The notes beneath the pieces were generated by a model. That model was not told where the DNA came from and made no database searches. It saw only the letters and a program-made list of their open reading frames with translations. A stretch of DNA of 64,000 bases, taken from Rhizophagus irregularis (taxonomy: Eukaryota > Glomeromycota > Glomeromycetes > Glomerales > Glomeraceae). The DNA lies in NCBI RefSeq assembly GCF_026210795.1, contig NC_089455.1, forward strand, positions 1,240,001 through 1,304,000. Reading direction: 5' to 3'. Below, piece after piece: positions 1-64,000 of the stretch. The number at the start of each line of letters is the position of its first letter. Position 1 is the stretch's first letter. The translations under genes were made by a program, and so were the position numbers.

Positions 1-611
1 TTCTCTATCTATAAGATTGCTCCTGTGCCCTACCATTACCTTATGAAATTCACCTATATCCTTCAATAGTAGCTATTGAATTATATAGGATCACTATTTC
101 ATAAGGCTTATTAAGTAAATGCTTTTACTACCCCTAGATAATAAAAAAAAAAAAAAGGTTATATTATATTTGTATATTTTTGTATTATTATATACCTTCC
201 AAAGTACTCTGTTTCCTTTTCTAATAAATTGGTTAATATATTGTTTTGTTTTTTCTAATGCTATTGACCATTATTGACCATTGTTCATTATGTTTCAAAA
301 TTTTCCTTTTTTTCAAATCAAACATGCCTTCCTCTGTTTGTATAGTTAGAATCCATTTGTATGCAATACGTTGATGTGCTAATGGCCTTTTCCTTAAATC
401 TTGTTTTTTTATGCCTTTAATATGTTCCCTACTTTTATTTTTATTATAATCATGTGAACCATATTCACATATATAATGTATAAATAGAAATCATTATTTT
501 TTTATTACTTAATAAATGCAAATTTTTAATACTTATTAAATACTGTTATTTGGTAAATACAAGACTCCATTTGGTTAAACTTCATAATGATGTTAGAGCT
601 AAAGCTCTAAA
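1..611. other. AT-rich intergenic, no gene seen
   Basis: No ORF or RNA gene is supported. The one structured piece is a short foldback at about 41-108, whose arms begin CTTATGAAAT and end ATTTCATAAG around a three-base centre. Poly-A and poly-T runs are common. A faint coding-like trace on the minus strand near 330-420 is broken by stops and too weak to name. Confidence 0.6.
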
Positions 612-970
612 TGATTCAGTTCAGTTCCATTTTTCAGTTCTTTTCTAATTAGTTAGAATCCATTTTTTATCCAATAATTGTAAAAAGCTAATCAATAGTT
701 TGTTGAAATTATTTTATCAAGACAGTTCAAATGATACCAAAATCATCTTTCTAGTATTAATAATTGATAAGTTAATTTTACCAATTTTTCAAAAACTAAT
801 TTGTTATCTATTAATGCTAGAAAGATGATTTTAGTATTATTTAAAGTCTTGATAAAATGATTTTAATGAACTATTGATTAGCTTTCTACAATTACTGGAT
901 GGCGAGTTATTGCACAAACCAGATCTAATTAATCAGAAAAGAACTGAAAAATGGAACTGAACTGAACTGT
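612..970. mobile_element. Foldback MITE, about 350 bp
   Basis: The ends are a near-perfect inverted repeat: 617-646 is the reverse complement of 935-964, rich in CAGTTCAGTTCC. The complementarity continues inward (about 665-720 against 845-895), so the element is almost one long hairpin with a loop near 780-800. It has no ORF and is a non-autonomous element. No clear target-site duplication was found. The next stretch, 971-1350, holds nothing recognisable. Confidence 0.75.
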
Positions 971-1734
971 TTGAATCTTTAGTTGGAACCAATTTTCTAA
1001 ATAAATAAAAAAAAACATTTTTAATATTAAAAAACATTTTTTAAAAAAGTTTTATTTTTTTCAAAATTTGCCTTTGAGATTCAATAGAATTCTGCTTATT
1101 TATAATAAAGGTCATTGTAGAAAATTAGCCTTTTACTAATAAGTTTTTACCTTACTTTTTTCTTAAATTCAATTGGTTAATTAGTTAAAAAGGAAAAAAA
1201 TCATAATAATATAACATAAAATTTTTCTTTTATAGTAGAATCTGCAAAGAATTTTATATATGATTTTTACTTTAGATCTGGGAGTGACCTATCTTATAAG
1301 TAAGTAGGTCCTAATTTAATGCTTACACCGAATTAATATTTCTATATAAAAAATAAAAAACATTAATTCGTGATCCGTATAACAAGTAAGAAAAGTCACT
1401 ATTCAAATTTGGAGAAAATAAAAAAATTGGTTTTTTGCGATTTTCTCGCGATCCAGTAATTCAATTTTGATGAACATTTTTTTGTCATGTAGTTCTCCAC
1501 GCCCTCTACAAAATAAAAAAAAGATCGTCAAAATTGGACTAATAGATCATAAGATAATACAAAAATGTTTTTTTTCAGAACATGGCTAGATTAGGACCCG
1601 AATAATACTAATATAACTTACAAATGATCAGCATGCATTTACTATTAACTCTACGCAACTTTTTTTTCATAGTAACGCTACGCAAATCCAAATCTTAGTT
1701 CAAAAAAATTTTTGTTACTAATATAATTCGTTTC

Positions 1735-2345
1735 ACATTTTTTCTATTAAAATATTAATAAAATCATGCAAAACTTACCATTTTATATTAAAATAGTGTG
1801 TTTCGCACTTTTTTCTATTAAAATATTAATAAAATAATGCGAAACTCTCCATTTATTTGTTAAAATGGTGCGTTTCGCACTTTTTTATAATAAAATATTA
1901 ATAAAATGGTGCGAAACTCTCCATTTATTTGTCAAATGGTGTGTTTCGCACTTTTTTATATTAAAATATTAATAAAATGGTGCATTTCGCACTTTTTTAT
2001 ATTAAAATATTAATAAAATGGTGTGTTTCGCACTTTTTCTATTAAATTATTAATAAAATGGTGCGTTTCGCACTTTTTCTATTAAAATATTAATAAAATG
2101 GTGCGTTTCACACTTTTTCTATTAAAATATTAATAAAATGGTACGTTTTGCACTTTTTTATATTAAAATATTAATTAAATGGTGCGAAACTCACCAATTA
2201 TTTATTAAAATTGTGCGTTTCGCACTTTTTTCTATTAAAATGTTAATAAAATGGTGCGAAATTCACCATTTTTTGTTAAAGTAGTGCATTTCGCACTTTT
2301 TTTTTTATTAAAAAATATTAAAATAATGCGAAATGCATTGCTTTT
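1735..2345. repeat. Tandem array around TGCGTTTCGCAC
   Basis: About a dozen degenerate units of about 43 bp each carry GTGCGTTTCGCACTTTTT followed by TATTAAAATATTAATAAAATGG. Some units are longer (about 70 bp) because they include an inverted half, TGCGAAACTCNCCATTTATT. The GTGCG...CGCAC core is palindromic, so each unit can form a small hairpin. It lies inside the old foldback element and is non-coding. Confidence 0.85.
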
Positions 2346-4039
2346 TGTTACTATATACAATTAATTACCAAAATCCGTAATATTGCAAATTTCAGAAATA
2401 TATTACGGACCCATCCTTAATGGTGTTGCGCAACTTAATTTTTATTTACTACTATCAATATTATACAATTGATCAACACATAATGCAATACACAGGCAAT
2501 CTCGATAAATTGGATCAGTTGGTTCCAGTAAAAATATCTGATATAATCAAGACATCTGATATACTGTATCAAAAAAATCTCGCCAAACTGAATTTATATA
2601 AAAATATATGAAAAATCCAAAATACCAAGAAATCACGTGATTTTTCATTCAAAATTTTCAAAATTTTATTCAAAAATGAATATAATTTTATTATTATAAA
2701 AGAACTATCTGTCATACATTAAAATCAAAATATTCATTTAGTTTACTTTGCCTTTTTTCATTTATATTATCAAAAAAGATCCTTTTTTTCAATTTAATTA
2801 AATTTTTCATTTCTAAATTACCAATTTCTAAATCTTTTTGTTGAATATATTTAATTACATTTTCAATGCTATTTAACGCAACTATTGTAGAGATTTCATC
2901 TTGCTCCTCTTTCTCTTCAATTTCCCTTTCATTTGTTCCCTTTACAACATCAACAATTTCTTGTAATGATAATTCCTCTTCAGCAGATGCTCTATTATCA
3001 ATATTAATATAGTCATTCACAGCTAAAGGATCTATGAATCCTAACTCATCAATTAATGATTGTAATTCATGTCCAATATTATCTTCTTCATAATCAGAAT
3101 TGTCTGAACATTCAGAATCTTCCATATTATTATTGGGAAGGATTCCAGCTTTAGCCCAACTGTTAAGAATTGTTTTTTTAAATACTTTTTTCCAGGCATC
3201 AGCAATTAAATTAATTGAATCAAAAATATCAATTGGGGTGGAATGGGGTCTCCCTCTTCATAAAAATCATAAGCTTGAATACGATTTTAACATAGCAATT
3301 TGCGATATTGTGCTTTTAAACTATAAATAATGCCTTGATCTAATGGTTGAAAAAATGATGTTGTATTTAATGGTAAAAAATGAACCTTAACATTTGAAAG
3401 ACTATTGATGTTCTCAGATTCATGACATCTAGCATTATCTATTAGTAAAATAATATGCCGATTTTCTCTAAGTATTTTGGAATTTAATCTTTCAAGATAA
3501 TGTTTGAAAATACTTTTTTGCATCCAAGCTTTAGAGTTCCAATAATACCAAACAGGGAGAGATCTTTTTTCAATTCCCTTTAATGCACGTGGTGTTTCAT
3601 ATTTATGAATAAAAACTAAAGGCAATCTTTCATCACCAGAAGCATTACAAGTTGCCAAAATACTAACACATTCTTTAGAACGTTTTTTACCAAGTACAGG
3701 ATCTAAGGTTGCCTGCCAAAACCTATTTGGCTTAATGCCGAAAGGTGAAACCCCTTATATAGTGGCAAAACTGTGAAACTGCGAAACTGCCGAAACTTGC
3801 GAAACTGTCAAAATTTGCAAAACCTCTATAATAAGTTTATCCATGGTTTCGGCATAACAAGTATTAATATTTTATATGAGTTTCGCTATAGTTTCGCTAT
3901 TCTAATCTTTTTAAACATTTTTTTTTTTAATTTCAAATTGTCCAATAAATTTATATGTAATTAAAAAATTTATTGTAAATTTATTGTTTTATTTAACATT
4001 TTTTATTTTATTAAAATAATAAAGAGATTATATTACTTT

Positions 4040-4880
4040 GAAGTAAACTCCCCACCCATACTACCTCTGAGTTTTGTAATCTAGAAAAATAGATAAAGAA
4101 ACATTAATAACGTTTCTTTAATATTAAAAAAATTCCCCCACTTTTCCAACTTACATTCTAAAGTCCAGGTTTGTCCAAGGAGTCTGAAAACCTAAAAAAA
4201 AATAGAGAAAGAAACATTAGTGATTAGTAACATTTCTTTAATATTAAAAAAATTCCCCCTCTTTTTCAACTTACATTCTAAAGTCCAGGTTCGTCCAAGG
4301 AGTCCAGTAACCTAAAAAAAATAGAAAAAGAAACATTAGCAACGTTTCTTTAATATAAAAAAAAATCCCACCCTCTTTTCCAACTTACACTCTGAAGTCT
4401 GGGTTCATCCAAGGAATCCAAAAACCTAAAAAAAATAGAGAAAGAAACGTTAGCAACGTTTCTTTAATATAAAAAAAATCCCACCCCTTTTTTTCAATTT
4501 ACACTCCAAAGTCCGGGTTCGTCCAAGGAGTCCAGTAACCTAAAAAAAATAGAGAAAGAAACGTTAGCAACGTTTTTTTAATATAAAAAAAATCCCACCC
4601 TTCTTTTCCAACTTACATTATTCCAAAGTCCAGTTCGTCCAAGGAGTCTGGTAACCTAAAGAATAAAACCAAAAAAAAATAAAATTTCGGTTTGGAAAAC
4701 TGAAAAGAAATATAAAAAAAAAGTTTTTTAAAAAATTTCGGGTTAGAAAACCCAAAAAGAAATATAAAAAAAATTTTTTTAAAAAAATTTCGGTTTAGAA
4801 AACTGAAAAAAAGAAATAAAAAAAAATTTTGGTTTAGAAAACCGAAAAGAATATAAAAAAAAAATATTTTTTTAAAAAGA
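4040..4880. repeat. Two tandem arrays inside the nested hAT-type element
   Basis: First array (about 4040-4665): five to six units of about 113-118 bp. The block AAGTCC(A/G)GGTTCGTCCAAGG recurs near 4163, 4281, 4397, 4510 and 4626. Each unit also holds a small palindrome, GAAACGTTAGCAACGTTTC. Second array (about 4675-4880): about four units with TTTCGGTTTAGAAAACCGAAA, also palindromic, spaced by poly-A runs. Non-coding. Confidence 0.85.
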
Positions 4881-5132
4881 AATATTAAGGCCGATAAAAA
4901 AAATAGATTGATCAGCCAGATTATATCAATAGATTGCCGAAACTATAATATGTCATATGATATACTACACCAAAACACCGAAACAGTTTTGGCAATTTTG
5001 GCATTTCAGGTGATTTTGCGAAACTAGTTTTGGCAGTTTCGCATCTGTGGAGTTCTCCTGAGGGACCCGGATATCTAATATAAAGGTCATAATGGACTTT
5101 TGCCAAAAAACAGCCCCTTTTGCTGAAACTCG

Positions 5133-5211
5133 AAAAAATCGTTTTTTGTAAATATCTCGGCATCAAAATTGGACCGCTGGATGCCGAGATATTTACAAAA
5201 AACGATTTTTT
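5133..5211. repeat. Perfect 32-bp-arm hairpin
   Basis: Arms 5133-5164 and 5180-5211 are exact reverse complements (AAAAAATCGTTTTTTG... / ...CAAAAAACGATTTTTT) around a 15-base loop. Weaker complementarity extends outward, with GGATATC blocks near 5070 and 5265 and TAGTTT(T/C)GGC blocks near 5025 and 5300. This whole end of the hAT-type element is therefore a foldback unit. Confidence 0.85.
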
Positions 5212-6681
5212 GAGCCCTGAAAAATGGGCCAATCTGCCAAAAGTGTGACTTATGACCTGTTTTGGAGATATCCGGGGTCCTGTTCTGCCAAAACCCCCTA
5301 GTTTCGGCAAGCAATCTTAACAGGATCATGTGCTATTGTTTTGAATGATTCTAAACGCCAAAAAAGAGCAGTTTCATCACAGTTCCAGATATCTTTTAGT
5401 TCATATGCTTGAAGAATTTCTCGTAATTCAGCTCTCATTTGTAAAAGTTCATCAATAGGAGCACGTCGGGCTAGCCTTTTTTTCTACGTATGCAAATTAT
5501 TTCTCTCGTTTAAAGTTGCTTAAACTATCCTGCAGATGCTGAAAAGTTGGTGATATCAAGTAAGTTAGCATACTCTACTGCTTTTTGTTGGATAATAGGC
5601 CCATTTATAGTTAAATTTCTTGAAATTTGTTGATCAACCCAAATGCTCATTACTTCTTCTAGTTGTAGATAAACACTAGATTTTTCACAAAAATTATTTG
5701 CATTTGGTAAAGTGGCATCAATGGAAAGCCAATGTTCTGATCTTTTTAAAATATCGGAAACTGTGTTAGTGGAAATTCCATATTGTGCTGCTAATTGAAC
5801 ACCATTAAGTTTTTGATCTCTTTGTTTTTCGCAGAGTTCTTTCTTTTGAGCTAATATTAAAGATTTCTTTTTTTTATTATTCGTATCTTTGTTTTCTCTC
5901 ATGCTAAAGTATATTTTGAAAAAAAAACAGTGAGAAAAATTGTTTGCCTAATTAATAAATAATTGACATAATTATTTTGGACTCCAAAAAAATTAATACG
6001 TCATATCAAGATTTTTTAACTATAGTTGATCTAGAATAAAATCCGATTTACAAAATATCAAGATTTTACTAATAAAGTCTGATATATCAAGACTGTTTTA
6101 ATATAGATGATTTGGTTCCAGAAGAAAAATCTGAAATAGTGCCAAATCCGGTTTATTAAGGATCCGATTTATCGAGATTGCCTGTGTATATTTATAAACT
6201 TTACGCAAACGTGATATGTGAGTTATCCTAAAATTGACTGATTTACGCAAACTCAATTTATGGTTTAAAAAGTAATTTCATATAAACTCTACGCAAACCC
6301 GTTTGTGAGTTATATCAGTATTATTCGGGGTCCTGCTAGATTCCTTATGATATTCTTTGAAAAAATCAGTTTTGTAATTATCTCACGATTTATTAGTCCA
6401 ATTTTAATGATTTTTTTTTATTTTGCAGAGGGCGTGAAGAGCTACACGATAAAAAATTGTTCAACGAAATTGGATTACTGGGTCACAAAATAATCGCAAA
6501 AAACACATTTTTTTATTTTCTCTGAATTTGAATAGTGATTTTCACTACTTGTTATACAGATCACGAATTAAAAATTAATGTTTTTTATTAAAGTTTTAAA
6601 AATTTGAAATTTATCTTTGGGAATTTAGTATTCACATTTATATATAAAGTTGAAATTAAAGTCCAAAAGTATAAATATTTT

Positions 6682-6993
6682 GACTTAGGAAAGTTAAAAG
6701 TTGAAATTAAACTCAAAATGGTTAAAATTACATCATAGTTATATGATTTTTATAATTATAATTTAATATAAAATTTTAAACATGAATAACTCCATCAATA
6801 TTAATACTACAGATACGAAATACATATCATTGGAATCCTTTTGATAAGCTGAATTCAACTGTATAAATATCATAAAAATCAAATTACTGGATGTGAAGTT
6901 CATTAACTTTGAATTTTAATATTATTATTTACTATAAAATCATATGACTATGACGTAATTTTGACCATTTTGACTTTTGAAGGGACTCAAGTC
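6682..6993. mobile_element. Foldback MITE, about 310 bp
   Basis: 6682-6770 (GACTTAGGAAAGTTAAAAG...) pairs with 6905-6993 (...TTTGAAGGGACTCAAGTC) at moderate identity, around a non-palindromic centre of about 130 bp. It has no ORF. No target duplication could be fixed. Confidence 0.65.
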
Positions 6994-7079
6994 AAAATCA
7001 TTTTAACCATTTTAACCATTTCAGAGGTTAAAATTAACCAATTTTAGTTTTATGTATAATTCATCAACTTCTGGCAAAC

Positions 7080-8655
7080 AATCAATATTAATTCTATCTA
7101 ATTTATCTGATTCATCTATTTCAAAATCTTGCATATTACTATCATCCACAAAAAAATCAGAAGCCAGAAGTATAACTGTCTTTTTCTAACAATTTTGGAT
7201 GGTTATTGAAGTAATGTTTTTTCACGCTTTAGCTATATCTATATAGTTAATGGCTTCCTTAATATTTAATTTATTTCTAATAAAAATTGATATTATTAAA
7301 AATTAATTAATGATTAAATAAGTTTCATAAATAATTAAATTTATCTTTTTCAATCCATTCCATTATCAAATTGTTGAATTAGATGCTTACAAAATTCTTG
7401 CTTATACTTGAATTTAAAGCTGTAGATAATTCTGGTATCCATTTACTAAAGATGAGCAGTTATGTTTAGAGGAAGATAAATAAGTTTAATATTAGTGAGT
7501 TTAATATTAGACTTTTTTTTTGTCACTTTTTTTTTAGATTTTGTTTTACTTTGAGCTGAATGGAAAGACTCTGCAACATTTTCTTCATTATGCTCAGTTA
7601 CCTACTTAAATTAGAACTGTTTTTATCAAATGTTTTTGGATTAAAGTGAGATTCTGCATTATCAATTAGGAGTAAAATTTTTTGACTCATTACACGAAAC
7701 CAGTTATTAAGACAGTGAAGCCATTCAACAAAAATATCTGATTTCATCTATATTTTGGAATTAGCACAATAAGTTACAGGAAGAGATGCCTTATTAATAT
7801 TTTTAAAGCGGTGAAAATTATTTGCTTTTTCAATTATTACAAGTGGTGAAAATTTGTGAAAACCTGTAGAATTGTTATATAAAAGAACTGAAAGGTGGCT
7901 TTTATCCTAAATTATAATTATAAATATTTTAAATTTAAATTTAATAATAAAAATAAATAAAGTGTAAAAACAAAACAAATTAATACAAATTTCCACCTGT
8001 TTTTGTCCAGAAATTTTACCTGAATCAAGAGTATAATTTGGTTCTATCTGAAAAAATAGTCCTGTTTTATCTGTATTGTAAATATCTTTCTTATTATGTT
8101 TAGCCAAAAGAGTATGTAAACATAAACGTTCTTCTGGAAGAGTTTCAAGTAATACACTATTAGTTTTTCCTGAAAAATTGACTTTTTGAAGACCATTTCA
8201 CATTTTAAACCTATAAATTTAACCATTAATACACTTTAACTGATCTTCTATATTTAACATTTTAGCAAATTCTTTTCCTTTTTACTATAATATTATATCA
8301 GTTAAAGGTAATCTAACAGCTGTTGCTTTTAAAGTTCAAATTTGCATAACTTTATCAAGTTCTGGAAATTGAACAGAATAATGGTAAAAGATATATGGAG
8401 TTTGTGAAGTAGATAAAACCGATAGCCACTTTTCACGCTCTTTTCATATTTTATTAATAGTTGTTCTATTAATACTAAAATTTTGATATTTTGTATTAAA
8501 AAATGTGGCAATGTCATTTTGATTTACATTTGGATTTGCTACTATATATTCACAAATTTCTTTTTTGGCTTCAATACTAATAGCAGTTTGAGTACTTTTT
8601 GGTTTTTTTAATGGATAAGTGACATAATAAGTAAAAAACTGCACAAACTGCATAA
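7080..8655 (-). pseudogene. Second pogo/Tigger-like transposase, decayed
   Basis: Minus-strand pieces in family order. About 8653-8444 is an N-terminal HTH region (KKEICEYIVANPNVNQNDIATFF). About 8107-7985 carries DIYNTDKTGLFFQIEPNYTL, the motif around the first catalytic Asp. About 7695-7655 carries LLLIDNAESHFNPKTF, the second Asp region. Frames change repeatedly and stops intervene, so it is a relic. It is a different subfamily from the 2.5-6.2 kb Tigger. Its TIRs were not identified. Confidence 0.75.
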
Positions 8656-10410
8656 ATTATGTGTACAGTGTATTACACATACTGCGCGTATATTTTATAG
8701 ATAATCAAATCACATGAAATAATGTCAAATCACATGCTTGACTGTGATTATATAAGAAGAAAATTTTTATGTAATTATATAAAAGGCAAATTTATTATAT
8801 TTATTATAATATTGGGACTAATAATTGATGTGATTATATTTTTATTATATGCGTGATTGTAAAGAAAATGTTTTTATATATCAAAAATTGGTACTAATCA
8901 ATGTTAATTTTTTGATAAAAAGTTATTGTGCAGATGGCGTACAATTTATTGAGTCTTACTGTGCAGTAAAATGGTATAGTTATACTATTATAATACTAGA
9001 TACTGTAATACATATATATTCAATCACATAAGTATATTTTAAAATTTTTTGTGCACATGCCACACATCCTTTCTAAAAAAGGTATATGCAAAATTCTGAT
9101 CATATGCGCTGCGCATATACCATACAGTTGAAAAATAAACACTGGTACTAATACAAAATATGACTAAAGGAAGGGTATGACTATATATGAGATGATTGTA
9201 AAGGGGAAAGATTGTATTCAAATGTTATTTAGATGCATTTATTATACATTTATTGTCAATGCATTTATAGTATTATAAATGTGTGTATATTATTTTATTG
9301 GTATTACAATAAAGATATTAAAAAAAATTAGTTTATACATTTAATATCACGTAAAATAAGATTTATATGACCTGTGTTCGTACATTATGTGTATAATTAG
9401 AAACTGCCTAATTAATAATATCATAAATAAATTTTATTTGATTTTCTATAAATTTCATTTTTATACTATTTTTAATTTACTTTATAAACTTTATTTAAAC
9501 TTTTTTTATAAAATATTCATTTACATCATATTTTTTTATTTCATTTTATTATATCAATTATCTGTTATATATTATTACTTATATTAATACTATACTTAAT
9601 AAAATATCAGTTTATAAAAATCTACATAATTTTATTAGATTAAATAATAAAATAATTTATTTATTCAATGAATTAATACTATTATAATGCATTATTTTTC
9701 AATTATTAAATATTAAATAATTCAAAAAACTTTTTTTTCTAATTTTTTAATATATTAGATTATATTATATATTTAAAACAAGTTATAATTTAACTTTACT
9801 AATAAAAAAAGAGCAAATTTAATTGAATTTAAGAATTTAAAAATTAGTTTTTTGTTATCTAATAGTTTATTTGGCTGATTTTTTTTTAGATTATAGCTAT
9901 TTTAAATCTGATCATAAAAAGTAAAAAGTATTAATTTTAGTATAGATCAATAGATCAGTTATAAGTTATATATTAGATACCGAATTACCTAATATTTTAC
10001 TTAATAATTTATTTTATATCTTGCTATATATTTAAATAAAAACTGGCCAATCAGAAGTGTATTTATCTAATTTTTTCAGTTTTGCTCCTAAATATTAAAG
10101 GTAATTTGGCATTTACTAGTAATTGATTATTCTTTTTTAAGGTGCTATTGTTCACATTTGTAAACTCCAAAATTGGAAAATTGTCATTGTTTCGAAATTC
10201 AAAAATCTTTGTCGGTTTATATATGATCTGAAATTTAACACTCTTTAACCAATCAGAATCAATATTTTGAGGGAGCTAGAGTTTATCCCCAAACTTCAAT
10301 ATAAAAAAGCCACAAATCGACCTCTTTTTTTCTTGTGGTTTTTCCCGTCTTCAAGAGCCCGTTTAATTCTAAAAGTTTTCTTAATAGTAACTCAACCTTC
10401 ACAGCAAAGT
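8656..10410. other. AT-rich intergenic, no gene seen
   Basis: No convincing ORF. It contains long A/T stretches, a 15-base perfect palindrome TATGCGCTGCGCATA near 9104-9118, and several ATCACATG/CATGTGAT copies near 8708-8745. The last few hundred bases should hold the promoter of the gene starting at 10411, but no core motif stands out. Confidence 0.5.
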
Positions 10411-13070
10411 ATGGCCGCTTCGACGTCTACAACAATCTCAAATACCAATAATACTACAACGAACACACCAGCTACACAAGCTGGCAGTAATGGCTTACCT
10501 ACTGGGCAAAAAATGCCTGCCTCGGAGGTGGGCTGGTGTTTCGTTCACGAATACTATACTTTTCTGAACAAAGACCCGAGTCGCCTTCACTGCTTTTACG
10601 GGCAAAAATCAACCCTCATCCACGGTACGGAAGGTGAGACCGTGACTCCTTCTCAGGGAGAGAAAGTGAGTATTGTTTATATTTATACTTTCATACAAAC
10701 TTTACTAGATCTTCATAAATGAGATCGGTTTATTTATAATTTTTTCTTTTTATTTATGGTTTATTATTTTTGTTCAGAATGGCTTTATTGTGTTTGTACT
10801 AATGCATATTTTTAATTTCTTCTTTGAAAATTTAATAGGAAATTAAAGAAAAATTTCAAGGCTTAAACTTGGAAAACTGTCGAGTTCTGATCACTAACGT
10901 TGATAGTCAAGCATCTATTAACGGTGGAATATTAATTCAAGTATTGGGCGAAATAAGCAATCGTAACGAAGTTGCGAGAAGATTTGCTCAAACTTTTTTT
11001 CTCGACGTACAACCAAACGTGACAAATGGCTATTATGTGTTGAATGATATCATCCGATTCCTGTCAGATGACGATATTGAAATATACAACGGGGAAGAGG
11101 AAGCTGGAGCATCTGCCTCGCCCACTGGAACATTAGTTGAAGAACCAATAAACGCTCGAGTCGAATCAGCAATCTCATCTAGTTCAGCTCAAAATACGGA
11201 ATCCGCTCAGGTTGCTTCAAGAACCATGGACACACATATAGCGGTCCCATCTTCAAAAGAAAACGAAGCTCCTTTACAGACAGTTTCTGCTAATGGTGAA
11301 GTTGTCGATCATTTTGTTGATAATGATAGGGTCCATACCCGATCACCGATTGACTCGGCATCTGTCATACTTCATACAAATATGCAATATTCAGTTCAAA
11401 ACGGGCCTCCATTACCTACCATGCCGAACTATAATGAAAGAGCAGTTGATGTGAACAAGCAAGAGCCTGCTACAACTTTAGTAGGTAGCGCGTCTCAGGA
11501 AGGAGGTCAATCTCCTTCCATGCAATCAATTCAAACTTTTTCAAACAGACCTCAATCATCGCCTGTTGTCGCAGCCAATATACAACAATCACCTGCTAAT
11601 GTTATTAAGAAAGAACCAATTACTATTTCAGAGAATATCGAAAAGCAATCACTGTTAAAGGCATCGCAATCATTACAGGGAAATAATAGGCAAGCTTTGA
11701 CGTCGACAGAATTTAATGTTGTAGCTTCTTCTGTCATATCAACATCGCCTTCAATTGAAGTAGATAAGAATGGACAACCTGGACAACCCGTGATTAATTC
11801 AAAGCAAGTTTCTGAACAACCGCCGCAAGTTGAGATGTCACAAGGGGCTGGTCAAGCTCTATCGACACAACGTAATATCGCATCTCTTACGTCATCACCA
11901 GTTATGCAGAAACAGCCTGCAAATATTCCCAAGCAGATACCTGCTCAAGCAGCTAACACAACACCACAACCACATATAAATAACCAACCTCCGACATTGG
12001 CAACAAATTCTAATTTTCAAGTTTCGACGAGCACAAATTCAGTTCCTAACACTATTATCCAATCGCAAACATTTAATGCATCACGAGCGCAGACAAATGA
12101 TCAGCCTCCAACAGATAACGATATACACTTATCATCGAGCAGACAAAAATTATCATTTGAGGATAATGGACAAACAGCAAATATTTTGATAGGATCTCAC
12201 TCAAATGGTCAAGGAACAAAATCAATATCTCGACCAGAATCACCTTCTATTGTAAGCGTTTATTCTCATTTTCCTCAATCGTCTATTGTAAATAATAAAG
12301 GATACCCGATTAATATACTAAACAGATAAATATTACAACACAGGCTGACAAAAAGAAAAGTATGCAAAATGTTCCGAAAGATGACATTACAACTGGCACA
12401 AATGGTCCTGAAATACGCGACGGAAAATTATCTTACAGCAATACACCACAAGCACAATTACCTACAAAAAAAACTTGGGCAAGTTTGGCTGCTAATGAAC
12501 AAGAAAAATGGAGTAGTAATGCATTGTCTGAAACAAAAGGAGTAGTTGCTTCTGTTCCAAAGCCAATCTCACAGGCTCAATCCCAACAGATACGAGACAA
12601 CCGTGATCGGCGTTCGGAAGGGCAAAAAAACAATAATCGTCGTAATAGTGGTGAGACTTTTTATAACATAACAGCATACTTCATTTCTTGTCCGAGTTTA
12701 TTTCTAATTATTTTTTATGAATAGACACAAGCCTCTCAATATACGTAAAAGGAGTCACTTCCTCAATGACTTATGAATTGCTCAAGGCAGCCTTCTCAAC
12801 CTTTGGCCATGTTAAACATCTTGACGTTGTGCATACCAAGGTAAGACTTATATTAATACTATTTTTTTTTATTACTATAATAAATGAAATTAAAAATGTT
12901 AATAATAATTTTTTTTTTTTTGATAGTCTTGTGCGTTCGTCGAATATAACAACGCCGAATCGTATCGACGCGCGCTTGAAGCGCACACAGTTGATGTCGG
13001 TAGTGAAACCGTATACACAGAAGAACGCCGAGTGCGCCGTAACAATGGTAAAGCTCCCCGCGGTCGCTAA
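10411..13070 (+). CDS. NTF2-domain and RRM protein, G3BP/Bre5-like
   Basis: Proposed exons 10411-10665, 10839-12251, 12344-12650, 12725-12840 and 12927-13070 give about 744 residues. Residues about 41-160 form an NTF2-like fold (GWCFVHEYYTFLNKDPSRLH, ENCRVLITNVDSQ, FAQTFFLDVQPNVTNGYYVL). A long Gln/Ser/Thr-rich disordered middle follows, then a C-terminal RRM with RNP2 (SLSIYVKGV) and RNP1 (CAFVEYNN), and an Arg-rich tail. This order is that of G3BP and yeast Bre5, which bind RNA, join stress granules and partner a Ubp3/USP10 deubiquitinase. The third intron donor (12651, GTGAGA) and the RRM splices are supported by phase and homology. The second intron could instead start at 12288, which keeps the frame. 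Confidence 0.88.
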
Positions 13071-13821
13071 TAATCTGCTCGTCTCGGTATAATACACCGA
13101 AAAGTAGGTGAAATTTTTTAAAAAACGGTGCAGGGTGAATCTTTTGTGTAGAAAAATTTATATATGCACAAAAGATTTGTGATATTTACTTTTATGCAAA
13201 TAATTTAGTTTCTTTCTTTGTTATATTTTTATAAATCTGTAAATTTTCGTTTTAAGTCAACAAAAAAAAAAAAAATCAGATTAGTGGATTTATTTGTAAA
13301 TGTGACGCTAGTTGTAGATAACGTTTAAATATTTTGCATAATTATAAATTTCCACATATTTGATTTTTACCTAAAAAATTCCCCTATTATAAACATTTGT
13401 TAGATATTTTATATTTTACCCAAAAGTATTATAGTAATAAATTTGAATCAGTCTACATTTTAATTATCGGATCTATCATATCACTAAATTTTCTAATCAG
13501 AAGATTTTTAAGATTAAAAAGTAAAATTACAGTTTCTACAATAGTAATTGTTAATATATTACTATTTAAAGTATTTAAAGTTTACCTATATTAACCTTGC
13601 TTCTTCTAATATTTAGGAATGTCTATTGTAAATTAGTTTTTTTAGTGATTTGTTAATTACTTTCACTAACTGTAATATTAAATAATTAATAAAATAGAGT
13701 ATTACTACATCAATTTATTTTATATAATTGTAATTAACAAAGTAAACATTTTTAAGATAATATATTTCAAATTTTATTAGTAAATAAGTTATTTGTAATA
13801 ATTACTCTATCATAAAGAATC
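13071..13821. other. Convergent intergenic spacer, no gene seen
   Basis: It lies between the 3' ends of the NTF2-RRM gene and DBP3. It is A/T-rich, with poly-A near 13262, and should contain both 3' untranslated regions. The 65-codon open frame at 13397-13594 is Ile/Leu/Phe-rich, as expected by chance in such DNA, and is not annotated. Confidence 0.5.
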
Positions 13822-15854
13822 CTAATCTTCAAATTTAATTTTTGTAGGTTTTAAACTAAGATCAACTTCTTTGAAGAAAGAGCCATATGCCTTATGTTCC
13901 TTCTTCTTAACACCGCCACCAAACTTTAATAAAGATTCCGGTATTTTTTGATTAGACTGACGAAGAACATTAATAAGTTCTCCAGAATGTGCTTTATCAT
14001 GTGAAGTAAAAAGAGTATGAGAAATACCCTGTAAAATATTTTATATTTTCTTTAGTTATGCAAAATAACATTAAAATCATGAAAATTAAATAATCTTATT
14101 CCTTTACCTTGTTACCAGCACGCCCAGTTCTACCAATACGATGAACATAATCTTCTATAGTTAATGGAAAAGTATAATTAATCACATACTCTACATTAGG
14201 AATATCTATACCTCTAGCAGCAACATCAGTAGCTATCAAAAGAGGATAAAATCCATCCTTGAAAGCCTTTAACACTTCCATGCGCTGGAATTGACTTTTA
14301 TCTCCATGAATTGATTGAACTTCATAGCCATGATTTGCTAACAAGTTTTCAACACGTGGAGCTTCTTTCTTGAAAAGAACAAATACCAAAATTCTATTTT
14401 TTTTGGTATGATATTGTTTAAGAAGATTTAATAAACAACGATCTTTGTCCATAGGATTATCAATTACTTCAACTATCTGAGTAACATTATTATTTGCAGA
14501 TAAGTCAGGAGAACCAATTACAACTTTCATTGGATTGTTCAAGAAATCATTAGCCAATTTACGCACTGATTCAGGCCATGTTGCAGAAAACATGGCAGTT
14601 TGACGATTTTTATTGGTTTTGGCAACAATCTGTCGAATATCATTTTCAAACCCTTTGTCAAGCATACGATCCGCTAGATACAAATAAAAAGCAAAAAGGT
14701 CAAAAAATCAGCATATAAATAAGTAATTTGTTAAAAATTTACCTTCGTCTAATACAAGATAAGACACATTACTAATATCACAAATGCCTTCATTAATAAG
14801 ATCAAGTAAGCGACCAGGGGTAGCCACCACAATATGAAAACTTTTACGTAGCGCTTTATATTGATCCACCTTAGATACTCCTCCATAAATACAAACACTT
14901 TTAATACCACACACTGGATCAAATTCTTTACATTGTTCTTGTATTTGTATTGCTAGTTCTCGTGTTGGTGCAACCACGAGAATCAATGGTTTATTGTTCG
15001 GTGGAATATAAGACAAGCTTTTGACATGCTTCAAAGCCGGCACGGTATACGCTAGTGTCTTTCCAGAACTAGTCATACAAAACATTACAGAAATCTGATC
15101 AATTATTAAATTTTAATTTCTTTTTTTTTCTTTTTTTTCTTTACTTTACATATACTGACCCAGTTTCGGCAATACCAATTACATCCCTGCCGCTTAAACA
15201 AATTGGCCAACAACTTGCTTGGATAGGAGTTGGTCTTTCGAATTTGTTCAAAATACCTTTAATACTTTCGTCTATATTTAATTGTGTAAATGACATGATT
15301 GGATTACATACTAAGTCGCCAGTAATTTGGATTTCATTTTTTTTATTGAATTCATCCACAACAGCCGAGTCCGTCGAAGAATTTCCAGTTGAAGTGTTTT
15401 TCATTTTCGGTATTTTCGGTTCGAAGACGGAATCATCATCATATGTAGAAGCCTTTCCCTTTTCAGAAAATTTTATAGTACGGCGTATTTTATGTTTCTT
15501 ATTCTTTTTCTTCTCTTTCCCATTCAATTCCATTTCTTTGCCTTTATCCTTCTTAGAAGAGTCATCCATATCATTGGTTACTGCATCATTCTTCTTTTTT
15601 TTCTTACTATAACCATTTTTTTCTGTATCTTGTTTTATTATATTAAGTGAACTATTAGAAGAGCTAGTAGAGAAAAATTCCTCCTTTTCATTCCTTTTTC
15701 TCTTCTTTTCTGTTTTTTTCGTGTTACTTTTATCGCAAGACTTGACTTGAGCTTTGAGTTCTGCCTTGTTATTTGCGGCGGCAACCAATTTTTCAAGTTT
15801 TGCGCGTCTCTCAGCTTTTTTTATAAAACCGCTTTGGTTTTTATCCGAACTCAT
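13822..15854 (-). CDS. DBP3: DEAD-box RNA helicase Dbp3 (60S ribosome biogenesis)
   Basis: Exons 15854-15160, 15068-14743, 14673-14108 and 14028-13822 give 597 residues. A Lys/Ser-rich nucleolar-type N-terminus (about 1-190) precedes the helicase core: Q motif [13 protein letters not shown], motif I AETGSGKT (formed across the first splice), PTRELA, TPGR, DEAD (formed across the second splice), SAT, and [10 protein letters not shown]. The tail [17 protein letters not shown] is characteristic of Dbp3 rather than other DEAD-box nucleolar helicases. Dbp3 acts in the nucleolus in pre-rRNA processing for the large subunit. The first intron uses a GTCAGT donor. It is divergent from CASC3. Confidence 0.93.
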
Positions 15855-16152
15855 TTCAGAAATGGAATATTTTTACGGTCTGATCAAAATCCGAAAAATC
15901 AAATCTCGGAATTGAATATGAATTCACATGATTTCAAAATTGCATCTCATCTCTATGTACCCAATAAGCCGTACATTTGGTTCATAATCAATATTTTTAT
16001 GGTATATGCTGAAGGACAAAAGAAAACAGCAAACTCCGGAAAAGAAACAATTTTTAAAAACCTATCTTTCTAAAACGGTCTTTTTTTATTGTCAATCGCT
16101 GAATACTTTTTTTCTAAATAATTTCATACCTATTTTCACGTTCTGATCTGAA
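15855..16152. promoter_or_regulatory. Bidirectional spacer DBP3 / CASC3
   Basis: 298 bp separate the two start codons, so both promoters and 5' untranslated regions must lie here. No TATA box or palindromic operator stands out. Calling it a shared promoter is inference from geometry. Confidence 0.45.
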
Positions 16153-18907
16153 ATGCTTAAACGTTTAAGGAGACGTGAAGTTCCTGTTGATGTTCATAGT
16201 GAAGACGAAGAGGAGTTTGATGCTACTCGCGGAGTACTTGAATTTAGCGATATCTCTGATTCAGAAGCGAGTGAAGACTCTGATGTAGAAAGTGAAGCGA
16301 CTCACAGTGAAGGTGAAGGTGAAGAAGAAATACAGGAAGAAACTAGTGTTGTCAAAGAGGAGGCAACTATTACGAGAGAAGAGTTAAGTCTTACAAAAGA
16401 AAAAGAGTCAAACTCTACTCATAAAGACACTAGCTCTTTAGTCGAGGATACAAGTACAGCTTCGATTGAAGACATTTCAAAAGGAGTTGAACAGCCAAAA
16501 TCTACCGAGCACAAATTGAAGGCTGAAGATCAATTAGAAATCAAACAGGAAGAAAATAATTCCACTATTGCTATTAAAGATTCTGGCGAAGATGGTATTA
16601 GTTCAACAGACGGAGATGAATTACAAAGTCATTCGGGAAACGAGATTGAGGTACGAGATGAAAAGCGGGATGATTCTAAGAATTCTGTCAACGTTCCCGA
16701 AATGTCAGGTTGGCAAAAAAAAGTATTAGCAAGACAAGAATATCGTAAAAAGTTAGCAGAAGATCCCGCATTTGTGCCTCATCTCGGTGAATTCTGGGGA
16801 CATGATGATAGGTTCATTAAGGATGAGCTTAGAGATGACTTTGATTCACATTATCGTAAATCACCATTCGCTTCTAGGTATTTAAATATGTTATTTGCCA
16901 ATCTAAAAGAAATTGTTAGAGGTTGAGTATCAAATTTTTGTTTTCTTTAATTGCTTATTTGTAGAGATAAAAATGTATGGGGAAATTCTCCAAGAGATCG
17001 ATGGGATCATGACGGATTTGAAGAATTGATGAAGATCGAAGACGAAGAAAGACGTAGAAAGGAATTTCAACATAGAATTCAACATCGCCGTGAATTTGTT
17101 CCTCCGGTATTTGATAAATATCTTATACTAACAGATTATATTGTTTTTTTTCCTTCACAATAGTCACAATAGTTTACCTTATTACATTATTTATCATTAT
17201 TCAATTTTTACTGAAAAGGCTCCTCGACGTCGATCGCATTTTCATAATAATATTACAACTCCAAAGTTTAATCATTCGCGTCCTTCAAATTCAATTATAA
17301 AGAGAAGGAATTCATTTGAAGAACAATCTAGATCAAGAGGGATGTTCTTATCAAAGTATGATACTAATCATAGGAGAGGAAATGGTAGTTCTAGTAATTT
17401 TAAACATCATAAATCAAGTGTACGTGGAAGTAGATCAGAAAATTCATATAATGGAAACGATGGAAACGTTAGTTCAACATCCCGATTCAATGATAATAAA
17501 TCTTACACAGGAAAAGATAATTCGTTTCCGCCGAAAGGCGGGAATGGGTTTCGCGGAAGAGGTTATAGTAGCAGACACTATATGCGTTCAGGTTTAAACC
17601 GAGATCATTCATTTAATTCTAACCAAGCTGACGTTAGTGAGGTGGATGGAAAACATAATTTAAGTCAGGACAAAAATTCTAAAGAACAACGTTCGAATAA
17701 TGATAGTGTGGACAATAAAGACTCTCATATTATACATAATAATGGACAACAAGAAAGTCGTGAAAATAAAATTGAAGAGAATATAAATATAGTTGCAGAG
17801 TACAAAATTGAAAAAGCGGAACCAGCACAAGAATCAACAGATATTACATCCCATGTAAATATTACGTCAAGTTCATTTACAAAGGAAGGAACGGATTCGG
17901 GATCTCCAATTAAAGAAAAAGAGAACGTCTACGAAAAATTGGAAGAAGAATCTGGAGTGGAAATTATTTTAGATTCTCAAAGTAAAAAAGCAATCGAAGA
18001 TAACGTAACTCCTATTTCACAATCAATAAACAATGTTACATCAAGTTTTAATGAGTTATCTATTAATAATAATCAATCTGATACAATTGTATCCTTGCCT
18101 TCAACATTGATGGACAAAGATAAAGTTCAAACTAACCAGGCATCTAAAAGGTATTCAACTAGAAGAGCAGCTTCTTTCTCGATAACTCAACCAACCCAAA
18201 CAAACGACTCACCAGCGAGCGGAATATCAAATAATTCTCGAACAAGCGAAATTCCACCTTCAGGTTTGTGTTTTTAATAAATTATTATAATAAAATAATG
18301 TTTTCTTTCGTCATTAAGACGAAGCGATTCTAATTCTTAAAGATTAGTTTAGCTAGAATAAAAATAATGTATATTGTACATTTGAAAAAAAAGTTCATTA
18401 TTAATAGAGTATGTGTGTATGTATATGCATATGTATATATAAAAAATGTTTGTAATAGCTGTCTTTGCACCGCCTTTCCAACCGAGAGCACTTGCTCTTT
18501 CTGATGAAATTTCCATTTCCAACGAGGACTCGTCAAATACGTCAAATACGTCAAATACGTCAAATAATTTCTTTCCACAAAAACCAGAAACACCAATTGC
18601 ATATTATATGGATAATTTACCTCAGGGATTAAGAAATAATCTATCTGAAAATAATTTACCGCCGCTAACATCTATCCCTCCTGCTTCTTATGTTGCTGAA
18701 AGTAATCCTTATGTTACTGAGAGCAATGGAATGGTTTATTATTACGATCCTAATATGTATTATTATTATTATCCGACTCAAACAACCACAGAATTAAAAG
18801 ATACGAATGATAATTCCGTTAAATCTTCTTCATTTGTGTCTCAATCTTCAACTGGTGTACAGGAAAATGATGGTGTTTATTATTATTATCCAGTTTATTA
18901 TCAATAA
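16153..18907 (+). CDS. CASC3: CASC3/Barentsz-like exon-junction-complex protein
   Basis: Exons 16153-16877, 16965-17106, 17219-18263 and 18459-18907 give about 786 residues. An acidic Ser/Glu-rich N-terminus is followed by the Btz (SELOR) signature, split by the first intron: DPAFVPHLGEFWGHDDR then WGNSPRDRWDHDGFEEL. These conserved aromatic and His-Asp blocks are the ones that contact eIF4A-III and RNA in the exon junction complex. The rest is low-complexity: RG-containing, then Ser/Asn-rich, ending in Tyr-rich repeats (YYYYPTQ, YYYYPVYYQ). A 9-bp repeat near 18532-18570 encodes an SNT run. The family call rests on the Btz region only. The second intron's acceptor (17218) was chosen for frame. 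Confidence 0.82.
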
Positions 18908-19259
18908 TTTCAATTTTATTTAGCGTTAGTAATACTTTAAATAAATCTTTCAATAGTTAGATGTATTTTTACTGTTTCTCATTTTAAATATTGGCTATAA
19001 AATTTATTCTTGAAACTCTTGTATAATATTTATAATATTAAAGCTTGATAACGATTATATAAATGGGCCGTTCGCAAGAACAAGGAGGAAAACTGTCAGG
19101 AAAGAAATGTTTTAGTATACTCGGCATACAAAAGTAAGTTTAATTTCCTCAGTTTCTATATAAAGGCTTAAATGTTTGTTGTATTTCAAGATCGAATAAA
19201 TATTTGAAATTTTATGATTGAAAATCAATTGTATTATTTATTAATATTAAAACAAATTT
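18908..19259. other. Convergent spacer CASC3 / NOLC1
   Basis: It holds both 3' ends. A 24-codon ATG frame starts at 19065 (MGRSQEQGGKL...) and stops at a TAA inside GTAAGT. It could mimic a first exon ending in a donor, but no following exon is visible, so it is not called as a gene. Confidence 0.5.
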
Positions 19260-21126
19260 TTAATCATCCACAGCAAACTTTATAGAGTGAGACTCAAAAT
19301 CAATCTTTCCTCCACGATAAGATCCTCTTTTCTTTTTAGTTTTTTGCGCACGAAAATCTTTACCTCGGGTAGCAAATAAATCATTATGAGCCTTATAACC
19401 ATAAGAGTCAATAGCACCGTCCTAAATGTCATTAATAAATAAAAATTTTAACAACAATTTAAGGACATGAAATACAAATATTAACAAACAATACTTTAGC
19501 CAGAAAGCTGTTGTCTTTTAATCGTTCATCAAGAAATTCCACTTCTTTCGGATTTATTCTGCGGTTATATATATTTCCATTACTATTACTTTCGTTTTCC
19601 GTCTGCTTAGCGGTATTGAAAAATTGATTAATATAAACTTAACTAATAAAACTAATATTGAAATATATTACTTACTTTATTCGATTTACCATTTTTTTTC
19701 TGATTTTTATACACTGATAATGGTTTAAAATGTACACTAGTCGTAACATATTTAGTACTATTATTTTAAAAAGAGGATTAGTTTAAAAATATTTTTTGTT
19801 TCCTTTTTTTTAATTACCTCACATTCGAATTTAGTTTTTTAGGAGGTCGTGTATAATCTTTACCATCCAAAGTGTCATTATTTGAATCAAGTTTATGTTT
19901 TAATTTATTTCCGTTAGTTAAAGGAACATTTATTTTATGTGATGAATTACTTGATTCCGACTTGTCTATTTCAGTACTGGCTATTTTACCATTACTATGA
20001 AATAATCTATCTTTGTTTTCTCCACTATGTTCTTTAATATTATTTATATTGTTTTGTGTATTTCCTGGTTTACTTTCATCTTCAGATTCATTATCACTTT
20101 CCTCTGATTCATTATCACTACTGTTGCTGTTGTTACTGTTGGTTTTATTGTTATCTCGAGTATCAGCTACGTTAGAACCTTTTTCTTGTTCCTTATCACT
20201 TTCTTCGCTACTAGATGAAACTAATTCGTTATCGGAACGAATTTTCATTTTACTATTTTCTTCATCATCTTCACTTAAACTATTACTTGATGAACATTCG
20301 CTGGATGACTCGTTGGAAAGATCTGAATCTTCATTTACATTTGACGCCCCAACACTTTGTTCTTCGTTTTCACTTTGTTCAGAAGATGAATCTGAACTAC
20401 TAGAATCTGAACTGTCCGATTCTTTACCAGAACTTAAAACATTACCATTATTTTCCTCTTCAATTGAGGAAGAATCAGAAGAATCGTCATCATCTTCGCT
20501 TGAAGAACTTGAACTATCTTTCATTTCATCATCATTTTTTAATTCCTCACCAGAAGGTTCATCCACTTTATCAGATTCATTTTTGGAATTAGTTTCTTTT
20601 ATTAAAACTTCATCCTCTGAACTTTGATCATCATCTTCAGATGAGGATGATGATTCATTGATACTCTCGTTCTCTTCATGATTACTATAGAAAGATAATT
20701 ATTTACATTGAAATTATAAGCCATATAAATTAAGTTGATATACTTACGAGCTATTCTCAGAAATCGATGAAGAATCATCAGATTCTACTTTTTCAATGGT
20801 TTTACTAACGATAAACCAATAAATTTTAGTAAAGGAATTTTAATAGCAATATTGACAAACGTGAATTACCCAGCTAAAAGAGAATTGTAAGACTTGTAAA
20901 CCTCGATTAAGCCAAGTTTTTGGTTTACAACTTTTATTGACTATATAAAAAAAAATATAAATATAAATAAATTATAGCTTTCAAATTAAACAAAAATTTT
21001 ATATTATACCTTATTTATTTCTTTTTTAAAAATTTTAGCTGTTTGTGATAGACCTGCATCTTTTAAAAATTGAAGAACTAAAGAGTAAAGCTCTGTTGGG
21101 ATATTGGCATCAGAATTTGACGACAT
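19260..21126 (-). CDS. SRP40: Nopp140/SRP40-family nucleolar phosphoprotein
   Basis: Exons 21126-21010, 20940-20870, 20804-20748, 20684-19818, 19757-19676, 19602-19495 and 19421-19260 give 487 residues. The N-terminus is a LisH motif ([21 protein letters not shown]). The middle is a long Ser/Asp/Glu tract, a typical CK2 substrate. The C-terminus is the SRP40 domain ([40 protein letters not shown]). Nopp140/Srp40 chaperones snoRNPs and links to Pol I transcription. The sixth exon has a tandem AAG/CAG acceptor (19608-19603), so an extra Gln is possible. The start is shared within 158 bp with NAA50. Confidence 0.93.
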
Positions 21127-21284
21127 TTAGACGCGTTTTTTTATTTTCTAGGAGTAAAAATAAACTGAAAAAAATTTTTTTTTTATCCATCAAAAAAAGA
21201 ACACCTGATAACTTGATTGCAGATCAAAATTAAATACAAAAATGTACTGCAACAAATTATTCAAGTGTAAAGCGTTAATTAAGC

Positions 21285-21898
21285 ATGGTAACTTCAACTG
21301 CAATAAAGAATAGCAAAACACCTAAACGAAATACTACTCATCGTATAGCTCTCGGAGAAATTACACCTAACAACTTGGGTCAATTAAAAAAATTAAATAC
21401 TGTCCTTTTTCCTGTTCATTATAGCGAAAAATTTTATAAAGATGTATTGGAAGTTGGCGAATTCGCTAAATTCGGTAATTAATAACGACAAAGCAATCGA
21501 TTATATTATTTAATATTCATAAATTAAGTTCTTATCAATTTGTAGCTTATTTCAATGATTGTTGTATTGGAGCCGTTTGTTGTCGTAAAGAACAAATAAA
21601 GGAAACAAATCAAGGTACAACATCCGATCAAGCAAAGCTATATATTATGACATTGGGTGTTTTGGCTCCTTATCGTAACCTTGGAATAGGTACAAAATTG
21701 TTAACGCATATTTTACAACATGCCACATTAACTACACAACACCCAAAATTCGTCGAAATTTATCTTCATGTGCAAACATCAAATGAAGAAGCTTTGGCCT
21801 TTTATAAAAAGTATGATTTTGAAATTGTTGCCACGGTGGAAGGATACTATAAGAAAATATCACCACCTGACGCGTATGTTTTGAGCAGGAAATTGTAA
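21285..21898 (+). CDS. NAA50: N-alpha-acetyltransferase 50 (NatE catalytic subunit)
   Basis: Exons 21285-21474 and 21546-21898 give 180 residues, close to the usual ~170. The GNAT fold is clear: LNTVLFPVHYSEKFYKDVLE (substrate loop with the conserved FPV.Y), YIMTLGVLAPYRNLGIGT (acetyl-CoA loop R/Q-x-x-G-x-G/A), YLHVQTSNEEALAFYKKYDF and the tail YYKKISPPDAYVL. Naa50 acetylates Met-starting N-termini and joins the NatA complex at the ribosome; it is also needed for sister-chromatid cohesion in animals. The splice joins FAKF and AYFNDC. Confidence 0.96.
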
Positions 21899-22045
21899 TT
21901 TTAGTTACAAATTCAGTTTTTTTAATATTAATTGTGAATAATTAAAACTATATTACAAAGAATTCATGATTCTCCCAGCTTTAAAAAAAAAATAATATAT
22001 AATAAAATTTAAACTCTAAAGTATTGATATATATATTAATAATAT

Positions 22046-25000
22046 TTATTGTTTGTCGCCTTTCTTGAGAATTTTGTTTATGTTTAATTTAGCAAATTTT
22101 TTCTTCTTTCCAATCTCACTAGGAAATTCAGTCATATCATCGCCGCTTGATTCTTTGTCATAATCAATATTGCGCATGTCTCTCATAAATTGATCATAAA
22201 CTCCTTTTAGCACAGTCATTTTCAATATAGCATCATCCCTCGATAAAGGAGGACTTGGCGAAGGAGATGGGGGATGACTGGTGACATCTTGCTGCGAATT
22301 ATTTGATTCATTAGGAGGACTTTGTAAAAATTCTGAAGCTCCGTCATTATTGTCAATATCTCGTAATCTTTTAAGTATCGAATCATGCATCCTCCATAAA
22401 AGATTTCTTTCAACTTGCTGAGGAATCTTAGAACTAATTTTAACATTTTGATTCCTATTATCATCTTGAGTTACATTAAATCCGTTTAATGGCCATTGTC
22501 CAACATAAAATACATTTAAATTGGTTAATTTTCCTAATGTAATTGGTAATGTTTCTATTGAATTTCCTCTTAATCTTAATTCACGCAAATTAATGCAATC
22601 TCCGATTGATAACGGCAAATCCACTAATACATTCTCAGAGACATCCATAATTTCAAGTTCTTTGAGACGTCCAATCGTTTTTGGAATATGAGTTAATTTA
22701 TTATTAACAACATATAACTCACGCAACATCTCCAATTGATCAATTTGTTCAGTTATATCATTAATACGATTGTTTGAAATATTAAAACTTATTACATGAT
22801 CCATCCCTTGAAGATTTGGCATAGTATCAAAATGATTATAAGACAAATTAACATAAGATAGTTGATTATAAACAAGTCCCATTTCAAATGGAATTTGACT
22901 GAGACTACAATGTTGCAAATGAATTTTTCTTACAAGGACAAGTTTTTGGAATGAGTCAGGTATTGCTAATAATGATGGATTATTATTAAGTTTAATTTCC
23001 GTTAGTTTTGTTAATTTTCCTAAATCTTCAGGTAAAACAATAAATTCATTGTGTGATAAATCTAATTCTGTTAATGATGTTAATTTTCCAATGTCGGCCG
23101 GTAAATTAATTAATCGATTTTCACATAAATTTAATGTTAATAATCTCGAGAGTTGTCCAAATTTAGCTGGAATTGATTCAAGTAAATTGTTATGAGCATT
23201 TAAATGTGTTAACCTATTACATTTTACCAATTCATTAGGAAGTAATGTAAGTTTGTTATTGGAAATGTCCAATTTAGCTAAATTCTCCAATTCTTTTATA
23301 TTTTCTGGTAACGAACTTAACAAATTTGCTCTTAATTCCAAAACTTGTAACTGATGCAATGAACAAATCGCATCCGGTAAACTTTCAATATTATTATTGT
23401 TTAATCTTAATACACATAAAGATTTTAACCGTCCGATTGAATCTGGAAGGCTTGTTAATTGATTATTGTCCAAATATAAAAGCCTTAATTTAGTCAATTT
23501 TGAAATGTCCGGTGTTATACTTCCTAATAAATTGTTATTTGCTCTTAATTCTCTAAGAGTCTTTAATTTTGTTATGCTAGTTATATCTGATAATACATTA
23601 TTGTCCAAATTAAGCCTTCTTAAATTTCTTATCCTTCTAAATTTTAATCTTGGATGAAATTCTGATATACAATTGTTACTTAAATCTAATATTTCTAATT
23701 TCGTCAATTTCAAAAGTTCTTCGGGTAAATCTCGAAGTGAATTTCTATCAAGATACAATTCTTTTAAATTATGAAGTCCTTCAAAGAAATGATTAGGAAT
23801 ATATGATAAACGATTATTACTGAATCTAGCTGGACTTTTGCTATCTTTTGTTGTTGCTGGTGCATTATTTAAAATAATATCCCATGCTGATTCCATGGGC
23901 CAATCTATATTAAGTTGTGAATCCGAAAATGTCGTACTAAATGCTGATGGGTCTTCTGAATTAAAAGATTTAGCAAATGATGACATACGAGACAACGGAA
24001 ATGATACTTCATTCTCAGATCCTGTATATAGACTGGATTCTGGCGCTTGTGATTGAGTGGCTGAAACATCTCCTTCAACTCCATCATCTAATGTCATGTC
24101 ATCTAAATCCTTGTCACTATCACTATCTTCTGATTCTTCCTCAGGATATAAGTTGTTATTATTCACCTGAAGAAGGTCATTTGTTGACCCAGATTCATAA
24201 AAGTTTGCAATAAGCGGAGAAGAAATAATTGGAACTGTGTTTAAGGTTTCTTCTTCTTTTTTGATATTTTTATCAGTATCTTCAAAATCAGAATTAGAGT
24301 TGGAAGGTCGAAGAGTTTTATAAAATTTTTTCTTAAACAAACGTAAAGGTGATTTATCAACCTTTGTTTTATCGCCAATTATTACTTCTTCTCTTGGCGT
24401 TGTGTTCTTATTTTCCGTTTCGGATTTTTTAATATTATTATCAGTATTATATGGCTTATGTGAATTCGAACTTAAAGGAGAAGAATTCTTAAGTGGAGAG
24501 AACTGTGAAATCATATTAGTTGAATTATTATTATTATTTACAAAAAAAGATTCTTTCATATTATTAGAATTTACTCTGATATGACGTGAAGAAACGCCAT
24601 TCGTCATTTGATTATTCAAAATACTTGCTCGGGAACTGTCTTTTTTCGCTGTAAATTTATCAAAGATACGAATTGTTCCGGAAACACCTTTAATCGTGTC
24701 ATCATCAGCACGTTCCGAAGAATTTGATGACTTGGCAATCGAATGCCTTAAAGGAGAAACTACATCAATATCCATATTAATAAAGTCCAAATTTTTAAGA
24801 TCATCATCTTTACTACGTGAATCCAAAGTTTCAGATGCAGTTGATTGTGTTGATCGTTGTGTTGAAAGTGAAGATTCATCTGGACATAAAGTGTTAGATG
24901 AAGCTGTGAGATCTTGCCCTTCTACAATTAGTTCTTTTTGTTTTAATTTATTATCAGTTTTCTTAATTTTATTATGATCTGTATCAATGTTATTCTCAAT

Positions 25001-25837
25001 AGAATTTGTTTGCGATATTTGTTCAGTGAATTTGTTATCGCTTTCAGATGATGTGCGTTGTTCTGATGTAAATGAAAATTGTCGACCTGTAAGTCTTTCA
25101 ATAAGTGAGCCAAAACTATATTTTCGACGCGATGATTTTGGAGTTGGAGCAGTCGAAAAGTTATTGGAGTCATGTTGGGTCGCTTCATCAACTACTGTTG
25201 AACTGCTATTTTCTTTTCTTTCCGTTTTTCTCTTATAACTAAATCTACGAAATAGACTTGCTATACTAATTGATTTTTTTACTTTTGGAGCGCTTTCATC
25301 ATTATTATCGATTGATACTTGATTTACGTATGGTGATGATGGTGACGATGATCTCATTGTTGATATTGAGGCGGTAGAATTTTGATTATTAGATGTTGAA
25401 TTTGTAGTATTATTTGTTGAATCAGCGCCAGCGCCAGTGTTTGTGATAGGCGTTGTTATTGGATGCGAATTTGTCGAAGAATTTGATCTTCCCCAGCTTA
25501 ACCACCAGGAGAGCTTTGTAAACATTGAATCTGAACGAACAGAGTTTTTACGGGGTTCATTATTCGAAGATTGATTATCTGAAGCGGTAACAAACACAGA
25601 GCCCAAATTTGTTGTCGAAACTTTATTTACTCGTTTTGCACCTGGAAAAGTATTTGAAGGTTCAGAAAATGATTCTTCAAGTTCAAAAGTTTGAGATGTA
25701 GAAGGACCTATTGTTGCAGAACCCAAAAAGGTTATCCTCGGAAAATCTTTTGGAGGTGTCGTTGGACGAAAATCGTCTTTTGGAGGAACAGGAGGTGGTA
25801 ATTCGCTGGTTTGCACGTTATATTCAATATCAGCCAT
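22046..25837 (-). CDS. Large leucine-rich-repeat protein with disordered N-terminal half
   Basis: Single-exon ORF of 1263 residues. Residues 1-25 carry a polyproline SH3-ligand-like stretch (PPPVPPKDDFRPTTPPKDFP). Residues to about 650 are Ser/Asn/Thr-rich and probably disordered, with basic patches. About 17-18 LRRs of 22-24 residues follow (about 680-1140; consensus LxxLxxLxLxxNxLxxLPxxI), of the Shoc2/Sur-8 or PIRL intracellular type. A short helical region (LLWRMHDSILKRLRDI) and a Lys-rich end close the protein. There is no signal peptide, kinase or cyclase domain. The likely role is as a scaffold for small GTPase or polarity signalling, but the partner is unknown. The start is the first in-frame ATG. 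Confidence 0.88.
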   Translation of the reverse strand: MADIEYNVQTSELPPPVPPKDDFRPTTPPKDFPRITFLGSATIGPSTSQTFELEESFSEPSNTFPGAKRVNKVSTTNLGSVFVTASDNQSSNNEPRKNSVRSDSMFTKLSWWLSWGRSNSSTNSHPITTPITNTGAGADSTNNTTNSTSNNQNSTASISTMRSSSPSSPYVNQVSIDNNDESAPKVKKSISIASLFRRFSYKRKTERKENSSSTVVDEATQHDSNNFSTAPTPKSSRRKYSFGSLIERLTGRQFSFTSEQRTSSESDNKFTEQISQTNSIENNIDTDHNKIKKTDNKLKQKELIVEGQDLTASSNTLCPDESSLSTQRSTQSTASETLDSRSKDDDLKNLDFINMDIDVVSPLRHSIAKSSNSSERADDDTIKGVSGTIRIFDKFTAKKDSSRASILNNQMTNGVSSRHIRVNSNNMKESFFVNNNNNSTNMISQFSPLKNSSPLSSNSHKPYNTDNNIKKSETENKNTTPREEVIIGDKTKVDKSPLRLFKKKFYKTLRPSNSNSDFEDTDKNIKKEEETLNTVPIISSPLIANFYESGSTNDLLQVNNNNLYPEEESEDSDSDKDLDDMTLDDGVEGDVSATQSQAPESSLYTGSENEVSFPLSRMSSFAKSFNSEDPSAFSTTFSDSQLNIDWPMESAWDIILNNAPATTKDSKSPARFSNNRLSYIPNHFFEGLHNLKELYLDRNSLRDLPEELLKLTKLEILDLSNNCISEFHPRLKFRRIRNLRRLNLDNNVLSDITSITKLKTLRELRANNNLLGSITPDISKLTKLRLLYLDNNQLTSLPDSIGRLKSLCVLRLNNNNIESLPDAICSLHQLQVLELRANLLSSLPENIKELENLAKLDISNNKLTLLPNELVKCNRLTHLNAHNNLLESIPAKFGQLSRLLTLNLCENRLINLPADIGKLTSLTELDLSHNEFIVLPEDLGKLTKLTEIKLNNNPSLLAIPDSFQKLVLVRKIHLQHCSLSQIPFEMGLVYNQLSYVNLSYNHFDTMPNLQGMDHVISFNISNNRINDITEQIDQLEMLRELYVVNNKLTHIPKTIGRLKELEIMDVSENVLVDLPLSIGDCINLRELRLRGNSIETLPITLGKLTNLNVFYVGQWPLNGFNVTQDDNRNQNVKISSKIPQQVERNLLWRMHDSILKRLRDIDNNDGASEFLQSPPNESNNSQQDVTSHPPSPSPSPPLSRDDAILKMTVLKGVYDQFMRDMRNIDYDKESSGDDMTEFPSEIGKKKKFAKLNINKILKKGDKQ

Positions 25838-25990
25838 AGATTTAAAGAAAGTATTTGCCTTGTCAAAAAGCTTTAAGATATCACGAATATTAGAACCGAA
25901 CTAAGTTAGTACAATTTTAAATAATTAAACTGTAGGATAAGAAAATTTTAGTTTGTATATATTGCGAAATTATTAAATAACAAGCATGAT

Positions 25991-26326
25991 ATGACTTCTT
26001 CCTTTAAAGCAAGAAATGGGGATAACGTCTTGGGTATCCAAGAGTTACACGGCAATAATGCCGACAATATTATGGTCCGAAAAAAAAAAAGAATTGAGCA
26101 ACAAGGACTATATACAGATTATTATAAGAAAAGAAAGAAAGAAAAATTAAAAAAATTAAAATTTGTCTTTATTTTTCTCCTTGTCCTTGTAAATTGGATG
26201 TACAAAACATTTGACCGGCGTAAATTTATCATGATTTTTCCATATAGAGAAAAGATTTGCACAATAATCGAACTAAATTACATGTTAAATTTGGAAATAA
26301 AAAGATTATTGGTAGAATTATCATAA
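25991..26326 (+). CDS. Hypothetical 111-residue basic protein with one membrane segment
   Basis: ORF of 111 codons filling most of the 490-bp gap between the LRR gene (start 25837, divergent) and the RPA34-like gene, whose stop is only 3 bp beyond this stop. It has a hydrophilic N-terminus, a Lys/Arg-rich segment (KKRKKEKLKKLK) at about 46-57, then a hydrophobic stretch (FVFIFLLVLVNWMY) that could cross a membrane. No family is recognised. Length and position argue for a gene; A/T-rich composition and lack of homology argue for caution. Confidence 0.35.
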   Translation: MTSSFKARNGDNVLGIQELHGNNADNIMVRKKKRIEQQGLYTDYYKKRKKEKLKKLKFVFIFLLVLVNWMYKTFDRRKFIMIFPYREKICTIIELNYMLNLEIKRLLVELS

Positions 26327-26329
26327 ATG

Positions 26330-27937
26330 TTAGGAATCGACAACTTTGACACAAGGTCGAAGGTGACCTGTCGTCCCGGGCGGTGGAGGTGGCAATACTT
26401 TTTTTTGCCTTGGTTTAGGAAATCCGAAATTTTCTTCAATCCCATCGTAATTTATTTCAATCCTTTTGCCTCTCGTTTTCGGTACCACATACAACGGTGG
26501 TTCACGGCCATTTCTTTTATAATATTTTAGTCTTTCTTCTAATGTATATTTCCTTTTAGTCAATTTCGGCCTAAGTTTAGTTTGTTCTGTTTCGTTAAGA
26601 ATTTTATTATAAGTTTTATACCACCAAGTTTCAGGTGGCTTGTAAATCGGGTAACTAACTAGAGCAGGACTCCAAGTTTTTGCTGCTCTCTTTTCAGCCT
26701 CTTGTGCTTCTTTAACTGCTTGTTTCCTTCTATATATCTGATTTTTAGCGAGTTTTACGAGAGCAGCTTCTTCTTCTGCAACTTCTTCTAATATTTCTGA
26801 ATCTATATCTGATTCTTCAACTTTCTTGCGTTTAAATTGACGTTTAAGATCAGCCAATATTCTTGTTTTTTTGTATGGTTTCTCCTCATTTTCACTACTC
26901 GATGATGATGTTGAAATATCAAAATCATCTTCTGTACTATTATTTGAAGATTTCCTTTTTTCTCCTTTTGTTTTTTCTGTACTCTGTTTTTCTTCGGCTT
27001 CTTTAGTAAACTTTTTTTTCGATTTGTTTACTACTATTTTGCATTTTTTTTGATATTCCTTATAAGTTCTTTCTACTATTTTCTCATGATGTTTTATTTG
27101 TTGTTCCCACTTTGGAAAATTCCAGTCATTCATCATTCTATTCCTAAATTTTTTTTTGGCTTCTCTTGCTTCGATCATGTGTCTTTGAGAGTAATCAGGA
27201 AATGAGACTGTATACCTTTGAATAAATGTTTCTGACGGGTGAGGAATAGGCCCTAGTTTGTGTGCTAAAATTGAATCAACATTTGGACTTGGATCAGGTG
27301 AGTTAGCAGGCCGGCATATATTAAAATAGCGAGTAGGTCTTTTGTGTGAAAGAAGTAAACCTTGCGCTTCTTTACATGGTAAAAATATTTCTAATTCTTT
27401 CATTTGTCCAAAGACCGTTTCGTGTGGGGATCTCAATTCTTGGATAAATTCTTTAACTATTTCATTTTCCTGAGAAATATCATTATCATTAGGCATTTCG
27501 TAGACATGATACTCCATTAATTCAGATTCCTTTTGTATTGTCGCTACTTTTGTTGGAACCCGAGATAATCCAATAGGAAGTTTCAGCGTCAGCCCTTGAA
27601 GATCCGTTTTAGAGACAGTTGGAGGAATTTTAAATAACCATAATTCCTTTTCTTCCTTATGAACATTTTCAAAATCAAACATTGAAAAATCATTTGATTC
27701 CAGTTTTTTCCAGCCAGAAGGAGGTTCATATGAAGGGAAAGAGCCACTGTTAATTTCTTCTTGATTAGTAGCAACTAAATTACTTATATTAAAAGAAAAT
27801 TGACCATTTTGTTCATTCGGAATCCTTTCATTTTCACTTGATACATATTGGGATTTCTTTTTAGTTTGATCATTCCTAGAAATTTTACGTTTAGATTTAA
27901 TCTTCGAGTTAACTGCACTCGAGAAACGTTTCGTCAT
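26330..27937 (-). CDS. RPA34: RNA polymerase I subunit RPA34-like protein with long C-terminal extension
   Basis: Single-exon ORF of 535 residues. After a basic N-terminus, residues about 70-215 resemble the A34.5/CAST (PAF49) family: WKKLESNDFSMF, then KELWLFKIPPTVSKTDLQGL, the conserved 'ElWLi..P....dL.gl' strand, and a later IFLPCKEAQGLLL strand. In yeast this subunit pairs with A49 as a TFIIF-like module of Pol I. The remaining ~320 residues (coiled basic segment, acidic Ser run, then a conserved-looking tail with LPPPPPGTTGHLRP) are not recognised, so the protein is longer than usual. It could be a diverged tail or a fusion. Divergent from APC11 with 148 bp between starts. Confidence 0.55.
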   Translation of the reverse strand: MTKRFSSAVNSKIKSKRKISRNDQTKKKSQYVSSENERIPNEQNGQFSFNISNLVATNQEEINSGSFPSYEPPSGWKKLESNDFSMFDFENVHKEEKELWLFKIPPTVSKTDLQGLTLKLPIGLSRVPTKVATIQKESELMEYHVYEMPNDNDISQENEIVKEFIQELRSPHETVFGQMKELEIFLPCKEAQGLLLSHKRPTRYFNICRPANSPDPSPNVDSILAHKLGPIPHPSETFIQRYTVSFPDYSQRHMIEAREAKKKFRNRMMNDWNFPKWEQQIKHHEKIVERTYKEYQKKCKIVVNKSKKKFTKEAEEKQSTEKTKGEKRKSSNNSTEDDFDISTSSSSSENEEKPYKKTRILADLKRQFKRKKVEESDIDSEILEEVAEEEAALVKLAKNQIYRRKQAVKEAQEAEKRAAKTWSPALVSYPIYKPPETWWYKTYNKILNETEQTKLRPKLTKRKYTLEERLKYYKRNGREPPLYVVPKTRGKRIEINYDGIEENFGFPKPRQKKVLPPPPPGTTGHLRPCVKVVDS

Positions 27938-28085
27938 CTTAAGAATAACATTCTCTAGTTTTTCATCTACTAAAATATTAAGTACTAATCATGCTACACA
28001 ATATTCAGCCAATGAATTTTTTGCGGGGCCCTGGAATACGGTACATTCTGATTTTTAGATCCAAACTTTACCCTTGAAAAAAAAA

Positions 28086-28541
28086 ATGAGAGTTAAAGTG
28101 AAACGGTGCGTTAAACATTAATAAATTATATTTCAGAATTAAACCGTATTTAAAATATTGTTTTGTTATAGTTGGCATGGAGTTGCAGTTTGGAGGTGGG
28201 ATGTACCTAACGAGGAAGTTTGTGGAATATGTAGAGTGCCCTTTGACGGTTGTTGTCCTACCTGTAAAACTCCTGGAGACGATTGTTCGCTAAGTTTGTA
28301 ATTTCTTAATGTATTATTCTTAAAGTAACATTAATATTGATAGATCTATTTTACAATATAGTTTGGGGAGAGTGTACACACGTGTTTCATATGCATTGTT
28401 TATTAAGGTGGCTCCAAACGGAAGGAAGTCGTGGACAATGTCCAATGGATCGCAGGACATGGGGTATAAACTTTACTAAATTGTTTTTTCTTCTTTAATG
28501 AAATTAATCTAACTCTTTCTGTTATAGTTACTGCTAGATAG
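28086..28541 (+). CDS. APC11: Anaphase-promoting complex RING subunit Apc11
   Basis: Four small exons, 28086-28105, 28172-28293, 28362-28463 and 28528-28541, give 85 residues, the family length. The protein starts MRVKVKRWHGVAVWRWD and has the Apc11 RING-H2 with its extra zinc site: CGICRVPFDGCCPTCKTPGDDC, HVFHMHCLLRWL, QCPMDRRTW. Apc11 with Apc2 forms the catalytic core that transfers ubiquitin from E2 to cyclins and securin. The last Cys-x-x-Cys pair is present as C-P-M-D, so the final zinc ligand is Asp instead of Cys. The last exon encodes only VTAR; its intron has a good branch site (TCTAAC). Confidence 0.92.
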
Positions 28542-28988
28542 ATATCACATACTTTTTTTTTCTAAAACCATTAGAAAAACATTTCAAAGAAACTATTAAA
28601 GTTTATTACTGTAATTACCATGAAAATTTTTCTACGATATTATATACAAAGAATATAGATAAAAAAGCTATAATATAAATCTTTCCAATAATTAATAAAT
28701 TACTTTTTTTCTGAATAATTAACTCGTACTGATTTTTTTTATTTTGTTTTTTTTTCGATCTTTGATTGTTGTAAAACTGCAAGTCGAGAATAAAGGTTGT
28801 AATAGTAATAAATACATAGTATGAGGGGAAAGCAAAATAAGAATGTTAATATCTATTAATAACCAAAATATAGAGAAAAAAAAATATTCAATACACAAAT
28901 TATTTACATCGCTTAAACCAAAAAAATTTTTTATATATATATATATTTCATTTAGAAAAATATAATTAAAGGTAAAATTATCTTTATT
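28542..28988. other. Convergent spacer APC11 / RSPRY1
   Basis: 447 bp holding both 3' ends. It contains poly-T and poly-A tracts and a TATATATATATA microsatellite near 28934. Nothing else is recognised. Confidence 0.5.
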
Positions 28989-31808
28989 TTATGGCTCCAG
29001 ACAACGAGGCTCCCATGAAGTAATGGATGAAGCAGGACGCGAATGAGGTGGAGTCGGTGGTAAAACAATTGCTGTTGAAGGTGCTGAAAGCGAAGATGAT
29101 GCCGACGTTGACGCAATAGAAAGTTTGGTAGGAGTAGATGGTAAACTAGTGATATTATTATTCATTGGTTTCCGATGTGAAATCGGAGTTCTACATAATG
29201 GACTTTATTTATATAAAAATAATAAATAATTTATCAGTCACTATATTTTAATCTTAGTTGAAGGATTATAATACATACCACGAGTGCATCATTTTTGAAC
29301 AATCAGAACAAAAACCATCATGGTTACATGGTCCCAATACAACAGCAGGTGGCTTCGCAAAACAAATAGAACACTGAGTGTCAAAGTCTTCTTCCGTAGA
29401 CTCGAACTGCTGTTTCCAATAAGGACTTACAGACACCGAACGATAACGTGATGCTCGCCAAACTCTTTTTTGTATTGAGTTACGGAGTTCTGATGATATT
29501 TGCCCTTGGCTGTTGAGGGTTTGATAGGTAAATGATGATGATGGCGGTGGATATCTATAGTAAATATCAAAGGCTAATTAAATTAATATTCCATCAGCTA
29601 ATACTTATTCAATTATTTAGCAATATTACCGGAATTTTTCAGCTCCAAAATTGACTATAGCTTGTTGATAAGAAGTAAAAGATAATGCTGGATGTAAACT
29701 ACTTTCTGCCAACTTTCGAAATTGGGCGATATTGAGTGGATAAACTACACCCAAATCCTTTCCATTTAAATAGAAACGAACGCAACCAGAGCTAACATCC
29801 ATATAAACTCCAACCACATCACCTAAAATTATTTATAATAAAAATTAATAACAAACTACTTGACATTATATATTATTCAGGGAATAATTACCGGGTTTCC
29901 ACGACTCGCTTCCTCCGTATGGTACAGATACTCCGTTTGCCTAAAAATGAACGAATGATAAATAAGGTGAATTTTTTTCATGACATAATTATTGAGAAAA
30001 CTTACCCATAAAACATTTCTACATCCGTCAAATGCAAATCCAAACTATTGATTCAAATTCAAATTTATTTCAAATATTAGCAAGCAAAGTTTATAAGGAA
30101 TATTCATAATAATCCAAAAAGCGGAACTGACCGGATCGTCCCCAACACCTGTACCATCTTCAGGTCCAAACATACAACGTTTAGTCGCATATCCAATCTA
30201 ATTAAAATTTAAGGATATTTTTTAACTATTTTTCTTTAAAATACTAACAATATTGTACCTATACAAACCTGCATAATTCCATTAGTCAATAATATTACTT
30301 CGTAAAACCATTTTCCTGAAGATACTCCCATTGTCGCCCGTATGGATTCGAATGTGGAATTGTCATTTCTTATCTGCAAGGTTCGCATGCTATAATTAGT
30401 TTATTAATTAAAACGACTAAATAAGTGGTAAATTATTTACCTCTAAACCATTTCGTGATATTTTCCAGTGAGCTGTAGCATCCACTGGGTTCAACATAAC
30501 ATTTATACTATTAGAACTTACAGGACTTTCATCTGAGTCATACATGTCTTCCTAATAGTTTATAGAATATAAAACCTATATAAATGATACTCCTTTTTTT
30601 ATTAAATTAGAATCGAAACTCATCATACCTTGCCTGAATCTTAAAAGGTTAAAAAAAATTATTATGTTTGACAATTAATTTACAAAAGCTTAAAAATTTT
30701 TTTGATAAAATAACATACCAAAAGTATTCTTTAAGGCCCATTCTACACAGAATTTTAATTGTCTGCGACGATTAACATCTTCACTTGATCCTTCATCTGA
30801 ATGCAATTCCTTGGCTATGCATTGCAAAATCTTATGAATATCCCTTCCCGAATTAAGTATCTTTTCTTTATTTTGTCCCGTCATACCAAATTTTTCAAGA
30901 GCAATTAAAGCGAAAAGTCGCACACTAGCATCACGATCATATTGGAGATAGTCCAGTAGCGTAGTACATACATTATCTGAAAATAAAGATAAACTTATTT
31001 CGCCTAGAAATTTAGAAAGTAAATATTTACGTTCTCCAAAAAAAAAAAAAAATTCTAATAAGGAAGTTAATTTGATATTAACCTGCTAATTTTTCAGCTA
31101 AAACACTCCAAATTATAGCTGCATTTACACGTGTACGCTTTTTTGGTTTCGTTCGATATATGCCACCTAAAGATTTAAGATAAAATAATAGCCCTACTTA
31201 ATATTACCATTAGAACATCCTCGTATAGAATTAAATTTGAATATATTGATGGATCAAAGATTATCAACTAACCAGGCTTAAGTTTTTGCAGTAGCCTTGT
31301 AGTAATTTTATGAGAGGTTTCTTTTGAAGGTAAAGCTGCACTATCTATATATCATCAATTAAATATTTAATAATTAATTAAATCTCGATAAAAAAAATGA
31401 CTTTTAATTTCTTACCAATAATGTGACATAAAAAAGCCGAAGCCATTGGAGCTTCTGAAAGAACATCCACAATGACAGTAATGAGTTCAATGAATTCATT
31501 CTCTATAATATAAATAGTTTGATATTTCCGTTGTGAAATTAACAAGTTACAGACAATAATTAAATAAAAGAAATTGTAAGGAATGATTTGTTCATGATAA
31601 TATTAAGATATATAAACTTTAAAATTATCAAGGTTTTGTAATTGCTCAACTATTGACAATAAATACCTTCATGGGACATGGATATTAACGTATCTAACGC
31701 CTCGGTCAGTTCATCGTGTTCGCTTAAACTATTTAAATTTTTCCAAGCACTACGAATGAATGTTTTTCGGCTAAAACGACCTAAGATGCGTAGAGCGAGC
31801 TTTTGCAT
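28989..31808 (-). CDS. RSPRY1: RING and SPRY domain protein, RSPRY1-like
   Basis: Fourteen exons on the minus strand: 31808-31667, 31502-31416, 31344-31273, 31166-31083, 30976-30719, 30639-30629 (11 nt), 30551-30441, 30373-30269, 30197-30132, 30044-30006, 29940-29892, 29822-29630, 29554-29279 and 29202-28989. They give 568 residues, close to human RSPRY1 (576). The N-terminal half is helical and armadillo-like. The SPRY domain is clear (TAHWKISRNGLEIRNDNS; GKWFYEVILLTNG; GYATKRCMFG; GFAFDGCRNVLW; WKPGDVVGVYMD; FYLNGKDLG). A C-terminal RING follows (CSICF, CNHDGFCSDC, CPLCR), whose last CPLC is formed across the final splice. A Ser/Pro-rich tail ends it. Likely an E3 ubiquitin ligase; substrates unknown. 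Two donors are GTCAGT/GTTAGT type. Confidence 0.92.
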
Positions 31809-32219
31809 CGCTGTGAGATATGAATGATTCTAACTTCAAACGTCAAAACAAAAAATATAAGGCTTAATAAAAACAATCTATTTAAAATTTATAAAAAATC
31901 TCAAGAACTACGGCGTAAACAGTGAAAGTTTCTCGGTCAATCCTTATAAATACGGATTTTTAGTTTGTGTTTGAGACCCTTAATTTATTTTTATTCTACA
32001 CATAAGGATAACACGAGGTAAGTCATTGTATAACGTTTTGATCTTTAAAATCACATTACTTTAAACAATATAAATAAATATTCCACATGTTGTGTAAGTT
32101 ACTTCAACTTTCACTGCCACTCTTTCTAAATTATAATCTATCAAAAAACGCTTTGGTATTTACGGCACAAACTTTGTAGATTAATAATAATTTTTTTTTT
32201 TTGTCTGAACTTTTTCAAA
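31809..32219. promoter_or_regulatory. Bidirectional spacer RSPRY1 / CHIP
   Basis: 411 bp between the two start codons, so it must carry both promoters. A T-run precedes the CHIP start. No binding site could be named. Confidence 0.4.
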
Positions 32220-33098
32220 ATGTCGGTAGAACGAGCGGAATCTCATAAGGTCAAAGGGAATACTTATTTTAGTAAAAAGGATTATGACAGTGCCACGAGA
32301 GAATATTCAGAAGCTATAAATCTGAATCCGAGGAATGTAGTTTACTATACAAATCGTGCATTATGTTATTTGAGGTTAAAAAAGTATGATAACGTGATAT
32401 CAGATTGTAAGACTGCTATTAGTATTGATGCGAATTCGGTTAAAGGACATTATATGTTAGGACAAGCCTTAACAGAAAAAGCAGAATTTGATTTAGCAAT
32501 TTCACATTTACAGACGGCTTATGATCTTGCTATTAAAGATAAAGTGACATTTTCTGGAGAAATAATTCAAGCTTTATTGAGTGCGAAAAAAAGAAAATGG
32601 GAACTTGAGGAACAACGACTACGAAAGAATGAATCAGAATTTTTGAAATATATCAAAGGATTAATTAATACAGAAAGAGAGAAACAACTTCAAAAGGTTA
32701 ATCAAAGTAAAAATTCATTTGGCTCTACAATTTCCAAATTAGTTAATTTACATTCAACGGAAATTCAAGATAAGTTAGATCAAATTAATAAGTCGTATGA
32801 TGAAAAGCTTTCTCAAATTGAACAGGTTTTTGCTCAATCAGAAGAAAATCGTGGTCCAAAAGAAGTTCCTGATTATTTTCTGGATAAAATATCTTTCAAT
32901 ATTATGTATGATCCGGTTATTACACCATCGGGAATCACTTATGAGAGAACTCATTTGAAAGAACATTTCAAAAAAATTGGACATTTTGATCCGTTGTCAA
33001 GACTCGAATGTAGGGAAGCTGATTTGTATCCTAATTTAGCACTTAAAGAGGCAATTGAAGATTACCTAAACAAAAATGGTTGGGCTGCAGATTACTGA
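32220..33098 (+). CDS. STUB1: CHIP/STUB1 co-chaperone ubiquitin ligase (TPR + U-box)
   Basis: Single exon, 292 residues (human 303). Three TPR repeats fill residues about 4-115 (KGNTYFSKKDYDSATREYSEAI, YTNRALCYLRLKKYDNVISD, GHYMLGQALTEKAEFDLAI), with the carboxylate-clamp Lys/Asn positions that bind the EEVD tail of Hsp70/Hsp90. A charged helical dimerisation segment (about 125-210) leads to a U-box (about 215-290: DKISFNIMYDPVITPSGITYER, FDPLSRL, NLALKEAIEDYL). CHIP ubiquitinates chaperone-bound misfolded clients. It is uncommon in Dikarya, so it adds to the early-diverging signature. Confidence 0.97.
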   Translation: MSVERAESHKVKGNTYFSKKDYDSATREYSEAINLNPRNVVYYTNRALCYLRLKKYDNVISDCKTAISIDANSVKGHYMLGQALTEKAEFDLAISHLQTAYDLAIKDKVTFSGEIIQALLSAKKRKWELEEQRLRKNESEFLKYIKGLINTEREKQLQKVNQSKNSFGSTISKLVNLHSTEIQDKLDQINKSYDEKLSQIEQVFAQSEENRGPKEVPDYFLDKISFNIMYDPVITPSGITYERTHLKEHFKKIGHFDPLSRLECREADLYPNLALKEAIEDYLNKNGWAADY

Positions 33099-34389
33099 GG
33101 AGTTTATTTTGCATTCTCCCAAAGTTTATTGAATAAACGGATTTAATTCAGCTTTAAATGTTTTCGTAAAAATCACGTGTTCTTAATTTACTATTACCTG
33201 GTGACAAATGATGCGTGACAAATAATATATAAATATCAAACAGTCGAAAATCAAAGTCCTAGGTTACTTGCATAATTGGTTATTCGGTATATTATTTTAT
33301 TTGAGCAAATTCTATAAATACAATTTTCATTAAAATAATACCTTATTATAAAATAAATAAAATAAAATAAAGATTAAATAAAAAAAAAGCATAAATTATT
33401 AATATTTAGTAGAAATAATAAATGTAATATAATAGTTCAAAATGACCAGTAAATTCTGGGGCGTCCTTAACGTACAGTAGGGGTGTACAATATTAACGTA
33501 CAAACTGGCCCGAGTTTAGGAGTTATGCACTTGCACGTGATAGCGTTAACGTTAACTCCGGCCAGTTCGTACATTAATATCGTACATCCCACTGTACATT
33601 AAGGAATCTCGTAAATTCTGATGCAAATTTACAAATAAGAAAATAAAGCAAAAAGTACAAAATAATGATACCATATTTTGCGGTTTGGAATTATGGCGAT
33701 TTTGGTCAGAATTATAAGGATCTCGGCCGGCATTAAGTGCAAAAGGGGTGCTTACAGCAAAATATGCTAATTATTTTTAAAAACTAATATTTCTATACAT
33801 TTTATTAAAGTTGCCAGAAAAAATAAAAAAGTTTTGGCAAGTTGGTAAAATACTAAATAGTAAAATTTTATTAAAACTATATGTGAAATTCTGGACTTAA
33901 TAAAACTTACAGTTATAAATACTAAAACTGCTAAAACTTAATAAAATTATAGTAAAATTTTGGTAAAACTAATTATAAAATTTGAAAAGGTTTAAACAGT
34001 TGAATAAATTCTATAAATTTTTCAATTAGCAATATTTAGTTCATTTTTTTAGATATTACCATCAAACTGGTAAATGCAATTTATAATTATCAGATTTGAT
34101 ATTCTTGTAAAAAAATTTTATTGATAATATACTATTCTATTTTTCTGTTTTTATAGATAATCCTATTAAAGTTAATATTAGGTGATTTATTTTGAAAATA
34201 TTAGCTACATATGAAGCTACTGAATGGTCATTACTAAAAAATAATCAGAAATTATATTATGCAAATATTAATCAGATAGACTGAAAAATTACTTGGCTTA
34301 TTTTCCATTATTGCAAATGGTTTCACTGCACTAGTATGCAAACTAACTATTTGTAGACTTTTATAGCAAAACTATTTCATAAAATCCTT
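33099..34389. other. AT-rich repeat-containing intergenic region
   Basis: No gene is seen apart from the small MITE at 33459-33610. About 33820-34020 has loose repeats of 'TAAAACTTAATAAAATTATAGTAAAATTT' type in short pieces. It begins the 20-kb gene desert between CHIP and centrin. Confidence 0.5.
33459..33610. mobile_element. Short foldback MITE with 10-bp duplication
   Basis: 152 bp, almost wholly palindromic: TCCTTAACGTACAGTA... pairs with ...ACTGTACATTAAGGA, and AACTGGCC with GGCCAGTT. It is flanked by GTAAATTCTG at 33449-33458 and 33611-33620, a 10-bp target duplication. A 9-10 bp duplication suggests a Mutator-like (MULE) mobiliser. Non-coding. Confidence 0.8.
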
Positions 34390-35089
34390 CCTTTAGGATC
34401 CATTCTAGCATTAAGAAAGCCAAAGCTTTATAAGGAGATAAAATGTATTATGAACTGTAACAAGAAGGAAAATTGGAATCACTTATTAGAATGCCAAGCA
34501 TATAAATTGATTTGGCAAAAAATTTTGGAGATTACAACAGAAAAATCTATAATTATATGTTTAAAACAAAAGCAAATTAAATGTTAAGGTGAAGATTTTA
34601 TTAGAAATGTATTACAAGATATATTAGAAGTTACAGCAAGACCCGCTATCTTCTAATAGAGCTCACCGTAAAATTTTTAAGATTTATATGTAAATTTACC
34701 TTACTCCTAATTTTCCTTCTACTAAGTAATTTTACCACCTTTCCAGTTACATTTTTAAATTACATATATTTTTACCTTACAAGTTCAGTAACATTTATAA
34801 TTATAGATTATATAAAATATAATTTATTTTATACATTTAGTACTTTTTATTTCTTTTAAAATTGGCCTAATTTTTAGATATAATTATTTTAAAAAAATGT
34901 AAAAAAGTTCCTTACAACTATTTAAAATAAGTTCAAAATTGATCAATAATTACAAATATATATATTATTATTTGACAAAAAAAAATAAAAAAAAATAACT
35001 AATTTATCCTACCTACCGCCCCCAATCACCCACCCTTCTGATCTTTACTTTATTTTATAATTTTTTATATTACACGGATATCCATAAAA

Positions 35090-35450
35090 AATTCTTTTAT
35101 TTTTTTAATTTTATGTGTTTGTGTAATAAATTTGTACGTATCTGTATTTGTGTAATAAAATTTTATCGTATCCGTGTAATAAACTTATGCTAAAAATAAT
35201 ATAATAAATTTTACATGTTTGTGTAATAAAATTTTACGTGTCTGTGTAATAAACTTATAACTAAAAATAGTATATAATAAATTTTACATATTTGTGTAAT
35301 AAAATTTTACGTATCTGTGTAATAAACTTGTACTAATAAACTTGTAATTAAAAATAGTATAATAAATTTTACGTGTCTGTGTAATAAACTTTGTGCTAAA
35401 AATAGTATATACTAGTAATAAATTTTACAAAATCATAAATTTTACCTTAT
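35090..35450. repeat. Tandem repeats of TGTGTAATAAA
   Basis: Repeated blocks of TTTTACGTGTCTGTGTAATA and ACATGTTTGTGTAATAAA alternate with ACTTATAACTAAAAATAGTA. The period is about 27 bp within pairs and about 80 bp for the larger unit. It sits inside the 34639-36482 element. Non-coding. Confidence 0.75.
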
Positions 35451-35624
35451 AATTACAAGTTACATTTTAAAATCCTGTTTAATTTTACCATATACTTAAC
35501 AGTTACATAAAAAAAACTTACTACAGAATTACATTTACTTTTTTTAATTTATAAAGAATTTTACCTTATGAATTCAACCAGTTTTTTTGACTTTTCTATG
35601 TAATTTTTACCTTAGGCTTATGGG

Positions 35625-36445
35625 TAAACATGGGGCCCGAAATCGAAACCTTCTGAAACCCTTTAGGTTTCGGTATATACCAAAACTTAGTTTCAGGATG
35701 GGTGTTTTTTTCCCAAAACTCGAAACCTGAAACTGACCCAAAATTTCCAAAACTTTTATATACCGAAATATAACCGAAACCTATTAATTTACTTAATTAA
35801 TTTTTATTAAAATAACTAAAATTATAACAATATTGAATTACTATCTGACATTTTATTAAAAAGACTTCTCAATTAAGTCCAAACATTTTTATTTTATTTT
35901 TTATTTTTATGTTATAGATAGACTGTCATACAAGAAATTTAAGACATTACATAATAAAATATGAATACTAATCAAAATATATAATTGTATGAAACTCCCA
36001 CTTGAGAAGCCGCCCACCTTTTCAGTTATTCCTAAGACGAGAAGGTATGGCCTGCTAGTCCATAACATAGTAAGGGGTAGAAACTATACTAGGGAAGTGA
36101 TATTTATATTAAAAGAAGAATGAAAATTAATAAAATTAAAAGAAAAACTATATTAGGTGAATTAATGTGAGACAGCTAAAGGCTTGAATGTAAAAAGTAA
36201 AGATGGTTATCAAACATGATATATTGAATATCGATTTATTAATTATTTAAATTGCCACGTGATTATCCAATTAACGAGTTTCTGGATATCGGGATTAGTT
36301 TCAAGATAACTAAAATTAGTTTCGGGTTCCAGGATTTATTTAGGATTTCGGAACTTGTTTAGGGTTTTGGATGAGGTTTCAATTCGTATATTCCAAAATC
36401 CGAAACTTTCAGAAATCCTTTCAGAGGTTTCAGGCCCCATGTTTA
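35625..36445. mobile_element. hAT-type MITE, 821 bp
   Basis: It starts TAAACATGGGGCCCGAAA, and the reverse complement of its end is TAAACATGGGGCCTGAAA. The flanks CTTATGGG (35617-35624) and CTTGTGGG (36446-36453) match 7 of 8, an 8-bp duplication typical of hAT. The subterminal regions repeat GAAACC/GGTTTC. A GC-richer patch near 36000-36090 is unexplained. No transposase. Confidence 0.82.
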
Positions 36446-37146
36446 CTTGTGGGTGATCTCTATTAGAAGTAAGCGGAGTTCTGTTACAGCAAGATCAGAA
36501 AAATTCCAAAAGTTCTAATACTTGGCATTGGAAGTGAAAGTGAAAGTTAAAATTTTTTTAACAACAAAATTACAAAAAGATTTTAAGATATCTCTTACTG
36601 AGGCACAAATACTTATAGCCAATATTTTAATACGGTTTATTTTAGCATTTAAAGAATTAATATAGAAACCAAGATGTGAACAAGTTATTTTATGGGAAAA
36701 GAGAAAAGGCATTACTTGAACAGATAATTAATATTAGTTTATAATATTTTATTTTGGTTTAATTTTTAGTTTATAGTATTTTATTTTGATTTACTTTTAC
36801 TATTTAATTTTATTCTTAATTTATTTGTGATATAATAGTTAATGTTTGATCAGACTAGTCAGAAGTTGGAAGTATCATTTACAGAATAGTTGTGATTATT
36901 ATGTAATCCAAATATATTCTAATAAAATGATACATGATTCAACATTTTTTTTAAAAAAAAAATATTCTTGTAAAAAAAGTCAATCTATTTTTTTTTATTT
37001 TATAATTTTTCCATAAAAAGCTTATATTTCCAGAATTAATAACTTTATATCATGGAATTTATTGAATTATTTGCATTTTTTGTGAATGAATCCATAAAAG
37101 GCTCATTTTCATTGAGATTTTACAGAAATAACAGATAAAATTTTTA

Positions 37147-37672
37147 TAGGATATATATGTTATGCCTCAGATCGATTCTTGCCTCAGATTGAAGCTCACG
37201 CACCTCAGATTGAGATTGTCATCTGACGTACCTCAATTGCTAATATAAATGAGCTATAATTAAACATCAAATTTTCCAATTTTAATATATTTTTAAGTAC
37301 TAAGTAAACTTATTTATCATTATTTTAAGCATACAATCCTATAATTTCAGATTAATTGGAATCATACTTATTAAATATTTTCATTTGAAAAATGACTCAA
37401 AATTTAATGATTTTTCAGATAAAACACAAATATAAACTTCAATATAAATCAGATTTACATAAAAATTTCAGGAAACATGTAACTCATTATGGCGCACAAG
37501 TTTGTTTATGTTACAAAAAGTGGGTTAATTAATGAGAAAAAAAGTTTACTTATAACAGACTTTATTGAATGATTCAAATGAGGTGCGTCAGTGACAATCT
37601 CTTAACAAAGGAAAATACAAGGAAATTTTCAATCTGGAGCAGTTAATCGATCTGCGCACAACATATATAACA
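37147..37672. mobile_element. Foldback element, about 525 bp
   Basis: The left arm (ATATATGTTATGCCTCAGATCGATT ... GAGATTGTCATCTGACG, in pieces) pairs with the right arm (GTCAGTGACAATCTC ... AATCGATCTGCGCACAACATATAT). CCTCAGAT is repeated four times in the left arm. No ORF and no fixed target duplication. Confidence 0.65.
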
Positions 37673-38934
37673 AATTGTTGAAAAATGAAAATTTTTTTCT
37701 TCAAACCTTCCAAACCTTTCATTTACCTGTGGATAGCAGTGCTTTCTTCTTCCTCAAAACAAAGGGGTGAACTGCTAGTTGACAATAAAAAATTAATAAT
37801 ATTAAGCATGCATAATTATCCTTCTAAAACTAATTTTACAGAAGAAAGTTATTTAAAACTTAAATTACGCAAGTGAGTTGCTATGACACTGAATGTACTA
37901 AGAATACAATTGGAAGTATTATGTTAGACTTAAATAAATGCAGTAATAACGCATTTATCGCCACAAAATCTTGGATGGCCTATTTTAACTTCAATCACAG
38001 AAAAATAAGAAACTTTTCTAATGAATATAAAAGCCAGAACTATTGTAGCTGGTATAAATACACAAGAAAAAGTTATCATTTTTTTGTATTAAAATAGCAA
38101 AACAATATGATTATAAAGTTTTTTATATAACTTATCACTACAAACTCCAGCCAATTAAAGGTATTTGAGTAGTTGTAAACATGAAATTACAAAATTAAGT
38201 TTACACTTAAAATTGTTGTCTATTTAAAATACATTTTTAAATGCATTTAAAAAAATAAAATTAATTTAAAATTTATAATTAAATTTTAAAGTAAAGTATC
38301 TAAAATACCAATATATATTTTAAGGCTAACAAAGATATATAATAATTAATTGATAAAAAACCTGATAATTATAGTAAATCTGATGATAATGCATGATTTA
38401 GTATAATAATGTTATTATAATATTTCTGAATATATACTGATGAAATTTATATAAAAAAAAAATGTTTATTAATAAAAAAAATTTTTTATTGGCGTTTTTT
38501 TGAGGTACAAATCTTTTACACTGGATTATACAAATATGTAATCCATTATTAAAAAGAACTACTAAATTTTCTTTTTGAGAAATACCTTTTACTCAACAAA
38601 TTTTTCAAGTTTTAACAATATTTGATGTATCCATATTATTTAATATAACTTTTAATATTATTGTAATTTATCTACTATATAAATAAGCAAACTCAAACTT
38701 GACTCTTTTATATATATTTCTGAATTCTAATAATTACACTAAAAATTGATAGCAGAAAATGAATATACATGGCAGACGTTTAAAACTTTGCATAGATATT
38801 CTTTACATTATATATGATTAATGAAAAAAATAATACAATATTTACTTTCATAAATAATAATACAGCACTAGTAATAAAATTGTGAATGATTGATAAATAA
38901 TCAGTAAAATTGAAGTGATAAAATAAAGATGCAT
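37673..38934. other. AT-rich desert, no supported gene
   Basis: Two short neighbouring open frames (37685-37876 and 37873-38097) overlap by 4 bases in different frames. The second has several Cys and Trp residues (CYDTECTKNTIGSIM, KSWMAYFNF) and could be a decayed gene scrap. No family was recognised. The remainder is A/T-rich with nothing structured. Confidence 0.4.
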
Positions 38935-39394
38935 ATGGGCTTATTTGTCTGTCTTTGACTTAAGCGTAAAGGTTCACATTTAAGAACCTATTTATACAAT
39001 TGGTAGACTAACGTTAACCAATGACTACCATCCAACTGTCAGCCAGTAGGCCAAACCTTTTTATCACTATAACTGCCATTTTAGTTTGACCTCAGGATAG
39101 TTCCTATCCATCAACGGAATACTAACTGGCTAGCTATAACCCTCTATTTATCCTATATCTATACTAGAGTAAAACAAGCTCGAATTTATATGCCACCTAC
39201 GTGTTTTAGTAATGAAGGACTTTCGAGTGCAGGTGTAATGGCAATCGTTTAGAAACCTTTCCGTACTTAACATTTACGCTTGAAGAACTGAGCTAAGGCT
39301 GGTTCAGGCCACTACAGGCCTACGATTCCTTAGCGCTTAAGGTACAGTTGTGAATACGAATGGTATAGTAAGCGACCACGAGACGGAAGCTAGG
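38935..39394. repeat. GC-richer repeat block, left of the 5.3-kb transposon
   Basis: Base composition changes sharply at about 38935 from about 20% to about 42% GC and stays there until the 5.3-kb element begins. There is no ORF. It opens with ATATGGGCTTATTTGTCTGTC, a near copy of the terminal repeat of the MITE at 48871-49799. It may be one end of the same broken repeat as 44953-48870; this is inferred from composition and position only. Confidence 0.45.
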
Positions 39395-39694
39395 TAGAGG
39401 TGCGTACGGATGAATCTGGTCAATCCGTCATCCGGATGATCACGTGACGGATCAATCCGGATTAAAAAAATCGGATCATCGGATTATCCGCAGATTGACC
39501 AGATTGATTATAATTCCGGCCAAAATTAAGTAATCGGCATGGAATTATCCTTTTAGGGTATGAGTAATGTTACACAAATCCAAAAAAAGGCAATTTTGTT
39601 TCCCAGCAAAAATGAAATTTTGGGTTTTACAATAATCCTAAAAAGGAAATTTTTCGCCGATCATTTAATTTCAGCCGGAATTTATTAGGGTGTG

Positions 39695-40510
39695 CGATAT
39701 TAGTCTAATCACAAATATAGTGCAATTATTATAGTAAACATCCTTATTAAGGATTTTTCTTGTCGATCATCTGTCGATCATTTTATAATTTATTAATATT
39801 TTAGAATCTTGGATTTAAATCATTTAAAAAATTTAAAAAAAGAGTTTTGGATTTAAAATTTTCTATTTAAAATCAGGTTATCGGTTAATTTACAAATATA
39901 ATGCATTACTATAGTGATCATTACTATAGATTTTTATTAATATATAATAAATTACTAGTAAAACTAAATTGCCCATAACTTTATATGCATGTTTAACTCT
40001 CCATTTTTAGCAACTGTTTATGATATTAAAATCAAGCGTACACATACTAATAGAGCCGGATTTCTTTGAAAGTACATATAAATTTAGTTGTAAAAATCAC
40101 GTTGTAATATTTCACAGCAATGTAAACTTTATTTTTTTTATTTTATTGTTCAAAAACCGGCTCTATTTCATTAAAATACGACATTTAAAATTTTCAAAAA
40201 AGTTGTTTTTGGAGCTAAGATCTACTTACTACAGCCAACAGAGATGTTTACGCTCAAAGAAAGTAAAACACTATCACTTAAAAAATGCATAATGCAGAGT
40301 GAATTTTTAGCTGAAACTTTCTCGAATACTCAAAATAATGTATTATAGCCTATTGATACTATTTAAATGTTGCAAATCATTTAAAATAATTCAAAACTTA
40401 GTAAACTTCTTTCAATTTAATGATCGTCAAAATGATCGACAAAAAAAATTACTTGAATAGGCCTCACAATATAGTGGTTTCTTATGTTTGTGATTAGGCC
40501 GAGATCATGC
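39695..40510. mobile_element. Foldback element nested in the 5.3-kb transposon
   Basis: The left arm (TCTAATCACAAATATAGTG ... TTGTCGATCATCTGTCGATCA) and the right arm (TGATCGTCAAAATGATCGACAA ... CATAAGAAACC region reading GTTTGTGATTAGGCC on the plus strand) are inverted copies. The centre is about 600 bp without a supported gene; the 90-codon frame at 40020-40292 shows no family features. Edges are approximate. Confidence 0.55.
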
Positions 40511-40982
40511 TTATCATCTCATAGTGGATCCTTAGAATTGGGCCAAATTTGCGGTCCCTTAAAATGGATTTATTCATATGATTTTTGGTGTAAAACAACG
40601 AGTGATCGATAAACTAAATAAGAACAAAAATAATGCCCGTATCTTAAAAAAATTTACATAGTAAAAACCGCGTCTAATACCATTGCTTTTCAAGCCATGC
40701 AACTTTTTAATGAGGCAATGTCCATTAAGGTATTTTAAATTATACTTAGTGCAATTTCGCTTTATTTTGTTTTTAGAGTCTGTTGTTTGTATTACACGTA
40801 TTAATATGTTTTTTATAATTTTCTTAGTCAAAACTCATAAATACAAAAGGAATTGGCTAATTAGACAATATTTTAGTTTGGGTAAGCGGTGTATTTAGCG
40901 TTAATATAATAATAAGAATGTTCTGTAGAGTATATTTAACGTTAATATTAATAAATTTTTTTATATTTCTAGTTAACACGTA

Positions 40983-41696
40983 ATGGAGCAAGTTCTAGCG
41001 ATCTTTCCTCTTCTACCCAACCACCTTCTCTGCCAAATTTTCTTTGTAAAGTATGCCTTCGCTCATTTCATTCAGAACGTGGCTTGTTACTACATCGCAA
41101 AACTATCAGTAAATATAATAGACCTACAGAACATATTGACATGTTGCCGTCACAAACTATTAAAGAATTTCAGGAAATTTTTGTATATTATATTCATAAA
41201 AAATTAAGCAAAAATCATACCAAGGCTGGGCGTCAAACGGTTTCTTTTCCCTGTACAAAGAGTCAGTTTTTTTCAATTTTTCGTGGATTTATTCATTCTT
41301 TTCAAGTTTCCAAGAGAGGTATTTACAAATGTTTTTTTCAAGGGAGTTGGGGGAAAAAAACAATTAAATTATATTTTTAATGACGAACAACGGTCAATAA
41401 AACATTATGACCAAGGACAAAAAACATACATAGTCTTACTAGATCAATCAAATGGATCGCGTAATTTTTCTTCTGAACACAATAGAGTAAAAACAAGCGA
41501 AACTAATCCTTTAGTTGTACTTGCTAATCAAAGAGCATTTGGCAAGAAAAATATAAAAAGAAAATCTTGTTACAAAAGAGGGGAAGTTATTATTGAGTGG
41601 AGGGAAAGAAAGGATCGTGAAATTAATGATAATTTTTGTTATGCTGGACGTATTACTATGAATTTTTATATATCTCAAATTAGAAGTCTAAATTGA
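40983..41696 (+). pseudogene. Accessory C2H2-type protein of the 5.3-kb transposon, frameshifted
   Basis: Plus strand, convergent with the transposase (57 bp between ends). One frame from about 40985 has Ser-rich residues, then a partial zinc finger CKVCLRSFHSERGLLLH, whose second His is not at the usual spacing, then a Lys/His-rich region. A frame change near 41330 leads into YDQGQKTYIVLLDQSNG, a basic segment and RGEVIIEWRER ... NFYISQIRSLN before the stop at 41696. It is probably a DNA-binding partner of the transposase, judging from the finger and the location. The family is not recognised. Confidence 0.55.
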
Positions 41697-41752
41697 TCAT
41701 TTGGAAATTTAAATATTGGTTTGTTTAGAAAAATAAAATGTGAAATTTTATT

Positions 41753-44055
41753 TTAAATTTGAACTCTATTAGGTTTAATTTTTTTATTGATAATTCTAAT
41801 TTTTTGAGGTCTATCACAAATAAAAGAAATATTATCAGATAATTCATAAAGTGATCTGTTTTCTTCTTCAAGAATTTCTACTATTGCAGCCTTAGAATTA
41901 ACAAGCTTGCCTCCATCTTTCATAGTTTTGCGAAAAAAAAATGATACTTGCATATGATTCTTCTTTTCAACTGGAGAACAGGAAAAAGATTTAATACCCC
42001 ATTTATTATATTTTTCCATAAATTCCCATATGTGCCATACTAATACATGCATATATGGAGTGATATCAACAGGTCGATAAAGGCCTTTAATAAAATCAGA
42101 ATCTTCAGGATTTCCAATTGAAGGAGTAAGAAAATAATTAAGCCATGCTTTAGCAGCTGATTGAAATTCTATAGGATCAGTATATTCATTTTTTAAAGCA
42201 CTATAAAGATCATTGAAATCATCCCATAATTTTCGTATCACCTTTGCTCGAGTAGGTTCTAGAATTGTTTCTAAGTTAAAATTACGTAATACTTTAAGTT
42301 TTTCTTGTTCCATAAGCGAAGTATATGACCATTTGTTGGAATCTCTTTCTTGCCAAAATTGAAAGCGAACACCAATACGCTGCATTTCTTTAATAATAAC
42401 TTCACGTGCTATATCAAAAAATCCTGATTCAATTACCTCATATATTACTAAGCTCCAAAGTCTATCGGTAATTCTTAACATAACGTGTAATTCATCAACT
42501 AAATAATTTTCTATTTCAATCATATCAAACAATGGCTTTTTATGATGACCTGAATAAAAGGTATAATTATTTCTCAGATTATTCATATTTTTTGAGATTG
42601 TCCAATTAGCATCTAAATCACTATGTTGATTCTTTTTAATTAAACACCAAGGACAAAAATAGTTACTTGTTGGAGAATTAAATCCTAAACAGGTAATTAA
42701 AAACTTCCAATCAGAAGAAAAATATAATTCAAATTTCCAATGTACTGTACATTACCAATAGTTAGTCCTTGATTTTTTAGCTGCCATAATTCTTCTCTTA
42801 ATAACCTCGTAGTTATATCCAAAGTATTATATTCTTCAGACCCAGGATAAAGAATAAGAGTGTAATGATATTCAGGGGAAAAAAGAACTTTTTTATGGTT
42901 AAGAATTGCAAATGTAATCATAACATGCTTAACCTTTCGGCTAACATTTCTTCCATCCCCTGAAATTCTAATTGAAATAATAGGTTGTGATGAATTTAAA
43001 ATATTTTTTCTAACTAAACTTGGTATTAGAAATATTAAAATTTCTTTAATACTTCGAACTCCTGCTTTACCCACTGAATTAATAACTGTTTCTACAATAT
43101 TTTCATCCATAATATGTGGTACTTCATCAGGATTCACTGCTGCTGTTGCTTCAATATTAATAATTTTAATTTTAACATTTTGTTCCATTAAATTGTTAAT
43201 AAAGACTTTTTGCTCAGATATTGCATTTTCTTTTGGTAAATTTGGCTCAATTGCCGTAAGATATCTATATCCATCACGCGAAATTCTGCTTTTATCCATT
43301 GCTCTTACAATTGCAACTTCTTTTTTATGTTTTAAAACTTGATTTTCTTTTCCATAATAGATATCATATCTTTTATCTTTAACGCTAAATTCTATTGATT
43401 TCAATAACGGAACATCTTCTGAAAGATAATAGTTGTTGGCAATTTCTGAAAATTGTTCTGACACTTTAGATGATATCTTCGTTGCTCGTTTTGTCAATCC
43501 AGAAGTTGTCATCTCATTAACAGGCTTCAAAATCTTTGTGTGTGGTTTGACTGATTTCGTTTCTCGATATTCTTTTAATTTATTAAGTTGTAATCCAAAA
43601 AGTAAAATTCCTGATGTTTTGGCATTACTTTCGGTAAATTTCTATAGAAAAATTATAAATTAATGAAATATTTAAATATACAAATTTAATTATAACCACT
43701 TTACCTTATGTAATAAATCAGCAGCATTGGTAGCTGACGACTTAGAAAAAACTTGCTCACTAAAATTTTCACCATATTGTATACAATACAAAGGTTTGTT
43801 GTCTTGATATGTAATTATACATTGAATTACCTTGTTTTCATTTCCGCGTCCCCACTTTGTTTGTATTTTGTAATCATCAGGAATAGGATAACAGTTTGGT
43901 GCACGAGTAACTTGAAGAATCTTTTTATCTGGGTATTTTCCTACTGTAATTATTTTATAGGTAAAACTCCGATTAACTATTCCCTTTTCATTCCTCTGTT
44001 TATAGATAATAGTGTCATCTTCTGGGTAATTGCCAATTTTCTCAATTATTACCAT
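41753..44055 (-). pseudogene. DDE-type transposase candidate of the 5.3-kb element, one frameshift
   Basis: Exons 44055-43705 and 43641 onward, with a good intron between (GTAAAG...TTCTATAG). The frame is intact to about 42716, where one extra base breaks it. It resumes at once with SSDWKFL and runs to 41753, about 745 residues in all. Motif order: SIRISGDGRNV (Asp at 42955-42957), SSDWKF (Asp at 42710-42712), CPWC about 18 residues later, SGHHKKPLFDMI, then DELHVMLRITD (Glu near 42491). D...D with a Cys-x2-Cys/His insertion before an acidic third residue is the layout of hAT, RAG1/Transib and KDZ transposases. The sequence is not one I can place in a named superfamily. Only one clear lesion, so it is young. 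Confidence 0.65.
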
Positions 44056-44708
44056 TGTAAAAAAATAAAAGTAAACTATAAACGATATTTTAAAAAAAAT
44101 TTTTTACGTGCATTTTGCCATAGATCGATCATCTTAAATGTACATTTTGTTACACGTATAATAGATCGTCAAAATTAAATATATCAAAAATAGGTACAAC
44201 ACGATTATTTTTTTAAAATATTATTTAATCAAATTAAAAATAAATATTAAATATTTTAAACGAAAAAATAAAAATAGTTGCGGAATTTTCGGTTATTAGC
44301 CGGTAGTGTCAAATTGATTGACCGTCGCTACATGCACTATATGATTGGTCTACTAATTTGGGGTTATACCAAAAAATTGGGGTTAGGGTATAGATCCGCG
44401 GATATGCCCCAGGAATTTATGATTAGGTATTTAATTGTTGTCACGTGACGCACGGGTATGTCGATCATTTCCATTTTTGGCGATACCCGTTCCACAAAAA
44501 ACCAGTTTTTCTAAATTTAGTTTCCGGTCGTGTAACATAAAATTTCCTAAAAAGGAAATTTTTTTGTCGATCCCGTATAGGATTGATCGGATATCCGGTC
44601 ATCCATCCGGTCTATTTGACGGATTCATCTGATCAATCCGAATCCGCCTATTAGACGGATTGATCCTAGGATGACCGGATTGACCAGATTCAGAGCCTAC
44701 CTCTAAAC

Positions 44709-44952
44709 TAAGGTTGCTTGTCTAAACCTCTTCAAAATTTTACGATTAGTTTCATCAAAATTTTACTATAGATTTATTATAGTTTCGGCAGAGTTTCGGC
44801 AGTTTTGGCATTTATAATAAGTTTCGGCAGTTTTGCCTTTCTCCAAAGTTTTGCCAGTTTTTTAATATAACTTTAATATAGTTTCAGCAGAATTTCGCTT
44901 TTCGGCAAAACGCCATCTTGCCTAAACCCCTAGGTTTCGGCAAGCAACCTGA
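44709..44952. mobile_element. Small relative of the 3704-5319 hAT-type element
   Basis: It begins TAAGGTTGCTTGTCTAAAC and ends GTTTCGGCAAGCAACCTGA, the same terminal repeat as the element in Tigger copy 1. The interior has GTTTCGGCAG/GTTTTGGCA repeats, also shared. It lies 3 bp beyond the end of the 5.3-kb transposon. The flanking 8-mers (CTCTAAAC / GAGAGAAC) do not match convincingly. Confidence 0.78.
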
Positions 44953-45009
44953 GAGAGAACATGAGATAGTACAGACTCGCTTGTTTGGGATTATTCCCAG
45001 TGGTGCCCT

Positions 45010-45437
45010 AGGATCCCAGACAATTATAATTAAGGTCATATCTTCTATGCTAAAAATTTACCCTTGTCATCCTGAACTTACTTTTAAAGCTATAAATACA
45101 AAACTTTGTAATAATAATTGCCCTTCTATTATCTATAATTTTGTTACTTAAAAAGTAATATTTAATAATAGTAATTTTTATTTTTTTGTATATTCTATGT
45201 ATACCGATAGTGAAAAAGCGTATATTTTTTTGCCAAATTTTACCTGTGTAATGATACTTATCTCAAATTCTAATTAGTAGATTTACAAGATTTTTGATAT
45301 CAAAAGATTCTTTTCTTCAAGTTAAACATTTTTTTCTAGGTAAAAAATAATATTAACTTAATAAAATTACATGTTAAAAGAAAATAAAGTTTAAAACATA
45401 GTAAGATATGACCTCAATTATAATTATCTGGGGTCCT
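45010..45437. mobile_element. hAT-type MITE, 428 bp, with exact 8-bp duplication
   Basis: It begins AGGATCCCAGACAATTATAA TTAAGGTCATATC; the reverse complement of its end begins AGGACCCCAGATAATTATAA. It is flanked by GGTGCCCT at 45002-45009 and 45438-45445. Non-coding. Its AGGATCC start is shared with the 222-bp MITE at 51771-51992. Confidence 0.88.
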
Positions 45438-45853
45438 GGTGCCCTACCACCCAAGCTGCCATCCGGTACCCGCCTAGTAAGGAGTTGAACCTTATACCTC
45501 ATCTAGTACACCTGTCTGTTCAGGAATATCCTAGTTAGCCTAAACCTATTAGAAAGTAAACTACTACAAAGTTATTGCACCCAGGATTTTACCATCTATA
45601 ATAACTATTTAGCCACATTAGACCCCAAGCGGTATCATTTCAGTAACCATCTGGATAGGAAATTACCCCAAGGTATGCAAGCAGCGACCTTACAGACGGA
45701 CTCCGAACATCCCCAACGACCTCATGCAAATTAGAGGACACCATAACCCCTTTTGTTGAAATATGCGGCCTAACCGTACACACTAATTTACCATGATGCA
45801 GTCCAACTACCTAATCCCTGTATCTTCCCGCTATTGGTGGTAGCGTCCACAGT

Positions 45854-48752
45854 TAGGGATGGTTAGGTCGGTCCTGGTCCGGTCTTGGTCCTGGGGTCTT
45901 TATAGGCATATGAACGGACCTGCAGACCAGGTCCTAAAGGAATGAGTCCCAGGACTTGAGTTTTATTAAGTCCGGTCTCGGACCTCGATCCCAAGGGACC
46001 TGGTCCTGGGCTAAATTATTTATAAATTTTTGTCATATATATAAAAATTGGTTTCATTTAATTTATTATCAAACGACTTAAAATTTTATTATTAGTGTTA
46101 CTACGATTTAAAACTACATATTAATTATTAAAAACTTGACGTATATTTACAAAAATTTTAAATAATGCTGTAAATTAGTAATACAAAAAGCAAAATTTAG
46201 TTATACCGTTTATTATTACATATTAAAACCTTAATTAGTTTAGAACTGTTGATCGGTTACAAAAATTCCAAATAAACGGCTAAGCCACATTTTTTTCTCC
46301 AATATTATTATCTATCCAATTCTTAGCACATAATGACGCCCTCACAGTTTCTGGTTGCAGTCGATTTTGAGTTTTCGTAATTGTATTTCCAGCAACAGAA
46401 AATGCTAAATTTTGAAATAAGAAAAAAAAAATAAACACAAAATTAATGAATTAATCAATTAAAACAATTAATTATTGATTATTTCAAATGGATATGTGTT
46501 ATTTATTTGACAACTATTATTAATAAACTTACCCTGTTCGCATGCAACACTTGTGGATTGTATCGCCAAATAATCCCTTGCCATTAATGAGAGTACTGGA
46601 AATTCGACAGTATGAAACTTGCCCCAGTAATCTTACATTCATTCTGAGCGTGCTAGGTATCGTTCTATTTCTGTGAAATCAGGGATTGTTTGAAGGCGGG
46701 GTTGAAGCTTGTGCTGTTTTAGTAGTTTCTCTAAACGCCATTTCTTTAGTTGGTAGAAATATTCTCTTCCTGATACATTATTGTTTTCTTTAGGTATGGA
46801 AGTTCGTGATCGTGGAACTTTGCTATAATAAAAAGAAAACCTTTCTTTTAAGGTATTAATTGCTTTCGTTGTTGATTCACTAATTCAAAGAGGGTAATTT
46901 TGTTTCGTAGATCCAAGATTGTAGCAATCATAGTTGCATCATCAAGAATCGTCCAGTATTCTTCAATTTTTTGATTTATCGAATCGGCTAACAAATATTG
47001 ATCACTTTCCATACAGTATTTTAGATGGTCCTGAATTTCATTAAAATAGAATCGTACGTCAGCAATGGTTGGATATTTAGCATCTGAAAGATTTTTGGTG
47101 GCTCTTTTAAGTGGTTCTAAAACGATTATTGTTTCCTGCAAAATAATAGTAGATTTTATTAAAATAACTACGGAAATAAATGTAATTAATTTATTGATTT
47201 TTAAAATATAAATTTGTTAATTTACATGAAATATCTTTTAATATTTTACATAATAATATTCTCGATTTTTAGTTTCGTTTCTTTGAAGAATATCACCTCT
47301 CGCCTCTTCTATTCATATGATATTTCATTAAATAAGATTCGGGAGCTCCTATCCTTACTGTTATCCTGAAAATCTTTGATCATTATAATATCAAACATAC
47401 CTTAATCTTTGTCCATGCTATAAGAGATGGCATTAAATCTCAGACGTTTTCATGTTTAATTACAAGCATCTTTAACGCCGTTTCCATTCTTTGAAATTTA
47501 CAAAGCATATAGTAGGTGGAGTTTCACCTAGTTTCTATATCTACTTCAGGCCGAAGATATTCAATTTTCTTCATAGAACATAACTCGCGTAAATCATTAC
47601 ATAATAAAACTGAATTCTTGATCTTTATCATCAACTTACGCACATTAAGAATTTCTTCATCAATTATCTCCATCCCTTGTTTAGTTGTGAGGTTAAGAAT
47701 ATGTGCTGAGCAGTGGTAATGACTAAATGAAAAACCATCTAAAGCACTCTCAAATTCTTCTGATAACTTTTGACCGCATACTAGCATTGCAGACTCATTG
47801 TCGGTAGTAAGTGCTAGTGCTTTACCTGCTAAATTGAACTCGCAAAGAACATTATTAATTGCAGTTGCCATGTTAATTCCAGTATGACGAGTTTTAAACA
47901 GAATAATGTCAAGTAAAAAACGCCGGAAAGTCCAATTTTCATCAACATAATGAATAGTTAAACCAAGATACGCTTCACTGCTTAATGTTAATGTCCACAT
48001 ATCTGCAGTAAAGGAGATTCTTCCAGGTATTTTTAGTAAATCATAACGAATATTTAGACGTCATTTATTGAACTCTTGGACTACCTTTTCTTTAATTTGG
48101 TGGCGGTCAGGAACCTTATAACGAAAATTGAAAACATTCATTATTTTGATAAAATTTTTCTTCTCCACAACACTGAAGGGCTGTTGGTCAGCAATTACCC
48201 AAGTAACAACAGCGTCATCCCGCTCCAATTTTTCTTTCTCAGGCCAAGGATCCTTGCATTTAAATTTTAGGGTAGTTTGCTTTCGAACTTTTTGGATTAC
48301 TATACAATGTTTACTCAAAAGATGTCGTTTAATACTAGAGTTTTCTGACTTAATAGAAAATACATAACTACATGTTTTACATACTGGTACTTCTGGGTGA
48401 GATGGATCTTTACAATTTACATAGTTCCATACTGAAGCAGTTTTACGTGAAGGCTCAGGCTCTTCTATTTCATTATCTATATCATCTATGTCATCAATAT
48501 TTGGAATAAACGTGTCATCTGAACTGTTAAAAAAATTACTCATTATTACGTGTTACGTGTTGAAGATATGAGATATCGGCATAATCAGCATATCGGCATA
48601 TTACTATAAATCTCATAATTACTGAAATTCTATTGGATAGGACTTTTTAGGAACCTGATTTTCATCGGTCCTAAATCCGGACCTAAAGATCTGTGGACCC
48701 GGTCTTAGGATCAAGTCTTTAGGTCCAGGATCTAGGGACTTTACCATCCCTA
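45854..48752 (-). mobile_element. hAT transposon, 2.9 kb
   Basis: It starts TAGGGATGGTTAGGTC and ends GACTTTACCATCCCTA, with TCCACAGT duplicated exactly at 45846-45853 and 48753-48760. Both subterminal regions (about 45860-46015 and 48640-48745) are packed with GGTCC/GGACC copies, presumably transposase sites. It carries a BED-finger hAT transposase on the minus strand. The exact duplication and TIRs suggest a recent insertion; the gene has only a few lesions. Confidence 0.93.
46280..48543 (-). pseudogene. hAT transposase (BED finger, RNase H, dimerisation), broken
   Basis: Minus strand from ATG 48543. An acidic N-terminus precedes a BED finger (PVCKTCSYVFSIKSENSSIK RHLLSKH), then the N-terminal helical region (KKNFIKIMNVFN). 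The catalytic part follows at 48000-47524 with KALALTTDNESA (second Asp region) and HYHCSAHILNLT (the hAT Cys-x2-His motif). Just after DIETR the conserved Trp codon is TGA. 47141-46848 carries PTIADVRFYFNEIQ and the C-terminal segment, and the dimerisation block (ACEQ-AFSVAGNTIT, RLQPETV) is joined across an intron of about 150 bp near 46400-46540. Frameshifts near 48060 and 46680 complete the damage. Confidence 0.85.
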
Positions 48753-48870
48753 TCCACAGTAAAATTCTTTTTATTTCCATGATCATGGGAATCGAACCTG
48801 CGACCTCACCATACTCAGGCTTAATGAGAGTCTCAGTAACCAACTACTGAGATAGGGTGATCAACCCTAT

Positions 48871-49799
48871 ATGGGCTGATTTGTCTACTCTGCATTAAAA
48901 AGAGTTATTGAATTGATTTGCACAATTTTCATTACTCAAAATTGTTTTGTAATACCAAAAAATCATCTGATTGATGATCACTTAACTAAATAATAAGTTG
49001 AACAAAAATTTACATTTGCGAAACTTAAATTATTAAATGTAAAAGAGGTGTGAAAAAACCCATTTCACTAATAAAAACCCATTTTTCATATATATGGAAT
49101 TTTTAACATATATTATTAAAAAGTAAGTATATTTTAATAAAATATAAAGTAAAATAAAAATTTATATAGTCTTAGTAGCTATAAATGTTTATAAAAGTAT
49201 AATAAAAATATCATATAAAAGATGGTATCATAATAGATATTTTCAAACAATAAAAATAATTATTTTATGTCGAAATTTGTATTACCATCTTTAGACGCAA
49301 ATATATCAAGATTCACTGATACGTTTTCTATAATTTTAGGCTCGTTGGAAAGCTCTTGTTCTGGACTTTATAGGCGAAAAAATAGCTTGCCGATTGAATC
49401 ATTAGATCCAAAGATATTTACGTTTAAAGTTGAGGTACAAACTTTTAATATGCTTAAATGCAAATATCTTGGGATTCACTGATCCGTTTTTTATAAATTT
49501 AGGCTCTTCAGAAAGCCCTTGATCTGGTTTATATGAGCGAAAAAGAGCTTGCTGATTGGATCATTAGATCTGAAAATATTTACGTTTAAAGTTGAAATAC
49601 AAATTTTTAATATATATAGTAAGTGCTAAGAATTATATTAATTTAAAAGAAATATTTACCAACTTATAGTATAATAACATTAAATAAAAGTTTTTTAATA
49701 CTCACCCCCAATTTACTGTATATTATATAGTATTTTGTATAATAAAAATGTAATAAAATCAATATTTTAATTAAAAGTAGACAAATCAGCCCATATGTC
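48871..49799. mobile_element. MITE with perfect 21-bp terminal repeats
   Basis: It begins ATATGGGCTGATTTGTCTAC(T) and ends with the exact reverse complement at about 49779-49799. 0.93 kb, no transposase. Two direct copies of about 162 bp lie at about 49270-49610 (a GTTTTCTATAATTTTAGGCT-like block recurs near 49322 and 49484). A similar 20-mer opens the block at 38935. The target duplication is unclear. Confidence 0.78.
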
Positions 49800-50231
49800 G
49801 TTTTGTTATAAGAATAACGCTTACCAAAACTATTTTTTTCAAAATTTTAGTTTAGTGAAAATTCAATCCAAAATTATTTTTTATAATAAAATTAATTGCC
49901 TAAACTGTTTTTATGCTTTTCTAAAACTAATTATAATTTAGAAAAATTTCAGATTTACCAATTTTTTCATTAAAAATAAAGTTTTTAAGTTTCAGATTTT
50001 TGAATTTTATCATTAAATAAGTTTTGGGTAGCAATACTACTTTGTTATATAATACTGTATAGATAAAAACTATATACATAGGTAATCTTGATAAATCAGA
50101 TCTTTGATAAACCAAATTTAGCACTATTTTAGATTTTTCTTTTAGAACCAAATCATCTATATTAAAACAGTCTTAATATATTGGACTTTATTAGTAAAAT
50201 CTCAATATTTCATAAATTAGATTTTATTCTA

Positions 50232-50660
50232 GGGTATTACTAAATATCACCAGTGGTGATTGTCACTACATGTAAAATATTTTTTGAATTTTCAAAAATT
50301 TTTGACTGAGATATTATTCTAATTATAATATAAATATCATTACTATATGTAAATTTATGGGTAGAATAAGTTTGCCTTAGATTATAAAGGCTATTGTTTA
50401 GATAGTTTTTGAGAAAAATAGGAAAGTTTTATTTTATAAGCAAAATACAATTTTTTGTTTTAAAAAGATTTTTTTTAGTCAAATTTTCAAAATTTTAGTG
50501 TGATTAGTATCTACCCAGGTTTGTTTTACACATTTATTATTTAAATTGAAATTTTTGAAAAAAAATTATGATGTGTTTTTTAACTCTGGCCAAAATTATA
50601 ATTTTCAGCCAGAATTAAGTGGTGTGATGACGATCATCACTGGTGATATCTAGCAATACC
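50232..50660. mobile_element. MULE-like MITE, 429 bp, in Tigger copy 2
   Basis: It starts GGGTATTACTAAATATCACC, and its end (GATATCTAGCAATACC) is the inverted copy. It is flanked by TTTTATTCTA at 50222-50231 and 50661-50670, a 10-bp duplication. Copy 1 has the uninterrupted sequence near 6025-6045, confirming the boundaries. CACCAGTGGTGAT lies near both ends. Non-coding. Confidence 0.85.
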
Positions 50661-50914
50661 TTTTATTCTAAATCAATTATAGTTAAAAAATCTTGATAGT
50701 ACAATATGGAATTTCCACTAGCACAGTTTCTAATATTTAAAAAGATCAGAACATTGGCTTTTTATTTACCAAATGCAAATAATTTCGTGAAAAATTTAGT
50801 GTTTATTTATAACTAAAAGAAATAATGAGCATTTGGATTAATCAATAAATTTCAAAAAATTTAATTATTAATAGCCTATTATCTAACAAAAAGTAGCAGA
50901 GTGTACTAACTTTA

Positions 50915-51664
50915 AGGGCGTGTTAGAAATCATGTGATTATGCTCAATTAGAGACCTAACCCTTCTACCCACCATGTGATTGAATTCTGATTAGCTAAAA
51001 AAATACATATAATATATAATATATTATATTAATATATATATATTATAATATAATAAATTAATAATAATCCAATTTGCATAAACTTTTTTTTTGTTTTGTA
51101 GCCCCATTTATACTTTATAAAATAAAATAAAAATTCATTGAAATTGGACTACTAGATGGTGAAATAATTGCAAAAAAGCTTATTAATAAATAAATTACTA
51201 TATATTATATATATATTATAATACAATTATTTCACTATCCAATAATCCAATTTGCATAAACTTTTTTTTTGTTTTGTAAACCTCTTTATGCTTTACAAAA
51301 AAAAAAAAATTCATTAAAATTGAACTGCTAGATAGTAAGTTAATTTGCAAAAAAACTTCTTAATAAATAAATTACTTTATATTACATATATATTAGAATA
51401 CAATTATTTTACTATCCAATAATTCAATTTGCATAAACTTTTTTTTTATTTTGTAGCTCTCTTTATACTTTATAAAACAAAAAAAAATTCATTAAAATTG
51501 GTCTTTTAGATGGTGAGATAATTGCAAAAAAACTTTTTAATAAACAAATTATATATTATTTACTATAAAGGATATATTATTACCATAAAAGGTATATTGT
51601 GACACCTGATTGCAGGACCTGACTCCCCACTACCCACTAAATCACGTAATTTCTTACATGCCCC
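50915..51664. mobile_element. MITE of about 750 bp in Tigger copy 2
   Basis: The ends GGGCGTGTTAGAAATCATGT and (reverse complement) GGGGCATGTAAGAAATTACG are inverted copies. Copy 1 shows continuous sequence here (near 5570-5590), so the insertion is real. A 3-bp duplication of TTA/TAA type (PIF/Harbinger) is possible but not exact. The interior is three to four tandem units of about 165 bp rich in TTTGCATAAACTTTTTTTTT (51030-51590). Confidence 0.75.
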
Positions 51665-51770
51665 AATACTTGATATTACTAACTTTTTAGCATCTGCAGG
51701 ATAGTTAAGCAACTTTAAACAGAGAAATAATTTGCATACATATAAAAAAAAAGGAAAAGCTAGCAGTGCT

Positions 51771-51992
51771 AGGATCCTGAAATATATATAGAAAGTCAGA
51801 GATAGCCAAAAAATTTTTACTAATAGCTATACGCATTCTTTCAGGACTAAAATTATGATAATTTTGGTGAGTGACCAAAAAAGGAAATATCTTTTTACTA
51901 GGAATTATCTAAAAAAAGGAAAGATTTTCATATTTTTTGGCTGGTTGTACACAAACTCAGATCTAACCTTTTTATGTATATTTCAGGATCCT
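51771..51992. mobile_element. hAT-type MITE, 222 bp, in Tigger copy 2
   Basis: AGGATCCTGAAATATA at the left end is exactly inverted at the right. It is flanked by GCAGTGCT (51763-51770) and GCAGTGTT (51993-52000), an 8-bp duplication with one change. The transposase sequence on either side joins when it is removed. Confidence 0.88.
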
Positions 51993-53368
51993 GCAGTGTT
52001 CCTATTGATAAACTTCTACAAATGAGAGCTGAATTACAAAAAATTCTTCAAGTATATGAATTGAAAGATATCTGAAACTGCAATAAAACTGCTCTTTTTT
52101 GGTATTTAAAACTATCCAAAATAATAGCATACGATGTTGTATTTTGGCAACTTGTAATGCTTCTGGTGATGAAAGATTGCCTTTAGTTTTTATCCATAGT
52201 AAATAAAAATACCACATGCATTAAAAGGAATTGAAAAAAAAATCTCTCTCTATTTGGTATTATTGGGACTCTAAATAAAGCTTGGATGCAAAGAAGTATA
52301 TTTAAATATTATTTTGAAAGATTAAATTTCAAAATATTTAGAGAAAATCAGCATATTTTTTTACTAATAAATAATACTAGATGTCATGAATTTAAGAATA
52401 TCAATAGTCTTTCAAATGTTAAGATTCATTTTTTACCACCAAATATAACATTATTTTTTTAACCATTAGATCAAAGTATTATTTGTAATTTAAAAGTACA
52501 ATATTACAAATTGCTATGTTAAAAATACTTAAAATCATATTCAAGCTTACAATTTTTATGAAGAGGGAGACCCCATTCCACCTCCAATTGATATTTTTGA
52601 TTCAATCAATTTAATTGCTAATGCCTAAAAAAAAGTATCTAAAAAAACAATTCTTAACAGTTGGGCTAAAGCTGGAATCCTTTCCAATAATAATATGGAA
52701 GATTCTGAAGGTTCAAACAATTCTGATTATGGAGAAAATAATATTGGACATGAATTACAATCATTAATTGAAGAGTTAGGATTCATAGATCCTTTAGCTG
52801 TGATGACTATATTAATATTGATAATAAAGTATCTGCTGAAAAGGAATTATCATTACAAGAAATTGTTGATGTTGTAAAGGAAGCAAATGAAAGGGAAATT
52901 GAGGAGGAAGAGAAGCAAGATGAAATCTCTACAATAGTTGCATTAAATAGCATTGAAAAATGTAATTAAATATATTCAACAAAAAGATTTAGAGATTGGT
53001 AATTTAGAAATGAAAAATTTAATTAAATTGAAAAAAGGATCTTTTTCAATAATATAAATGAAAAAAGGCAAAGTAAACTAAATGAATATTTTGATTTTAA
53101 TGTATAACAGATAGTTCTTTTATAATAATTTTAAAATTTTGGATGTCTTGATATATCGGATATTTTTACTGGAGTACTTTTTTTGCATATATTTATGTAT
53201 TATCATGTGATGCAGCATGTGGTCGTCGAGAAACGGCTAAGCCACCAATCAAAAAAAATTTTTGTTAGATTCTCTGATTCTATTGCGCCGTAAAACTGAA
53301 GAGAAATTGCTATAATGGTGAACGGAAGGTAATAGAATACGTATTATCTCTCCATTAAACAAAATAAA

Positions 53369-54165
53369 ATGAGTTTAAAATATAACAGTCCTCACACTAG
53401 TAATATAACAAATTCTGGCACGAAAAAGAAAAAAATTAGTAGCAACGATAGTAATAGTAATAATAACGCAACAAACGCGACTGTCGCAACTAATATTATT
53501 AGTAGTAATACGTCGTCAACACCACCACAACTTCCACCTCCGGCACCTACGACGATAACTTCAAAAACGCCGCCTCCACTACCTCAATTATCAGAAGAAC
53601 AAAAAGTTGAAATTAAAGAAGCTTTTGAATTATTTGATACCGACAAAGATGATGCTTTAGATATTCACGGTTTGAAATTTGCCATGAAAGCTCTTGGCTT
53701 TGACGAGAAAAAACCTGAATTGTTGAGAATTCTTCGACAACATGATAAAAATGAAGAAGGTGTAATAGCATTTGAGGATTTCTTTAAAGTTAGTAAGTAT
53801 TTGACTTTACTTTTTTTTGGTTTATAAGAAACTATATCTAAATGAAATTTAGTGGCAGAACGAGTTGTAAATAGATCACCTATAGAAGAAATTCATAGAG
53901 CCTTTCAACTTTTTGATGATGATAATACTGGAAAAATATCGCTTCATAATCTGAAACGAGTTGCAAAGGAATTGGGAGAAAATTTAGATGAAGATGAACT
54001 ACAAGCGATGATAGATGAATTCGACTTAGATGAAGATGGAGAAAGTATCCTTTTTTATTTATTAATGAACCTACATTGTTTTAAAGTTTATATTTCCTTT
54101 ACAAATTTTATTACTTAAAAGTAAACGAAGAAGAATTTGTTAAAATCATGACGGAGGATACTTGA
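53369..54165 (+). CDS. CDC31: Centrin (CDC31-like), EF-hand protein
   Basis: Exons 53369-53792, 53853-54044 and 54122-54165 give 219 residues. A 75-residue low-complexity Asn/Thr/Pro extension precedes the centrin core, so it is longer than the usual ~170. The four EF-hands: [14 protein letters not shown] (calcium-type, partly atypical), [16 protein letters not shown] (degenerate), [28 protein letters not shown] (the last formed across the second splice). The end KIMTEDT matches centrin. Centrins act at microtubule-organising centres and in mRNA export and nucleotide excision repair complexes. Confidence 0.93.
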
Positions 54166-54400
54166 TTATCTTAATGATAAAAAGGATAGAATTTTTTATT
54201 TTCTTGCTTTTAACTTTTATAAGCAAAATATCTCAAAGTGTATTTTTATTAGAATGTACATAAAAAAAATAACATTCTCAAGTAAGGATAAAAAAGAGGA
54301 ATAATATATAGCACATAAAGAGTAAGATGAAAAAGAAAACAGTATTATTTTTCATAATATGAATAATTTTTACTAGTCATAACCGCAAAATAAATATAAA

Positions 54401-55096
54401 TTAGCTTTTCTTTTCTTCAAAATGAGAATGATGATAGGGACGATAAAAAGGGGATTGTTCCAGCTGTTGTTGCTCTGACTCTGCTTTTTCTTCGTTCATA
54501 TTTAGCCTTTCCTCATGTCTCTGTGTTTCTTTCTCAAGTTGTCTACGTAATTTAAGTTGTTCTTGTTGCTTTTGTCTGCGTTCTTTATCTTCTTTGATAT
54601 TTTCCAAAGCAGCAGCTTTTTGAAGTTCTCCAGCTATTTTTTCTCTCTCTTGCATTCGTCTTACAGCTTCAGCATGCTCAGTAACCTTTTTCAAATAATC
54701 TTTAAGTAATTCTTGAGCAATTTCCAATCTTTCTATTTGTCTAAGAAATAATTCATCACTGATTTTCTTACTACCATCTTTACAAACGGGAGAAGTATTT
54801 TTTAATTCTAAAATAAAAAATTTTTCAAACTCTACAACTTTTGATTTAAACCCGATTTTAACGAGAAATTCTCTACCGCCGGTGATTTGCAAAACATTAG
54901 AGTTAATCAGATTATTTTTTTCAGGTAATTTACGAAATTTTTCATTGTAAGGTTCTTCTAAAATATTATTTAATATTCGTAATAAGGTTGAAATACACTT
55001 TTGTGATATTAGAGGTGGATTGTGACGTGAAATTTGTTTAATTATAATTTCTTCATAAAGAAATTTTTGAAATTCTTTCATTTCTGGTGAACTCAT
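54401..55096 (-). CDS. PUB-domain and coiled-coil protein (likely Cdc48/p97 cofactor)
   Basis: Single exon, 231 residues. Residues about 28-100 are a PUB domain (CISTLLRILNNILEEPYNEKF RKLP, VLQITGGREFLVKIGFKSK, EFEKFFIL). PUB domains bind the C-terminal tail of the AAA ATPase p97/Cdc48, as in peptide N-glycanase and UBXN6. Residues about 125-215 are a charged Glu/Gln/Arg coiled coil. There is no transglutaminase or UBX domain, so it is a stand-alone adaptor. Divergent from ANCHR, 158 bp between starts. Confidence 0.82.
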   Translation of the reverse strand: MSSPEMKEFQKFLYEEIIIKQISRHNPPLISQKCISTLLRILNNILEEPYNEKFRKLPEKNNLINSNVLQITGGREFLVKIGFKSKVVEFEKFFILELKNTSPVCKDGSKKISDELFLRQIERLEIAQELLKDYLKKVTEHAEAVRRMQEREKIAGELQKAAALENIKEDKERRQKQQEQLKLRRQLEKETQRHEERLNMNEEKAESEQQQLEQSPFYRPYHHSHFEEKKS

Positions 55097-55254
55097 TTTA
55101 TTGAGTGGAGAGAATTCCGGTGTCTGAGAAACACGGGTTTCTATGTAAAAGATCGACTCGGAAAAACTTATAATTGGTTAAAATGATATTCATGGGAGGT
55201 TATACAAGTTATAAAATGGAAAATTGTAACAGAGAGAGCTATTTTCTATTAAAA

Positions 55255-56301
55255 TGCCCAGAGATAACAAAGATAATTTAACGTAAATATTATTTTATTA
55301 TTTTAATGATATATTTTGATAAATTTTCTAACATAATGCTTTAAAGTGAAGAAGAATTAGTTGAGCGATTTGCAAAACTATTCGGACATAAACCAAGTTC
55401 CAACAAAAATATAGCGAAAACAAGCACTTCGGTAATAGATTTGACAAAAAGTTCTTCGCATATTGATTCATTTTTTCCTTCGACGTCAAATTTAAAAAAT
55501 ACAAATGATTTTCAATATAAATTACCAATAGAGAAGGGATTTGATGAAAAAGAGGCAAGTTAAATTTATCAAATTAATAAATTCCTTAATTTTATTCTAA
55601 ACTCTTTAATTGACATCAGGTTGAAAAATTATCAATGTCGGAACCCTTAAATACTCCGATCCTCATAAATTATGATGATCAAAAAAAATTAAATAAAGTA
55701 ATGACGGAATTTCTAGGTGAAGAATTTACACCCTCAAATAAAAACTTTGATGAAAATGATGATGCAACACGTTTAATTAAAGAAATACAAGATGAAATAA
55801 ACTTAGAATCAAAATATAAAGATAATTTATATGAATTAAAAGAAAAGAAAGAACAAGATTTTATTGAATTAGAAAAAAGATACAAAGAATTTAAAATACA
55901 TGCTACCAATGAAAATATTTCAAATAAAAATAATATTAGTATTAGTAGTTTGGGTCCTCCGCCTAAACCAATTGATTTATCGGAATTTGGATTAGATGAC
56001 TATGATCTTAATAATTGGTGCTGTAAGTATTAATCGTATTAATTTTTAATTATAGTAATTTGCTAACTTTTTTTTTTCAATTAGGTATTTGTAATGAAGA
56101 TGCGATTATAAAATGTAGAGATTGTGATGGAGATTTATATTGTCAATCATGTTTCAACGAAGGTAATAAAAGAAATTTTTTTTGAATTTTCTCCAATTTT
56201 TCTCTAATTTTCAACTTTCTTATTTAGGACATCTTGGATCTCATTCAGATTATGAAATGAAACAACATAAATTCGAAGTATATAATAGACGCATGAATTA
56301 A
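55255..56301 (+). CDS. ZFYVE19: ANCHR/ZFYVE19-like abscission checkpoint protein
   Basis: Exons 55255-55283, 55347-55554, 55620-56022, 56085-56162 and 56228-56301 give 263 residues. The N-terminus [16 protein letters not shown], the helix [16 protein letters not shown] and the C-terminal Cys/His module [30 protein letters not shown] match the B-box-like zinc domain of ANCHR. Animal ANCHR holds VPS4 at the midbody to delay abscission. The animal N-terminal FYVE finger is absent. The second intron is GC-AG (GAG|GCAAGT at 55555). Its stop is 12 bp from the stop of VFA1 on the other strand. Confidence 0.85.
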
Positions 56302-56313
56302 TCTAAATTGAAA

Positions 56314-56951
56314 TTATTGTAAAGAATTTTTAGGCACGTTCGGCAATTTACTTAAAATCTTTTGAGCTTCCTCTTTTTGACGCTTTTTATTTAATTTATC
56401 TTCTCTTAAATAAAAAATATTGCTATGTAATTTATATTGTTTAGGTTTAGTTGATTTAGGTGGTTGTGGTTGTTCTGGTGATTTAGGTGTTGCAACTTGC
56501 TGTTTATCCTCCGTTTGTTCTTTTATATTATCTTCTTTTCCTTCTTGCTGTTTACTTTCTACTTTTGTAGAATCATTTGATTTATCTTTTTCTTGATTAA
56601 TATCAGGATCAGATTTAGATTTTGAAGAATCGTCCTTTTGCGAAATGCTTACTCTTGTTGATTGAACAACAGGTAATTTGGGTTCCGGTTCCGGTTCCGG
56701 AATAGGTGTAGCAAATCCTCTATCACTTAAATGACTAGAAAATATAATTATTAAATTAATATTTCTCAAGTATTTATAACTATTCTTGAAATCCTAAGTT
56801 TCGTAAATATTCAGTACCTCTCGCAAGTATAAAACCAATCTAACCCATTATCAGTTCTTAAAACGGAACTCGTATATTTATTACATATAAAACATGGTTT
56901 GTCTGTTGTTGCAATTCTATGCGTATATAAATTAATTAATTGTTCTGACAT
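56314..56951 (-). CDS. VFA1: Vps4-associated protein 1 (Vfa1)
   Basis: Exons 56951-56818 and 56734-56314 give 184 residues. The N-terminus has the Vfa1 zinc motif: HRIATTDKPCFICNKYTSSV and WFYTCESHLSDRGFATP, the last formed across the splice. A Lys/Glu/Ser-rich linker leads to a basic C-terminal helix (KLNKKRQKEEAQKILSKLP), the part that in yeast binds the Vps4 MIT domain and stimulates its ATPase. It works in ESCRT-III disassembly at endosomes. Confidence 0.9.
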
Positions 56952-57331
56952 TTTCTAACATGTTTAGAAAGACTGGAAAAGAGCTCGCTTTTTATGGAGC
57001 GTTTAAATCACGTGGAAAGCATTAACTTAATTGTGATTGGTTCGTAGGGAAGCAATTAAAGCAATTATAAAAAACATTTGTATGGCAAATTATTATAATA
57101 ATATTATATTAACTCTAACTTTACATGAATTATAAATTCTAAATTCTATGAGAACATTGTTTTTCTTCAAAATAAATTCCATATATCTAATACAAATACA
57201 AATAAAAACATCTACGATAATATTCCATTTAAACTCTTGCCTTACCAAATAAATACTGCTTATCCCTTAAAACTTTTTTCAAAAATAAAGAAACGAATGA
57301 ATAATTCCTAATATTATTATTAAAACATTGA
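56952..57331. other. Spacer VFA1 / ArfGAP
   Basis: 380 bp with the VFA1 promoter and the ArfGAP 3' end, both genes running leftward. A/T-rich; no motif identified. Confidence 0.45.
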
Positions 57332-58938
57332 TTACCAACTATTCCATTCATCATCCCAAACATTATCTTTCTTAATTACTTCATTTCTTCTTCTAGTTGT
57401 GATAGAACCAGACGAAGAAACTTTAGGCGAAGAAGTTCTTGTATTATTGTTATTATTAAAAGGAGAATTTCTTCCACTACCAGAAGGAGAATTTCTTTGC
57501 TGATAATGATTAATAGTATCTGCAAAAAAATCATTATCTCCATTATCATTATCATTATTATAAGAAGAACGATCGTTATAAGAAGAATTATCTGATATAG
57601 GAGAATAATTTTGCCTAGCTGAAAATGAGGATTGATTTGAAGAAATGCTCGATATAGTGGAGATACCTCTTGAGGCAGTTTCACTAACGGTTTTACCAAT
57701 CCAGGCTCCATAACCTGCAACCTGTGAAGTGAATTCAGGATCTCTTACTTTTTCTGTTGTAGGTTTAATCACACGTTCATTAACGGTTTGTCCTAAGGTT
57801 TCAGCTCCTTGAGCTGCCAATTTTGCTCCTTCTGCGACATGATGGCCAAGGAAATTTAATCCTTTTGTGAAGGCTTTAACAGGATCATTCATTAATTCAT
57901 CTAAATCTGGTACTGAAGCACTTGAGGATGATGTATTTTCATTTGCAAATGCTGGATTACCAAACCCTGTATATTTTCCTCCCTGATTTGGCGGCAAATT
58001 ATCCGATCGTGTTTCATTTGCTCTTCCCAAACTTGCAAAATATTCCTCATTTTTTGTTTTATTACCAGAAGAGGAAAAACTGTTACTATTATTTAGGCTA
58101 CTTAAATCTCCGCTAGATCCATTAGATTGATATGAAGATGTTGGTCGTACACTAGCAGCACCGACACTATTCCGATTTGATGATCGATTACTGTTAGATG
58201 ATGATGGCCGACTTGGCATTTTCCCAGAACTTTGTGCAGATGGTGTCCATTTTCTCCCTTCACATTTTGCTGTCAACTGAAAAAAAAAAAAGATATTAGA
58301 ATGAGATGATTTTTTTCATTTAAAAATATAAAATAATTTAAAAACCTTTTCACGATATTCAGTTGCAAATTTACTATGATATTTATCTTTTAAAGACATT
58401 TCAGGATAATATTCTGATGATGCCTCACAAAATTCTCTCCATTCAGTATTTCCTCCAAGCTATATTATAGTCAAAAATAGTAATAATTAAAATTTTTTTT
58501 TTAGAATTTTAGAATTCGGTTATTGCTACTTTTTATCATATATATTGATAACGCATTATTGTATCCTAATGACTTACTTTCATCTTTTTAATTTGATCAT
58601 CATACCATTTATCCATGGTTATCGAGCGAACAAAACTTATTATCAACAGAAATTAGCTTAAACTCATCTCAAAAGAAAGTTACATAAATAATACATTATT
58701 AAACTTTACCTAACATGAACACCAAAAGACCTATGAACTCCAGAGCATTCTAAACAAATAAATATTCCAAAAGAAACCGATGCCCATTGTGGATTAGGTG
58801 CTCCACAATCAACACAATTCTAAATATGTAAGTTTTAAATTTGATTATTAAAAAGAAAGGTCAATTCAGTTAAAAACATACTTTATTTCCATTTTGCCTT
58901 TGTATCTCATATAATACTTGTTTGTATTCTGCTGCCAT
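57332..58938 (-). CDS. GCS1: ArfGAP, Gcs1/ARFGAP1 type
   Basis: Exons 58938-58882, 58819-58710, 58635-58578, 58460-58346 and 58276-57332. The ArfGAP zinc finger [24 protein letters not shown], the catalytic-arginine region ([22 protein letters not shown]) and GGNTEW are clear; the long Ser/Asn-rich tail has a putative amphipathic lipid-packing stretch ([20 protein letters not shown]). It stimulates GTP hydrolysis on Arf1 in COPI traffic. Exon 4 has one base too many: GAATGGG (complement of CCC at 58440-58442) shifts GGNTEW out of frame with [14 protein letters not shown]. This is either an assembly error in a G run or a real lesion. Confidence 0.85.
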
Positions 58939-59178
58939 TTTTTTAGATTATTAGTTTGTAGAGGTTTATTTTATTAAACTTCGACGACAGTGTGGTCTCA
59001 AGTGGTATAATATGTATGATCTGCATCTCCTGCATGATGCAGATCAAAAGAACAAAAAAATGTGTTTACTTGTTAATGGATGATTTGATCATTTTTTTGA
59101 GACATTGTGACAAAGTACCTTTTATGCATTATTGTTTTTTTTTCTTTCCTTAAATTGGCATATAAATAAATTAAAATT

Positions 59179-62100
59179 ATGTCAAGCAGCAACAATTTTC
59201 CCGATAGGCTGTCAAATAATAACAGTCAACTTCTCAATCGTCCATTTCCCAAAAGTTTTATTGAGGCAAAAGAAATTATATTTGAGACAGTTTATTTTTG
59301 TTATATTGAATTAAACCAAGCTTTTCAAGCACTTTGGGCATTAATTAGTACTACATTTACGCTAATGAGTAATAAATCCCCAACTGAACTTGTTAAAGAT
59401 ATTGTCAATAAAACAACAGAAGTTTCAAGCAAAGCTATAGACTATGTTGTGAATCATGAAATTATTGGAAATGCTGCTTATCTTATCAGTAAAGAAAAAA
59501 ATACAAATGCATCCCCAGATGCCGAACCAAAAATAGGTCCGGATGCTATTGATGACATTAATAATAAAGACGCGACTACTCCTTTAAACAAAAATTTTAT
59601 TACAAGTGGATTAAATGATGAACGTTCCATCTCCTTAAATGGAGTAGACCTTAATACTTATCTTAAAGAACAGCTTACTAAACGTATTATGTTTCTTGAT
59701 GGTGGAATGGGTACTATCATTCAGTCGCTAAAACTCTCCGAAGAAGATTTTCGAGGAGAGAGATTTAAAGACCATTCACATGATTTAAAAGGGAATAATG
59801 ACATTTTGGTTTTAACACAACCCGAACATATTAAGAATATACATATTGCATATTTAGAGGCTGGGGCTGATTTCGTTGAATCGAATACTTTTTGTAGTAC
59901 ATTTATTAGTCAAGCGGATTATGCTTGTGAGAAATATGCTTATGAATTAAATAAAGAAGCTGCTAGACTAGCAAAGGAAGCATGTATTGAAGTAAGACTT
60001 CAACTAAAAGATAAAAGATGTCATTTATTTAAATTCATCAACTTACATATTTTAATAAATAATCAGGTTACAGCTCGAGATCCAAGCAAACCGAGATTTG
60101 TCTGTGGTGCGCTCGGACCAACCAATCGTACATGTTCCATTTCACCATCTGTAGAAAATCCTGCTTATCGTAATGTCACTTTCGATGAGTTGGTTGAAGC
60201 ATATTCGGAACAAGCTAGGGGTTTATTAGACGGTGGAGCCGACATTTTATTAGTAGAAACTATTTTTGATACTTTGAATGCAAAGGTGAGTCTTATAATC
60301 TTTTTTAGATTTTTTTAAGAATAAATAATTAAAAATTAAATTTAAAAGGCGGCACTATATGCAATTGACTTGTTATTTGAAGAAGGAAGCTATAAAAGGA
60401 CTCCAATTTTTGTATCTGGTACAATTGTTGACCAATCTGGACGCACCCTTAGTGGTCAAACCGGAGAAGCTTTTGTCAGTAGTATCAATCATTCAAATCC
60501 TCTTGCAATTGGATTAAATTGTGCTTTGGGTGCTGAGCAAATGAAACCGTTTGTTCAAAATATCGCAAAATTTACAAGTTCATTTGTAATTTGTTATCCA
60601 AATGCTGTAAGTAATTGTTAAATTTTCATAATAAATCTCAATATATTATTATTAATTTTTCCTGGCGATTTCACGTACATAGGGTCTGCCTAATACGTTT
60701 GGAGATTATGACGAGACACCTGAGATGATGTCAAAAGCAGTTGCAGAATTTGCAAAAGAGGGTTTAATTAATATTTTGGGTGGATGTTGTGGTACAACAC
60801 CAGATCATATAAAAGCTATTGTTAAGGCTTGTTCGCAATATAAACCTAGAGTTCCGCCACCGAATTTACAGTTAGAGAGTATGATTATTTCTGGGTTAGA
60901 AGTGTTAAAAGTTAGCAAAGAAACAAACTTTGTAAATATAGGAGAACGCTGTAATGTTGCTGGGTCAAGAAAGTTTGCTCGTCATATTTTGAAAGGAGAA
61001 TATGAAGAAGCAATAACAATAGCAAGATCACAAGTTGAAAATGGAGCACAAATCATTGATGTTAATATGGATGAGGGCATGTTAGATGGAAAAGCCGCTA
61101 TGACTAAATTTTTGAATTTAATCGCTAGTGATCCAGATATTTCTAGAGTATGTAAAAACGATCATTCAACTTTAATATTCCTTGTATTTTAATATTTAAG
61201 TTAATTGATTTAGGTCCCAATAATGGTTGATTCTTCAAATTTTGAAGTGGTCTTAGCAGGATTGAAATGTGCACAAGGAAAATGTATTGTAAATAGTATA
61301 AGTTTAAAAGAAGGACCTGAGGATTTCATTAAAAAGGCCAAGATTATTAGAAGATTTGGTGCTGCTGTAGTCGTTATGGCTGTAAGTTTATATATTTTTT
61401 ATTTTATTTATTTACTTATTTTTTTTAGTTATATTATTTGTAAATAATGACTAACTAGAATATATTCAAACGTACAATTTAGTTTGATGAAACAGGTCAA
61501 GCTGATGTCAAAGAACGTAAAGTTGAAATATGTAAAAGATCATATGAAACCTTAACAGAAATAGTTGGATTTAATCCTAATGATATTATTTTTGGTAAAA
61601 CTACTAAGATTTCCTTTATTAAAAAAATATTTTTTTTATCAGACTCAATGAATACTTCTTTTTTTATGCTGAAACAGATCCAAATATTTTAACTATTTGT
61701 ACTGGTATGGAAGAGCATAATAATTTCGGCGTGGAATTTATTGAAGCAACAAGAGAAATTAAACGAACTTTACCAGGTGCAAAGGTATTATGACCAATGA
61801 AAAAATTGGTGGACTATTATATTTCTGAAAATTTATCTTATCAAATAAACAATTTTATTTCTTAGGTTAGTGGTGGTATATCTAATTTATCGTTTTCATT
61901 TCGTGGAATGGATAAAGTTAGAGAAGCCATGCACAGTGTATTCTTATATCATGCGATTCAGGCAGGTATGTGGTTAATATTTTTTTATTTCTTTATTTTT
62001 GTTTATGTTTCAAATTTTCTCTCTTTTTATAGGCCTTGATATGGGAATTGTAAATGCTGGTTTCTTAACCATTTATGATGATATTCCAAAAGATTTGCTT

Positions 62101-64000
62101 GAACTTTGTGAAAATGCATTATGGAATCGTGACTCTGATGTTACAGAAAAAATGTTAAATTATGCACAAAAGCATGGCAAAGAGACTAAAAAAGAAGCAA
62201 ATGAGGAAGAATGGAGAAAGGAAAATGTAAAATCCAGAATTTCTTATGCTTTAGTTAAGGGAATTACAAAATATATTATTGAAGACACTGAAGAAGCTAG
62301 GCAAAGTGTAAGTAATAATTTGGTATAAATTAAATGAAAATATGGCTAAAGTAAGTCTCAATTGTTAGTATTCAAGACCTTTAGAAGTTATAGAAGGTCC
62401 CTTAATGAATGGTATGAGTGTTGTTGGTGATTTATTTGGAAAAGGTGAGTAGTCAAATTATATAAATTTCATTAGTTTATACACTAATGTGTAAATTTTC
62501 ATAGGTAAAATGTTCTTACCACAAGTTATAAAATCTGCACGGTTAGTAATTTTATTCCATTATATAATTCTTTTATTATTTAATTTTCTAATTATTATTT
62601 TATAGTGTTATGAAAAAAGCAGTAGCGCATTTAATTCCTTATATGGAAGAAGAACGTTTAGCAAATCTTGCAAAACTTGGTGGTGAAGATTCAGGTCCTA
62701 CACACGCAGGAGTGGTTGTTATAGCTACTGTAAAAGGAGACGTTCATGATATCGGTAAAAATATTGTTGGTGTTGTACTTGGTTGTAATAATTACAAAGT
62801 ATGATTTATTCATTTTATTTAAAAAAAACGAATTTTATTTATATTTAAATATCTTTATTTATTATTTTTATTAATTGTTATATTTATAGGTTATTGATTT
62901 AGGTGTAATGACACCTTGTGAAAAAATTATATCAACAGCTTTAAAAGAAAAGGCTGATATTATTGGTTTATCAGGGTTGATAACGCCTTCATTAGATGAA
63001 ATGATAACAGTTGCGAAAGAAATGGAAAAACAAAATTTAGATGTAATTTTTTTTTAACTATTATATACCTCACATACTTTATCATTATATATTAATTTTA
63101 CTAATTAATTTATTAGATTCCATTATTAATTGGAGGAGCTACAACTTCTAAAGCACATACAGCAGTGAAAATTTCTCCTCAATATAGCAAACCTACTATT
63201 CATGTTTTGGATGCTTCAAAAAGTGTAGTTGTAGTATCAAACTTATTGGATAAAAAACTAAAAGAAGATTTTTGGGAAGATATAGCCGAAGAATATCAAG
63301 AAATTAGAGAAGATCATTATGCTTCTTTACAAAACCAAAAATATTTACCTTTACAAATAGCAAGAGAAAAAGGGTTTAAAATTGATTGGACTAAACAACC
63401 TTTTCCTATTAAACCATCATTTATTGGCAAACGAGTATTCACAAATTATGATTTAAAAAGAATTTCAGAATTTATTGATTGGAATCCTTTTTTTCAAGTT
63501 TGGTAAGTTTTGTCATAATAATATTTTCATTATGAATATATTATTTAACTATTTAAAAATATTTAGGCAATTAAGAGGAAGATATCCTAATCGTGGATTT
63601 CCAAAAATTTTTAATGATGAACATGTTGGTAAGTTATTACTTTAAAAATATTTCACTTAATTGTATTAACATTAAACCTAATTTTAGGTTTGGAAGCTAA
63701 AAAAATATATGAAGAAGCATTAATTTTTATCAAAAAAATTATTGATGAAAAATTATTTACTGCTAAGGGTATTGTTGGAATTTATCCTGGTATATATTTT
63801 CTTTTTTTATTTTATCACATTATATTTTATCATTATTTATTATTATAAATATATTTATTATTTTAAATAATAGCTAATAGTATTGATGATGATATTCAGG
63901 TATATAAATTAATTAATTTTTATTATTTATTGTATAAAATTATTAAATTAAATTAATTTTTTATTTAATATAAAGATATATGATGAGGAATCACGAAGTA
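59179..64000 (+). CDS. MTR: Cobalamin-dependent methionine synthase, 3' end beyond window
   Basis: Eighteen exons visible: 59179-59991, 60067-60285, 60349-60606, 60683-61147, 61214-61381, 61483-61594, 61678-61784, 61866-61965, 62033-62307, 62369-62444, 62505-62541, 62606-62798, 62890-63042, 63117-63502, 63567-63628, 63688-63789, 63874-63899 and 63976 on. Domains: homocysteine (MFLDGGMGT; zinc Cys in GLNCALG and [11 protein letters not shown]), methyltetrahydrofolate ([29 protein letters not shown]), cobalamin cap and Rossmann ([16 protein letters not shown] with the DxHxxG His that coordinates cobalt; [23 protein letters not shown]), and the start of the AdoMet activation domain ([20 protein letters not shown]). 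It remethylates homocysteine using B12. About 160 residues precede the first domain, against about 28 in human. Confidence 0.96.

Follow-up and report, generated by a model that had tools for sequence, protein, structure and literature searches.

A decayed copy of a two-gene DNA transposon family in Rhizophagus irregularis that duplicates a single target base and encodes a transposase most likely of the CMCT clade

We analysed a 64,000-nucleotide window of the Rhizophagus irregularis contig NC_089455.1 and found that the segment at 39395-44705 very probably includes a degraded DNA transposon of the cut-and-paste type, from a family with a distant CMCT-clade transposase and a C2H2 partner that duplicates one base of the target. 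The window copy is broken and lies inside two other small mobile elements. Its subfamilies now occupy at least 70 loci in the genome, and some have spread recently, as pairs of almost identical copies with open frames are found on different contigs. Judged by its motifs, the transposase most likely represents a diverged branch of the published EnSpm/Mirage/Chapaev/Transib/RAG1/Plavaka (CMCT) clade, and it appears to be distantly related to RAG1, the enzyme behind antibody-gene shuffling.

Nested elements and the ends of the two-gene family

The first-pass annotation had described one 5.3-kb transposon bounded by CGGAT-rich inverted ends. Such ends are present in the window (39398-39430 and 44676-44705), and they flank the two convergent genes that it had reported between them. 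However, a genome repeat comparison showed that the ends are the two halves of a CGGAT-rich inverted-repeat element of ~585 bp, M1, which is not part of the two-gene transposon (Table 1). The M1 end segments (query ~16-306 and 5033-5326) adjoin without genes at 25 other places (some copies partial), sharing at 22 of these the 9 bp that are duplicated here and 8 bp at the remaining three. Moreover, query 305-1127 (39684-40506) is a third, separate repeat, present without genes at eight places, and close copies of the two genes at other loci sit in different flanking sequence, with CATAT ends of their own. The original ends were thus misdrawn, because the M1 halves lie elsewhere without genes and the two-gene core is bounded by ends of its own. 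The two genes move as a unit, but the inverted ends are not carried along, which is in part the outcome that the first-pass annotation had named as refuting its reading. We regard the 5.3-kb reading as ruled out by this recurrence of its end segments, with next to no residual probability.

The ~836-bp element M2 inserted into M1, and the two-gene element then inserted into M2. The match of M2 to its other copies stops at 40506, and its boundary to 40516 is uncertain. On its low-coordinate side the two-gene transposon is missing its terminal ~10 bp, with ~20 bp of other sequence at 40507-40526.

Table 1. Positions of the nested elements, genes and motifs in the window
Feature	Position	Strand	Basis
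M1 left half	39395-39685	.	Genome repeat comparison
M2 target duplication, left copy, 9 bp, GGAATTTAT	39677-39685	.	Repeat comparison and window letters
M2, most of the ~836-bp inverted-repeat element hosting the two-gene element	39686-40516	.	Copies elsewhere
Two-gene transposon proper	40527-44406	-	98% copy with both ends at C9 (L013 1128-5015); end comparison
Convergent partner gene: one C2H2-type finger at the N terminus, domain of unknown fold at the C terminus	40983-41696	+	ORF, family comparison
Transposase exon 2, second open frame	41753-42751	-	ORF and aligned copies
Probable catalytic Glu (VEKKNH)	41966-41968	-	Second open frame
HxxxxH His pair	42047-42049, 42032-42034	-	Second open frame
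His of DELH	42485-42487	-	Second open frame
CPWC Cys pair	42653-42655, 42644-42646	-	Second open frame
Putative catalytic Asp 2 (SSDWK)	42710-42712	-	Second open frame
Transposase exon 2, first open frame, with putative catalytic Asp 1 at 42955-42957 (SGDGR)	42697-43641	-	ORF and genome copies
Probable 63-bp intron, GTAAAG...TATAG	43642-43704	-	Splice signals and relatives
Transposase exon 1 (117 codons, MVIIEKIGNYP...AADLLHK)	43705-44055	-	ORF; similar exon in relatives; splicing predicted
Intact terminal inverted repeat, CATATCCGCGGATC on the minus strand	44393-44406	-	End comparison, CATAT ends in other copies
M2 far end, last 5 bp, CCCCA	44407-44411	.	Window letters
M1 right half	44412-44705	.	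Genome repeat comparison
M2 target duplication, right copy, 9 bp, GGAATTTAT	44412-44420	.	Repeat comparison and window letters

Other copies in the genome indicate a true element size of 3.4-5.6 kb and ends of the form CATAT(C/G)NGC. These ends were defined by pairs at different sites that are near-identical over 3.6-3.9 kb (L005/L006, 98.6%; L007/L008, 99.1%; L009/L010, 97.8%), and CATAT...ATATG was found at both termini in 22 of the 23 copies with both ends, one end being degraded in L031. The C-terminal ORF of the transposase matches at least 128 pieces of the genome (121 of 239 candidates scored), a multiplicity that excludes a chance origin. Transposase and C2H2 partner lie within 8 kb of each other at 65 of 70 loci, in convergent orientation at 53. 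In the window copy the C2H2 gene is itself disrupted, its parts lying in two different frames (40973-41380 and 41208-41696), a break absent from the first-pass annotation; the partner protein probably helps to bind the CATAT(C/G)NGC ends. When one element was used to look for internally deleted derivatives, truncated copies were recovered and no clear family of short derivatives (40 of 82 candidates scored). Among IMG/VR viral contigs and GTDB bacterial and archaeal contigs, 67 and 42 pattern matches, respectively, were obtained, none of which was confirmed as a relative.

Single-base duplication of the target

The family duplicates a single base on insertion. The duplication was present in all 23 copies for which both ends could be located, out of 31 loci examined, and in five of the seven such copies from a fresh test of nine further copies (the other two were flanked by A/G, not identical bases), giving 28 of 30 overall, with a chance expectation of 0.293 per copy for a matching flank base. 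A longer duplication was rejected, as perfect 2-bp and 3-bp matches occurred in only 3/23 and 1/23 copies. Identical flanking bases would also be predicted if the element merely preferred to insert between two identical bases and duplicated nothing; however, the junction was one base shorter at the empty sites of three independent insertions (4/4 for L033, 5/5 for L010, 6/6 for L023), and the duplicated base is found as G and C pairs as well as A and T. We therefore consider such a preference highly unlikely. Among the papers listed in a literature search, the only one to mention a target site duplication of one base concerns LINE-1, and those that speak of a duplicated single base pair are, by title, not about transposons. 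In PMC10045372, the PHIS group (Harbinger, ISL2EU, Spy, IS5 and others) is reported to make either no duplication or one of 1-4 bp, so the length seen here is not without precedent among DDE transposases.

Transposase motifs, profile similarity and proposed mechanism

The transposase carries the motif series D-81-D-19-CxxC-DxLH-HxxxxH-E. Both Asp residues, CxxC and the His of DxLH were identical in all 21 aligned copies, as were HxxxxH and E in all 19 that reach that far, and a distant subfamily shows the same set at three loci. CxxC reads CPWC in 21/21 copies and CLYC or CLFC in the 3/3 distant-subfamily loci. The first-pass annotation had recognised SGDGR, SSDWK, CPWC and DELH in this order, which we found on the minus strand, and had placed the first two acids exactly where they lie. 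Its third acid, the E of DELH near 42491, is rejected because this Glu is not conserved (K in 3/21 copies); the third catalytic acid is probably the E of VEKKNH. The disrupted frame it described corresponds to a break that separates long ORFs of 332 and 314 aa, and its suggestion that intact copies may exist was borne out by copies elsewhere in the genome in which the transposase frame is open across the broken stretch.

At E<=5, the 21 members searched matched 14 Pfam families between them, none of which is a transposase family (HMMER filters drop most weak matches). Profile alignment with hhalign to CACTA transposases of the same genome gave a score of 58.3 (probability 88%, E 2.8e-6), against 26.3 for the best of 60 column shuffles, 18.4 for the reversed profile and 16.0 for a MULE profile. 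In this alignment, which covers 167 of 626 profile columns at 19% identity, D2, CxxC and DxLH/DxMH are in register and a PG motif is aligned. The C-terminal part from DELH on, taken alone, matched CACTA weakly (hhalign score 22.4), so it is order and spacing that align the catalytic E. With a second CACTA sequence, used singly, the alignment left D2 out of register; a global hhalign comparison gave no usable alignment, and no real match was obtained to a local fragment of Plavaka (probability 0.1%). Among the CACTA/EnSpm (PF02992) places listed for the genome, none overlapped the two-gene loci by eye. Against the PDB, RAG1 ranked second of six hits, with the D-to-CxxC step and HxxxxH in register, at an E of 0.39 that is not significant and below a lysozyme entry. 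The Pfam RAG1 model gave no match in the genome at E<=1, but its controls likewise gave none, so this result carries little weight; PHROGs returned weak scattered matches, nothing more.

These features are consistent with the RNase H-type DDE enzyme with a RAG1-like Cys/His insertion that had been suggested at first pass. We infer a core of RNase H fold, with acids D, D and E, interrupted by a module (CxxC, the His of D-x-L-H, H-x4-H) that would bind zinc. The transposase, probably aided at the CATAT(C/G)NGC ends by the C2H2 partner, would cut the element out, and both ends would be joined to target DNA at positions one base pair apart; repair would then duplicate the single base. The geometry of the transposase complex fixes how far apart the two strand-transfer points lie; an enzyme of RAG1/CACTA type whose stagger is one base would thus be a natural test of how such geometry can change.

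Placement and comparison with known systems

KDZ, hAT and MULE enzymes also carry an insertion before the last acid, and a transposase of one of these types would share that layout. However, none matched any of the 21 members in Pfam at E<=5 (nor did Plavaka), hhalign probability was 0.1% against four MULE proteins of the same genome, and the duplications reported are longer (4-10 bp for MuDR/IS256, 5-8 bp for hAT, 7-8 bp for Kyakuja and Zisupton), which makes such an assignment very improbable. A different question is whether the family is an ordinary member of a named CMCT lineage (Transib, EnSpm/CACTA, Plavaka, ESTA or Lanisha) whose divergence hides it from Pfam, a view that departs from ours on novelty only. 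It is favoured by the shared Cys/His motifs and CA..TG ends, by RAG1, a Transib descendant, being the only relevant PDB match, and by a report of Transib in R. irregularis from a search with named-superfamily profiles (PMC11075540, 2024, as far as the accessible text goes); the transposon so reported may be this two-gene family. Nevertheless, the duplications of fungal EnSpm (3 bp), Plavaka (2-3 bp) and ESTA (TA) do not fit 1 bp, and the Pfam search recovered no transposase family, so that we hold ordinary membership to be unlikely, if with some real chance of being correct. We think it somewhat more probable than not that the family is an undescribed RAG1/CACTA-type lineage at superfamily level, nearly always carrying a C2H2 gene and with ends joined one base pair apart. 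Its recognition would give a class to a multicopy family in a type of genome in which, for Rhizophagus, two-thirds of the transposable elements were reported as unclassified (PMC11075540).

The first-pass annotation could not place the element in a named superfamily, but the motifs that it carries are the ones of the CMCT clade. As described in the accessible sections of the clade survey (Kojima 2025, PMC12730594), which also counts ESTA and Lanisha among its members, CMCT transposases have D, D and E with C(2)C and H(3-4)H between the second D and E, 2C and 3H in the legend of its Fig. 4, mostly 5'-CA..TG-3' termini, and target duplications of 2-5 bp, with TA for ESTA. The two-gene family shares the C(2)C (CPWC), the H-x4-H before the last E and the CA..TG termini (CATAT...ATATG); the His of DELH, conserved throughout and aligned with DxMH of CACTA, would be the third His. 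In contrast, it duplicates one base pair, of any base, lacks a Pfam transposase match and has a nearly constant C2H2 partner gene.

Individual lineages differ further. Fungal EnSpm/CACTA families have CAC..GTG termini, and Plavaka has TGT..ACA or CATCA..TGATG, whereas the ends here are CATAT. The PHIS group is not known to have a CxxC/HxxxxH module, and the two-gene transposase matched no such family in Pfam (21 members, E<=5). Transib ends begin with CAC and Transib makes a 5-bp duplication, unlike the CATAT ends and single base seen here. Two-protein systems are known in RAG1-RAG2 and En/Spm, and the present family adds another such partnership, in which the partner of the transposase is a C2H2 protein and not RAG2-like.

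Three nested elements in the window

The first-pass annotation had treated 39395-44705 as one transposon, but comparison with the genome (146.7 Mb, 32 contigs) resolves the region into three elements, one inside another. The CGGAT-rich inverted ends belong to the halves of the outermost repeat, M1, whose TAGAGGT-type ends resemble the termini of hAT elements. By row count in the genome comparison, M1 halves, whole or partial, adjoin without genes at 25 other places, overlapping by 9 bp at 22 and by 8 bp at 3. M2 has long inverted ends, one side of which reads TTGGGGTGTGCGATAT, and is compatible with a MULE-type short element; a separate copy with inverted arms lies in another fetched locus (L004, 1490-2325) and carries its own 9-bp duplication, ATGGGATGT.

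M2 inserted into M1, and the two-gene element, encoding a candidate DDE transposase and a C2H2 partner, inserted in turn into M2 near its end. The CATATCCGCGGATC end of this element is preserved at 44406, directly before the five bases that close M2. At the opposite end roughly 10 bp are gone; some 20 bp of other sequence, at 40507-40526, replaces this terminal 10 bp of the element and part of M2, and might reflect an abortive excision patched with filler DNA. G+C across the window, in 2-kb steps, was 21-37%.

Features of the nested region and of the transposase gene
Feature	Position	Description
M1, halves	39395-39685; 44412-44705	outermost repeat, ~585 bp, from genome copies
M2	39686-40516; 44407-44411	inverted-repeat element, ~836 bp, within M1
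9-bp duplication	39677-39685; 44412-44420	GGAATTTAT, flanking M2
Two-gene element, surviving part	40527-44406	
Transposase gene		117-codon exon, probable 63-bp intron, long second exon

Ends and target duplication of the two-gene element

Gathering genomic copies, as the first-pass annotation had proposed, defined both the ends, CATAT(C/G)NGC, and a one-base target duplication. Copy pairs on different contigs lose similarity at, or a few bases from, identical points (L005/L006, 98.6% identity; L007/L008, 99.1%; L009/L010, 97.8%); the window copy and the C9 copy (L013) are 98.0% identical, and a fourth pair, L011/L012 (94.7%), showed no clear ends on both sides. Both ends were located in 23 of 31 loci, 19 with the strict pattern and four after allowing an end to carry one or two mismatches (in L031 the right end is degraded and was picked by hand from weak candidates), giving element lengths of 3,404-5,560 bp. 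At least one end was damaged, unrecognised or beyond the fetched stretch in L001, L003, L011, L012, L019, L020, L028 and L029, and copy counts are lower bounds, part of the candidates having been scored.

The base outside one end was identical, in direct orientation, to the base outside the other in 23/23 copies, while the next five offsets matched in 9, 7, 12, 8 and 4 of 23 (chance match 29.3% per copy, from flank composition). In a fresh test, the ends of nine further copies were predicted beforehand and those stretches alone were fetched: both ends were found in seven, and the flanking bases were identical in five of these. In the remaining two the flanking bases were A and G, a difference that mutation could explain, and these copies were scored as misses, so that the duplication was present in 28/30 copies overall. 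Empty sites, read from uninterrupted copies of the repeats hosting three insertions, were shorter by one base at the junction in 4/4 copies for L033, 5/5 for L010 and 6/6 for L023, where a nearby A run also differed in length. Any of the four bases can be duplicated. The L023 flanks, together with L034-L039, represent a many-copy repeat with a tRNA-like stretch (GGTTCGATTCC), perhaps a SINE; the L033 flanks and L040-L043 belong to a tandem satellite, with a unit of ~120 bp, that occurs on many contigs and has received one of the elements as an insertion.

Transposase and partner gene

In the window copy the second transposase exon is split into two overlapping frames; it is fully open in several other copies (e.g. 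L009, L010, L011, L012 and L024). Both catalytic candidates, D1 (SGDGR) and D2 (SSDWK), the CPWC cysteine pair and the Asp and His of DELH were invariant in all 21 aligned copies, as were HxxxxH plus the Glu and Asn of VEKKNH in the 19 copies extending to that region; in three of the 21, Lys replaces the Glu of DELH. Spacing in L009 is 81 residues from D1 to D2, 19 from D2 to the first Cys and 53 from the second Cys to the His of DELH, followed by H-x4-H and E. A distant subfamily at ~30-40% protein identity retains the same residue set in each of the three loci examined (L033, L049, L050). Reading frames in this subfamily (L033, L049, L050, L051) are more interrupted. The motif register points to a putative RNase H fold and zinc site.

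The partner protein has one N-terminal C2H2-type finger, matched in Pfam at E<=1 by zf-C2H2_4 in 12/14 members and zf-C2H2 in 10/14 (best 7.7e-5; in the member shown the match falls under the Pfam cut-off) and by PDB zinc fingers with E down to 2e-7; its C-terminal part had no convincing match. Most of these fingers may be modified, because the second His is absent from its usual place in 11/14 aligned members (kept in L012, L033 and L050). A partner lay within 8 kb of the transposase in 65 of 70 loci, 53 downstream and convergent, eight upstream on the same strand and four upstream on the opposite strand; for the other five loci no partner appeared in the 87 partner rows used, out of 138. The C2H2 gene lies several kb upstream, instead of convergent, in L019, L020, L028, L029 and L030, and in L030 a single element of 5,560 bp, with both ends recognised, encloses the two genes. 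On a tree built from 21 aligned loci, with arrangement labels set by hand, L029 absent and some deep branches weakly supported, the upstream arrangement occupied two branches, L019/L020 and L028/L030, the former beside L013, the convergent close relative of the window copy.

Relationship to known transposon superfamilies

Pfam searches with 21 members (E<=5) matched 14 families, none of them transposases, with HMMER filters that lose weak matches. The alignment profile gave six matches up to E 10 among all PDB sequences: a lysozyme (0.08), RAG1 (0.39), prostaglandin receptors (0.65 and 0.71) and two RAG1 constructs (1.0). The weak RAG1 match aligns the second catalytic Asp together with the spacing to CxxC, and HxxxxH falls in register in another stretch that matches more weakly still; in RAG1 the aligned residues are the catalytic Asp and zinc ligands.

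A CACTA/EnSpm alignment was built from the same genome (eight of the nine loci entered, since in L062 no ORF passed the motif filter; L056 was omitted as repeating L057). Against it the transposase profile scored 58.3 over 167 columns (probability 88%, E 2.8e-6), with D2, CxxC and DELH/DxMH in register; controls reached at most 26.3 (60 column shuffles), 18.4 (reversed alignment) and 16.0 (four-protein MULE alignment). Taken separately, the segment preceding D2 scored 36.6, its match falling on the PG-motif region, and that from DELH on scored 22.4 and paired the leading His of HxxxxH with a His of CACTA. One single CACTA sequence aligned D1, the PG motif, D2 and CxxC (E 0.0014, probability 17%); another (E 0.02) had D2 out of register. 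A Plavaka fragment did not match the profile, and the viral (IMG/VR) and prokaryotic (GTDB) collections held no confirmed relatives.

The main threat to novelty comes from a 2024 study that curated the elements of R. irregularis and reports Transib among them (PMC11075540), possibly identical to the two-gene family. There is precedent for a one-base duplication in DDE transposons: the PHIS group is described as duplicating either no bases or 1-4 bp (PMC10045372). Compared with the CMCT clade (EnSpm/CACTA, Mirage, Chapaev, Transib/RAG1 and Plavaka) as described by Kojima (PMC12730594), the family shares the clade's motifs and ends, and its duplication lies outside the reported range of 2-5 bp. 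It is therefore classed as a relative that works like the CMCT clade and most likely belongs there, as a lineage of its own.
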